Of a stretch of 41,903 nucleotides of DNA, positions 1-41,903 are shown piece after piece; positions within the stretch are counted from its first letter, which is position 1, and every line of letters starts with the position of its first letter. Origin of the DNA: an uncultured Bacilli bacterium. Lineage in GTDB: Bacteria > Bacillota_I > Bacilli_A > RF39 > UBA660. The notes under the pieces were generated by a model. That model was not told the origin of the DNA. It did not search any database and was given only the letters and a program-made list of their open reading frames with translations. The translations under genes were made by a program, and so were the position numbers. The stretch covers positions 1 through 41,903 of the forward strand of contig CANPZG010000006.1 in NCBI GenBank assembly GCA_947588765.1. The letters run 5' to 3'.

Positions 1-1
1 G

Positions 2-1576
2 AGAATAAGTATTATAAATGAAGTAAATAGATTAACAAATGTATTTATTGTCTTAATGAATCAAAAAGAAACATTAAAGGTATGTTTAAGTAACTATGGC
101 AAAAAATGTTTTGATATAACGAAAGAAAGAGATAAAGCGAAAGAAGAAACATTAATTAAGAAAAGAAAAGAAGAACTAAATGGATATCAAGAACAAGCCT
201 TTGGTAAAATAGATACCAAAATAAATAACTTAAGTGATATGGCCGAAGTAGAAGTAGCTTTGGAAGAATATGTTTATAATACTAAAGAAAACGTAAAAAA
301 ATTAAAAGAAGAATTAAATAATATAAATACTTTAGAAGAAATAGAAAAGTTAGAGAAAAAATATTATCTTTATTATGAATTTGGCAAAAGTTTAGTAACT
401 TATGAAGAAATAAAAGAATTATATAGAATAAAATTTAAGGTACTAACCAATGGCGTGGTGGGGACAATCCAACCCTTCATACAAAACAGAAATGTAGGAA
501 AGCAAGAATTAGAAGTTTATAAAGAAATAATTATGCAAAAAATAAATGCTTTATTAAAAGGAGACAATAAATATTTAAAGGAAACTTTTAATATTTATTA
601 TACTAAAGCATTATTAGAAATAACTAAACAATTAAAAAGGAAAAATGAATATAATCCTGAAACTATTTTACGAAGTCGTTATAAATTAAATTTATTATTA
701 GCAACTGAAGTTACGAGTGGCATTCCTTTGTTTTTTACTAATTATAAAATATATGCCAGTGACTATGTAGAATTACAAATGTATAATAGCATTTTTGATT
801 GGGAAGAAGAAATTCCTTTAGAAAGTATTTATCGCTTAGAAAAAATTAATAAAATTAAAAATCGTTCTTTATTATATGATTTATATGTTAAGAGTAATCC
901 TATTTTTAAAGATATATATTATTTGTTTCCAGGTGTAAAAAAAATAAAAAGAAGGCTTGTTATTTTTGATCCAGAAAATGGTTATTATAATTCATATGGT
1001 CCCACTACTGAACAATTGTTAGAAACAATAAAAAAAGAAGCAACAGGTAAAATCGTATTTATGCCAAATTCACTAAAAATATACGATTTTAACCTTTTTA
1101 AAGATACTTCAATAAAAGGTATTATCTTTCCCGAAGGATTTACTGTATTGGGTAATAAAGTATTAGCTTATAATAAATTGGCTTATGTTTCTTTACCTAG
1201 TACGCTTACCAAAATTAATGGTAATGTATTTGAATATGGTCAAATAATAAATACAATTGCCTTTACTAATTTTCAAAATTCAAATATTTTATGGAATAAA
1301 AATTTATTATGTAATTTGTTAAATGGATTAATTGATTCAGATGTTATACGAGAAACTAATAATGGTTATGTATTCAAAAATCATTTAAGATTTGATCAAA
1401 TAATTCTTCTTGATAGAGATAAAAGAATCGAAATATTGAATAAGGAGTTAGAATGTGAGTATGAGGCATTAAATGATAACTGTAATGTTACTATCGAAAA
1501 AATCCAAAAATTAGTTCAAGAAAAGATGGAAACTAAAAATGCAAAAGAAAAACTTATACTTTCAAAGCGTATTTAA
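2..1576 (+). CDS. Partial paralog 1 of a tandem family: constant N-terminal half, LRR-like C-terminus
   Basis: The reading frame is open from base 2, before the first ATG at 56, and its first codons read RISIINEVNRLTNVF. The same sequence lies about 145 residues into the two downstream paralogs, so the true start is off the left edge and ATG 56 is internal. The visible protein begins in a charged, helical, coiled-coil-like region and ends in a region with motifs such as IIFPEGFTVLG and VSLPSTLTKINGNVF. Those resemble degenerate BspA-type (LRR_5) repeats. No signal peptide or membrane segment is visible in the part present. Bases 107-169 are identical to 2157-2219 of the next gene. Function is unknown; a cytoplasmic binding or sensing role is only a guess. 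Confidence 0.75.
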   Translation, partial: RISIINEVNRLTNVFIVLMNQKETLKVCLSNYGKKCFDITKERDKAKEETLIKKRKEELNGYQEQAFGKIDTKINNLSDMAEVEVALEEYVYNTKENVKKLKEELNNINTLEEIEKLEKKYYLYYEFGKSLVTYEEIKELYRIKFKVLTNGVVGTIQPFIQNRNVGKQELEVYKEIIMQKINALLKGDNKYLKETFNIYYTKALLEITKQLKRKNEYNPETILRSRYKLNLLLATEVTSGIPLFFTNYKIYASDYVELQMYNSIFDWEEEIPLESIYRLEKINKIKNRSLLYDLYVKSNPIFKDIYYLFPGVKKIKRRLVIFDPENGYYNSYGPTTEQLLETIKKEATGKIVFMPNSLKIYDFNLFKDTSIKGIIFPEGFTVLGNKVLAYNKLAYVSLPSTLTKINGNVFEYGQIINTIAFTNFQNSNILWNKNLLCNLLNGLIDSDVIRETNNGYVFKNHLRFDQIILLDRDKRIEILNKELECEYEALNDNCNVTIEKIQKLVQEKMETKNAKEKLILSKRI

Positions 1577-1588
1577 CTATGCTAAAAT
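1560..1588 (+). promoter_or_regulatory. Putative promoter of paralog 2
   Basis: An extended -10 (TGC then TAAAAT at 1583-1588) lies 26 bases before the start codon. A poor -35 (TTTCAA, 1560-1565) sits 17 bp further upstream, overlapping the end of the preceding gene. The region between the -10 and the ATG, with its AAAAAGG ribosome site, closely matches that of the third paralog, which supports it as a conserved control region. Confidence 0.4.
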
Positions 1589-1613
1589 AAATACTACAAA
1601 AAGGTTTTAGATT

Positions 1614-3695
1614 ATGAAATTATTTAACATATTTAAGAAAAATAAAACAAAATTTATAACTAAGGAACTAATAAGTTTAAATGCTTTAGCTAAAGTTCCT
1701 GACATTGATTATTTTAAAGATAATAATCAGTTTTTGTTGTTAATTAATTTAAGAAAAAAAGAATATCTCGAAACTTTAATTAAAGAAAAAGTATTAACCA
1801 GTAGTGAATTAAAATCTAAGGAGTTACAAGATAAATTAAATATGTTACATAACTTAATCGAACAAAATACATTAGGTAACGATTTATTTGAAAAAGTTAT
1901 ATTTGATGAAGAAGATAAAGTAAAAGCATTAATAATCTTGCGAAAGTTTACAATATATAATGAAAAAATAATAGAACTAGAAGAAGAAGTAGTAAGTAGA
2001 ATAATAGCCTTAAAAGAAATATTAAAAAGAACTTTTTTAAATAAACAAAAGAGAATAAGCATTATAAACGAAGTAAATAGATTAACAAATGTATTTATCG
2101 TTTTAATGAATCAAAAAGAAACATTAAGAGTATGTTTAAGCAACTATAGTAAGAAGTGTTTTGATATAACGAAAGAAAGAGATAAAGCGAAAGAAGAAAC
2201 ATTAATTAAGAAAAGAAAAAAAGAACTAAATGAATATCAAGAACAAGCTTTTGGTAAAAGAAACATAGAAATAAATAATTTAAATGATATGGCTAAAGTA
2301 GAAGTAGCATTAGAAGATTATGTTTATAATTATAAGTGGAAAATGTTTGATCTAGATAAACAACTAGAATTATATGAAAATGACTATAAAAAAATTTTAG
2401 AAATAGAAAATAAATGTAAATTGTATTATGAATTTGGTAAAAATATAATTAATAAAGAAGATTTAAAAAAGTTATATCGTTTAAAATTTAAATATTTTAC
2501 TCATTGGAGATACGCAAATGGTAATCCAGTGTTAATAAAACCTTTTATAAATGAAGAAACATCTAAATTAGAATTAGAAGTATATGAAGAAATTATATTT
2601 GGTTTTATTAATGACATTTATAACAATAATCATAGCTTTTTTTCATTAAATTCAACATTTGGGGATTATTCTTTTAAAGTATTGAATTTATTAAAAAAAG
2701 AACTACAAACGAATGGTAAATATGAAACATTAGAAATACTAAAAGATAAATATAAATTGAATTTATTAATGGCTTTTTCATATCCAATAAACATTGATGC
2801 AATGAGAGAAATATACAAAAAAAATTATGTTAAAAAAAGTGATTACCCAGAAATTAATTTTTATGAATCTGAATTTGAATGGAATGAATATTTACCTTTA
2901 GAAACCATTAATGAATTAAAATTAATTCAAAATCAAAAGAAAGATATAGGATTGTATTTATTCGTAAGAAAATATTATTACTTATTAGATAAAAGTAAAC
3001 TTGTTTATTATTTGCCAGAAGGATTAAAAAAGGTTGGCCTTTTAGATGAGGTTAATGGTAGTGGCTTGGAATTACAAAATCAAACAAATGATAATAAAAA
3101 TTTTGTGAAATTTATTCGCCAAAATATGGAAGGTAAAGTTGTTGTCTTTCCTACAACTTTAAAGTATGTTTTAGGAGATTTAATTGGTAATACTGAAATA
3201 AAAGAATTACGATTAAATAAAGGGTTAGAATATTTCAATTTTAATTTTTCTTCAACATCAAATATTAAGAAAATATTGATACCATCGACAGTTATACCAT
3301 TTAGTTATGGACTTCATAAGCAAGACGGAGCTAAATTGGAAACAATTCATTTTTATAATTTTGATAAATCATTTTTTTATAATAATATAGAAAACTTAAA
3401 AAGCTTATTTATTCCTTATATAAAAATAGTAGAAGACGAAATAGTTTATAGTCAAAAAAAGGGAATAAAGAAAAATTTTTATCGCTGTGAATTAACCATC
3501 GACAAAATAATTATTGATTTTAGTAATAATGATTTTCCTACAAGGATAACAATAAAAAAAGAAAGATGTTATGCATATATGCATGACTATTCAATTGAGA
3601 AAGGTATATATGCATTAGTGGAAAAGTTAAACGAAAGAATTATGGAAGAAGTAGCTATTCATCGTGGTGTTCATGTATGGGAATTAACTAAATAA
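1614..3695 (+). CDS. Paralog 2 of the tandem constant/variable family (693 aa)
   Basis: Starts at ATG 1614 (MKLFNIFKKNKTKF), with AAAAAGG about 9 bases upstream. Residues 1 to about 225 are very close to paralog 3 and to the visible part of paralog 1, and are rich in Lys, Glu and Leu with predicted long helices. From about residue 235 the three proteins diverge strongly. The C-terminal third has degenerate LRR_5-like phrases, including YYLPEGLKKVG, VVVFPTTLKYVLG, IKELRLNKGLEYF and IKKILIPSTVIP. There is no signal peptide, membrane span or catalytic motif. I do not recognise the family. Shared N-termini with divergent C-termini suggest duplication followed by gene conversion or domain replacement. 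Confidence 0.8.
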   Translation: MKLFNIFKKNKTKFITKELISLNALAKVPDIDYFKDNNQFLLLINLRKKEYLETLIKEKVLTSSELKSKELQDKLNMLHNLIEQNTLGNDLFEKVIFDEEDKVKALIILRKFTIYNEKIIELEEEVVSRIIALKEILKRTFLNKQKRISIINEVNRLTNVFIVLMNQKETLRVCLSNYSKKCFDITKERDKAKEETLIKKRKKELNEYQEQAFGKRNIEINNLNDMAKVEVALEDYVYNYKWKMFDLDKQLELYENDYKKILEIENKCKLYYEFGKNIINKEDLKKLYRLKFKYFTHWRYANGNPVLIKPFINEETSKLELEVYEEIIFGFINDIYNNNHSFFSLNSTFGDYSFKVLNLLKKELQTNGKYETLEILKDKYKLNLLMAFSYPINIDAMREIYKKNYVKKSDYPEINFYESEFEWNEYLPLETINELKLIQNQKKDIGLYLFVRKYYYLLDKSKLVYYLPEGLKKVGLLDEVNGSGLELQNQTNDNKNFVKFIRQNMEGKVVVFPTTLKYVLGDLIGNTEIKELRLNKGLEYFNFNFSSTSNIKKILIPSTVIPFSYGLHKQDGAKLETIHFYNFDKSFFYNNIENLKSLFIPYIKIVEDEIVYSQKKGIKKNFYRCELTIDKIIIDFSNNDFPTRITIKKERCYAYMHDYSIEKGIYALVEKLNERIMEEVAIHRGVHVWELTK

Positions 3696-3729
3696 ATATT
3701 AATTCCCTTTATTAAAAAGTATTAAGCAA

Positions 3730-3758
3730 TTGTTTAACAATTATATTTATGTTAGAAT
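3730..3758 (+). promoter_or_regulatory. Promoter of paralog 3
   Basis: TTGTTT at 3730-3735 and TAGAAT at 3753-3758 are separated by 17 bp, with an extended TG one base before the -10. The start codon is at 3784, preceded by AAAAAGG at 3768-3774. The downstream half matches the region upstream of paralog 2. Confidence 0.6.
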
Positions 3759-3783
3759 AAACACTATAAAAAGGTTTTTGTTT

Positions 3784-5892
3784 ATGAAATTATTTGAGAT
3801 ATTTAAGAAAAATAAAACAAGATTCGTAACTCAGGAACTAATTAGCTTAAATGCTTTAGCTAAAGTCCCTAATATTGATTATTTTAAAGATAATAATCAA
3901 TTTTTGTTGTTGATTAATTTAAGAAAAAAAGAATATTTAGAAACTTTAATCAAAGAAAAAGTCTTAACCAGTACTGAATTAAAAAGCGATGAATTACAAA
4001 ATAAATTAAATATGCTTCATAACTTAATAGAACAAAATACGTTAGGGAATGATTTATTTGAAAAAGTTATATTTGATGAACAAGATAAAGTAAAAGCCTT
4101 AATAATCTCGCGAAAAATTGCAATATATAATGAAAAAATAATAGAACTTGAAGAAGAAGTTGTAAGTAGAATAATAGCTTTAAAAGAAATATTAAAAAGA
4201 ACTTTTTTAAACAAACAAAAAAGAATAAATATCATAAATGAAATAAATAGATTAACGAATGTATTTATCATCTTAATGAATCAAAAAGAAACATTAAAGG
4301 TATGTTTAAGTAATTATGGCAAGAAATGTTTTGATATAACGAAAGAAAGAGATTTAGAAAAAGAAGAAAATTTAATTAAGAAAAGAAAAAAAGAACTAAA
4401 TGACTATCAAGAACAAGCTTTTGGCAGAATAGATACCCAAATAAATAACTTAAGTGATATGGCCAAAGTAGAAGTAGCTTTAGAAGAATATATTTATGTT
4501 AATAAAGAAAAAATAAATGAAGAAATAGCTAATTTAAATGAAGTATCTTTATTGAATAATGGTCTTGATAATTTAAAAAAGGTAATCACTAAATTTAATC
4601 TTTATTATGAACTTGGCAAAAATGTTATTCCCATTGATTATATTAAAAGATTATATGAAATTAAATTTAGACTTTTAACAATGAATATTGTGGGTTGCAT
4701 AGAACCATTTATTACAGAACAAACTAGAGAATTAGAATTAACGGTTTATAAAGAAATAATTGAAAAATATCTTCATGAAATAATAATCCAAAAAGAAAAT
4801 GCTATATACGATAAAGATTGGAAAAAAGCCTTAAATTTAATAAGAGAAGAACTAAAAATAAATGGAAAATATGATGCTTTAGCAATATTAAAAGATAAAT
4901 ATTATTTAAATTTTTTACTTGCAGCTAAAGGTAATGCTTTAGATATTTTCTATAATAATTATTTAGTGGAAAAGAAAAATTTCCCCGAAATTTATTTCTT
5001 CGATGATTTATTTGTTTGGGATGACGAATTACCTATTGCTACAATATATCGTTTAAAAAATTTTCAAAATCCGAAGAAGAAAAATATTTTATATGAATTA
5101 ACGATAAAACATTCTTCAAAAAATAATAATGGATTTTATTATATTCCTGAAGGAATAAAGGAAATAGATACTTTGGGAAAATCTTTTTGGGCTTTAGCTC
5201 CTTATTCACCTGACACCAAAGATTTTGCACGATATCTTGAGTTTATGAAGAAGAAAAATATTAATGAATATTTGTATTTATATTTAAAAAAATTAGTTGA
5301 ATGGAAAAAAGTAGTATTTCCTAAAAGTTTACGAAAAGTTAAAGGCTACTTTTTTGATAAGTGCTATGTATATGAAGCCCATTTTAATGAAGGATTAGAA
5401 GAATTAGATGGCAGTGTTTTATGTGGATTAGATAAAGTAGTTATCCCAGGAAGCATAAAAAGAATTATTCCCAATAAAAAGATAAAAGAATTAAAATATC
5501 TTGAATTTGATATATCCAAAGATTCTTCTATTTTGTATGATAAGGAACAATTTAAAAATTTATTGGAAGGACAAATTTATATAGATATTATAAATGATAA
5601 TCCAAATAGTATACATATGGCTATTAAATCAAATCTTCAAACTATTTCTTTTAATTACTATGATGTTTTTGTTTACAGTATTGATGTAGATGCTTTTGAT
5701 AATAAAATTTCGAATATGAAAATAGATTATAAGATAAAATATCTTCATGATGATAATAATAAAGTAATAGAAGAAGCTGAATCCAAAGATTTATATATAG
5801 AAATGTTATTAGAGAAAATTTATGAACTTCCCTTTATAAAAGACACTGAAAAATATGGAATTTATAAAAAAGAATTGAAGAAAAATAATTGA
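3784..5892 (+). CDS. Paralog 3 of the tandem constant/variable family (702 aa)
   Basis: ATG 3784 is preferred over an in-frame ATG at 3730. It has an AAAAAGG site at the right distance, it aligns with the MKLF start of paralog 2, and the promoter -35 overlaps 3730. Residues 1 to about 225 match the other paralogs (for example KETLKVCLSNYGKKCFDITK). The rest is divergent and ends in LRR_5-like phrases such as YYIPEGIKEI, VVFPKSLRKVKG, HFNEGLEELDG and KVVIPGSIKRI. No export signal is seen. It ends in TGA. Function unknown; it may be a cytoplasmic protein with a shared interaction module and a variable recognition module, which is inference from the layout. Confidence 0.8.
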   Translation: MKLFEIFKKNKTRFVTQELISLNALAKVPNIDYFKDNNQFLLLINLRKKEYLETLIKEKVLTSTELKSDELQNKLNMLHNLIEQNTLGNDLFEKVIFDEQDKVKALIISRKIAIYNEKIIELEEEVVSRIIALKEILKRTFLNKQKRINIINEINRLTNVFIILMNQKETLKVCLSNYGKKCFDITKERDLEKEENLIKKRKKELNDYQEQAFGRIDTQINNLSDMAKVEVALEEYIYVNKEKINEEIANLNEVSLLNNGLDNLKKVITKFNLYYELGKNVIPIDYIKRLYEIKFRLLTMNIVGCIEPFITEQTRELELTVYKEIIEKYLHEIIIQKENAIYDKDWKKALNLIREELKINGKYDALAILKDKYYLNFLLAAKGNALDIFYNNYLVEKKNFPEIYFFDDLFVWDDELPIATIYRLKNFQNPKKKNILYELTIKHSSKNNNGFYYIPEGIKEIDTLGKSFWALAPYSPDTKDFARYLEFMKKKNINEYLYLYLKKLVEWKKVVFPKSLRKVKGYFFDKCYVYEAHFNEGLEELDGSVLCGLDKVVIPGSIKRIIPNKKIKELKYLEFDISKDSSILYDKEQFKNLLEGQIYIDIINDNPNSIHMAIKSNLQTISFNYYDVFVYSIDVDAFDNKISNMKIDYKIKYLHDDNNKVIEEAESKDLYIEMLLEKIYELPFIKDTEKYGIYKKELKKNN

Positions 5893-5937
5893 AAAAATAT
5901 AGTTTCTAATATATAATTTTAATAGGAGTTGATAGAT

Positions 5938-6522
5938 ATGGCTAGAACGCCTTTTAAGAAAAGTATTAAAAATATTTATAACAATTTTATTAATTATTCA
6001 TTTATTGTGGCAATATTAACATTTATTTTAGGATTTTTGTTATTATTTTTAACAAATGTTACTACGAAAGTAATTGGTATTATTGCGGGTATTAGTTGTA
6101 TTGGTAGTGGGATTAGTTCTATTTATAACTATCTAAAAAGAGATGGAGCAAGATTATTCCAATATAGCGTTATTTTTGCTTCATTATATATTTTAATTGG
6201 AGCTCTATTAATTATATATCCTTATCAAGCAATGAGTTTTGTTACTATTTGGTTAGGTATATATATGGTTGTAAAAGGATTACTAAAAGTAAATTATGGT
6301 TTATGGTTTAAAAAAGGTAATGAAGATTGCTGGTTAGTAACTTTAGCATCAGGTATCTTAATTGCTTTAATTGGTATTGTTTTAATCTTTAATCCATTTA
6401 AAGCAGCATTCGCTGTAAATCAAATAATTGGAATTTTCTTAATGATAACTGGTGTTATTGATTTTACCAATACATTTATGTTTAAAAAAAGAAATAAAGA
6501 AATAATGGATATATTCTGGTAA
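5938..6522 (+). CDS. HdeD/DUF308-like membrane protein
   Basis: About 194 residues with five to six hydrophobic segments paired by short Gly-rich turns (FILGFLLLF, IIGIIAGISCIGSG, LYILIGALLIIYP, IWLGIYMVVKG, GILIALIGIVLIFNP, IIGIFLMITG). This is the pattern of the HdeD/DUF308 family of small integral membrane proteins. ATG 5938 is chosen because AGGAG at 5924-5928 sits 9 bases upstream; a TTG at 5929 would abut that site. The gene lies 21 bp before enolase and is probably cotranscribed with it. HdeD is linked to acid stress in Escherichia coli; the role in Bacillota is not established. Confidence 0.7.
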   Translation: MARTPFKKSIKNIYNNFINYSFIVAILTFILGFLLLFLTNVTTKVIGIIAGISCIGSGISSIYNYLKRDGARLFQYSVIFASLYILIGALLIIYPYQAMSFVTIWLGIYMVVKGLLKVNYGLWFKKGNEDCWLVTLASGILIALIGIVLIFNPFKAAFAVNQIIGIFLMITGVIDFTNTFMFKKRNKEIMDIFW

Positions 6523-6543
6523 GAAATACGAGGGGTTGAAAAA

Positions 6544-7776
6544 ATGAAAATAAAAGATATTAAAGCAAGAGAAATATTAGATAGTAGAGGTAATCCTACA
6601 GTTGAAGTTGATATGATTTTAGATAATGGGATTGTAGGTACTGCAAGTGTTCCAAGTGGAGCTTCTACTGGTTCAAGGGAAGCTTTAGAATTAAGAGATA
6701 ATGATATAAATAGATATATGGGTAAAGGTGTCCTTAATGCAGTTAGTAATGTTTTAACTATTATTAAACCAGCTTTAGTAGGTAAAGAAATTAATCAAAA
6801 TGAAGTTGATAAAACTTTATTAGACTTAGATAAAACGGAAAATAAATCTAAACTTGGGGCTAATGCGATGCTTGCCGTTTCTTTAGCGTCTTTAAAATGC
6901 TTAGCTAAATTAGATAATAAAGAAATTTATGAGTATATCACAAGTGGCAATGTGTCTTTACCTATTCCAATGATTAATATTATTAATGGGGGAAAGCATG
7001 CTGAAAATAATTTAGATATTCAAGAATTTATGATTATTCCCGTGGTTAAAACAATGCGAGAAAGAGTAAGAATTGCAAGTGAAGTATTTCATAACTTAAA
7101 AAAGATATTACATGAAGATAACCTAAGCACTGGTGTTGGTGATGAAGGTGGTTTTGCACCAAATCTTGGTAAAAATACTGATGCTTTTGATTATATAATG
7201 AAAGCAATTGAAGCTTCAGGTTATAAAGCTGGTAAAGATATTTTTATTGGTATTGATGCGGCAGCGAGTGAATTTTATAATAAAGAAACCCAAAAATATA
7301 GTCTAGATGGTAAAGAATTATCAACTGCTGAATTAACGAACTTTTATGTAGATATTGTTAATAAATATCCAATATTAAGTATTGAAGATCCATTCTTTGA
7401 AGATGATTTTGATGCTTTAGCTAACCTAACTAAACTTATTGGCAATAAAGTTATGCTTGTAGGGGATGATTATTTTGTCACTAATGAAAAATACTTAAAT
7501 AAAGGAATTGAATTACATGCAGGGAATGCTATTCTTTTAAAAGCTAATCAAATTGGAACGGTAAGTGAAATGATTAAAACGATAGTTTTAGCTAAAAATA
7601 ATAAATATAAAACAATTATTTCTCATCGTAGTGGTGAAACAGAAGATACTTTTATTGCTGATTTTGCGGTTGGACTTGATTTAGGTTTTATTAAAACGGG
7701 TTCAATGTCTCGAGGAGAAAGAATTGCTAAATATAATCGTTTAATGAAAATAGAAGAGGATTTGTTGAGAAAATAG
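6544..7776 (+). CDS. eno: Enolase (phosphopyruvate hydratase)
   Basis: Converts 2-phosphoglycerate to phosphoenolpyruvate in glycolysis. Family signatures occur in order: REILDSRGNPTVEVD, SGASTGSREALELRD, INGGKHAENNLDIQEFMI, GDEGGFAPN, IGIDAAASEF, SIEDPF, VGDD, ILLKANQIGT and ISHRSGETED. The magnesium ligands (Asp in GIDAA, Glu in SIEDPF, Asp in VGDD) and the catalytic Lys in LLKANQ are present, so it should be active. At 410 residues it is slightly short for the family. Some usually constant sites differ: GDDYFVTN where GDDLFVTN is usual, and KTGSMSRGERIAKYN near the end. This suggests a divergent lineage. A GAGGGG site precedes ATG 6544, and a terminator follows the stop directly. Confidence 0.96.
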   Translation: MKIKDIKAREILDSRGNPTVEVDMILDNGIVGTASVPSGASTGSREALELRDNDINRYMGKGVLNAVSNVLTIIKPALVGKEINQNEVDKTLLDLDKTENKSKLGANAMLAVSLASLKCLAKLDNKEIYEYITSGNVSLPIPMINIINGGKHAENNLDIQEFMIIPVVKTMRERVRIASEVFHNLKKILHEDNLSTGVGDEGGFAPNLGKNTDAFDYIMKAIEASGYKAGKDIFIGIDAAASEFYNKETQKYSLDGKELSTAELTNFYVDIVNKYPILSIEDPFFEDDFDALANLTKLIGNKVMLVGDDYFVTNEKYLNKGIELHAGNAILLKANQIGTVSEMIKTIVLAKNNKYKTIISHRSGETEDTFIADFAVGLDLGFIKTGSMSRGERIAKYNRLMKIEEDLLRK

Positions 7777-7795
7777 TACCAAATGGTACTTTTTT
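7775..7795 (+). terminator. Rho-independent terminator after eno
   Basis: AGTACC (7775-7780), loop AAAT, then GGTACT (7785-7790) run into a T tract. The stem overlaps the TAG stop. Confidence 0.8.
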
Positions 7796-7808
7796 AATGA
7801 AATAATTT

Positions 7809-7900
7809 TGACTATTTTAAAATAATAATACTGACTAATTTAAAACAAGTATATTGGCTAATTTAAAATTGAACTATTGACTTTTTTAAAATTATCATGT
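7809..7900. repeat. Four tandem 23-bp repeats upstream of the ATPase gene
   Basis: Four units begin at 7809, 7832, 7855 and 7878, each exactly 23 bp. The first 15 bases follow the consensus TGACTAATTTAAAAT (unit 1 TGACTATTTTAAAAT, unit 3 TGGCTAATTTAAAAT, unit 4 TGACTTTTTTAAAAT), and the last 8 bases vary. The fourth unit supplies the -35 of the downstream promoter. The exact two-turn period suggests side-by-side protein binding, as at an operator or iteron array. No binder is identified. Confidence 0.8.
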
Positions 7901-7906
7901 TATAAT
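7877..7906 (+). promoter_or_regulatory. Promoter of the AAA/DUF4143-type ATPase gene
   Basis: TTGACT (7877-7882) and TATAAT (7901-7906) are 18 bp apart, with TG one base before the -10. The -35 lies in the last 23-bp repeat, so a protein filling the repeat array would compete with RNA polymerase. Confidence 0.75.
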
Positions 7907-7926
7907 TTTACTGGGTGAATGATTTT

Positions 7927-9141
7927 ATGTACGAAAGAGAAGCAAAAGAAGCAATAAAAAAAGTAAGTAATAGCTTTAAAGTATTATTAGTTACTGGCCC
8001 TAGACAAGTTGGCAAAACGACTCTTTTATTAAGTATGAAGCCAGATAATATGGAATATGTTACCTTAGATGATGAAGTATTAAGAAATCAAGCAATAAAT
8101 GATCCAAAAATGTTTTTGGAAGAACATCCAGCACCACTGTTTATCGATGAAGTTCAATATGCTCCTAATTTATTTTCTTATATAAAAATGAATGTTGATA
8201 AAGAAAATAATTATGGAATGTATTGGTTAACCGGCTCTCAACAATTTCATTTAATGAAAAATGCCAGTGATTCTCTCGCTGGAAGAGTAGGTATTGTAAG
8301 TTTAAATAGTTTTACCTATTCTGAAATTATGAAAAGTGCTAAAAAAAAATTATTTAAACCCGATAATTTTAAAAATAGTGATTATATTGACATAAATGAA
8401 TTATTTAAAATTATATATAAAGGTGGTATGCCAGAACTTTATAAAAATAAAAAATTAGATATGAAATTATATTTTCAAGCATATATTGATACTTATATTT
8501 CTCGAGATGTTAGAGAATTAACAAAAGTTGGCGATACTGAAGCTTTTAAAAAATTTATTATAAGTGTTGCATCAAGAACTGGAGAACAATTAAATTATAC
8601 AGCTTTATCACTAGATGCAGGAATTTCTGTTCCTACTGCTAAAGCATGGTTATCAATTTTAACAACATTAGGAATAGTATATTTATTAGAACCATTTATG
8701 AATACAAAATTAAAGAGATTAACTCATATGCCTAAAATAATATTTATGGATACTGGTCTTGCGGCTTTTCTAGCGGGTTGGGAAAGTGCAAGAGATTTAC
8801 AACTAAGTTCTTATGCGGGACATTATTTTGAAACATATGTTATTAGTGAAATAGTAAAATCTTATAATGCTCAAGGTATAAGACCTAACATTTCTTATTA
8901 TCGAGATAAAGAACAAAATGAAATTGATTTAGTTTTCTATAAAAATGATACATTGCATCCTTTTGAAATAAAAAAAACATCATCCCCTAATAAAGGAATG
9001 ATAAAATCTTTTAATCTATTAGAAAAAACTGGCAAGAAAATAGGAAAAGGTGGTTTAATTTGTAATTATGATAAATTAATGCATTTAGATAGTAATAATT
9101 ATATAATACCTATTTCTTCAGTTATAAATATATCAAAATAA
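7927..9141 (+). CDS. AAA ATPase with C-terminal DUF4143-type domain
   Basis: The N-terminal AAA domain has Walker A GPRQVGKT (about residues 24-31), Walker B PLFIDEVQ, a WLTGSQQF sensor-like motif and the conserved GGMPEL and YISRDVREL phrases of this family. The C-terminal part ends in FETYVISEIVK, YYRDKEQNEIDLVFY and HPFEIKK. The last two resemble the E/D-x-K core of PD-(D/E)XK nuclease folds, as expected for DUF4143-type proteins. ATG 7927 is preferred: GGTGA at 7914-7918 sits upstream, whereas GTG 7915 lies within that site and nearly at the transcription start. The family is common in bacterial and archaeal genomes with no firm role. A second copy lies at 24934-26235. The repeat array upstream suggests tight control. 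Confidence 0.85.
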   Translation: MYEREAKEAIKKVSNSFKVLLVTGPRQVGKTTLLLSMKPDNMEYVTLDDEVLRNQAINDPKMFLEEHPAPLFIDEVQYAPNLFSYIKMNVDKENNYGMYWLTGSQQFHLMKNASDSLAGRVGIVSLNSFTYSEIMKSAKKKLFKPDNFKNSDYIDINELFKIIYKGGMPELYKNKKLDMKLYFQAYIDTYISRDVRELTKVGDTEAFKKFIISVASRTGEQLNYTALSLDAGISVPTAKAWLSILTTLGIVYLLEPFMNTKLKRLTHMPKIIFMDTGLAAFLAGWESARDLQLSSYAGHYFETYVISEIVKSYNAQGIRPNISYYRDKEQNEIDLVFYKNDTLHPFEIKKTSSPNKGMIKSFNLLEKTGKKIGKGGLICNYDKLMHLDSNNYIIPISSVINISK

Positions 9142-9186
9142 AGTATATTTTTTTCAAAATTAATCATCATATAAATGGTGAAGAAA

Positions 9187-9618
9187 ATGAAGGAAGAAAA
9201 TATTAATGCTTTAGATGAAATACATAAGGGAGCAACAATGGGAATAGATGCTATATCTTTTATAATTGATAAAGTTAAAGATAAAAAGTTAAAAGAAGTA
9301 TTAAAAAAACAAGACAATGGTTATAAAGATATTGCTAAAAAAGTAGAAGATATATATACAAAATATGATGATGGTGAAGCCCATAGTACTAATTTAATGA
9401 ATAAAATGATGACTGATATGGGTATTGAAATGAAAACAATGAATGATACAAGTAATTCCAAAATTGCCGAAATATTATTACAAGGTGTTAATATGGGAAT
9501 TATTGAAGGTAGAAAAATATTAAATAAAAAGAAAATTAATACGGAAGTTGAATCAATTGTTAGTGATTATGTTACAATGCAAGAAAAAGCAGTTGAAGTA
9601 TTAAAAACTTATTTATAA
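9187..9618 (+). CDS. Small helical protein, possibly a ferritin-like (DUF2383-type) bundle
   Basis: About 143 residues, almost entirely helix-forming, with repeated phrases GATMGIDAISFIIDKV and GVNMGIIEGRKIL that look like two related helical hairpins. It resembles uncharacterised four-helix proteins of Clostridia, but I see no clear metal-binding EXXH motif. ATG 9187 has GGTGA at 9177-9181; an alternative ATG at 9175 overlaps that site and has no site of its own. It may be cotranscribed with the ATPase 45 bp upstream, since no terminator lies between. Function unknown. Confidence 0.7.
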   Translation: MKEENINALDEIHKGATMGIDAISFIIDKVKDKKLKEVLKKQDNGYKDIAKKVEDIYTKYDDGEAHSTNLMNKMMTDMGIEMKTMNDTSNSKIAEILLQGVNMGIIEGRKILNKKKINTEVESIVSDYVTMQEKAVEVLKTYL

Positions 9619-9620
9619 AA

Positions 9621-9643
9621 GCATGATTAATAGTCATGTTTTT
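9621..9643. terminator. Bidirectional terminator between convergent genes
   Basis: GCATGA (9621-9626) pairs with TCATGT (9634-9639) across a 7-base loop. T tracts follow on both strands, so it can end both the helical-protein gene and the XRE gene. Confidence 0.65.
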
Positions 9644-9890
9644 AATTATTTATTTTAATATTTTCTTTTTTATATTCAAAGATATCTTTAACATCACAAT
9701 TCAAGTAATTACAAAGTCTAGCTAAAACAATAATATCAATTCTTAGTAAATCACCAGTCATTAATCTTTTTAAAACTTTAAAATCAGTATTGGTATCTCT
9801 CATTAATTTATTAATACTAATATTCTTTTCTTTTAAAATATCTTTTAATTTAAATAAATAATAACCATTTTCAATTTCAACTTTATACAT
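9642..9890 (-). CDS. XRE-family small DNA-binding regulator, divergent from surface protein A
   Basis: 82 residues holding a Cro/CI-type helix-turn-helix: LKDILKEKNISINKLMRDTNTDFKVLKRLMTGDL, then IDIIVLARLCNYLNCDVKDIFEY. The last phrase is typical of the stand-alone HTH_26-like group. AGGAG lies 6 bases before the ATG at 9890. It is transcribed away from the surface-protein gene at 10019, and the shared intergenic region carries a perfect palindrome inside that gene's promoter. The simplest reading is that it controls the surface gene and perhaps itself. The same arrangement recurs at 22782-24845. Confidence 0.85.
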   Translation of the reverse strand: MYKVEIENGYYLFKLKDILKEKNISINKLMRDTNTDFKVLKRLMTGDLLRIDIIVLARLCNYLNCDVKDIFEYKKENIKINN

Positions 9891-9923
9891 AATTAACTCC
9901 TATTAACATAATAAAATTAAAAG

Positions 9924-9990
9924 TGGTTACTTGACTATTGGTTATATAACCAGTATAATGATAAGTGAATAAAATAGGTGAGTATAACCA
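9924..9990 (+). promoter_or_regulatory. Promoter of surface protein A with an operator-like palindrome in the spacer
   Basis: TTGACT (9931-9936) and TATAAT (9954-9959) are spaced 17 bp. The spacer holds the perfect 14-bp palindrome TGGTTATATAACCA (9939-9952). Half-sites repeat on both sides: TGGTTA at 9924-9929 and TATAACCA at 9983-9990. A protein on these sites would block RNA polymerase. The divergent XRE protein is the obvious candidate. AAGGAGA at 10004-10010 serves ATG 10019. Confidence 0.75.
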
Positions 9991-10018
9991 AGATATATAA
10001 TAGAAGGAGAGTAGTACC

Positions 10019-11905
10019 ATGGAAGATAAAAATAAAAGAAAAGGAATAATATATTTGGTAATAGCAGTAGTAACATTACTAGTGTTAATAGCAGGAGCAA
10101 CATATGCCTACTTTCAAGCAGTAACTGGTAATGGAGCAAATGCAAATATAAATGTGGGAGCAGGAACAACAGATCATTTAACATTCACTAAAAGTGGTGA
10201 TATAGCTTTAAATGTATCAGCGGATAATTTAAGTGAAGGTGATGGACTAGGTGTTTCAGAACAAACTAATGTAACAGCAACATTAGTAGCAAATAATACC
10301 CAATTGCCAACAGAAGAATATAAATATAATGTATATTTAGAAGTATTAGAAAATGATTTAGAGTATTCATCATATGAAACGGGAGCAGAACCTTTGGTAT
10401 TCAAAAATGAATATGATAAAACCTTAGGAAATAATAGAGATTATAATGGTTTAACAAATGGATATGAACCAAGACCAGAATTATTTTTAACAATAACGGC
10501 ACCAAGTGGTTTTAATAAAGAAATAGAAGGATTAAAACAAGCAACATTAACAAGTGATAATGATAGTTATGATATAACAGAATTAAGAGAAGGGATATAT
10601 GCCTTAGCCGAAGATTTTCCAATACAAGTAACAGCTACTGAAGAAGCTCATCAAAAGACAGATACATGGAAAATAACAGTAACATTTAAGAATTTAGATA
10701 GTGACCAACAATTAAATACCAACAAAAAATTTAGTGCAAGAATAATAATCCAAGCAGAAAAGATAGCAAATGATTTATCAGATGTATGTAGTGAAGGTGA
10801 ATTATTTGCAGATTGTATCAAAGAATTACATGATAAAAGTGTATATGGAGCAAGTAATTTAATATATCATGATGGAGAAGATGATGAAGCAAAAGGAGAA
10901 ACTTCTGGAGACTTAGAAGCCGGAGATAATTCATATAGATATGCAGGTTCATATGAAAAGGTAAATAACTATATTTGTCTTGGAACAAGTTGTACTGAAA
11001 ATTCTGATAACCTATTTAGAATAGTAGGAATCTTTGGAGATGATGGAATAAAAGTAGTAAAAGCTGATTATGCTAATAAAGAATTATTAGGTGAAGGATC
11101 AACAAAACCTGAAGGTGATGATGTAGATACAACAACGCATGGTTCACGTTATACAGGAAATCCTTATCAAGCAACAACAGGTAATAATGAAGAAAAAGAT
11201 GGATTTACACATAGATATAAAGGAAGTCTTAATCAAGTAGATAGATATAGATGGCAAGAAAACGGAAGTGAATCAACACCGGCAGATTGGAAAACAGCAT
11301 TATTAAACACGATTCATTTAAATACAAATTATTATAGTAAAATAGAGGACTCTTATAAAAGTTTAATAAAAAAGCATACATGGATATATGGAAATAAAAA
11401 TGCATCATGGGGTAATATAGCAACAGCAAAAGATGCGAAAACAGTATATAATAATGAATTAGGAACAAATGCTAAAGAAGAACAAAAAACAGATTTTCAA
11501 AATATAGGATTATTATATGTAAGTGATTATTTATATGGAGCAACACCAAACAATTGGAATAAACAACCATCTACAGGAACATGGAATTATAATATGAACT
11601 CAGGTAAAACTGATAAGGAAGGTAATCCAGCGGGAAGTTTTCCAGAAACACAAGTAAATAATGATTACCGCTCAGTTACAGATAGTAACTGGTTATACAT
11701 GGGCTTATGGGAATGGTTAATAACCATAAATAACGACCGTACCATTCCTGTCGGTGCGTTCCATGTGCGTGCTCCCGGTGATGTCCGCAGCTACTACGTC
11801 GGCACGCACCCGTTTGTGGTCCGCCCGTCCTTTTATCTCGAATCTAACGCGAAATATAAAAGTGGAACTGGCACAGCTTCAGATCCGTACATAATTTCTC
11901 AATAA
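10019..11905 (+). CDS. Surface protein A: SipW-type signal, TasA/camelysin-like N-domain, C-type-lectin-like variable tail
   Basis: 628 residues. Residues 1-30 form an uncleaved-looking basic and hydrophobic signal (KRKGIIYLVIAVVTLLVLI, then AGATYAYFQA) typical of SipW-dependent secreted proteins. About residues 35-245 form a beta-rich domain shared with the proteins at 23139 and 33824 (TTDHLTF, ADNLSE, LEYSSY, DTWKITVTFKNL, QQLNT). The C-terminal part ends in WLYMGLWEWLIT, then AFHVRAPGDV, VVRPSFYL and SGTGTASDPYIIS, resembling C-type-lectin-like tails of such proteins. There is no LPXTG anchor. The DNA for the last 60 or so residues changes abruptly to GC-rich, unlike the rest of the gene. 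Probably displayed on the surface or in the matrix; ligand unknown. Confidence 0.8.
   Translation: MEDKNKRKGIIYLVIAVVTLLVLIAGATYAYFQAVTGNGANANINVGAGTTDHLTFTKSGDIALNVSADNLSEGDGLGVSEQTNVTATLVANNTQLPTEEYKYNVYLEVLENDLEYSSYETGAEPLVFKNEYDKTLGNNRDYNGLTNGYEPRPELFLTITAPSGFNKEIEGLKQATLTSDNDSYDITELREGIYALAEDFPIQVTATEEAHQKTDTWKITVTFKNLDSDQQLNTNKKFSARIIIQAEKIANDLSDVCSEGELFADCIKELHDKSVYGASNLIYHDGEDDEAKGETSGDLEAGDNSYRYAGSYEKVNNYICLGTSCTENSDNLFRIVGIFGDDGIKVVKADYANKELLGEGSTKPEGDDVDTTTHGSRYTGNPYQATTGNNEEKDGFTHRYKGSLNQVDRYRWQENGSESTPADWKTALLNTIHLNTNYYSKIEDSYKSLIKKHTWIYGNKNASWGNIATAKDAKTVYNNELGTNAKEEQKTDFQNIGLLYVSDYLYGATPNNWNKQPSTGTWNYNMNSGKTDKEGNPAGSFPETQVNNDYRSVTDSNWLYMGLWEWLITINNDRTIPVGAFHVRAPGDVRSYYVGTHPFVVRPSFYLESNAKYKSGTGTASDPYIISQ
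11734..11840 (+). other. GC-rich patch in the 3' end of surface protein A
   Basis: By my count 66 of 107 bases are G or C (about 62%), while flanking DNA is strongly AT-rich. Codons change from A/T-ending (ata, aga, gca) to gtc, cgc, ccg, gcg and ttc. Many positions predicted to be exposed carry NNC or NNT codons (cat, cgt, gct, ccc, gat, cgc, agc, ggc, cac). The patch ends just before the conserved SGTGTxSxPYIIS terminus. It looks like a replaced cassette or a diversified region. Confidence 0.75.
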
Positions 11906-11949
11906 TTAAATAACAAATAATTCAATACATTACATAATATATATTATAG

Positions 11950-12192
11950 GTGATAATTATAATTTCTATTGTAATAGGTATAATATTATGTAGTATTGGA
12001 TTATTTTTATTATTAATTTATTTAAATTTATTTACAATTGGGTATAGTTTTTTAGATTTTGTTTATTTTATTATTAGAAACCCATATATGTATACTTTAA
12101 TAATAGGTATATTATTTATTTACTATGGTTTAGAAAGGAAAAAGATAAATGAATTTTTATTACGACATCACTTTAGATTTTTTAGAAAATAG
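11950..12192 (+). CDS. Small membrane protein with two transmembrane segments
   Basis: 80 residues with two hydrophobic spans (IIIISIVIGIILCSIGLFLL and MYTLIIGILFIYYGL) and a basic C-terminus. The frame has no ATG near its start. GTG 11950 overlaps the only ribosome-site-like sequence (GGTGAT); an ATA at 11959 sits where an ATG would be expected, so the start is uncertain. The 3' end overlaps the next gene by 44 bases in another frame, implying coupling. Function unknown. Confidence 0.55.
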   Translation: MIIIISIVIGIILCSIGLFLLLIYLNLFTIGYSFLDFVYFIIRNPYMYTLIIGILFIYYGLERKKINEFLLRHHFRFFRK

Positions 12193-12778
12193 TTATTCTT
12201 TTTATGAAATTGAAAAAACTGATAATTTTGTAGAAGTAAAGAAAATACCTTTATTTCAAGTAAGTAATAAAGTACTTAAAGATTTTATTAATAATAAAGT
12301 AAAAGTTAATCAAGATTTTTTAAATATTATTTATAATAAAACAATGTTAAAAAATAGTTATATAGAATATGCATGCATTTTAGCCGATAAAAATAATGCT
12401 ATTGCTTTAGAATTTAATGAAGAAGGAATAGTTACAAAATATAGTTCTTTATCTTTAATGGATGAACTTAATTTATTGGAAGTAATCTACACTATAAAAA
12501 ATATAGATATTGATTATAATATTATTTCGAAGAATTCTAAAAGTATGACATTAAGAAAAGAAAATATAATTAAAGATATAATAAAAAAAGAAATAACTAA
12601 ATTATATAATGATAAAAATATAAGTAAATTACAGTTTTTATATTTAGAGTGGTTTGATGATTTAGAAAGTGATATAGATAAAATATATAATACCATGCTA
12701 GATAAATTAAAGGATAATATCTCTAAAAAGGAAGAAAAAATATCAAAGATTATTGAAATGAGCTATAACAATGTATAA
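12149..12778 (+). CDS. Uncharacterised protein, DUF3603-like
   Basis: 209 residues beginning MNFYYDITLDFLENSYSFYE, then a VKKIPLFQV phrase and a central ALEFNEEGIVTKYSSLSLMDE stretch, with a long charged helix at the end. The order recalls the DUF3603 family of Bacilli; this match is from memory and tentative. AAAGGAAA precedes ATG 12149. It starts inside the end of the small membrane protein gene, so the two are likely cotranslated. No catalytic motif is recognised. Confidence 0.65.
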   Translation: MNFYYDITLDFLENSYSFYEIEKTDNFVEVKKIPLFQVSNKVLKDFINNKVKVNQDFLNIIYNKTMLKNSYIEYACILADKNNAIALEFNEEGIVTKYSSLSLMDELNLLEVIYTIKNIDIDYNIISKNSKSMTLRKENIIKDIIKKEITKLYNDKNISKLQFLYLEWFDDLESDIDKIYNTMLDKLKDNISKKEEKISKIIEMSYNNV

Positions 12779-12823
12779 TATTTTAAAAATAGGTCATTAT
12801 AAAAGTGTAAGGAATGGGAGAAT

Positions 12824-13381
12824 ATGAAAAAATTATTTTTAACTTTAGGAGTACTTTTAAGTTGTTTAGCGTTAACAGGTTGTGCTTTAACTAGATCAAC
12901 GGCCAAAGATGCTGTTAAATTATTCTTAGATCAATATAAGAATTTAAGTACAAGTGTCTTAACGGATTTGGAAGATGTAATTGATGGAGAAGATTTCACA
13001 GATAGTCAAGAAGAAAAATATCGAGATATTTTAAAGAAACAATATAGCGATTTAAAATATGAAATAGTTGATGAACAATATGATGGCGATACAGCAACAG
13101 TAGAAACCAAAATAACAGTTTATGATTTATACAAAGCTCAAAATGATGCAGCGAATTATTTAAATGACCATCAAGATGAATTTAAAGATGAAAATGGTAA
13201 CTATGATAATAATAAATTCTTAGATTACAAATTAGACCAAATGAAAAAAATGAGTGATACGGTTGAATATTCAATTACATTTGATGTTGTAAAAAATGAA
13301 GATGACAAATGGCAAGTTAAAGAATTAACTGATGATGATTTAGAAAAAATTCATGGTATCTACAATTATGATAATCAATAA
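12824..13381 (+). CDS. Lipoprotein of unknown function
   Basis: 185 residues with a type II signal peptide (MKKLFLTLGVLLSCLALTGC). Cleavage should leave Cys20 lipid-modified on the outer face of the membrane. The mature part is acidic and resembles DUF4878-type or NTF2-like lipoproteins: a helix (AKDAVKLFLDQYKNL) followed by strands (YEIVDEQYDGDTATVETKITVYD) and a closing VEYSITFDVVKNEDDKWQVKELTDDD. This fold assignment is inference. AAGG and GGGAG lie just upstream of ATG 12824, and a weak terminator follows. Confidence 0.8.
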   Translation: MKKLFLTLGVLLSCLALTGCALTRSTAKDAVKLFLDQYKNLSTSVLTDLEDVIDGEDFTDSQEEKYRDILKKQYSDLKYEIVDEQYDGDTATVETKITVYDLYKAQNDAANYLNDHQDEFKDENGNYDNNKFLDYKLDQMKKMSDTVEYSITFDVVKNEDDKWQVKELTDDDLEKIHGIYNYDNQ

Positions 13382-13403
13382 AAAGAGGGTAAAACCTTTT
13401 TTT
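13382..13403 (+). terminator. Weak terminator after the lipoprotein gene
   Basis: A stem of GAGGGT with ACCTTT (with G-T pairs) closes around AAA and runs into seven Ts. Confidence 0.5.
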
Positions 13404-13424
13404 AATTTTGGTAAAATATATTTG

Positions 13425-13540
13425 TTTTTAATTTTTTATTAAAAAGTAGTTGACAAATGTTTATCTTTTTAATATAATGTTAATAACAGAAGAACAATTC
13501 TGTTAAAAATTTTAAAATTAGATATTAACATTTTGTTAAT
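13425..13540 (+). promoter_or_regulatory. NAD-locus control module 1: promoter between inverted repeats, upstream of pncA
   Basis: In order: inverted repeat TTTTTAAT (13425-13432), five Ts, ATTAAAAA (13438-13445); GTAG; -35 TTGACA (13450-13455); 17 bp; -10 TATAAT (13473-13478); then TAACAGAA (13484-13491), six bases, TTCTGTTA (13498-13505). A further inverted repeat ATTAACA, TTT, TGTTAAT lies at 13524-13540. Everything up to the post -10 repeat recurs almost unchanged at 19432-19510 before the second NAD unit. Sites over the start of transcription suit repression, most likely by the locus NrtR (21962-22777). The regulator assignment is inference. Confidence 0.75.
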
Positions 13541-13554
13541 AAGAAAGGAGAAAA

Positions 13555-14142
13555 ATGACAAAAGATTTAGAGAATATGACGGAAGCTTTATTTATTATTG
13601 ATATGAATAATGGCTTTTGTAATAAGGGGCTACTTGCTGATACCACGATTAAAGGAATAGTAAATAATATTATTTCTTTAATAAAAGAAGAAAAGTATAT
13701 GAAAGGACAAGGATTATTCTTTGTAAATGATGCCCATACGAAAGAAAGTGTAGAACTATTAAGATATCCTGAACATTGCTTAAGGGGTAGTGAAGAAAGT
13801 GAGACTATTGAAGAATTGATGGTTTATGAAAAAGATGCCGACCAAATATTTTATAAAAATTCAACTTGTGCTTTGTTTGCTCCCGGAGTAATGGAAACAT
13901 TAAATAAGATGATAAATTTAAAAAGAGTTTATATCGCTGGATGTTTAACTGATATTTGTATTAAAAACTTTGCTATTAGTTTAAGATGTTACTTTGATGA
14001 ATATAATCGTAATATTGATATCGTAATAGTTACAAATACAGTTGAAAATTTAAAAGAAAATAGAGAAGAAGTAAAAGAAAATACTTTTAAAGAATTAGAA
14101 ACATCTGGAATAAAACTTGTAAGAAAGAAGGAGAGAAATTAA
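13555..14142 (+). CDS. pncA: Nicotinamidase (isochorismatase fold)
   Basis: Hydrolyses nicotinamide to nicotinate, the first step of NAD salvage. The triad is visible: Asp in LFIIDMNNGF, Lys in FYKNSTCALF and Cys in GCLTDICI. Metal-ligand-like residues occur in NDAHTKES and YPEHCLRGS. The length (195 residues) is normal for the family. GGAG lies 4 bases before ATG 13555. It is the first gene of a unit with pncB starting on the next base after its stop, which supports the nicotinamidase call over other isochorismatase-like hydrolases. Confidence 0.9.
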   Translation: MTKDLENMTEALFIIDMNNGFCNKGLLADTTIKGIVNNIISLIKEEKYMKGQGLFFVNDAHTKESVELLRYPEHCLRGSEESETIEELMVYEKDADQIFYKNSTCALFAPGVMETLNKMINLKRVYIAGCLTDICIKNFAISLRCYFDEYNRNIDIVIVTNTVENLKENREEVKENTFKELETSGIKLVRKKERN

Positions 14143-15594
14143 ATGAATAAAACAATGTTAACTGATTATTATGAATTTACTATGAGTGAGGCTTTATTTA
14201 AAGATGGAAGGAAAGATGATATCGCGGTATTTGATGCTTTTTATCGTCAACACTTATTTGGTTTAGGTTATGAACTAATGGGTGGTGTTGATGCCTTAAT
14301 AGATTTTATTAAAAATATTCATTTTACAGATGATGATATTCGTTATCTAAAAGAAAAAGGATTATATAGTGCTGAATTTTTAGAATATTTACGAAACTTT
14401 AAATTTACTGGTTCTATTTATGCCGTTCCCGATGGAACACCAATATTTCCTAATGAACCAATAGTAACAGTTGTAGCTCCCATAATTGAAGCGCAAATAG
14501 TTGAAACTTTTATTTTAAATCAATTAAATCCTAGTATTTTGTTTATGACGGCTGCCAGAAGAGTTGTTGATGCAGCTAAAAATATTCCAGTTATGGAGTT
14601 TGGGGCTCGTCGAGCTTTAGGTATGGATGCCTCAATTATTGCTAGTAAAAGTGCTTATATTGCTGGTTGTGCTAGTACTTCAAATACTTTAGTAGGTGAA
14701 AAATATGGTATTCCGATAAGTGGAACAATGGCCCATAGTTTCGTCGAAAGTTATGATAATGAATATGATGCTTTTTTAGCTTATGCTAAAACTCATCCTA
14801 ATAATTGTGTATTTCTTGTTGATACTTATGATGTCTTAAGAAGTGGCGTTAAAAATGCCATTAAAGTAGCTCAAGATTATTTGATTCCTAATGGTTATCG
14901 TCTTAAAGGCATAAGAATCGACTCTGGTGATTTAGCTTACCTTACTAAAGAAGCTAAAAGAATGTTGGTTGAAGCTAATATGGCTGATGCGACAATTTGT
15001 GTATCAAATGGTTTAACTGAAAACGAAATAAAATCATTATTAGATCAAGGAGCCGTAATAGATTCTATTGGTCTTGGCGACAACATTGTTTTACCAGATT
15101 ATGCTCGCGTAGGTTGTGTTTATAAACTTGCAGCCTTATACAAAAATGGCGATATAACTTCATTAATACCTAAAATAAAGGTTAGTGAAGCTGAAGTAAA
15201 AACTACCAATCCTAGTTTAAAAACAATCTATCGGTTTTATGATAAGGATACTAATTATGCGCTAGGTGATGTATTAGCCTTAAATAATGAAATAATACCA
15301 CAAGAAGAATTTACTTTTATTGACCCTAATAATGAACATCGGACCAAAACAATTACTAATTATCATGTTAGAAAACTTCAAGTACCAATTTTCTTAAATG
15401 GTAAATTAGTTTATCATGACCCAACAATTGAAGAAAAAAGATTATTAGTTAATAGAGAAATGGCAACTTTATATCCAGAAATTAAAAGAAGTGTAAAACC
15501 TTATCCTTACTTTGTAGACTTAACTCCTGATTTATTAGAATTAAAGAAAAGTATGATTAAAGAAATAAAAGGGTATGCTAGAGTTAGAAAATGA
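14143..15594 (+). CDS. pncB: Nicotinate phosphoribosyltransferase
   Basis: Joins nicotinate to PRPP to give nicotinate mononucleotide, using ATP. Family landmarks include LTDYYEFTMSEALF at the N-terminus, MEFGARRALGMDA, SNTLVGEKYGIPISGTMAHSFV with the conserved His, VDTYDV, and IRIDSGDL near the phosphate site. 483 residues is the usual length. It is directly downstream of pncA and overlaps the nudix gene by ATGA, giving one tight operon. AAGGAGAG precedes ATG 14143. Confidence 0.96.
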   Translation: MNKTMLTDYYEFTMSEALFKDGRKDDIAVFDAFYRQHLFGLGYELMGGVDALIDFIKNIHFTDDDIRYLKEKGLYSAEFLEYLRNFKFTGSIYAVPDGTPIFPNEPIVTVVAPIIEAQIVETFILNQLNPSILFMTAARRVVDAAKNIPVMEFGARRALGMDASIIASKSAYIAGCASTSNTLVGEKYGIPISGTMAHSFVESYDNEYDAFLAYAKTHPNNCVFLVDTYDVLRSGVKNAIKVAQDYLIPNGYRLKGIRIDSGDLAYLTKEAKRMLVEANMADATICVSNGLTENEIKSLLDQGAVIDSIGLGDNIVLPDYARVGCVYKLAALYKNGDITSLIPKIKVSEAEVKTTNPSLKTIYRFYDKDTNYALGDVLALNNEIIPQEEFTFIDPNNEHRTKTITNYHVRKLQVPIFLNGKLVYHDPTIEEKRLLVNREMATLYPEIKRSVKPYPYFVDLTPDLLELKKSMIKEIKGYARVRK

Positions 15595-16187
15595 TAAATA
15601 ATTTAAATGAAATAATTGAAAGCCTAAAAGTTAAGGAAAAGAGGTTAGTTGCTAGTTTAGAGGATGGTTACTTAGGTAAAAGAGTATATGAAGTTACATT
15701 AAATGATGGAACTAAAAGAAGATGTGAACAAATAACTAAAAGAAAAGATAATGGTGATGCTGTAGTAATTATTCCTCTTACCCCAACCGGAAATTTAATA
15801 ATGATAGTTGAATCTCGACCTATTGTTAAAGAAACTGTCGCCATTTCTTTTCCGGCCGGTATGGTTGATAAAGATGAAGATGCTCTAACAGCTGCTAAAA
15901 GAGAACTTTTCGAGGAAACTGGATATGTATCTAATAACTGGCAATTAATTGAATGGCATTATCAAGACCAAGGTTGTAGTAGGGCTATTATTAAAACTTT
16001 TTTAGCCGAAGGAGTAACTAAGGTTGCCAAACAACACCTAGATGGTACAGAAAACTTAAAAGTAATTGAAGTAGAAAAACAAGAATTAGATGATTTAATG
16101 GATAAAGCCTATGAAGAAAACTCATTAGTAAATAGTGCTAATACCAAAATTGCTTATATGTCTTTAAAATTAAAAAGAAAATTATAA
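15591..16187 (+). CDS. nudF: ADP-ribose pyrophosphatase-type nudix hydrolase
   Basis: 198 residues with a complete nudix box: G in AGMVDKDE, then TAAKRELFEETGYV, matching GX5EX7REUXEEXGU. The surrounding layout (RCEQITKRKDNGDAVVIIPLT before, and a Gln-rich WHYQDQGCSRA after) is that of ADP-ribose hydrolases, which return NAD breakdown products to the pool. It overlaps pncB by 4 bases. Substrate is inferred from box context and operon. Confidence 0.85.
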   Translation: MINNLNEIIESLKVKEKRLVASLEDGYLGKRVYEVTLNDGTKRRCEQITKRKDNGDAVVIIPLTPTGNLIMIVESRPIVKETVAISFPAGMVDKDEDALTAAKRELFEETGYVSNNWQLIEWHYQDQGCSRAIIKTFLAEGVTKVAKQHLDGTENLKVIEVEKQELDDLMDKAYEENSLVNSANTKIAYMSLKLKRKL

Positions 16188-16219
16188 TTAAAAATGCTAT
16201 AATAAAAAAGGAGGTTAAT

Positions 16220-16675
16220 ATGCAATATATTAATTTAGATCTTAATCCAGTGCTTCTTTATACTACTGATGATAAAAAACATTCTTTTTATGAGGATGTT
16301 TTACCTAGTGAAAGAGTTGAAGCAAGTGGAGTTTCGTTTCTGGATTTTAGTTTTGAAATTTTAATTAATGAGCGCTTATTTAAAAGTATAGAAAAAATAA
16401 AAAATCTATCTATTATTAACTATATTAATGAACCAAATGCTGTTGGTATTTACAAAAGGAAAACGGAAGATTTTTATCATGAATATATTAATGATAATAC
16501 AGGTCATATTGTTATTGATTGCCAATTTCCAACTTTGGAGGAAACTCTAAATATTGCTCGCCAAGATTACCAATTTTTATCAAGTAATATTAAAAATATT
16601 AATGATTTGGTAGAAAAAAATCAAAAATTACTTACTAAAAAACTAGAATTAAAAAGAAAGAAGGAAGATAAATGA
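16220..16675 (+). CDS. Uncharacterised protein within the NAD operon
   Basis: 151 residues, mixed alpha/beta, with a charged Lys-rich helix at the end (KKLELKRKKEDK). I do not recognise the family and see no catalytic motif, signal or membrane span. A strong AAGGAGG is 5 bases from ATG 16220, and an extended -10 (TGC then TATAAT, 16198-16203) lies in the gap after the nudix gene, so it may begin a sub-unit of the operon. It overlaps nadE by ATGA. Its place between NAD genes suggests a linked role, which is only context. Confidence 0.7.
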   Translation: MQYINLDLNPVLLYTTDDKKHSFYEDVLPSERVEASGVSFLDFSFEILINERLFKSIEKIKNLSIINYINEPNAVGIYKRKTEDFYHEYINDNTGHIVIDCQFPTLEETLNIARQDYQFLSSNIKNINDLVEKNQKLLTKKLELKRKKEDK

Positions 16676-18585
16676 ATAAATATGGATATTTAAAAGTAGC
16701 TGCTAGTGTACCAGAATTAAAAGTTGCTAATGTAACTTTTAATACCGAAGAAATAATTAAAGAAATAAATGCTTTAGCTAAAGAAAAAGTTAAAATAGTA
16801 ACATTCCCAGAATTATCAATAACTGGTTATACTTGTGCTGATTTATTTTATCAACAAATTTTATTAGATGAAGCTTTAAAAGGATTAGAAAAAATAGTTA
16901 ATGAAACTAAAAATTTAGATATTATTAGTATTGTTGGTCTACCGATGTATGTTGATAATAATTTATTAAATGTAGCCGCTGTTGTATCAGAAGGTAAAGT
17001 TTTAGGTATTATTCCTAAAACATATATTCCAAATTATGGGGAGTTTTATGAAAAAAGATGGTTTAGTTCTAGTTTAACTTTAAAAACTAAAGAAATTAAT
17101 TTATTTAGTGATAAAGTTTTAATTGGTACAGATTTAATATTTGTTGATAAAAATAATCGCGAAGTTGCTTTTGGAATAGAAATCTGTGAAGACTTATGGC
17201 GAGTTAAAAATCCGAGTAATGATGCTGTTTTAAATGGAGCAACAATAATCTTTAATTTATCCGCCAGTAATGAAGTAATTGGTAAATATGAATATCGTAA
17301 AAATTTAATTAGGATGACTTCAGCCAAACTAGAATGTGCTTATGTTTATGCTTCCTCGGGTATTAATGAATCTACAACTGATTTAGCTTTCCCAGGTTTT
17401 GCGACAATTTATGAATTAGGTACATCACTCGGAGAAACCCCTCGTTTTGAGTTTACAACACAACATTTAATAACCGATATTGATATTTTAAAAATTAAAA
17501 ACGAAAGAATTAAAACTAGTAATTTCATGGATGATGCTGATTACAAAGAATATCGCCAAGTAGAAATAGAAATAAAAAATTGTAGTGAGGCCTTAACAAG
17601 AACTTATAAACAATATCCCTTTGTTCCAAGTAATGAAGCTTTACGTAATGATAGATGCAGTGAAATAATCAATATTCAAGCCAGTAGTTTAGCTAAACGT
17701 TTGAAACATTTAAATAACCCTAAATGTGTAATTGGTATAAGTGGTGGTCTAGATTCTACATTAGCCTTCTTAGTTATCATTGCTGCTTTTAAAAAACTAG
17801 GAATAGATAATAAAAATTTAATTGGGGTTACAATGCCCGGTTTTGGTACTACGGGTAGAACTTATAATAATTCTATTAAGTTAATGAATAGTTTTGGTGC
17901 AACAGTTAAAGAAATAAATATTGCCGATGCCTGTCTTCAACATTTTAAAGATATCGCTTTAGATGAAAATGACCGTAGCATTACTTATGAAAATACGCAA
18001 GCCCGAGAAAGAACTCAAATTTTGATGGATATTGCTAACAAAGAAAATGGTATTGTTATTGGTACTGGTGATTTATCTGAACTAGCCTTAGGTTGGTGTA
18101 CTTATAATGGTGATCATATGTCAATGTATGCTGTTAATACATCTATCCCTAAAACTTTAGTTAGTTATTTAGTTAAATACTTTGCTTTAAATGAAGAAAA
18201 TAAAGAATGTCAAAAAACTATTGAAGACATTTTAGCCACTCCAATTAGTCCCGAATTATTACCACCAGATAAGAATGGTAAAATCGAACAAAAAACGGAA
18301 AATATTGTTGGCCCATATATTTTACATGACTTTTATCTATATCATTTCTTAAGAAATAATTTTACTCCCGAAAAAATAAAATATATTGCTATATCTACTT
18401 TTAAAGATATGTATTCGGAAGAAGAAATAAAAAAATGGTTGAATTTCTTTATTAAAAAATTTTTCGCTCAACAATTTAAAAGAAGTTGTTTACCAGATGG
18501 ACCAAAAGTAGGTACAATAAGTTTATCTCCAAGAGGTGATTTAAGAATGCCAAGTGATGCTGATAATAGTATTTGGTTAAAGTAG
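16672..18585 (+). CDS. nadE: Glutamine-dependent NAD+ synthetase
   Basis: Makes NAD from nicotinate adenine dinucleotide with ATP and glutamine. The N-terminal nitrilase-type glutaminase domain shows the Glu-Lys-Cys triad in FPELSITGY, PKTYIPNYGEFYE and GIEICEDLW. The C-terminal synthetase domain has the PP-loop ISGGLDSTLAFLV, and downstream GTGDLSELALGWCTYNGDHMSMY. 637 residues is right for the two-domain form, so it can use glutamine directly. It starts inside the preceding stop (ATGA) and is followed by a strong terminator. Confidence 0.97.
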   Translation: MNKYGYLKVAASVPELKVANVTFNTEEIIKEINALAKEKVKIVTFPELSITGYTCADLFYQQILLDEALKGLEKIVNETKNLDIISIVGLPMYVDNNLLNVAAVVSEGKVLGIIPKTYIPNYGEFYEKRWFSSSLTLKTKEINLFSDKVLIGTDLIFVDKNNREVAFGIEICEDLWRVKNPSNDAVLNGATIIFNLSASNEVIGKYEYRKNLIRMTSAKLECAYVYASSGINESTTDLAFPGFATIYELGTSLGETPRFEFTTQHLITDIDILKIKNERIKTSNFMDDADYKEYRQVEIEIKNCSEALTRTYKQYPFVPSNEALRNDRCSEIINIQASSLAKRLKHLNNPKCVIGISGGLDSTLAFLVIIAAFKKLGIDNKNLIGVTMPGFGTTGRTYNNSIKLMNSFGATVKEINIADACLQHFKDIALDENDRSITYENTQARERTQILMDIANKENGIVIGTGDLSELALGWCTYNGDHMSMYAVNTSIPKTLVSYLVKYFALNEENKECQKTIEDILATPISPELLPPDKNGKIEQKTENIVGPYILHDFYLYHFLRNNFTPEKIKYIAISTFKDMYSEEEIKKWLNFFIKKFFAQQFKRSCLPDGPKVGTISLSPRGDLRMPSDADNSIWLK

Positions 18586-18610
18586 CTTATTTTATATAAG
18601 TTACTTTTTT
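18581..18610 (+). terminator. Rho-independent terminator after nadE
   Basis: AGTAGCTTAT (18581-18590) pairs with ATAAGTTACT (18596-18605), with one G-T pair, and is followed by six Ts. It overlaps the nadE stop codon and ends the first NAD transcript. Confidence 0.9.
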
Positions 18611-18650
18611 CTATTTCTAGTGCTATAATAAATATATAAGGAGACTAACA

Positions 18651-19424
18651 ATGAACGAATATTTTATAGAACTTGAAGATATAAAAAAATCTTTTTATCA
18701 AGATTTAACTTATTTAGAATCTAACTTTGAAGGAGAGTTATTTTCTAAACTTAAAAAAACTTTATTAAATCACTATCAAGATATATTTTATCAAAAAATA
18801 AAAATAATTAATAAATATACTAATTTTGATATGCGTATTTTAGGCCCAATTTTAGCTAGTATTGTGAGTGTTTTTGAAGGACATTTATTTGTTTATCAAG
18901 ATTTAATGATTCAAGCTAAACCAAATGAAAAAAATTATGTTAATTATTTAGCTATTGTTGATGAAAAATACGTTGGTGGTGATTTACAAGATTTAATTAG
19001 TAATAATTTAGCTTATCCCATATATAAAAACTACATGTTATTACTTAGGGGTACTCCAACCAAAAGTGTATGTGATTATGAAATAAATTTTTATAGTATT
19101 AGAAATGATAATATTCAAGGAGAAGAAAATATCTCTTATATCTTAAATACGGAACAAATTCCTTATCTTAAAGAATTTATTGATTATGTTATTGATTATC
19201 GTTTTAAAAATAATATTTTAAATATAAAAGAAGAAGACTTATTAATATTGAGAAAAGAATTTATTAATTTTAATAAAAAAGATATAATGACTAGAGCTAA
19301 AAATTATTATAAAATCAGAGAACAAGAAGTGGCAGAAGAAATAGTTAAACTAAATAAATCTTTGGAAGAAGAAAAGAATAATCACGAATTATTATTAACT
19401 AAAGTACTAAATTATGAAAAATAA
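18651..19424 (+). CDS. Uncharacterised protein between the two NAD units
   Basis: 257 residues. A helical first half (MNEYFIELEDIKKSFYQDL...FSKLKKTLLNHYQDIFYQK), a central ILASIVSVFEGHLFVYQDLM stretch that is too polar for a membrane span, and a C-terminal coiled coil (EQEVAEEIVKLNKSLEEEKNN). Family not recognised. It has its own extended -10 (TGC then TATAAT, 18624-18629) and AAGGAG before ATG 18651, so it appears monocistronic between the nadE terminator and the second NAD control module. Confidence 0.7.
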   Translation: MNEYFIELEDIKKSFYQDLTYLESNFEGELFSKLKKTLLNHYQDIFYQKIKIINKYTNFDMRILGPILASIVSVFEGHLFVYQDLMIQAKPNEKNYVNYLAIVDEKYVGGDLQDLISNNLAYPIYKNYMLLLRGTPTKSVCDYEINFYSIRNDNIQGEENISYILNTEQIPYLKEFIDYVIDYRFKNNILNIKEEDLLILRKEFINFNKKDIMTRAKNYYKIREQEVAEEIVKLNKSLEEEKNNHELLLTKVLNYEK

Positions 19425-19431
19425 TACTATG

Positions 19432-19510
19432 TTTTTAACTTTTTGTTAAAAAGTAGTTGACAAATTATTATGTTTTTAATATAATGTTAATAACAGAAAC
19501 AAATCTGTTA
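19432..19510 (+). promoter_or_regulatory. NAD-locus control module 2: promoter between inverted repeats, upstream of the nadD unit
   Basis: TTTTTAAC (19432-19439), five Ts, GTTAAAAA (19445-19452); GTAG; -35 TTGACA (19457-19462); 17 bp; -10 TATAAT (19480-19485); then TAACAGA (19491-19497), six bases, TCTGTTA (19504-19510). The order and spacing match 13425-13505, and differences in the repeat arms are compensating (AAT/ATT against AAC/GTT). This argues that the symmetry is under selection. The first repeat may also end the upstream gene, but it lacks a clean T tail. Confidence 0.8.
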
Positions 19511-19523
19511 GGGAGGTTATATA

Positions 19524-19931
19524 ATGATAGCAAATTTTTCAAAAGAAGAAATAATTGAAATAATTCAAGATTATTATCGAAAAAATCTAAATATGGAGGT
19601 AGAGGTTAATATTACGCCTAAAGTATGTGCAGTTGATATGTATGATAATTTAGGTAGTTACACGGCTTTTGAAGTTACTAGATGGGTATTATTAGGTTCG
19701 AAAATTAAAAAGTTCACCGAACAATTAACTGAAGAAGATATTCTAAAAATTTTTAAATCTTATTTTAAACCTTACAATTTAGTAATTGAAAATTTAGAAA
19801 TTAGAGATTGTCTAGTAAATAAACAAACGGGATATGGTACAGCTGAAAGTATGGAAACAACTGCTGTTTTTAAAGGCATACTAGTTACAGTAGCAACTGA
19901 CCCTCAAATAAAATTAGAAAGATTAAAATGA
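19524..19931 (+). CDS. Uncharacterised protein leading the nadD unit
   Basis: 135 residues, compact alpha/beta (FSKEEIIEIIQDYYRKNLNMEVEVNI, then LGSYTAFEVTRWVLLG, LTEEDILKIFKSYF and GYGTAESMETTAVFKGILVTV). Not recognised. It is the first gene behind control module 2 and overlaps nadD by 4 bases (ATGA), so it is translationally coupled to an NAD enzyme and shares its regulation. This makes it the strongest candidate among the locus unknowns for a role tied to NAD. GGGAGG at 19511-19516 serves ATG 19524. Confidence 0.75.
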   Translation: MIANFSKEEIIEIIQDYYRKNLNMEVEVNITPKVCAVDMYDNLGSYTAFEVTRWVLLGSKIKKFTEQLTEEDILKIFKSYFKPYNLVIENLEIRDCLVNKQTGYGTAESMETTAVFKGILVTVATDPQIKLERLK

Positions 19932-20512
19932 AAATAGGTATTTTCTGTGGTAGTTTTAATCCCGTCCATAATATGCATCTTGCTTTGGCCAATAATTTAA
20001 TAAAACAAAACTATGTTGATAAAATAATCTTTGTACCCGCGGGAGGAGATTATAAATTTAAAAGTAATATTATTCCTTTTAAATATCGTTATGAAATGTT
20101 ACAAATAGTTTGTAATAAATATCCCAATATATTAGTTAGTGATATTGAAGGTAATGGTAAATCTTTATTTACCATCAATGTTTTAAATAAATTTAAAAAG
20201 CAATATATGCAAGATGAAATAGTATTTATCTGTGGAGCTGATAATTTAAGTTATATTGATAAGTGGCATAATGGTTATGATATTTTAAAAAACTTCAAAA
20301 TAATTGTTATTGAACGAGATGGTAATAAGAAAAAAGATTTATTAACCAAATATCATGATTATAAAAATAATATTACGTTTGCTAATATTAAAAAGAATAA
20401 TATATCTTCTACTTATATCAGAGAAAATATTAATAATAAAGATATAACTAAGTATATAGATAAAGATATTTTAAAATATATTAAAGATAATAAATTATAT
20501 GAAAGGCGATAA
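19928..20512 (+). CDS. nadD: Nicotinate-nucleotide adenylyltransferase
   Basis: Adenylates nicotinate mononucleotide to nicotinate adenine dinucleotide. The nucleotidyltransferase signature GSFNPVHNMH replaces the usual GSFDPIHxGH with the His pair kept. FVPAGGDYKFK, FICGADNLSYIDKW and the closing ISSTYIR, which binds ATP phosphates, are all present. 194 residues is normal. It sits between control module 2 and nadK. Confidence 0.95.
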   Translation: MKIGIFCGSFNPVHNMHLALANNLIKQNYVDKIIFVPAGGDYKFKSNIIPFKYRYEMLQIVCNKYPNILVSDIEGNGKSLFTINVLNKFKKQYMQDEIVFICGADNLSYIDKWHNGYDILKNFKIIVIERDGNKKKDLLTKYHDYKNNITFANIKKNNISSTYIRENINNKDITKYIDKDILKYIKDNKLYERR

Positions 20513-20514
20513 AT

Positions 20515-21126
20515 ATGATAATAGAAGCAAAAGAAAAAACATATTATCAAACCGATGAAGAACTAAAACTATTTTGGAATAAAAAGTATAATGCTAAAGA
20601 ACAAGAAGAGTTTGATAAGTTGAAAGCATTATTAATTAATTTTCAACAAAAAATATTTCCTCAGGAAGAAAAAATTATTCCTAGTGGTATAGTTACTTAT
20701 GGTTATTTAGAAAATTTTGGTTATTATGGAATTGAAAATTCAGATCGTGGTCATTATACTGTTTGTAACTATGGCCTTGATTTAGATATAGCTTTTAAAA
20801 GCATTATAAAAGATATATTATTTTCTTGGGCTATCGATTATGAGTGTGATAATCGCTCCAATTTAAAAAAAGATTTTTATAATAGATTTTCACAATTTTT
20901 TGATACCATCTATGAACCAAGTTTTTACTTCGCCGAATATTGTTTAGAAAAATGGCAAATATATTATGATGGTATGGTACCAACTGATATAATTAACTAC
21001 TATGAAAATTATCTTAATTCTTTAGAAATAAAAAAGAATGTGGTATGGCGATATGATGAAGAAATCCAAAAACTAAAATGTGTAAAAATAATTGTAAGGA
21101 AATTAGAAAAAGGAGAAAGGTTATGA
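20515..21126 (+). CDS. Uncharacterised protein between nadD and nadK
   Basis: 203 residues, rich in Tyr, Trp and acidic residues (GIVTYGYLENFGYYGIENSDRGHYTV, FFDTIYEPSFYFAEYCLEKWQIYYDG). No signal, membrane span or known motif is seen. It starts 2 bases after nadD and overlaps nadK by 4 bases, so it is an integral member of the operon. The C-terminal KIIVRKLEKGERL encodes the nadK ribosome site in its own codons. Function unknown. Confidence 0.75.
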   Translation: MIIEAKEKTYYQTDEELKLFWNKKYNAKEQEEFDKLKALLINFQQKIFPQEEKIIPSGIVTYGYLENFGYYGIENSDRGHYTVCNYGLDLDIAFKSIIKDILFSWAIDYECDNRSNLKKDFYNRFSQFFDTIYEPSFYFAEYCLEKWQIYYDGMVPTDIINYYENYLNSLEIKKNVVWRYDEEIQKLKCVKIIVRKLEKGERL

Positions 21127-21926
21127 AAAGAAAAATTAATAAAATTAAATTATTTGTTAACGATAATGAAAAAAGTATCGTTGTAGCTAAAGACCTAGAG
21201 TTAGAACTAAAAAAATATGGTTTTGAAGTAGTTGATAAAAACTATGATTTAGCAATATCCGTGGGTGGTGATGGTTCTTTCTTACGCATGGTTCAAGAAA
21301 CTAAATTTAAAAATTGTTATTATATTGGAGTTCATGCTGGAACTTTAGGCTTCTTACAAGAAATTGATATGAATGATTCCCATGATTTTGTTAAAAGACT
21401 AAATACCAATAATTTTAAAACCGAAGATATAAGTGTTCAAGAAACTAAAATAATTACGGAAGATAAAATATATAAATTATATGATATAAATGAAATAGTA
21501 GTTAGAGATATGGACTTTAAAGTTTTAAGATGTGAAGTTAGTATTGATGGCGAACATTTAGAAAATTCATGCGGTGATGGCCTACTTATTTGTACTTCAA
21601 CTGGTAGTACGGCTTATAATATTTCCAGTGGTGGTTCCATAATTTATAATACTATTAATGCTTTAAGCTTAACTCCTTTATGTCCTTCGAAAAATAAAAT
21701 AAGTAATAATTTTATTAATTCGATAGTTGTCCCTGAAAATAAAAAAATATCTTTAAGTTTCTTTAAAGAACCAAAGGATGTTTTAGTAATAGTGGATGGT
21801 GTTAATTATCCAATTAAAAATGCTTTATTGATTGAAACAACCGTAAGTAAGAAAAGATTAAAATGTGTAAGAATGAATGATTATCATTATATTAAGATAA
21901 TCAAAAATAAAATACTTGGTGTTTAA
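21123..21926 (+). CDS. nadK: NAD kinase
   Basis: Phosphorylates NAD to NADP. The family GGDG motif appears in LAISVGGDGSFLRM, followed by IGVHAGTLGFLQEI, NEIVVRD and GDGLLICTSTGSTAYNISSGGS. ATG 21123 is chosen: AGGAG at 21111-21115 fits it, the upstream stop gives an ATGA overlap, and an earlier ATG at 21078 would add a Cys/Lys-rich leader inside the previous gene. The revised protein is 267 residues, typical for the family. Confidence 0.95.
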   Translation: MKRKINKIKLFVNDNEKSIVVAKDLELELKKYGFEVVDKNYDLAISVGGDGSFLRMVQETKFKNCYYIGVHAGTLGFLQEIDMNDSHDFVKRLNTNNFKTEDISVQETKIITEDKIYKLYDINEIVVRDMDFKVLRCEVSIDGEHLENSCGDGLLICTSTGSTAYNISSGGSIIYNTINALSLTPLCPSKNKISNNFINSIVVPENKKISLSFFKEPKDVLVIVDGVNYPIKNALLIETTVSKKRLKCVRMNDYHYIKIIKNKILGV

Positions 21927-21961
21927 GAAAAAGTATTTTATAATTAAAATAGGTGGTAGAT

Positions 21962-22777
21962 ATGTATAAGAGTGAAGAAGAATTTTTAAAAAATTATAAT
22001 CCTAAAGCTTATGATCCAATTTCTTTAACTTGTGATATATTAATTGTTTCAGTTAGTGATGAAGCTCAAGAAAATTATCGTAAATCAAGTAAGAAACATA
22101 TGAGTATACTACTTGTTAAAAGAGACACTTATCCTTTTAAAGATAAATGGTGCCTACCAGGAGGATTTTTAAAAGTAAATGAAGAACTTGAAGAATGTCC
22201 TAAAAGAATATTAAAAGAAGAAACAAATATTCAAAATATTTATTTAGAACAATTATATACTTTTGGTAGTATTAAAAGGGACCCAAGAATGAGAGTTGTT
22301 TCCACTTCATATATTGCTTTAATTGATAAAAATAGATTAAAAGATAAATTAAAAGAAAATGCTTCATGGTTTAATATAACTTATTTTGAAGAAGAAAAAG
22401 AAGTTTTAGTTATATTAGATAATGGAGTAGAACAATTAAAATTTAAAATCAAAAAAACTTTAAAAGAAATGACTACTGATAGATATAAATTTGATATTAA
22501 AGAAAATGATAGTATTGCTTTTGATCATCCTTTAGTTATATGGTCAGGTATTGAAAGATTAAAAAATAAAATAAATTATACGGATATAGTATTTAATATG
22601 ATGCCAGAACTTTTTGCTCTAGGGGATTTACAACAAGTTTATGAAGTAATCTTAAATAAAAAATTATTAGATCCAGCATTTCGAAGAATAATTGCAGGTA
22701 AAGTAGAAAAAACTGATAAAGTTAAAACTGGATTAGGTCATAGACCATCAGCATTATTTAAATATAAAAAGAAATAG
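21962..22777 (+). CDS. nrtR: NrtR-type NAD regulator (nudix domain plus winged helix)
   Basis: 271 residues. The N-terminal nudix-like domain (ILLVKRDTYPFKDKWCLPGGFLKVNEELEECPKRILKEETNI) has a box that departs from the consensus RE and EExG positions, as in NrtR proteins that bind rather than hydrolyse ADP-ribose derivatives. The C-terminal winged helix carries the NrtR pattern (ELFALGDLQQVYEVILNKKLLDPAFRRIIAG, then GHRPSALF). NrtR is a known repressor of NAD genes. ATG 21962 is preferred over GTG 21953, which overlaps the AGGTGG ribosome site. The inverted repeats at 13484-13505 and 19491-19510 are its likely targets. Confidence 0.85.
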   Translation: MYKSEEEFLKNYNPKAYDPISLTCDILIVSVSDEAQENYRKSSKKHMSILLVKRDTYPFKDKWCLPGGFLKVNEELEECPKRILKEETNIQNIYLEQLYTFGSIKRDPRMRVVSTSYIALIDKNRLKDKLKENASWFNITYFEEEKEVLVILDNGVEQLKFKIKKTLKEMTTDRYKFDIKENDSIAFDHPLVIWSGIERLKNKINYTDIVFNMMPELFALGDLQQVYEVILNKKLLDPAFRRIIAGKVEKTDKVKTGLGHRPSALFKYKKK

Positions 22778-22793
22778 AAAGTTATTCTATTTC
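22766..22793 (-). terminator. Terminator of the minus-strand XRE gene
   Basis: Perfect 9-bp arms GAAATAGAA (22771-22779) and TTCTATTTC (22785-22793) with a 5-base loop. Only the minus strand has a following T tract, so it mainly ends the XRE gene; it also lies across the nrtR stop. Confidence 0.65.
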
Positions 22794-23024
22794 ATCAAAA
22801 AGTTGTTTTACATCAATATTTAATGCTTTAGCAATTCGGCATATACTATCTAATCTTGGTCTAACTGTAATCTTTAAAGATTCTAAATTTCTAATAAATT
22901 GATGACTAAAATGAGATAAATCAGCAAGCTTTTGGGCAGTGATACCTGCCTTTTTTCTATACTTTTTAATATTATATCTAACTACATAATAATAGTAATC
23001 ATCACTGTTTTTATCTGGAATCAT
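22782..23024 (-). CDS. XRE-family regulator, divergent from surface protein B
   Basis: 80 residues. Helix-turn-helix: NIKKYRKKAGITAQKLADLSHFSHQFIRNLES, followed by RLDSICRIAKALNIDVKQLFDEIE. The start at 23024 (MIPDKNSDD) is preferred because GAGGTGA lies 5 bases upstream; a GTG at 23033 falls within that site. It diverges from the surface-protein gene at 23139, mirroring the pair at 9642-11905, though the two regulators are not close in sequence. A role as its specific repressor is inferred. Confidence 0.85.
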   Translation of the reverse strand: MIPDKNSDDYYYYVVRYNIKKYRKKAGITAQKLADLSHFSHQFIRNLESLKITVRPRLDSICRIAKALNIDVKQLFDEIE

Positions 23025-23070
23025 TAAGTTCACCTCAATATAATTATGAACTTTTTTTATTAAAGTTGTA

Positions 23071-23116
23071 TGTCTTCAAACTATAGACAAAATTATTTTT
23101 TAATGATATAATTTTG
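23071..23116 (+). promoter_or_regulatory. Promoter of surface protein B with overlapping inverted repeats
   Basis: TAGACA (23084-23089) and TATAAT (23107-23112) are spaced 17 bp. One inverted repeat, TGTCT (23071-23075) with AGACA (23085-23089), covers the -35. Another, CAAAATTAT (23088-23096) with ATAATTTTG (23108-23116), spans the spacer and the -10. Either could be the operator of the divergent XRE protein. The sequences differ from the palindrome at 9939. Confidence 0.6.
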
Positions 23117-23138
23117 AATGATAGGAAGGATGTATATT

Positions 23139-24845
23139 ATGGAAGAGCAAAATAAAAGAAAAAGTATAATATATTTAACAATAGGAGTATTAACATTAGT
23201 TTCTTTAGTAGTAGGTGCAACATATGCATACCTTCAAGCTCAAGTAAAAAATGGTACTAATGCAAGTGTAGATATAACATCAGGTTCAACAGATCATTTG
23301 GTATTTGCAACAGATGGTAATATTACTATTAATGCTAGTGCCGATAATTTTAAAGAAAATGGTCTAGATTTAAGTGATACAGCAACTGCTTCAGCGATAT
23401 TAACAGCTAATAATACTACTCATATAGCAAATGATACCTATAATGTATATTTAGATATAACAAATAATAATCTAGAATATAGTTCATATAAAAAAGAAAA
23501 TGATACAAAAATATATTTAAAGAAAGAAGTAAAAGAAGAAGATATAACAAATGGAATACTCGATACATATACTCCAATACCAGAGTTATACTTAAAAGTA
23601 GATGGGCCAACAACATTTAATAAAAAAATAAATGGCTTAAATTTAGATAGCGAAGGATATGATATAACCGAAAAAAGAGGATTAATAACCATAGCAGAAG
23701 ATGTACCAATAAGTACAACAGCACCAGAAGGAATGACAACAGATACATGGACAATAACAATAACATTTAAAAATTTAAAAACCAATCAACAATTAAATAC
23801 AGGAAAAGAATTAAAAGGAAAGATAATAATTCAAAAAGAAAAACTAGTATTAAGTAAATTACTAGCCGATGCCAATAAAGAAGGAGAAGAACCAACATTA
23901 CTATATCATGATGGACAAAAGGATTATGCAAAAGAAGCTAATTATGCCTTAGAAGCTGAAGATTATTCATATCGATACACAGGTGGAAATGATGTAGTAA
24001 ATAATTATGTATGTTTTGGAGGCGACTGTTCTAATGAGCCAACAAATGATAATTATGCCAATCTATATAGAATCATAGGATTATTTGATGATGATAAAGA
24101 TGGTGTTTACAATATAAAATTAATAAAGGCAGACTATGCAACCGAAGATGAAACTGGTGGAGAAGGAATAGGTGCAAGGAGTAATAGTTATTATGATATC
24201 GATGAAAGTATATATCAAGGAAAATTAACAACAGTGCCAAAATATTATTGGAATAATGATACAAATAATAATAATTGGGGAGAAAGTAATTTAAATACTA
24301 AAAATTTAAATGAATTTTATCTAAATTACATAAAAGGAAAAGAACCGGAAACAGAAAAATGGTACAACATGATAGAAGACCATACATGGACAACAGCAGG
24401 AAATACGGAGGAAAATATATATTATAGTCAAAATGCAAAAAATACATATAACAATGAAATAAAAAATCCAGCAGTAGGAGCAGCATTATCAACAGCAGTA
24501 GCAACATACCCAGCTAGAGTAGGATTAATGTATATAAGTGATTATATGTATGGAGCTAGTCAGAAAAATTGGACAACAGTGGCTAGCGAATATAGTTCAG
24601 CAGTAGTAAATAATTGGTTATATTTGGGATTAAATGAATGGTTTATTACACGTAATGCTAGTTTAATGGGTAGCACATATATTATTGATGAGACTGGAAA
24701 TAGTACTCATCGGTACATTTCAGATAATTATAGCGGACTTACATACTATGATTATACAATTCGTCCTGTTATGTATCTTAATTCCAATGTCAAAATTACT
24801 TCAGGAACTGGTACATCTTCTAATCCTTACATAATTTCACAATAG
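23139..24845 (+). CDS. Surface protein B: SipW-type signal, TasA/camelysin-like N-domain, lectin-like tail
   Basis: 568 residues. ATG 23139 (MEEQNKRKSIIYL) matches the start of surface protein A and has AAGGA 8 bases upstream; an ATG at 23118 is too early. A signal helix (IIYLTIGVLTLVSLVVG, then ATYAYLQA) is followed by the shared beta-rich domain (STDHLVF, ADNFKE, LEYSSY, DTWTITITFKNL, QQLNTGKE) to about residue 235. The C-terminus ends in WLYLGLNEWFITR, TIRPVMYLNSN and SGTGTSSNPYIIS, aligned with the tail of protein A. Codon use changes in the last 190 or so bases from A-ending to T-ending codons. Likely secreted or surface-displayed. Confidence 0.8.
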   Translation: MEEQNKRKSIIYLTIGVLTLVSLVVGATYAYLQAQVKNGTNASVDITSGSTDHLVFATDGNITINASADNFKENGLDLSDTATASAILTANNTTHIANDTYNVYLDITNNNLEYSSYKKENDTKIYLKKEVKEEDITNGILDTYTPIPELYLKVDGPTTFNKKINGLNLDSEGYDITEKRGLITIAEDVPISTTAPEGMTTDTWTITITFKNLKTNQQLNTGKELKGKIIIQKEKLVLSKLLADANKEGEEPTLLYHDGQKDYAKEANYALEAEDYSYRYTGGNDVVNNYVCFGGDCSNEPTNDNYANLYRIIGLFDDDKDGVYNIKLIKADYATEDETGGEGIGARSNSYYDIDESIYQGKLTTVPKYYWNNDTNNNNWGESNLNTKNLNEFYLNYIKGKEPETEKWYNMIEDHTWTTAGNTEENIYYSQNAKNTYNNEIKNPAVGAALSTAVATYPARVGLMYISDYMYGASQKNWTTVASEYSSAVVNNWLYLGLNEWFITRNASLMGSTYIIDETGNSTHRYISDNYSGLTYYDYTIRPVMYLNSNVKITSGTGTSSNPYIISQ

Positions 24846-24853
24846 CTAATTAC

Positions 24854-24932
24854 GTGCATAATGTACGAAAAATATTAAAAAATATGTTAATTTTGTACGA
24901 AATGTGATAAAATAACTACAGAGGTGCATAAT
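24854..24932. repeat. Short repeats upstream of the second ATPase gene
   Basis: GTGCATAAT occurs at 24854-24862 and 24924-24932, and TGTACGAAA at 24862-24870 and 24894-24902. The first pair partner forms a near palindrome with ATGTAC. The second GTGCATAAT overlaps the ribosome site of the ATPase gene. A TAAAAT at 24908-24913 may be the -10. The arrangement hints at a bound regulator; none is identified. Confidence 0.5.
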
Positions 24933-24933
24933 T

Positions 24934-26235
24934 ATGTATAGAAAAATAGAAGAAGACCTAAAAGAATGGCAACAAGATTTTAAAATGCCACTTATGTTAA
25001 TTGGTGCCAGACAAACAGGTAAAACATATATTTTAGATAATTTTTGTAAGAATAATTATTCAAATTATTTATACATTAATTTAGATAAAGAAGAAGATAT
25101 TAAAAATATATTTGAAAATACTATTGATCCAGAATCAATTATTGAAAAAATTGAAATATTAAAAAATATTGATATTAATATTGATAATACAATAATATTT
25201 TTAGATGAAATTCAAACAAGTGAAAGAGCAATAACTTCTTTAAAATATTTTTGTGAAAGTGATAAACCATATAAAATAGTGTGTGCTGGTTCTCTTTTAG
25301 GTGTAAAAATAAATAGATTTAAATCATCATTTCCAGTTGGTAAAGTAATTATTAAATATTTATATCCTTTAGATTTTGAAGAATATTTAATGGCCTTAAA
25401 TGAAACAAAATTAATTAAAGAAATAGAAAAACATTATAAAAGTAATGAACCAATGATAGATTCAATTCATGAAAAAGCTTTAGATTTGTATAAAAAATAT
25501 TTAATTTTAGGAGGTATGCCGGCAGTAATAAATAACTTTATTCAAAATGGTTGTAATATATCTCATGTTAATTTTGAAATTCAAGATCAAATAATTACTT
25601 CTTATCTAGCCGATATGAATAAATATACAGTCAATAGTGAATCAATAAAAAATAGTAAAATATATAATTCAATACCTAAAGAATTAGCAAGAGTTAATAA
25701 TACTTTTAAATATAGTATTGTAGATAAAGATGCAAGACAAATAAGATATGAAAGTAGTTTAGATTGGTTACTTGCTAGTAATATGTTATTAAAATGTGAT
25801 TTAACAACCAAAAATGAATCACCATTAAAAGCTTATGTTAATTCTTCTAAATTCAAATTATATTTAAGTGATGTTGGCTTATTGAGAGCTTTATCTAATT
25901 TAGATTATAGAGAAATATTATTAGATAAAAATGAAATGTATAAAGGAGTTTTAACTGAAAATTATATAGCTTGTGAATTATATCCTAAAAATAAAGAATT
26001 ATATTTTTATAATTTTAATAAATATGAAATAGATTTTTTAATTAATATAATGGGAGATATTATCCCTATAGAAGTAAAAAGTGGTAGAAGAACAACCAGT
26101 AAAAGTTTAAATGAATATATTAAAAAATATCATCCAAAGTATAGTATAAGAATATCTACTAAGAATTTTGGAATAGAAAGAAATATTAAATCAGTTCCTT
26201 TATATGCTGTATTTTGTTTAAAAAAAGAATTATAA
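24934..26235 (+). CDS. Second AAA ATPase with DUF4143-type C-terminal domain
   Basis: 433 residues. Walker A GARQTGKT (about residues 23-30), Walker B TIIFLDEIQ, sensor-like CAGSLLGV, then YPLDFEEYL and LGGMPAVINNF. The C-terminal part has YLSDVGLLRAL, LTENYIACEL and the nuclease-fold-like pair KYEIDFLI and IIPIEVKSG. It belongs to the same broad family as 7927-9141 but is clearly divergent, so this is not a recent duplication. AGAGGTG lies 7 bases before ATG 24934. A terminator follows. Function unknown. Confidence 0.85.
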   Translation: MYRKIEEDLKEWQQDFKMPLMLIGARQTGKTYILDNFCKNNYSNYLYINLDKEEDIKNIFENTIDPESIIEKIEILKNIDINIDNTIIFLDEIQTSERAITSLKYFCESDKPYKIVCAGSLLGVKINRFKSSFPVGKVIIKYLYPLDFEEYLMALNETKLIKEIEKHYKSNEPMIDSIHEKALDLYKKYLILGGMPAVINNFIQNGCNISHVNFEIQDQIITSYLADMNKYTVNSESIKNSKIYNSIPKELARVNNTFKYSIVDKDARQIRYESSLDWLLASNMLLKCDLTTKNESPLKAYVNSSKFKLYLSDVGLLRALSNLDYREILLDKNEMYKGVLTENYIACELYPKNKELYFYNFNKYEIDFLINIMGDIIPIEVKSGRRTTSKSLNEYIKKYHPKYSIRISTKNFGIERNIKSVPLYAVFCLKKEL

Positions 26236-26247
26236 TATTAAAAATAA

Positions 26248-26283
26248 AAACTCTGTAGTTAAATTTAATTACAAAGTTTTTTA
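26248..26283 (+). terminator. Terminator after the second ATPase gene
   Basis: A long hairpin: AAACTCTGTAGTTAAA (from 26248) pairs with TTTAATTACAAAGTTT with one mismatch and one G-T pair, and is followed by a T run. Confidence 0.75.
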
Positions 26284-26418
26284 TTTACCTTTTTTAGTAA
26301 ATATTATATAAATCACTTAATTTTTAGAGTATATTGCCTTATAAAAGAAAATAAATACTAATCTTGTCAATAAAGTGTCTATATAAATAATAAATTATTT
26401 AAAAAAGATTCAAGATAT

Positions 26419-26438
26419 CCTATAATAATTATAGGAGG
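26419..26438 (+). promoter_or_regulatory. Palindrome overlapping a possible -10 and the ribosome site
   Basis: CCTATAAT (26419-26426), A, ATTATAGG (26428-26435). The left arm contains TATAAT and the right arm runs into AGGAGG (26433-26438), 8 bases before ATG 26447. It could act as an operator or as a hairpin hiding the ribosome site. The -35 is poor. The 160 bases between the previous terminator and here hold nothing else I can name. Confidence 0.45.
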
Positions 26439-26446
26439 CGGACTAT

Positions 26447-26761
26447 ATGGAAGATTTATTATATGAAATGTATGATAATTTAATTAATATTTTTAATAAT
26501 AATTATGATGCACTTGGAGCAATGGTTCAAAAAGGTATTCAATTACCCGATGAAATGCAAAAATTTTATGATGCTGCTAAAAGGGCTGTAAAAGGTCTTG
26601 ATAGCTTAGTTCAAATGAGTATTAATCAAGAAATGCGTGATTTCATTGAAAATGGTTTTTATAATAAAAAACAATTATTAGATGGTCTTGAAAGAGGACT
26701 TGATGAATTATTTGTTAATCAAAAATTTGCCAAAGATGATGGATATACTCCTCATATGTAA
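26447..26761 (+). CDS. Small conserved-looking helical protein, unknown
   Basis: 104 residues, mostly helical and acidic at the N-terminus (MEDLLYEMYDNLINIFNNNYDALGAM), with a central AAKRAVKGLDSLVQM helix and a C-terminus rich in charged residues. No motif, signal or membrane span. A strong AGGAGG supports translation at ATG 26447. Function unknown. Confidence 0.65.
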   Translation: MEDLLYEMYDNLINIFNNNYDALGAMVQKGIQLPDEMQKFYDAAKRAVKGLDSLVQMSINQEMRDFIENGFYNKKQLLDGLERGLDELFVNQKFAKDDGYTPHM

Positions 26762-26824
26762 TAAAAACTTTTAATTATTTGCATGGCTTGACTACTTTTT
26801 TCATATTCTTAAATGAGGATAGAT

Positions 26825-27907
26825 ATGAAGAAAGTAGTCTTTTTGTTTGTAATTTTATTTTTACCTTTGAGGGTTGTTGCCATAAGTGCCGCAAGTGCAA
26901 TAGTTATGGATTTAGACAATGACAGAATATATTATGAAAATAATATTAATGATGAAAGATTAATAGCATCTATTACGAAAATAATGACTTGTATTGTAAC
27001 AATAGAAAATGCTGATATTAATAAAAAAGTAACCGTGGGAGATGAGGTATTAAAAGCTTATGGTAGTGCTATATACATTGAAATAGGAGAAGAATTAACT
27101 TTAAAAGATTTACTTTTAGGTCTTATGCTAAGAAGTGGTAATGATACTGCTGTAGTTATTGCCAAAGAAGTTGCTGGTTCAATGGAAAACTTTGCTTATA
27201 TGATGAATGAGTTAGCTTCTAATATTGGTATGAAAAATACGGTATTTTATAATGCGCATGGTTTGGAAGAATCAAATGGTTTGGGTAATACCTCAACAGC
27301 ATATGATATGGCTATTTTAACAAAATATGCTTACGCTAATGAAACATTTCGAGAAATATTTGGAACTAAAGATGTTGTAGTTAAAAGTAATAAAAAAACA
27401 TATAGTTGGACTAGTAAAAATAAACTTATTCATCGCTATGATTTTATAACTGGAGGGAAAACTGGCTTTACGGAAAAAGCTAGAAGAACTTTAGTAACTA
27501 CAGCATCCAAAGATAATATTAATTTAGTAACTGTTACTTTAAATGACCCTAATGATTTTCAAGATCATATTACTTTATATAATGATATTTTTAATAAATA
27601 TAAAGCCGTATTAGTTTTAGATGAAAAGAACTTTAAAATTAAAAAAGATGATTATTATAAAGACTATACTTTATATATTAAAGATAATGTTTATGTTCCT
27701 ATAACCGAAGATGAAAGAAATAATTTAAAAATTAATTATGTGTTAACTAAAAATAAAAAGCCTATGGATGGTGAGGTAGTTGGTAAAGCTGAAATATTTT
27801 TAAAAGAAAAGATAATTCATACAGAAGATATCTATATTAAAGTACCTAAGGAAAAAGAAAAATTAAGTTGGTGGCAAAAAATTATTAGGTGGTTTAAATC
27901 ATGGTAA
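26825..27907 (+). CDS. dacB: D-alanyl-D-alanine carboxypeptidase (DacB/DacF type)
   Basis: Trims the terminal D-Ala from peptidoglycan stem peptides. A signal peptide (MKKVVFLFVILFLPLRVVA) is followed by the penicillin-binding triad: SITK (active Ser), SGN, and KTG in GGKTGFTEKARR. ATG 26825 is chosen: GAGG sits 6 bases upstream, and an ATG at 26813 overlaps it. The C-terminus ends in LSWWQKIIRWFKSW, an amphipathic helix suited to membrane attachment. It overlaps spmA by 7 bases, giving the dacB-spmA-spmB order known from Bacillus subtilis, where it shapes the spore cortex. The gene name rests partly on that context. Confidence 0.9.
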   Translation: MKKVVFLFVILFLPLRVVAISAASAIVMDLDNDRIYYENNINDERLIASITKIMTCIVTIENADINKKVTVGDEVLKAYGSAIYIEIGEELTLKDLLLGLMLRSGNDTAVVIAKEVAGSMENFAYMMNELASNIGMKNTVFYNAHGLEESNGLGNTSTAYDMAILTKYAYANETFREIFGTKDVVVKSNKKTYSWTSKNKLIHRYDFITGGKTGFTEKARRTLVTTASKDNINLVTVTLNDPNDFQDHITLYNDIFNKYKAVLVLDEKNFKIKKDDYYKDYTLYIKDNVYVPITEDERNNLKINYVLTKNKKPMDGEVVGKAEIFLKEKIIHTEDIYIKVPKEKEKLSWWQKIIRWFKSW

Positions 27908-28479
27908 ATTATATATGGATATTTTTAATCTTAATAGGTATATTTTTCTCTTTATTAACTGGTAATTTTGATACTATTAATAATAGTATTTTAACTAATG
28001 GTAAAGAAGGTTTTGATATTGTTATATCCATTTTACCAATTATTGTTCTATGGACGGGAATTATGAAAATAGCGGAAGATTCAGGCCTTTTAAAAAAGTT
28101 TGCTAATTTCGTGCAACCAATTTTATCTAGACTTTTTCCTACTGTTCCTAAAGATAATCCAGCTTTAGGTTATATTGCATCAAATATTGCTGCAAATATG
28201 ATGGGCTTAGGTAGTGCAGCTACTCCTTTTGGTTTAAAAGCTATGAAAGAACTCCAAAAAATAAATAAAGAAAAAGATACGGCAAGTGTAGCAATGATAA
28301 CCTTTTTAGTCTTAAATACGGCGGGAGTAACAATCGTTCCAACAACTGTCTTAGCTTTAAGAATAGCCCATAACTCTGCTAATCCATCAGAAATTATTAT
28401 TCCCGGAGTTATTGCAACTTTTTGTTCTAGTCTGGGAGGTTTATTACTTGATTATTTTATAAGGAGAAGAAATAAATGA
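27901..28479 (+). CDS. spmA: Spore maturation protein A-like membrane protein
   Basis: 192 residues with several hydrophobic segments and the nucleoside-recognition/gate domain phrases GFDIVISILPIIVLWTGIMKIAEDSG, ASNIAANMMGLGSAATPFGLKAM and FLVLNTAGVTIVPTTVLALR. These are characteristic of SpmA. It overlaps both neighbours. In Bacillus the pair SpmA/SpmB is needed for spore core dehydration; related pairs occur in non-sporulating bacteria, so its presence does not prove sporulation. Confidence 0.9.
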   Translation: MVNYIWIFLILIGIFFSLLTGNFDTINNSILTNGKEGFDIVISILPIIVLWTGIMKIAEDSGLLKKFANFVQPILSRLFPTVPKDNPALGYIASNIAANMMGLGSAATPFGLKAMKELQKINKEKDTASVAMITFLVLNTAGVTIVPTTVLALRIAHNSANPSEIIIPGVIATFCSSLGGLLLDYFIRRRNK

Positions 28480-28994
28480 ATCTATTATCTAAAATAATTA
28501 TTCCCCTTTTTGTTGTTATTGTTATCTTTTATGGTTTTAAAAATAAAATAAATGTTTATGATTCATTTTTAGCAGGGGCTAAAGAAGGATTATCAATTAC
28601 TTTAAATATTTTTCCAGCTATTATTGCCATGGTATTTGCTATAAATATATTTTTAGATAGTCATTTCATTTATTTTTTACTTAATGCTTTTAAAGATATC
28701 TTAAATACTTTAAATATTCCTATTGAAATTATGCCTATGGCTTTATTAAGACCAGTTTCGGGAACGGCATCTTTAGCTATCATGAATGATATATTTATTC
28801 AATATGGTCCGGATTCTTATTTAGGTCGTCTGGCTTCTATTTTACAAGGCTGTACTGATACAACTATTTATGTATTAGCTTTGTATTTTAGTTCAATTGG
28901 GATAAAGAAGATTCGTTATTCTTTAGGTGTTGGCCTTTTTGCTGATTTAGTTGGCATTATCACTGCCTTTTTATTAACCATGCTTTTATTTTAA
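28476..28994 (+). CDS. spmB: Spore maturation protein B-like membrane protein
   Basis: 172 residues, membrane protein, with GAKEGLSITLNIFPAIIAMVFAI, PMALLRPVSGTASLAIMNDIF, GPDSYLGRLASILQGCTDTTIYVLALYF and a closing hydrophobic stretch typical of SpmB. It overlaps spmA by ATGA and probably works with it in the membrane. No terminator is obvious after it. Confidence 0.9.
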   Translation: MNLLSKIIIPLFVVIVIFYGFKNKINVYDSFLAGAKEGLSITLNIFPAIIAMVFAINIFLDSHFIYFLLNAFKDILNTLNIPIEIMPMALLRPVSGTASLAIMNDIFIQYGPDSYLGRLASILQGCTDTTIYVLALYFSSIGIKKIRYSLGVGLFADLVGIITAFLLTMLLF

Positions 28995-29069
28995 CATTAT
29001 TTGACATTACCATTCTTTTTAATTGAAATAACCTAAGTTTTTCATGATATACTAAAAATAGAAAATTAC

Positions 29070-29100
29070 TTGACTCTTCCCTTAAGGTAAATGTTATAGT
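29070..29100 (+). promoter_or_regulatory. MerR-type promoter with 19-bp spacer
   Basis: TTGACT (29070-29075) and TATAGT (29095-29100) are 19 bp apart, the overlong spacing typical of MerR-activated promoters. The spacer contains TCCCTTAAGGTAA, whose core CCTTAAGG is palindromic. The downstream gene encodes a MerR regulator, so this should be an autoregulated promoter. Confidence 0.8.
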
Positions 29101-29120
29101 TAATTGGAAGGAGAAATTAG

Positions 29121-30131
29121 ATGATAAAAATTGGTGATTTTGCAAATCTTTTTAATGTTTCTATTAAAACAGTTAGATATTATGAAAGTATGGGCCTATT
29201 AATTCCCAAATATGTCGACATATATACGGGATATAGATATTATGATGAAGATAATATTTATACAATGCAAGATATTTTATCTTTAAAGAATATGGGATTT
29301 TCTCTTGAAGAAATAAGACATTTTAGTAAAGATAAAATTAAAGATAAGATTTCTAATTATGAACAAGAAATATTAAATTTAAAAAGTAGAATTAAAGTTT
29401 TAAAACAATTTTCTCTTTCTAATGAAAGGAATGATTTAAAAATTATGTTTATTAATGATGAAGAGACACAAGGAAAATGGACTTTACTTGGTATAGCGGA
29501 AACTATAGAAGAAGCAAAAAAAGAAAATTTTAGAGATGACGATTATAAAATAAATGAATTATATTTACTTCCTAATGGGGAACCTTACTGGGTTATATCT
29601 TGGACTAAAGATACTATTTTTATTGGAGGTAAACCAAATCATTATGAAATTATAGGAGACAAATTATATTTAACTGTAGCCGATTTTTTAGATATTAAAA
29701 ACTCTAAAGTAGCAGTTTATTATAATGTTGATCACAATGATTATACTTTAGAAGACATTAAACAAAAAGATAATATTGATGTTGAATTTGTTACTGATGA
29801 AAGAGTAATAGGTAGTTGGAAAACTATAGATTTTGTCAATAACCCTGAAAGTTTTAATCCCGAGAAGTTACAAAGCTCAAGGGAAATGTTATCTTTAGAA
29901 AAACTAGTATTTAAGGATAATGGTATAGTAAATGTAAGTTATGTTGGTGGTAAAAAATTCGATACCAAGTATACGAAAAATTATATAGTTAATTTAATAT
30001 TACCAAATACTTTATGTAAATATACTTATGAAGAAATATTAAGTAAAGAATATATTATTGTTGAGTGGAAAAGTGGCGACTATGTTTTTGGAAAATTTAT
30101 TAGTGGATATTATGTTTTAGAAAAAGAATAG
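29121..30131 (+). CDS. MerR-family regulator with a large C-terminal effector domain
   Basis: 336 residues. The N-terminal MerR winged helix (KIGDFANLFNVSIKTVRYYESMGLL, then TGYRYYDEDNI and LKNMGFSLEEIRHF) leads into a dimerisation coiled coil (about residues 72-105). The rest is beta-rich and looks like two related modules starting at GKWTLLGIAET and GSWKTIDFVNN, each followed by strands and ending in phrases such as YIIVEWKSGDYVFGKF and GYYVLEKE. This is not the GyrI/BmrR effector domain; it is more like calycin-type barrels of Clostridial MerR proteins. It probably senses a small hydrophobic ligand; unproven. GGAAGGAG precedes ATG 29121. Confidence 0.85.
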   Translation: MIKIGDFANLFNVSIKTVRYYESMGLLIPKYVDIYTGYRYYDEDNIYTMQDILSLKNMGFSLEEIRHFSKDKIKDKISNYEQEILNLKSRIKVLKQFSLSNERNDLKIMFINDEETQGKWTLLGIAETIEEAKKENFRDDDYKINELYLLPNGEPYWVISWTKDTIFIGGKPNHYEIIGDKLYLTVADFLDIKNSKVAVYYNVDHNDYTLEDIKQKDNIDVEFVTDERVIGSWKTIDFVNNPESFNPEKLQSSREMLSLEKLVFKDNGIVNVSYVGGKKFDTKYTKNYIVNLILPNTLCKYTYEEILSKEYIIVEWKSGDYVFGKFISGYYVLEKE

Positions 30132-30161
30132 TTGTGTTAAAATAATGAAGTGGTGAAATTT

Positions 30162-30872
30162 ATGGAAAGATTACAAAAAATCATTAGTGAATACGGCTAT
30201 GCTTCCAGAAGAAAAGCGGAAGAATTAATTAAAGAGGGAAAAGTATCCGTGAATGGAGAAATTGTTACGGAACTTGGAACTAAAGCCAATAAAGATGATG
30301 TTATAAGTATAGATGGCATAGTTATAAACAAAAATATTAAGTATGAGTATTATTTATTAAATAAACCAAGACAAGTTATAAGTAGCGCTTTAGATAAAGA
30401 AGGAAGAACTACAGTCGTTGATTTAATTAAAACCGATGCGAGAATTTATCCTATTGGGAGACTTGACTATAATACTACAGGTTTAATTCTTTTAACTAAT
30501 GATGGTGATTTTGCTAATCATTTAATGCATCCATCCCATAATATTGAAAAAACTTATGTTGCTAAATTAGAAGGTATTATAACTAATGAAGATATTATTA
30601 AATTAAAAAAAGGAATATTAATTGATAATCGCAAAGTAGATATCAAAAGATTAAAAGTTAAAAATAAAGATTTAGAAAAAAATACTTCTCTAGTGGAAAT
30701 AACTATTGTTGAAGGAAGAAATCATATTGTTAAAAAAGTATTTGAAAAACTAAATTTACCAGTGATAAGATTATCAAGAATAAGTTATGGTTTCTTAAAC
30801 ATTGATAATTTAAAATCGGGGGAATATCGTTCTTTAACAATCAAAGAAGTTAAAAGATTTTATAGCATATAA
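30162..30872 (+). CDS. rluB: rRNA pseudouridine synthase, RsuA/RluB family
   Basis: 236 residues. The N-terminal S4 RNA-binding domain (MERLQKIISEYGYASRRKAEELIKEGKVSVNG) is followed by the synthase domain with YLLNKP, PIGRLDYNTTGLILLTNDGDFANHLMHP (catalytic Asp in GRLD) and EGRNHIVKKVFEKL. ATG 30162 fits GGTGA at 30149-30153 and the usual MERLQK start. Expected target is the large-subunit rRNA; RsuA-type specificity for 16S cannot be excluded. Confidence 0.93.
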   Translation: MERLQKIISEYGYASRRKAEELIKEGKVSVNGEIVTELGTKANKDDVISIDGIVINKNIKYEYYLLNKPRQVISSALDKEGRTTVVDLIKTDARIYPIGRLDYNTTGLILLTNDGDFANHLMHPSHNIEKTYVAKLEGIITNEDIIKLKKGILIDNRKVDIKRLKVKNKDLEKNTSLVEITIVEGRNHIVKKVFEKLNLPVIRLSRISYGFLNIDNLKSGEYRSLTIKEVKRFYSI

Positions 30873-30873
30873 A

Positions 30874-30905
30874 AAGAGTTCAAGCAAATTTGAACTCTTC
30901 TTTTT
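30874..30905. terminator. Bidirectional terminator between rluB and the convergent membrane-protein gene
   Basis: Perfect 10-bp arms AAGAGTTCAA (30874-30883) and TTGAACTCTT (30890-30899) with loop GCAAAT. T-rich tails are present on both strands. Confidence 0.9.
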
Positions 30906-32334
30906 ACATTGTTTTTTGAACTACTTCGCCAGTTTTAACCCAGCCATCTTTTAAGTACTTATCAATTTCTTGTTCAGAAACCCATTTATATAATTTTTCT
31001 CTATATTTACATGCTTTAGTAGTTTCTTCATCAAAAGCAGTATAACCATTATATTTATTTTTATTTGTTGATAGGTCTCTTACACATGTATCTATCTTTT
31101 TAAATTTAACATTAAACTTAATAGGAGTAAAATATACATTTTGTTTTAAAAATTCTGAATAATAAGGATTAATTTTAGCATTATCATTAATTGTTACTTC
31201 AAAATCTACTTTATAATATAATCCAGAACGATATACTTGTGAATAAGTAAATTTATAATCATTTTTATTTAATGTAGCATTAGCCATATCTTGTGCATTT
31301 TTTACTACATCTTTATTTTTATCATTATTTTTATTTATTTGATTTAAAAATGCTTCATAATCACTAATTGATGTATAGTAATTAGCTGTTGTTTCATAAG
31401 GTTCCATTGTTTTATAATTTAATTCATTTAAATATAATGTTTTGGAATAAGAGTTTTTAGTATAAGTAGTTGGGAAGAAACATGACATATAATATTGTAA
31501 AGTACCAGTTTGGCAATAATTATATGTTTTAACATTTTCACATTTATTTTCGTAATTAGTACCTACTTTAGATCCATCTATCCAATCAGTATATTTATAT
31601 ACACGATATAAATTATATTTCTTAGGTTCTTTTACTGGTTCTTCTTTTTCTGTACTATCACAAGAACCACATAAATTATAATATTTATAAGTTACTTTTT
31701 TAACTACTGTAGTTGTGGTACTAGTACTACTTCCTTTATTAGAACTACTACTGCTACTAGAACTATTATTATTTGTTGTTGTGTTAGTATTAGTGTTGGT
31801 ATTAGTGCTAGTGTTTGTATTAGTATTAGTATTTGTACTAGTATTGTTGTTATTGTTAGTATTATTATCCGGATTAGTTATAGGACAAGTAGTACAAGCT
31901 TTATTATCCTTTTCAATATTAGTAACTATAAAATCAGATCCATCCTTACAATCTAAATTAACTTTTAAAGCATAATTATCATCTGAAGTTTTAGTTGCTT
32001 GAACATAACTATCTGTTAAACTACAAGTCTTACCATTTTCCGTAAAATCAAGTAATAATTTTTCTTTTATCATATCTTCTAGAGTAAGTTTAACTATTTG
32101 ACCAGATTTACTTGGTAACTTATCACTAGTAAAATATTCAAACGCTGATTCTTTCATTGCATTAATGTTAGTAATAAAAGTATTATCAACATTTTTAGTA
32201 GTTTCTTTCTTTTTGTTATTGTTATTTAAAAATAACCAACAAATAATAAACACAAATATGGCAAGTAAAACTAATTTTAATATTAGTAATATTACATTCC
32301 CACTTATAAATTTTTTATCGCTTTCTTCGTACAT
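30904..32334 (-). CDS. Single-pass membrane protein with Asn/Thr/Ser-rich linker
   Basis: 476 residues from ATG 32334 (MYEESDKKF), which has AGGGGGG just upstream; a start further out at 32370 lacks a site. One N-terminal membrane span (GNVILLILKLVLLAIFVFI) anchors a large external part. About residues 155-210 are a low-complexity linker of alternating Asn-Thr and runs of Ser. External Cys pairs (CTTCPIT, NLCGSCDSTEKE) and a Tyr/Lys-rich C-terminal domain follow (YRVYKYTDW, YKVDFEVTINDNAKINPYY). Function unknown; likely an envelope structural protein. Confidence 0.75.
   Translation of the reverse strand: MYEESDKKFISGNVILLILKLVLLAIFVFIICWLFLNNNNKKKETTKNVDNTFITNINAMKESAFEYFTSDKLPSKSGQIVKLTLEDMIKEKLLLDFTENGKTCSLTDSYVQATKTSDDNYALKVNLDCKDGSDFIVTNIEKDNKACTTCPITNPDNNTNNNNNTSTNTNTNTNTSTNTNTNTNTTTNNNSSSSSSSSNKGSSTSTTTTVVKKVTYKYYNLCGSCDSTEKEEPVKEPKKYNLYRVYKYTDWIDGSKVGTNYENKCENVKTYNYCQTGTLQYYMSCFFPTTYTKNSYSKTLYLNELNYKTMEPYETTANYYTSISDYEAFLNQINKNNDKNKDVVKNAQDMANATLNKNDYKFTYSQVYRSGLYYKVDFEVTINDNAKINPYYSEFLKQNVYFTPIKFNVKFKKIDTCVRDLSTNKNKYNGYTAFDEETTKACKYREKLYKWVSEQEIDKYLKDGWVKTGEVVQKTM
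31705..31875 (-). repeat. Low-complexity coding repeat (Asn-Thr / Ser codons)
   Basis: The linker of the membrane protein is encoded by repeated short units of Asn and Thr codons, then a run of Ser codons. On the plus strand it gives the Leu/Val-rich frame at 31715-31975, which is a shadow. Such tracts can change length by slippage in multiples of one or two codons. Confidence 0.7.
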
Positions 32335-32374
32335 CCAAATCCCCCCTAAAAGCATAAATTTTTTTGTCAAGTTA

Positions 32375-32404
32375 ATTTTACCATAAAAGTGTAAATAATG
32401 TCAA
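32375..32404 (-). promoter_or_regulatory. Promoter of the minus-strand membrane-protein gene
   Basis: On the minus strand, TTGACA (32404-32399) and TAAAAT (32380-32375) are spaced 18 bp, with TGG just before the -10. Confidence 0.65.
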
Positions 32405-32507
32405 ATGAAATGCCTACTTTTGAATTAAATATAGGATGTTTTTAAATATTTTTAATGCTTATATGAAAAATATATGATATATTATAGGTAGATATATGGA
32501 GGTATTT

Positions 32508-33038
32508 ATGAATAAAAAACAAATTGTTGATTTAGTTATTGCCGTATTTTTAATTATCTGTGGCGCAGTTTTACTTATTTTCCCATTATTTCATTTTGTA
32601 AGTGTAAAACCAATATTTATGTCCATTTTAGGAGTTTATGGCATTCTTAATTTAATTCAATTTTTATTAACAAAAGAAGCTAAAGACTATGAAGGATTAT
32701 TTACAACTATTGCTTCAGTTATTGCTTTAATTGTTGCTTGGCGATTAGATATTGTTAAAGTTCCTTGGTATTTAGCTTTAACATTATTTATCTGGATTAT
32801 AATGATGGCTTTAATAAAGATGAAAAAAGCTGATTATTATAATGATCGCAGAAATTCGGTATGGATTTTAAAAATAATAACTTTAATTTTATTTGTTTTA
32901 ACTGGTTTACTTGCAACAATTAACTTATATTATGAAGCTGATATTCAAGTTTTAGTTTTAGGATTCTTCTTCTTAATTCATGGAATGTTAGAATTATTTG
33001 ATCCTTTAACAATATATTTAATTGAAAAAAGTAATTAA
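32508..33038 (+). CDS. Second HdeD/DUF308-like membrane protein
   Basis: 176 residues with about six hydrophobic segments (VIAVFLIICGAVLLIFPLF, SILGVYGILNLIQFLL, TTIASVIALIVAWRL, LALTLFIWIIMMALI, ITLILFVLTGLLATI, LVLGFFFLIHGMLEL). The paired-helix pattern is like the protein at 5938-6522. ATG 32508 follows GGAGG (32498-32502); an ATG at 32496 overlaps that site. Function unknown. Confidence 0.65.
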   Translation: MNKKQIVDLVIAVFLIICGAVLLIFPLFHFVSVKPIFMSILGVYGILNLIQFLLTKEAKDYEGLFTTIASVIALIVAWRLDIVKVPWYLALTLFIWIIMMALIKMKKADYYNDRRNSVWILKIITLILFVLTGLLATINLYYEADIQVLVLGFFFLIHGMLELFDPLTIYLIEKSN

Positions 33039-33084
33039 TTATTTATTATCCTCATATAATTTTTTTGAAAGAGGGTAATAAAAT

Positions 33085-33348
33085 ATGGAAATTTTAAAAG
33101 TTTCATCAAAATCTAATCCAAGTAAAGTAGCGGGAGCGATAGCAAATATTTATCGGGAAAATGGCACTGTGGAAATTCAAACAGTAGGGGCTGGTTCACT
33201 GAATCAAGCGATAAAAGCAATAGCAATTTGTCGTGGTTTTGTTGCCCCGACAGGAGATAATTTAGTTGTTATTCCAGCCTTTAATGATATTATGATAAAT
33301 GGTGAACAAAAAACTGCTTTAAAATTAGTAGTGGAAAACAAAAATTAA
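33085..33348 (+). CDS. spoVS: Stage V sporulation protein S
   Basis: 87 residues, almost wholly the Alba-like SpoVS domain: EILKVSSKSNPSKVAGAIANI, VEIQTVGAGSLNQAIKAIAICRGFV, LVVIPAF and GEQKTALKLVVE. A DNA- or nucleic-acid-binding regulator needed for spore coat and late stages in Bacillus subtilis, but also found in non-sporeformers. GAAAGAGGG lies before ATG 33085, and a strong terminator follows. Confidence 0.95.
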   Translation: MEILKVSSKSNPSKVAGAIANIYRENGTVEIQTVGAGSLNQAIKAIAICRGFVAPTGDNLVVIPAFNDIMINGEQKTALKLVVENKN

Positions 33349-33355
33349 GTTTTTA

Positions 33356-33386
33356 AAAAAGTGTTTAACCAAAACACTTTTTCTTT
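33356..33386. terminator. Terminator after spoVS, symmetric on both strands
   Basis: AAAAAGTGTTT (33356-33366) pairs with AAACACTTTTT (33372-33382) around AACCA. T tracts occur on both strands, so it can also stop minus-strand transcripts coming from the peptide locus to the right. Confidence 0.9.
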
Positions 33387-33387
33387 G

Positions 33388-33416
33388 TTGTAATATATCA
33401 AAAATAATAGTATACT
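33388..33416 (+). promoter_or_regulatory. Promoter of the putative antitoxin RNA
   Basis: TTGTAA (33388-33393) and TATACT (33411-33416) are exactly 17 bp apart. No coding sequence follows in this direction for over 400 bases, so the product should be a short RNA starting near 33423. Confidence 0.65.
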
Positions 33417-33422
33417 ATAGAT

Positions 33423-33488
33423 ATGTTACCCGTTAGGTAACACCTACATTTTGGAAGGTGCTACGCCATTAGGCTAGCATCATTTTTT
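33423..33488 (+). ncRNA. Putative small antitoxin RNA (about 66 nt), convergent to the hydrophobic peptide gene
   Basis: It starts about 7 bases after a good promoter. A 5' hairpin, GTTACC, CGTTA, GGTAAC (33425-33441), is followed by a terminator hairpin, TGCTA with bulged C then GCC, ATTA, GGCTAGCA (33459-33479), and six Ts ending at 33488. The RNA carries TAGGTAACA and GGAAGGTGCTAC. Both are nearly repeated in direct orientation at 33642-33650 and 33626-33637, where they are transcribed on the other strand in the leader of the peptide mRNA. Two antisense contacts plus the shared terminator resemble RNA II of the Enterococcus par locus. Confidence 0.6.
33434..33464. repeat. Left direct repeats of the peptide/RNA locus
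   Basis: TAGGTAACA (33434-33442) equals 33642-33650, and GGAAGGTGCTAC (33453-33464) matches 33626-33637 at 11 of 12 positions. The order of the two elements is swapped between the sides. Confidence 0.7.
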
Positions 33489-33555
33489 ATGCCAATCGTA
33501 GAATAACTATGATTAACAAAATTATAATTACTAAGAGTAAATAATCTCTGTTCAT
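33487..33555 (-). CDS. 22-codon hydrophobic peptide, putative type I toxin
   Basis: On the minus strand ATG 33555 opens MNRDY, then 14 straight hydrophobic residues (LLLVIIILLIIVIL), then RLA and TAA. A ribosome site AGGTGAT (33567-33561) sits 5 bases upstream. A seven-codon frame (MKVGDWQ, 33575-33552) contains that site and overlaps by ATGA, which would couple translation. The mRNA leader of about 97 bases comes from a promoter at 33686-33659. Size and composition fit membrane toxins of type I toxin-antitoxin loci (Fst, Ibs, TisB groups), but it lacks the charged C-terminus of Fst, so it may be a new family. Toxicity is inference. Confidence 0.55.
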   Translation of the reverse strand: MNRDYLLLVIIILLIIVILRLA

Positions 33556-33625
33556 TGCCAATCACCTACTTTCATTAACCAAAGTCGAGTTCAAAACCCC
33601 CTTAAGAAAAATTACTCATAAATGT

Positions 33626-33650
33626 GGTAGGTGCTACTAACTAGGTAACA
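33626..33650. repeat. Right direct repeats of the peptide/RNA locus
   Basis: GGTAGGTGCTAC (33626-33637) and TAGGTAACA (33642-33650), the partners of the left copies. They fall in the first 30 bases of the minus-strand peptide mRNA, where they read as the complement of the small RNA. Confidence 0.7.
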
Positions 33651-33658
33651 AATACTCT

Positions 33659-33686
33659 ATTATAGAATATAAAAATAATAAATCAA
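33659..33686 (-). promoter_or_regulatory. Promoter of the hydrophobic peptide mRNA
   Basis: On the minus strand TTGATT (33686-33681) and TATAAT (33664-33659) are spaced 16 bp. The start should be near 33652, giving an mRNA with the antisense target sequences right at its 5' end. Confidence 0.65.
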
Positions 33687-33771
33687 GCACTTCGACAAAA
33701 CTAGAAATTATTCGACATAAATTTTTAGTTTTTTTCATATTGTAAACTTTAGTAAAATTAAAAATCACCCC

Positions 33772-33798
33772 TTGATATATATATATATATAGTAAAAT
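33772..33798 (+). promoter_or_regulatory. Promoter of surface protein C with a (TA)n spacer
   Basis: TTGATA (33772-33777) and TAAAAT (33793-33798) are 15 bp apart, and the region from 33775 to 33790 is eight AT units. Fifteen bp is shorter than optimal; one more TA unit would make 17. The tract therefore sits where slippage would switch promoter strength. AGGTGG at 33809-33814 serves ATG 33824. Confidence 0.6.
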
Positions 33799-33823
33799 AA
33801 GGAAAAATAGGTGGTTTGATAAA

Positions 33824-35977
33824 ATGAAAAATAGAAAAAAGGAAATAACATTGTTAGTAATAGGAATATTAGTGTTAGTAAGTATGATAGTAGGAGCAAC
33901 ATATGCTTTCTTTAAAGCTCAAATAGGACCAGCAGCAAACTTTAATATAAATGCAACAACAGGCACAACAGATAATTTAACGTTCTCTACAGATGATGAT
34001 ATTATTTTAAATATAACGGCAGATAATCTAGGAAGAGAAAACGGTGATTACTCAAAATCAACAAAAGCCCGAGCCAGATTAATAAAAAGTAATACTAGCG
34101 AAAGTACTACAGCCAATTATAATATCTATCTCTTAATAGAAGAAAATGAATTAGAGTATTCAAGTTATACGAAAGAAGGACAACCAGAATTAAGATTCAT
34201 GAGTAAAGAAGAAAAAGAAGATGCCAATTTAGAAGAATATACAGGAGTACCAGAATTAGTATTAAGTGTCAAAAAAGGAGGTAAAGAACAACAAATAAGC
34301 AAAAGATTAACAGCAACAGATGGAGGATATGATATAACAGAAGCAGAAGGGTTGTATGCAATAGGAGAAAATGTTGAAATAGTATCAAATGGAGATGTAA
34401 CAGATGAATGGGAAATAACAGTAACATTTAAGAATTTAGAATATAATCAACAATTAAATACGGGAAGAAGTTTAAAAGGGAAGATAATAATCACAGCTGA
34501 AAAATTACTTTATGAAATAAATAATGCAGATGAATTAAAACAATTAAGTAGTGAGGTAAATGGAGGAGATAGTAAAGAAGGCAAATACTATGTCTTAACT
34601 AACAATATAGATTTAGGAGAACACCAAGACGGAGTAAGTAATTTTACTCCAATTGGAACAAATGATAATAGATTTAAAGGAAACTTTAATGGCGATAAAT
34701 ATACAATAAGTAATTTATATATAAGTGGTATAGAGAATGCAGGATTATTTGGATATGTAGAAAATACTAATATATCTAATTTAACAATAAACGGAGATAT
34801 AAATGCGACTAAAGATGCCGGTGGTTTAATATGTTATGCCTATGGAGAAGCAATAATTAGTAATATTAATAATTATGTTAATTTAAGTAGTCAAAAAAAT
34901 ATCGGAACAATAAGTGGAATTATTGGAATAACGCAAGATAATTCAAACGTTATTATAGAAAATGTATTAAATAATGGAATTATAACTACAGTTTTAAATG
35001 ATGGCAATGCTGCAGGTATAATTGGAAGAGCAAATTATTCTACGATAAAAATTTTAAATGCAACGAATAACCAAAGCATACATTATTTACAAAATGGTAA
35101 TTTTGCTGGTTTGGTTGCTTATTCTTATAATAGTAATATAATAATTAAAAATAGTAAAAATATTGGTCAAGAGATAAAACGTGATGATGGTGATTCAAGT
35201 GCAATGGTGGGTGGATTATTTGCTTTAAGTGAAAATTCACAAATAATAATTGAAAAATCTTATAATATATCAAATATTATAAATGCTGGATATTCTGGCG
35301 GAATAATTTCTGTTACTAATTCAAACTCAAAAATAATAATAAATCAATGCTATAATATAGGAAATATAACTTCTACTGCATTACATTTGGGATCAGCTTT
35401 AACTTTAGGTGGTTTATTAAGTTATAATGGTTATGGGGCAAATGCTTATATATTTAATAGCTATAATAAAGGAAATATATCCTACAAAGAAGAACGCGAT
35501 GGTCAACTTGGTGGGCTTGTTGGTCATGTATATACTACAGATCAGACTGTTACCAATACCAAAACATTTATATATAATAGCTACAATAAAGGAAACATTG
35601 ATGGTAGTAATTATAGTGATGCAAATGGAATAATTTATGATAATAAAGCGTTTCAACTAGATATAAATAATGTATATAATATTGGTTTCTTAAATGGTAC
35701 TAAAAAATATGGCATAGGAATTACTAACTCTTCAAATAAAAATATTGAAAATGCGTATTATTTAAGTGGAGAAGAAATTACTGGAAGTAATAAGTCTAAT
35801 ATTGGAATATCTAAATCTGAAAGTGAAATAAAGGGATTAACTGATACATTAAATAGTAATGTCGAAGAATTAAATAAATTAACAATAGAAGATTTAAAAA
35901 ATGATTTTCCAGATTTTGAATTAAAATTTGATAGATGGAAACTTGGTGACGATGGATATCCAACTTTAGATTTTTAA
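33824..35977 (+). CDS. Surface protein C: SipW-type signal, TasA/camelysin-like N-domain, GLUG-type beta-helix
   Basis: 717 residues. A signal helix (LLVIGILVLVSMIVG, then ATYAFFKA) is followed by the beta-rich domain shared with proteins A and B (TTDNLTF, ADNLGRE, LEYSSY, DEWEITVTFKNL, QQLNTGRS) to about residue 230. From about residue 235 comes a right-handed beta-helix-like region beginning YYVLTNNIDLGEH, FTPIGT and FKGNFNGDKYTISNLYI, with repeats such as AGLFGYVENTNISNLTING and Gly-rich GLUG-like turns. It ends in DDGYPTLDF, common in GLUG proteins. No LPXTG. Likely an adhesin-like exported protein. It has no adjacent XRE gene; its promoter holds a dinucleotide tract instead. Confidence 0.8.
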   Translation: MKNRKKEITLLVIGILVLVSMIVGATYAFFKAQIGPAANFNINATTGTTDNLTFSTDDDIILNITADNLGRENGDYSKSTKARARLIKSNTSESTTANYNIYLLIEENELEYSSYTKEGQPELRFMSKEEKEDANLEEYTGVPELVLSVKKGGKEQQISKRLTATDGGYDITEAEGLYAIGENVEIVSNGDVTDEWEITVTFKNLEYNQQLNTGRSLKGKIIITAEKLLYEINNADELKQLSSEVNGGDSKEGKYYVLTNNIDLGEHQDGVSNFTPIGTNDNRFKGNFNGDKYTISNLYISGIENAGLFGYVENTNISNLTINGDINATKDAGGLICYAYGEAIISNINNYVNLSSQKNIGTISGIIGITQDNSNVIIENVLNNGIITTVLNDGNAAGIIGRANYSTIKILNATNNQSIHYLQNGNFAGLVAYSYNSNIIIKNSKNIGQEIKRDDGDSSAMVGGLFALSENSQIIIEKSYNISNIINAGYSGGIISVTNSNSKIIINQCYNIGNITSTALHLGSALTLGGLLSYNGYGANAYIFNSYNKGNISYKEERDGQLGGLVGHVYTTDQTVTNTKTFIYNSYNKGNIDGSNYSDANGIIYDNKAFQLDINNVYNIGFLNGTKKYGIGITNSSNKNIENAYYLSGEEITGSNKSNIGISKSESEIKGLTDTLNSNVEELNKLTIEDLKNDFPDFELKFDRWKLGDDGYPTLDF

Positions 35978-35980
35978 TGC

Positions 35981-36009
35981 TTTACTTTAATTCTAAAAAT
36001 AGGTATAAT
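35981..36009 (+). promoter_or_regulatory. Promoter of rubrerythrin
   Basis: TTTACT (35981-35986) and TATAAT (36004-36009) are spaced 17 bp; AGGAGG at 36021-36026 precedes ATG 36032. Confidence 0.7.
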
Positions 36010-36031
36010 ATTTATGTATTAGGAGGTAAAA

Positions 36032-36571
36032 ATGGAATTAAAAGGAAGTAAGACTGAAGCAAATTTAATGGCTGCTTTCGCTGGTGAAAGTCAAGCTCGT
36101 AATAAATATACTTATTATGCTTCACAAGCTCGTAAAGATGGTTACGAACAAATTGCAGCAATTTTTGAAGAAACTGCTGCTAATGAAAAGGAACATGCAA
36201 AAATGTGGTTCAAAGAATTACATGATGGTAAAGTCCCTGAAACATTAGAAAACTTAAAAGATGCTGCTAATGGCGAAAATTATGAATGGACAGATATGTA
36301 TGCTGAATTCGCTAAAGTAGCTAAAGAAGAAGGATTTACAAGAATTGCTAATTTATTTGAAGGTGTTGCTAAAATTGAAAAAGAACACGAAGAAAGATAT
36401 CGTAAATTAATCGATAATATTGAAAATAAATTAGTATTTAGTAAAGATGGCGATGCTATTTGGATTTGCCGTAACTGTGGTCATGTTGTTATTGGTAAAG
36501 AAGCTCCACTTGTTTGTCCAGTATGTGCTCATCCACAAAGTTATTTCGAATTAAAAAAAGAAAATTATTAA
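36032..36571 (+). CDS. rbr: Rubrerythrin
   Basis: 179 residues. A non-haem di-iron protein that reduces peroxide in anaerobes. The ferritin-like domain has [15 protein letters not shown], an [15 protein letters not shown] motif and a second [18 protein letters not shown] motif supplying the iron ligands. A C-terminal rubredoxin-like site has two CxxC pairs (CRNCGH and CPVCAHP). Supports an anaerobic or microaerobic host. Own promoter and terminator, so a single-gene unit. Codon use is regular and looks highly expressed. Confidence 0.97.
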
Positions 36572-36576
36572 AAATT

Positions 36577-36608
36577 AACAACTCTTTGAAATTGAGAGTT
36601 GTTTTTTT
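36577..36608. terminator. Bidirectional terminator after rbr
   Basis: AACAACTCT (36577-36585) pairs with AGAGTTGTT (36595-36603), followed by seven Ts. The facing minus-strand gene ends inside the T tract. Confidence 0.85.
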
Positions 36609-37056
36609 ATCTATTTAACATAAATAATACAGCACCAAGAACAAAACCAACGACTATTGCTAAAATAATAATTATTACAGCATTAGTAAATCCAGCAATA
36701 TCCATAGATTGATCTTCTTTATAAGTACTTGGCATATTGGGATTTCTTAAACTTCTAACTTGAACATTTTCTTGTGCTTTTTTTGTACTTTCGGCAACTA
36801 AATTGGTTAAGGTATCAATAATTAATTTAGATCCTACCGTATTTGATGTTGAAGCTTTATTAATTATTTCTTTTCCTTTGGTGGCAATTTCTAGGATTCT
36901 ATCATCTGGTTGATTGGGAGAATTTAAAACTACTTGGGCAGCATCCCAATATTCATTAACAAAACTTAGAATAAAATTTTCTTCGTTGGGAGTTAGGGAA
37001 CTATTGGCAATAATTCTAAGCATTTCGGTAATTTTTTCATCATATGCTACTTCCAT
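36607..37056 (-). CDS. Tail-anchored small protein of unknown function
   Basis: 149 residues. A helical cytoplasmic part (MEVAYDEKITEMLRIIANSSL, then FVNEYWDAAQVVLNS and GSKLIIDTLTNLVAESTKK), a Pro/Ser-rich link, and a single C-terminal membrane span (AVIIIILAIVVGFVLGAVLFML) ending NR. AGGAG is upstream of ATG 37056. Family not recognised. Topology suggests a tail-anchored protein facing the cytoplasm. Confidence 0.7.
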   Translation of the reverse strand: MEVAYDEKITEMLRIIANSSLTPNEENFILSFVNEYWDAAQVVLNSPNQPDDRILEIATKGKEIINKASTSNTVGSKLIIDTLTNLVAESTKKAQENVQVRSLRNPNMPSTYKEDQSMDIAGFTNAVIIIILAIVVGFVLGAVLFMLNR

Positions 37057-37151
37057 ATTATTCTCCTATTATCTTAATTTTATCATTTTTTAAATTGAAA
37101 GACAATTGTTTTTCTTGAATATTTATTGTAATATATTAACTGGAGATTTAA

Positions 37152-38444
37152 ATGAAGAAGTTATTAGATGAAAATTTTATTATCGAATTATCAAAAAAGA
37201 AAAACGAAACCGATTGGATGCGTGATTTTCGAATTAAATCTTTTAAAGAGTTTATGAGGCAAGGTCAACCTAAATTTGGCCCTAAAATAGATATTAATTT
37301 TGATGATATTCTTTATTATAAAGATAAGAGTAATGAACTAACTAATAACTGGGATAAAGTAGATAGTAATGTCAGAGATACATTTTGTAATCTAGGTGTT
37401 ATTAGAGCAGAAGAAAAATATTTAGATGGAGTTACTAATCAATATGAAAGTGAAGTAATATATCATAATCAAAAAACTAATAAAGATATTATCTTTACAA
37501 GTACGGATGATGCCTTACAAAAATATCCGGAACTTTTCCAAAAATATTTTAATAATTTAGTTAAATATAATGAAAATAAATATACGGCTTTAAATGGAGC
37601 AGTTTGGAGTGGAGGAAGTTTTATTTATATTCCACCATATACGAAATTAGATCGACCACTTCAAAGTTATTTTAGGATTGATAGTGAGGCTTTAGGTCAA
37701 TTCGAAAGAACGATTATTATTGTTGATGAAGGCGCTGAACTAGAATATATTGAAGGTTGTACGGCGAGAGTTAATAACAGTTTGTCTCTTCATGCTGGAG
37801 TTGTAGAAATCTATGTTGGTAAAAATGCTAAATGTCGTTACTCAACAATTCAAAACTGGTCTACCAGTGTTTATAATTTAGTAACTAAAAGAGCTATAGT
37901 GGAAGAAAATGGTCGCATGGAATGGGTTGATGGTAATATTGGTAGTGGTATAACGATGAAATATCCGTCATGTATTTTAAAAGGAGATAACTCAAGTGGT
38001 AACTCTTTAAGTATTGCTTATGCAAAAAATAATCAAAAATTAGATGCTGGAGCGAAAATGATTCATTTAGGTAAAAATACGAAAAGTAATATCTTAAGTA
38101 AATCAATTGCTTTAGAAGGTGGGATGAGTAATTATCGGGGGACCGTTTTTATTGGCAAGAACGCGACGAATAGTCATGCCACCGTTAAATGTGATACGAT
38201 TATTTTAGATGAAGATAGTCGAAGTTATACTTATCCTAAAAATACAGTGCAAAATACTAGTAGTGTTATTGAACACGAAGCTGTAGTATCAAAAGTAAGT
38301 GGCGAAAAATTATTTTATTTGATGAGCCAAGGTTTAAGTGAAGAAAAAGCTAAAGAATTATTAATATTAGGTTTTATATCAGACTTTAAGAAAAGTCTTC
38401 CAATGGAATATGCTGTCGAATTAAATCGACTTTTGAAGGAATAA
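37152..38444 (+). CDS. sufB: Fe-S cluster assembly scaffold SufB
   Basis: 430 residues, beta-helix scaffold of the SUF system. Signature stretches include GAVWSGGSFIYIPPYTKLDRPLQSYFRI, RTIIIVDEGAELEYIEGCTA, LHAGVVEIYVG, CRYSTIQNWS, KYPSCILKG and a C-terminal EHEAVVSKVSGEKLFYLMSQGLSEEKA. These fit SufB better than SufD. A promoter with TTGTTT (37106-37111), 17 bp and TAATAT (37129-37134) lies upstream, and GGAG serves ATG 37152. No sufC, sufD, sufS or sufU is adjacent, and a terminator follows, so sufB stands alone, unlike the usual Firmicutes sufCDSUB operon. Confidence 0.9.
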   Translation: MKKLLDENFIIELSKKKNETDWMRDFRIKSFKEFMRQGQPKFGPKIDINFDDILYYKDKSNELTNNWDKVDSNVRDTFCNLGVIRAEEKYLDGVTNQYESEVIYHNQKTNKDIIFTSTDDALQKYPELFQKYFNNLVKYNENKYTALNGAVWSGGSFIYIPPYTKLDRPLQSYFRIDSEALGQFERTIIIVDEGAELEYIEGCTARVNNSLSLHAGVVEIYVGKNAKCRYSTIQNWSTSVYNLVTKRAIVEENGRMEWVDGNIGSGITMKYPSCILKGDNSSGNSLSIAYAKNNQKLDAGAKMIHLGKNTKSNILSKSIALEGGMSNYRGTVFIGKNATNSHATVKCDTIILDEDSRSYTYPKNTVQNTSSVIEHEAVVSKVSGEKLFYLMSQGLSEEKAKELLILGFISDFKKSLPMEYAVELNRLLKE

Positions 38445-38445
38445 T

Positions 38446-38470
38446 TGCAGTTTTTGAAAAACTGCATTTT
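38446..38470 (+). terminator. Terminator after sufB
   Basis: TGCAGTTTTT (38446-38455), G, AAAAACTGCA (38457-38466), then TTTT. A close copy, TGCAATTTTT, C, AAAAACTGCA, lies at 38509-38529 just before ssb and may attenuate or insulate it. Confidence 0.75.
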
Positions 38471-38508
38471 ATATACCGTAATTTTTAATATTTTTGAGTA
38501 ATTTTTTT

Positions 38509-38529
38509 TGCAATTTTTCAAAAACTGCA
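38509..38529. repeat. Second copy of the sufB-terminator inverted repeat
   Basis: TGCAATTTTT, C, AAAAACTGCA. It differs from 38446-38466 by one arm base and the centre base. No T tail follows, so it is not a standard terminator on the plus strand. Confidence 0.6.
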
Positions 38530-38586
38530 GTTTGAATATCAAATAAAAATTTGGTATTTTGATAGCGAAAGGAGGAATTAAATATT

Positions 38587-38937
38587 TTGAACCAAGTTAT
38601 TTTGGTTGGTCGATTAGTAGAAAATCCCACTGTTACCGAAACAGAAAATGGGAAAAAGTATACATCGATTAATCTCGCAGTACCTCGTAGTTTTAAAGGA
38701 CCAGATGGCACATATGAAACAGATTTTATTCGTTGTGTCCTTTGGAATGGTGTAGCTGCAAATACTTCAGAATATTGCAAAATGGGGGATGTGGTTGGAA
38801 TTAAAGGCCGCTTGCAAAATCGTAAGTATGAAAATAAAGAAAATGAAACGAAATATATTACTGAAGTAATTGCGGAACGCGTTACCTTTCTCTCATCCAA
38901 AAAAAGTGATGAGACCAAAAATAAAGTTCCCGAGTAA
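38587..38937 (+). CDS. ssb: Short single-stranded DNA-binding protein with TTG start
   Basis: 116 residues, one OB-fold: MNQVILVGRLVENPTVTETENGKKYTSINLAVPRSF, then FIRCVLWNGVAANTSEYCKMGDVVGIKGRLQNRKYE and VIAERVTFL. TTG 38587 is the only start giving the canonical SSB N-terminus; AAGGAGG (38569-38575) lies 11 bases upstream, rather far. The tail is basic and mixed (SSKKSDETKNKVPE) and lacks the acidic DDDLPF-like tip through which house-keeping SSB recruits partners. It may be an accessory SSB; the main ssb is presumably elsewhere. Confidence 0.88.
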   Translation: MNQVILVGRLVENPTVTETENGKKYTSINLAVPRSFKGPDGTYETDFIRCVLWNGVAANTSEYCKMGDVVGIKGRLQNRKYENKENETKYITEVIAERVTFLSSKKSDETKNKVPE

Positions 38938-38958
38938 TTAAAGTTTACTCTTGGTGGA

Positions 38959-38979
38959 ATATCCACATATTGTGAATAT
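38959..38979. promoter_or_regulatory. Inverted repeat upstream of the third XRE gene
   Basis: ATATCCACA (38959-38967), TAT, TGTGAATAT (38971-38979), with one arm mismatch. Each arm resembles a DnaA box (TTATCCACA) at one or two mismatches. It could equally be the operator of the XRE gene that starts 37 bases downstream. Confidence 0.45.
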
Positions 38980-39016
38980 AAATAGCTATACTAATTGTTG
39001 AAAAGAGGTATAGCGA

Positions 39017-39367
39017 ATGTTACTTGGTAGTAGATTGAAGGAAGCACGAAGAAAAGCGGGACTTACTCAAAGTGAACTTGGTAAGAAGGTTGGTGTTAGT
39101 AAATCAGCAATTTGTAGTTATGAAAAAGAAACTAGAAATCCTACTTTAGATACAATTTATGATTTCGTAGAAGTTCTAGGAGTACCTTCTGATTACTTAA
39201 TAGGAGCAGATGTCATAGTTCAAATTGATGAAACACCAGAACATCGTGCTTTAACTAAAGAAGAAATGAAGTTTATTGAAATTTTAAGAAAAGATGAAGT
39301 AATATACGAAATGCTTTTCGAAGATGGTAAACGTGGTTCCGATTTAGTTAAACAAAAATTAAGCTAA
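39017..39367 (+). CDS. XRE-family transcriptional regulator
   Basis: 116 residues. A classic Cro/CI domain: LGSRLKEARRKAGLTQSELGKKVGVSKSAICSYEKETRNPTLDTIYDFVEVLGVPSDYLIG. A C-terminal acidic helix follows (RALTKEEMKFIEILRKDEVIYEML). GAAAAGAGG precedes ATG 39017. It is not divergent to a surface protein, unlike the other two XRE genes; its target is unknown, perhaps itself or ssb. Confidence 0.9.
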   Translation: MLLGSRLKEARRKAGLTQSELGKKVGVSKSAICSYEKETRNPTLDTIYDFVEVLGVPSDYLIGADVIVQIDETPEHRALTKEEMKFIEILRKDEVIYEMLFEDGKRGSDLVKQKLS

Positions 39368-39401
39368 CAATACTCTAAAAGCAGTAATTTGTTAGCTTTT
39401 T
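39361..39401. terminator. Bidirectional terminator overlapping two convergent stops
   Basis: AAGCTAACAA (39361-39370) pairs with TTGTTAGCTT (39389-39398), with an inner TACT/AGTA pairing, then Ts. It includes the stops of both the XRE gene and the minus-strand gene. Confidence 0.75.
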
Positions 39402-40299
39402 GTTTGACTAATTTTTGAACGTCTTTTAATTCTTTGGAATAAGTTTCTTTATATTTATTTTTATCTTCATTAACAATAAAGAAATAATCTAATAATTTTA
39501 TTGTAATAATTTCATCCATTGGTAATGTAGCGATACCATTAGTTTTTAATTTTAAATTAATAATATAATTATATATTTCTTTATCTATATTAGTTAATGT
39601 ATCTTTATGGGCTAATAAATAATAATAGCCATCAATAAATAAAGTTTCAATTATTAATGGTTTATAACTAATAAATTCCTTACTAGTTAAAGAAAATTCC
39701 TCTACTATATTAAACAAATCATCATTTTCATATAATAACTTTAAAAATATTTCATCTTTTATATTAGTTTCAACATAATTACAATAATTATTTAAAGTTA
39801 TTAGCATATTTTTTAATCTTTGCGTAATTAATTCATAATTTTTAAAAGGTTCATACCAAGAATTAATCCACGGAATATCTTCATAAACAGCTGCATTATT
39901 ATCAATTATTTCTCTTAAATGGGCATCAAAAACAATATGAAAATATTTTTGAACTAAATAAAAGGAAAGAGCTTCATCTTCAGTAATTTTTTCTAATAAA
40001 GTATCAATAGGTAATGTTTGCACCATTTCTAAAAAGTTTTTTTCTTCAAAAACATAATCACTTACAACATCCCCATAGTTATAATTATAAAGAATAATAT
40101 GTATTAAATTGCGGACTTTTTTATAACTGAATTTATAATCATTGATAATATAAGGCACAATTAAATCAATATAGTATTCATCAGTTAAAACCTTGCCAAT
40201 ATTGCCCTCTAAAGAAGGACGCTTTTTACTTAAAGTTGCAACTGTAGCCAGTAAATACTTTAATTCTTTTTCAATATTATCATCAATTACTAAATCCAT
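39364..40299 (-). CDS. Uncharacterised helical protein
   Basis: 311 residues, mainly helical, rich in Tyr, Asn and Ile (DEYYIDLIVPYIINDYKFSYKKVRNLIHIILYNYNYGD, then LVQKYFHIVFDAHLREIIDNNAAVYEDIPWIN). No signal, no confident membrane span, no motif I recognise. It overlaps the convergent XRE stop by 4 bases. Function unknown. Confidence 0.75.
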   Translation of the reverse strand: MDLVIDDNIEKELKYLLATVATLSKKRPSLEGNIGKVLTDEYYIDLIVPYIINDYKFSYKKVRNLIHIILYNYNYGDVVSDYVFEEKNFLEMVQTLPIDTLLEKITEDEALSFYLVQKYFHIVFDAHLREIIDNNAAVYEDIPWINSWYEPFKNYELITQRLKNMLITLNNYCNYVETNIKDEIFLKLLYENDDLFNIVEEFSLTSKEFISYKPLIIETLFIDGYYYLLAHKDTLTNIDKEIYNYIINLKLKTNGIATLPMDEIITIKLLDYFFIVNEDKNKYKETYSKELKDVQKLVKQKANKLLLLEYC

Positions 40300-40390
40300 A
40301 ATTCACCCATATAGGTAATATTAATATCATAAATTACTATTTTTGGCAAGAAAAGATTTATTATTTCATATAATTTTTTAGGTGAAGTAA

Positions 40391-41161
40391 ATGAAATTCT
40401 TTAAATATTTAGGTATATGTGCCATTATGTTATTTAGTTTTTACTATACAGATAAGATAGCTAATTTTGTTTTAGAGAAAAATAAATTATATCAAGAAAT
40501 AGATAATAAGAAAGATAATTACAAGGTTAAAAGTACATCAGCTTTAATTGATGGAGTTTATATTATTCCCGGATTAATGGGGCATGAAGTTAATGTCAAA
40601 GATAGTTATTATAATATGAAAAGTCTTGATGTGTTTAATGAACATTACTTAGTGTATGAAAATACTATGCCAGAAGTATCTTTAGAAAACAATAAAGATA
40701 AAATAATAAATAAAGGTAATCCGAAGAAAAATAGTATATCGATAATAATCGAAAATGATGAATCTTTAATTAATTATTTTAATGAAAATAAAATAAAGGC
40801 AAATCTATTAATCGATTTAGATAATTATCAAATATATCCTACTTTAGAATTAATTAATAATGATGCGAAGAATTATGAAAAAGTAGAAAGCCTACTTAAT
40901 AATGGTAATTTAAATAATAATTTATGTATCTTAAATAATACTTTAGAGGATACTTGTCGAGAAAATAATAAATATTTAATTGAAGCAATTAATGTTGATA
41001 ATAGTACCTTTTTAGAAACTAAAAACACTATTGAAAGTGGGAATATTTATTTAATAAAAAAAGGTATCAATATTGAAAACTTAAAATTATTAATTAAGGA
41101 TATTAAGTTTAAAGATTTAAAAATAGTTTATTTAAGTGAACTTATTAGTGAAAATAATTAA
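40391..41161 (+). CDS. Degenerate NodB/polysaccharide deacetylase-like exported protein
   Basis: 256 residues with an N-terminal membrane anchor (YLGICAIMLFSFYYTDKIANF). The middle matches a Firmicutes deacetylase-like group: ALIDGVYIIPGLMGHEVNV, YNMKSL, LVYENTMPEVSLENNKDKII and NPKKNSISIIIEN. The end has LKLLIKDIKFKDLKIVYLSELI. NodB catalytic signatures (the TFDDG Asp pair and the HxxxH metal site) are absent, so it is probably not an active deacetylase. GGTGA lies upstream of ATG 40391. Family assignment is from recall of related proteins and moderate. Confidence 0.65.
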   Translation: MKFFKYLGICAIMLFSFYYTDKIANFVLEKNKLYQEIDNKKDNYKVKSTSALIDGVYIIPGLMGHEVNVKDSYYNMKSLDVFNEHYLVYENTMPEVSLENNKDKIINKGNPKKNSISIIIENDESLINYFNENKIKANLLIDLDNYQIYPTLELINNDAKNYEKVESLLNNGNLNNNLCILNNTLEDTCRENNKYLIEAINVDNSTFLETKNTIESGNIYLIKKGINIENLKLLIKDIKFKDLKIVYLSELISENN

Positions 41162-41249
41162 TTTCATTATAGCCAATTTTTTTCTTGAAAAATACTTAAA
41201 AAATATATAAAAATATAGTATAATATTGCTTGTAATCCGAGGTGATATA

Positions 41250-41903
41250 ATGATAGAACTATACTGTGATGAAAGTAGACAAGATCTTTTCTATAATAAA
41301 GATGTTATTTCTAATACTAATAAATATATTTTTATTGGTGGAGTAATGATTAGTAGAGATGATAGGTCAGAAATAAAAAACAAAATAAATAATTTGAAAC
41401 AAAAGTATAATCTAAACATTAAAACTGAGTTAAAATGGAATAGGGTGACTAAAAAGTATTTAAATTTATATAAAGAGATGATAGATATATATGTTACCTA
41501 TAACATTAATTTTAGAACAATTTGCATTGACTCAAATAAGATAAATTTAAAGTACCATAATGAAAATGCTGAATTAGGTTTTTATAAGTTCTATTATCAA
41601 TTATTAAATAATTGGATTTCATCAGCTTCAAAATATACAATATATACAGACATAAAAACTTATAGTAATCCAAATGTATTAAATGATTTAAAAAGATGTT
41701 TAAATAATAAGAATCATCCTAATAATATAGAGAAAATATATGCTATAGAATCACATGAGTCAGTTTTTCTACAATTAGAAGATATATTAATGGGGGCAAC
41801 ATCATATAAAATGAATTTTGGTAAAGATGGTAATTCAAAAGTAAAGTTAGAATTAATTAGTTATCTTGAAACTAAATTGGGGCATGAATTGAAACCAACT
41901 ACT
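41250..41903 (+). CDS. DUF3800-type protein, cut by the right edge
   Basis: An open frame with no stop before the window ends, starting at ATG 41250 behind GAGGTGA. The first 218 residues read MIELYCDESRQD, YIFIGGVMISRDDR, KTELKWNRVTKKYLNLY, FRTICIDSNK, YTIYTDIKTYSN and a later SHESVFLQLEDILMGATSY. This is the DUF3800 pattern: an early Asp-Glu, a KW motif, then a second Asp. It is proposed to have an RNase H-like fold and is often found near mobile or defence genes. Promoter TATAAT at 41219-41224. Function unproven. Confidence 0.8.
   Translation, partial: MIELYCDESRQDLFYNKDVISNTNKYIFIGGVMISRDDRSEIKNKINNLKQKYNLNIKTELKWNRVTKKYLNLYKEMIDIYVTYNINFRTICIDSNKINLKYHNENAELGFYKFYYQLLNNWISSASKYTIYTDIKTYSNPNVLNDLKRCLNNKNHPNNIEKIYAIESHESVFLQLEDILMGATSYKMNFGKDGNSKVKLELISYLETKLGHELKPTT

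Follow-up and report, generated by a model that had tools for sequence, protein, structure and literature searches.

The GC-rich end of a gene for a predicted surface protein in an uncultured Bacilli bacterium is the variable region (VR) of a remote target of a chromosomal diversity-generating retroelement (DGR), a reading to which we assign a probability of about 95%. The gene lies in the 41.9-kb stretch of DNA (41,903 nucleotides of contig C6) that was analyzed as a whole and is referred to here as the window. The matching template repeat (TR) and a DGR-type reverse transcriptase (RT) are encoded on another contig of the same genome (C26), and the VR differs from the TR only at template adenines. 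In this AT-rich genome, a trans DGR target could thus be recognized from base composition and codon pattern with both template and RT out of view.

The GC-Rich Patch and the Target Gene

The following features were delimited in the window:

10019–11905, plus strand: gene of the remote DGR target, a predicted exported surface protein of 628 aa (based on the ORF, a weak SipW-type signal match, and paralogs)
11650–11719, plus strand: conserved coding stretch 5' of the VR, NDYRSVTDSNWLYMGLWEW, common to other targets and to paralogs without a VR
11745–11827, plus strand: VR matching the C26 TR, with A-only differences from it
11816–11827, plus strand: A-free 3' end of the VR, GTGGTCCGCCCG, candidate IMH-site equivalent, where the TR/VR match stops
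11828–11902, plus strand: constant C-terminal coding tail SFYLES...SGTGTASDPYIIS, absent from the TR, its DNA shared by several targets
23118–24845, plus strand: paralog, also in the window, that lacks a VR of the C26 TR (control; phmmer 8e-95 to the target)

The initial annotation had described a segment of 107 bases with about 62% G+C and a change in codon choice, located just ahead of a fixed C-terminal end, and each of these observations holds. Positions 11734–11840 have 61.7% G+C, the top value among all 107-bp segments of the window (mean 25.6%, sd 5.9%; z = 6.1); the runner-up elsewhere reaches 44.9%, and the target gene outside the patch has 30.5%. The composition boundary is sharp, GC3 is 69% in the VR versus 12% in the remainder of the gene, and the patch adjoins the constant ...SGTGTASDPYIIS C-terminus. 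The unit common to window and template, 11745–11827, is slightly narrower than the patch and sits at the 3' end of the gene, with 26 codons, stop included, from VR end to gene end. The tail of the control paralog is AT-rich (L062, GC 0.31) and fits none of the TRs tested (p = 0.22).

The A-free sequence GTGGTCCGCCCG is unchanged in the TR and in four of six clean VRs, with one and two changes in the remaining two; by analogy with BPP-1 it is a candidate equivalent of the IMH site. A GC-rich hairpin is conserved after the cis VR on C26 and is not present after the trans VRs.

The N-terminus of the target protein matches the SipW-type signal at 14.6 bits, below the cut-off of 19, and a SipW-type signal peptidase scoring above its cut-off is encoded elsewhere in the genome; judged from these sequences, export is likely. 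The target proteins would then be displayed at the surface, where VR-containing proteins may bind a ligand or partner. DUF6273 was matched in 5 of 11 relatives of the target protein. The AlphaFold model has a mean pLDDT of 63, with low confidence across the VR, and a Foldseek search with it gave no C-type-lectin match; a PDB sequence search with the protein gave no convincing match. The description of the tail as C-type-lectin-like is plausible. The tail has no match in phages, so nothing points to a phage as the source of the target.

Template Repeat, RT, and Accessory Genes

The genome searched was the window's own, a draft metagenome-assembled genome (MAG) of 1.27 Mb in 58 contigs that is 92% complete (G000). 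With the tail as query, it yielded eight further full-length tails and one short match on C26, and an RVT_1 search placed an RT directly past that short match:

C26:14340–14419, minus strand: TR, near-identical to the VR, differing at template A
C26:14201–14341 (L024:5202–5342), minus strand: structured RNA directly 3' of the TR, recognized by covariation
C26:12393–13466, minus strand: DGR-type RT, 357 aa, with an RVT_1 match and the motifs IGNMTSQ and YMDD
C26:12146–12403 (L024:3147–3404), minus strand: 85-aa ORF overlapping the RT 3' end, conserved in related loci

The initial annotation had found neither RT nor template in the window and had proposed a template acting in trans, to be sought as a near-identical repeat that differs only at its adenines and lies beside an RT gene. 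The window does lack both: the three RVT_1 genes of the genome sit on C2, C22, and C26, and the masked-template pattern matches nothing on C6 beyond the VR itself. The repeat at C26:14340–14419(-) is directly upstream of the MutS-I-like, Avd-like, and RT genes and is the template that had been anticipated; a genome without template or RT, the first half of the outcome that would have spoken against the proposal, is excluded. Two of the RVT_1 genes appear by sequence reading to be of other kinds, one retron-like (C22:6417–6983) and one group II intron-like (C2:14488–15108).

On the minus strand of C26, the C-terminal part of a cis target is followed by the TR, the structured RNA, and ORFs of 124, 125, 357, and 85 aa, which correspond to a MutS-I-like gene, Avd, RT, and a small ORF. 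DGR-type RTs are recognized by an IGxxxSQ-type motif together with YxDD; this RT, with matches to RVT_1 and to a phage RT family, lies less than 1 kb from the TR. The Avd-like 125-aa ORF matches phrog_3206 ‘Avd protein of DGR’ (8e-10) and NCBIfam DivGenRetAVD (1.3e-6, under the curated cut-off), and bAvd was matched in 16 of 21 relatives. MutS domain I was matched in 19 of 21 members of the 124-aa family, and a MutS-like accessory gene of DGRs has already been described. The 85-aa ORF downstream of the RT has 17 matches at E < 1e-3 among 25 related loci and no match to known families, and may be a further DGR accessory gene. Profile comparison of P0005 with P0003 gave a probability of only 13%, so a common origin is not claimed; a PDB sequence search with protein P0005 found no convincing match.

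The DGR locus is chromosomal, since rplI, dnaB, and an Rpn-family gene are found on C26 as well. An exact masked-TR scan over viral contigs gave no match, and phage relatives of the RT are distant only. The window and the TR are on separate contigs of a draft MAG that were joined by binning; they are tied together by the TR/VR match and by the genome of a sibling species (G025), described below.

Adenine-Specific Differences

All counts refer to the 80-bp C26 TR (23 A and 57 other bases), whose counterpart in the window is 11747–11826. The window VR is changed at 16 of 23 template-A sites and at 0 of 57 non-A sites (Fisher p = 9e-12). Five other VRs are similarly clean, with p from 2.5e-7 to 5e-10 for the A bias; their differences from the TR at A and non-A sites are, respectively, 13 and 0 (cis VR on C26), 14 and 0 (C7), 13 and 0 (C55), 12 and 1 (C1), and 14 and 3 (C10:3.8k). 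The 138 template-A sites of these six VRs are occupied by 56 A, 36 G, 24 C, and 22 T, and the A-site pattern is unique to each VR, no two being alike. Three further VRs have diverged more: two retain an A bias (C10:28k, with 16 A-site and 10 non-A differences; C2:38k, with 14 and 7), and one contains indels (C10:9.6k). We infer that these are older, decaying VRs.

The suggestion that the NNC and NNT codons of the tail derive from mutagenized AAC and AAT is borne out by the template, which has nine AAY codons and four codons of the ACN/TAC type, with the changes falling at template As. As AAY can only become NNY, no stop codon can arise at AAY sites, and each VR has 15^9 x 4^4 (~9.8e12) possible protein variants. 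The A-poor non-variable codons of the TR, together with the mutation of its As to G, C, or T, account for a GC-rich, NNY-rich patch in a region of 25% GC. When the gene is compared with its nearest paralog (C10:3.8k), codon positions 1/2/3 show 8/7/3 changes in the VR versus 33/28/54 in the N-terminal 250 codons, and amino-acid difference is 44% versus 22%.

Target Family and Probable Turnover of Target Sites

The genome encodes about 30 paralogs of the target. Some nine genes of the family, at dispersed loci, fit the single TR, comprising the six clean VRs (0–3 non-A differences) and the three decaying ones; about 20 other paralogs have the target domain but no VR fitting the C26 TR. The DNA just 3' of the VR is nearly identical among several targets. 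Since fresh, ageing, and absent VRs coexist, it can be asked in this genome how targets are recruited, kept, and retired. One paralog has a GC-rich, VR-like tail (L058, C13:34437–34691; GC3 0.60) that fits the TR of a sibling species (15/31 A, 4/39 non-A, p = 4e-4) better than its own; it is possibly a fossil of another, lost template.

The DGR core of the sibling species matches that of G000 (RT 92% identical, the three other genes 87–94%). It has its own TR, which differs from the G000 TR at two bases across the 80-bp core, and about ten targets of its own. The target genes of the two species are mostly non-syntenic, the exception being C10:28k and a target on C5 of the sibling. Six of the ten sibling VRs (two on C16 and one each on C7, C5, C35, and C1) read TAT/GTC, and the current sibling TR reads TAC/GTT, which suggests that these VRs record an earlier template state and predate a change in the template.

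The site of the target gene itself (window 9900–12150) is upstream of conserved genes for an 80-aa protein, a 209-aa protein, and a lipoprotein. Other family members occupy this site in three related genomes (G022, G023, and G024), and no target-family member is present at it in the sibling species. Compared in this way, it looks like a variable site.

A Structured RNA 3' of the TR

G000 and the sibling species hardly differ in the 140 nt that follow the TR, and the RNA structure at this position is conserved across 15 loci as five helices with 30 pairs. In the alignment 97.8% of cells are paired and 23 of the 30 pairs have compensatory changes; covariation was equally high in 0 of 500 shuffled controls, and pairing falls to 41–48% when the pairing partner is slid by 1–3 columns. 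In the last hairpin the loop, TACG, is invariant, while its stem varies between species. The closest Rfam family is RT-14 (RF02921; 32 bits, E = 0.005, gathering score 48.1), with a match that spans the full model, has the same orientation, and lies directly 3' of the TR; no match to RT-14 at the gathering threshold was found in eight named relatives. The RNA is a relative or sister family of RT-14 and, by Rfam's rule, a non-member. This covarying RNA also suggests that RT-14-like RNAs in Rfam are DGR template RNAs.

A model of this RNA (R1) has a single match in G000 and matches in 25 of the 30 species of the genus, and so can serve to locate DGR templates directly. R1 matches occur in two genomes in which an RT relative was not found (G009 and G016); these RNAs are possibly templates left after RT loss, or reflect assembly gaps. 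A locus from a rabbit MAG (Lapin-017 bin4; L125:3950–5180) contains four tandem TR-plus-RNA units ~310–340 bp apart, whose TR copies differ from one another partly at A positions, as if the templates themselves had been rewritten.

cDNA synthesis in Bordetella phage BPP-1 is primed by the folded spacer 3' of the TR, which also brings in RT-Avd (PMC12875486), and the RNA described here probably has the same role. By this analogy, RT-Avd would be recruited by the transcribed TR together with the structured RNA that follows it, the RT would copy the TR with random bases opposite adenines, and the mutated cDNA would replace the matching 83 bp of one among the approximately nine target genes. Retrohoming would thus occur in trans, and the DGR is presumably active today.

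Distribution

Among 30 species of the genus, 23 have an RT relative at E <= 1e-15, with stops interrupting several of these RTs; at E <= 1e-20, relatives are present in 58 of 145 genomes sampled from the family. An automated search found A-only TR/VR pairs adjoining many of the related RTs. Most of the named relatives are MAGs labelled ‘uncultured Bacilli bacterium’, and rabbit samples (‘Lapin’) are the source of many. In two genomes the DGR RT carries stops and is split by ~1.8 kb at the same point (G004:C1:108116–111059 and G006:C3:63753–66693), and RTs are also broken in G003, G012, G022, and G028.

Alternative Explanations

The window VR could be a past DGR product that is now frozen, its gene being a retired remote copy spread by duplication from another target. 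The dispersal of the targets, mostly non-syntenic between species, is compatible with such a history, as are the three clearly decaying VRs elsewhere in the genome and the absence at the window VR of the hairpin found after the cis VR. However, the window VR is as clean as the cis VR, and the lack of any non-A difference from the current TR implies that it was last rewritten recently relative to neutral change. Moreover, at the A sites it has bases unlike those of the cis VR and of all other VRs, which places its rewriting later than any duplication. We consider a frozen copy unlikely, though it is the most credible of the alternatives. For the tail to have been swapped among paralogs by ordinary homologous recombination or cassette exchange, without mutagenic retrohoming, is far less probable. 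The flanking sequence is common to the ~30 paralogs, and the near-identical DNA just after the VR in several targets may reflect gene conversion, but recombination cannot restrict differences to template adenines, as in the four VRs with 0 non-A differences; every VR has an A-site pattern of its own, and TR, RT, and Avd are all present. The tail swap that the initial annotation offered as an alternative is accordingly not needed, the cleanest VRs having retained all non-A template bases.

An origin by horizontal transfer of GC-rich DNA, or by faulty assembly, would agree with the abrupt composition boundary (z = 6.1). Yet nine paralogs, spread over different contigs, carry the patch in frame, as do about ten genes of the sibling species, and each set fits the TR of its own genome; the composition of the patch is explained by an A-poor template and A-to-N change, and the template on C26 contradicts a foreign or artefactual origin, to which we give almost no credence.

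Comparison with Known DGRs

One close parallel is the DGR of Treponema denticola, which has up to seven targets (TvpA and others), some of them ‘suspicious’ with excess mutations (PMC4891356). Both are bacterial chromosomal systems in which one TR and one RT serve dispersed targets that are predicted to be exported (exported or lipoprotein in T. denticola). They differ in phylum and target family, in the number of targets (about nine here, six clean), in the N-terminal signal (SipW-type-like here, lipoprotein in T. denticola), and in the MutS-I-like accessory gene and covarying 3' RNA found here. Remote variable proteins and a remnant VR are known from cyanobacteria (PMC7517822), and population data support trans diversification in Thiohalocapsa PB-PSB1 (PMC10907252). 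These systems share with the present one RT-distant targets with TR/VR homology and remnant VRs. Most of their targets, however, are CLec-domain sensor or conflict proteins located inside the cell (PMC7517822, PMC10907252), whereas ours are predicted surface proteins with a DUF6273-like region, in which a CLec fold is unconfirmed. The BPP-1 DGR likewise has a TR, a VR at the target 3' end, Avd, RT, and a structured spacer 3' of the TR (PMC12875486), but it is phage-borne with one cis target, while the system described here is chromosomal with many trans targets, a MutS-I-like gene, and an 85-aa ORF.

We tentatively propose, at somewhat less than even odds, that these loci form a genus-wide DGR subtype of uncultured gut Bacilli, a generator of surface repertoires with one template and many targets. 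In such a subtype, a single TR would continually rewrite a dispersed, non-syntenic family of exported proteins undergoing birth and death, by means of a distinct template-RNA family and a four-gene core that includes the undescribed 85-aa ORF after the RT. As a natural case of a single template with about nine genes for predicted surface proteins as its targets, this small gut bacterium lets one ask if hypervariability of surface proteins is important for living in the animal gut. Multiple VRs are present in 28.6% of DGRs in one survey (PMC6642488). Dispersed remote DGR targets are already known, and the case described here is an unusually large and well-resolved example, in which the RNA family of this group and the small ORF downstream of the RT may be new.
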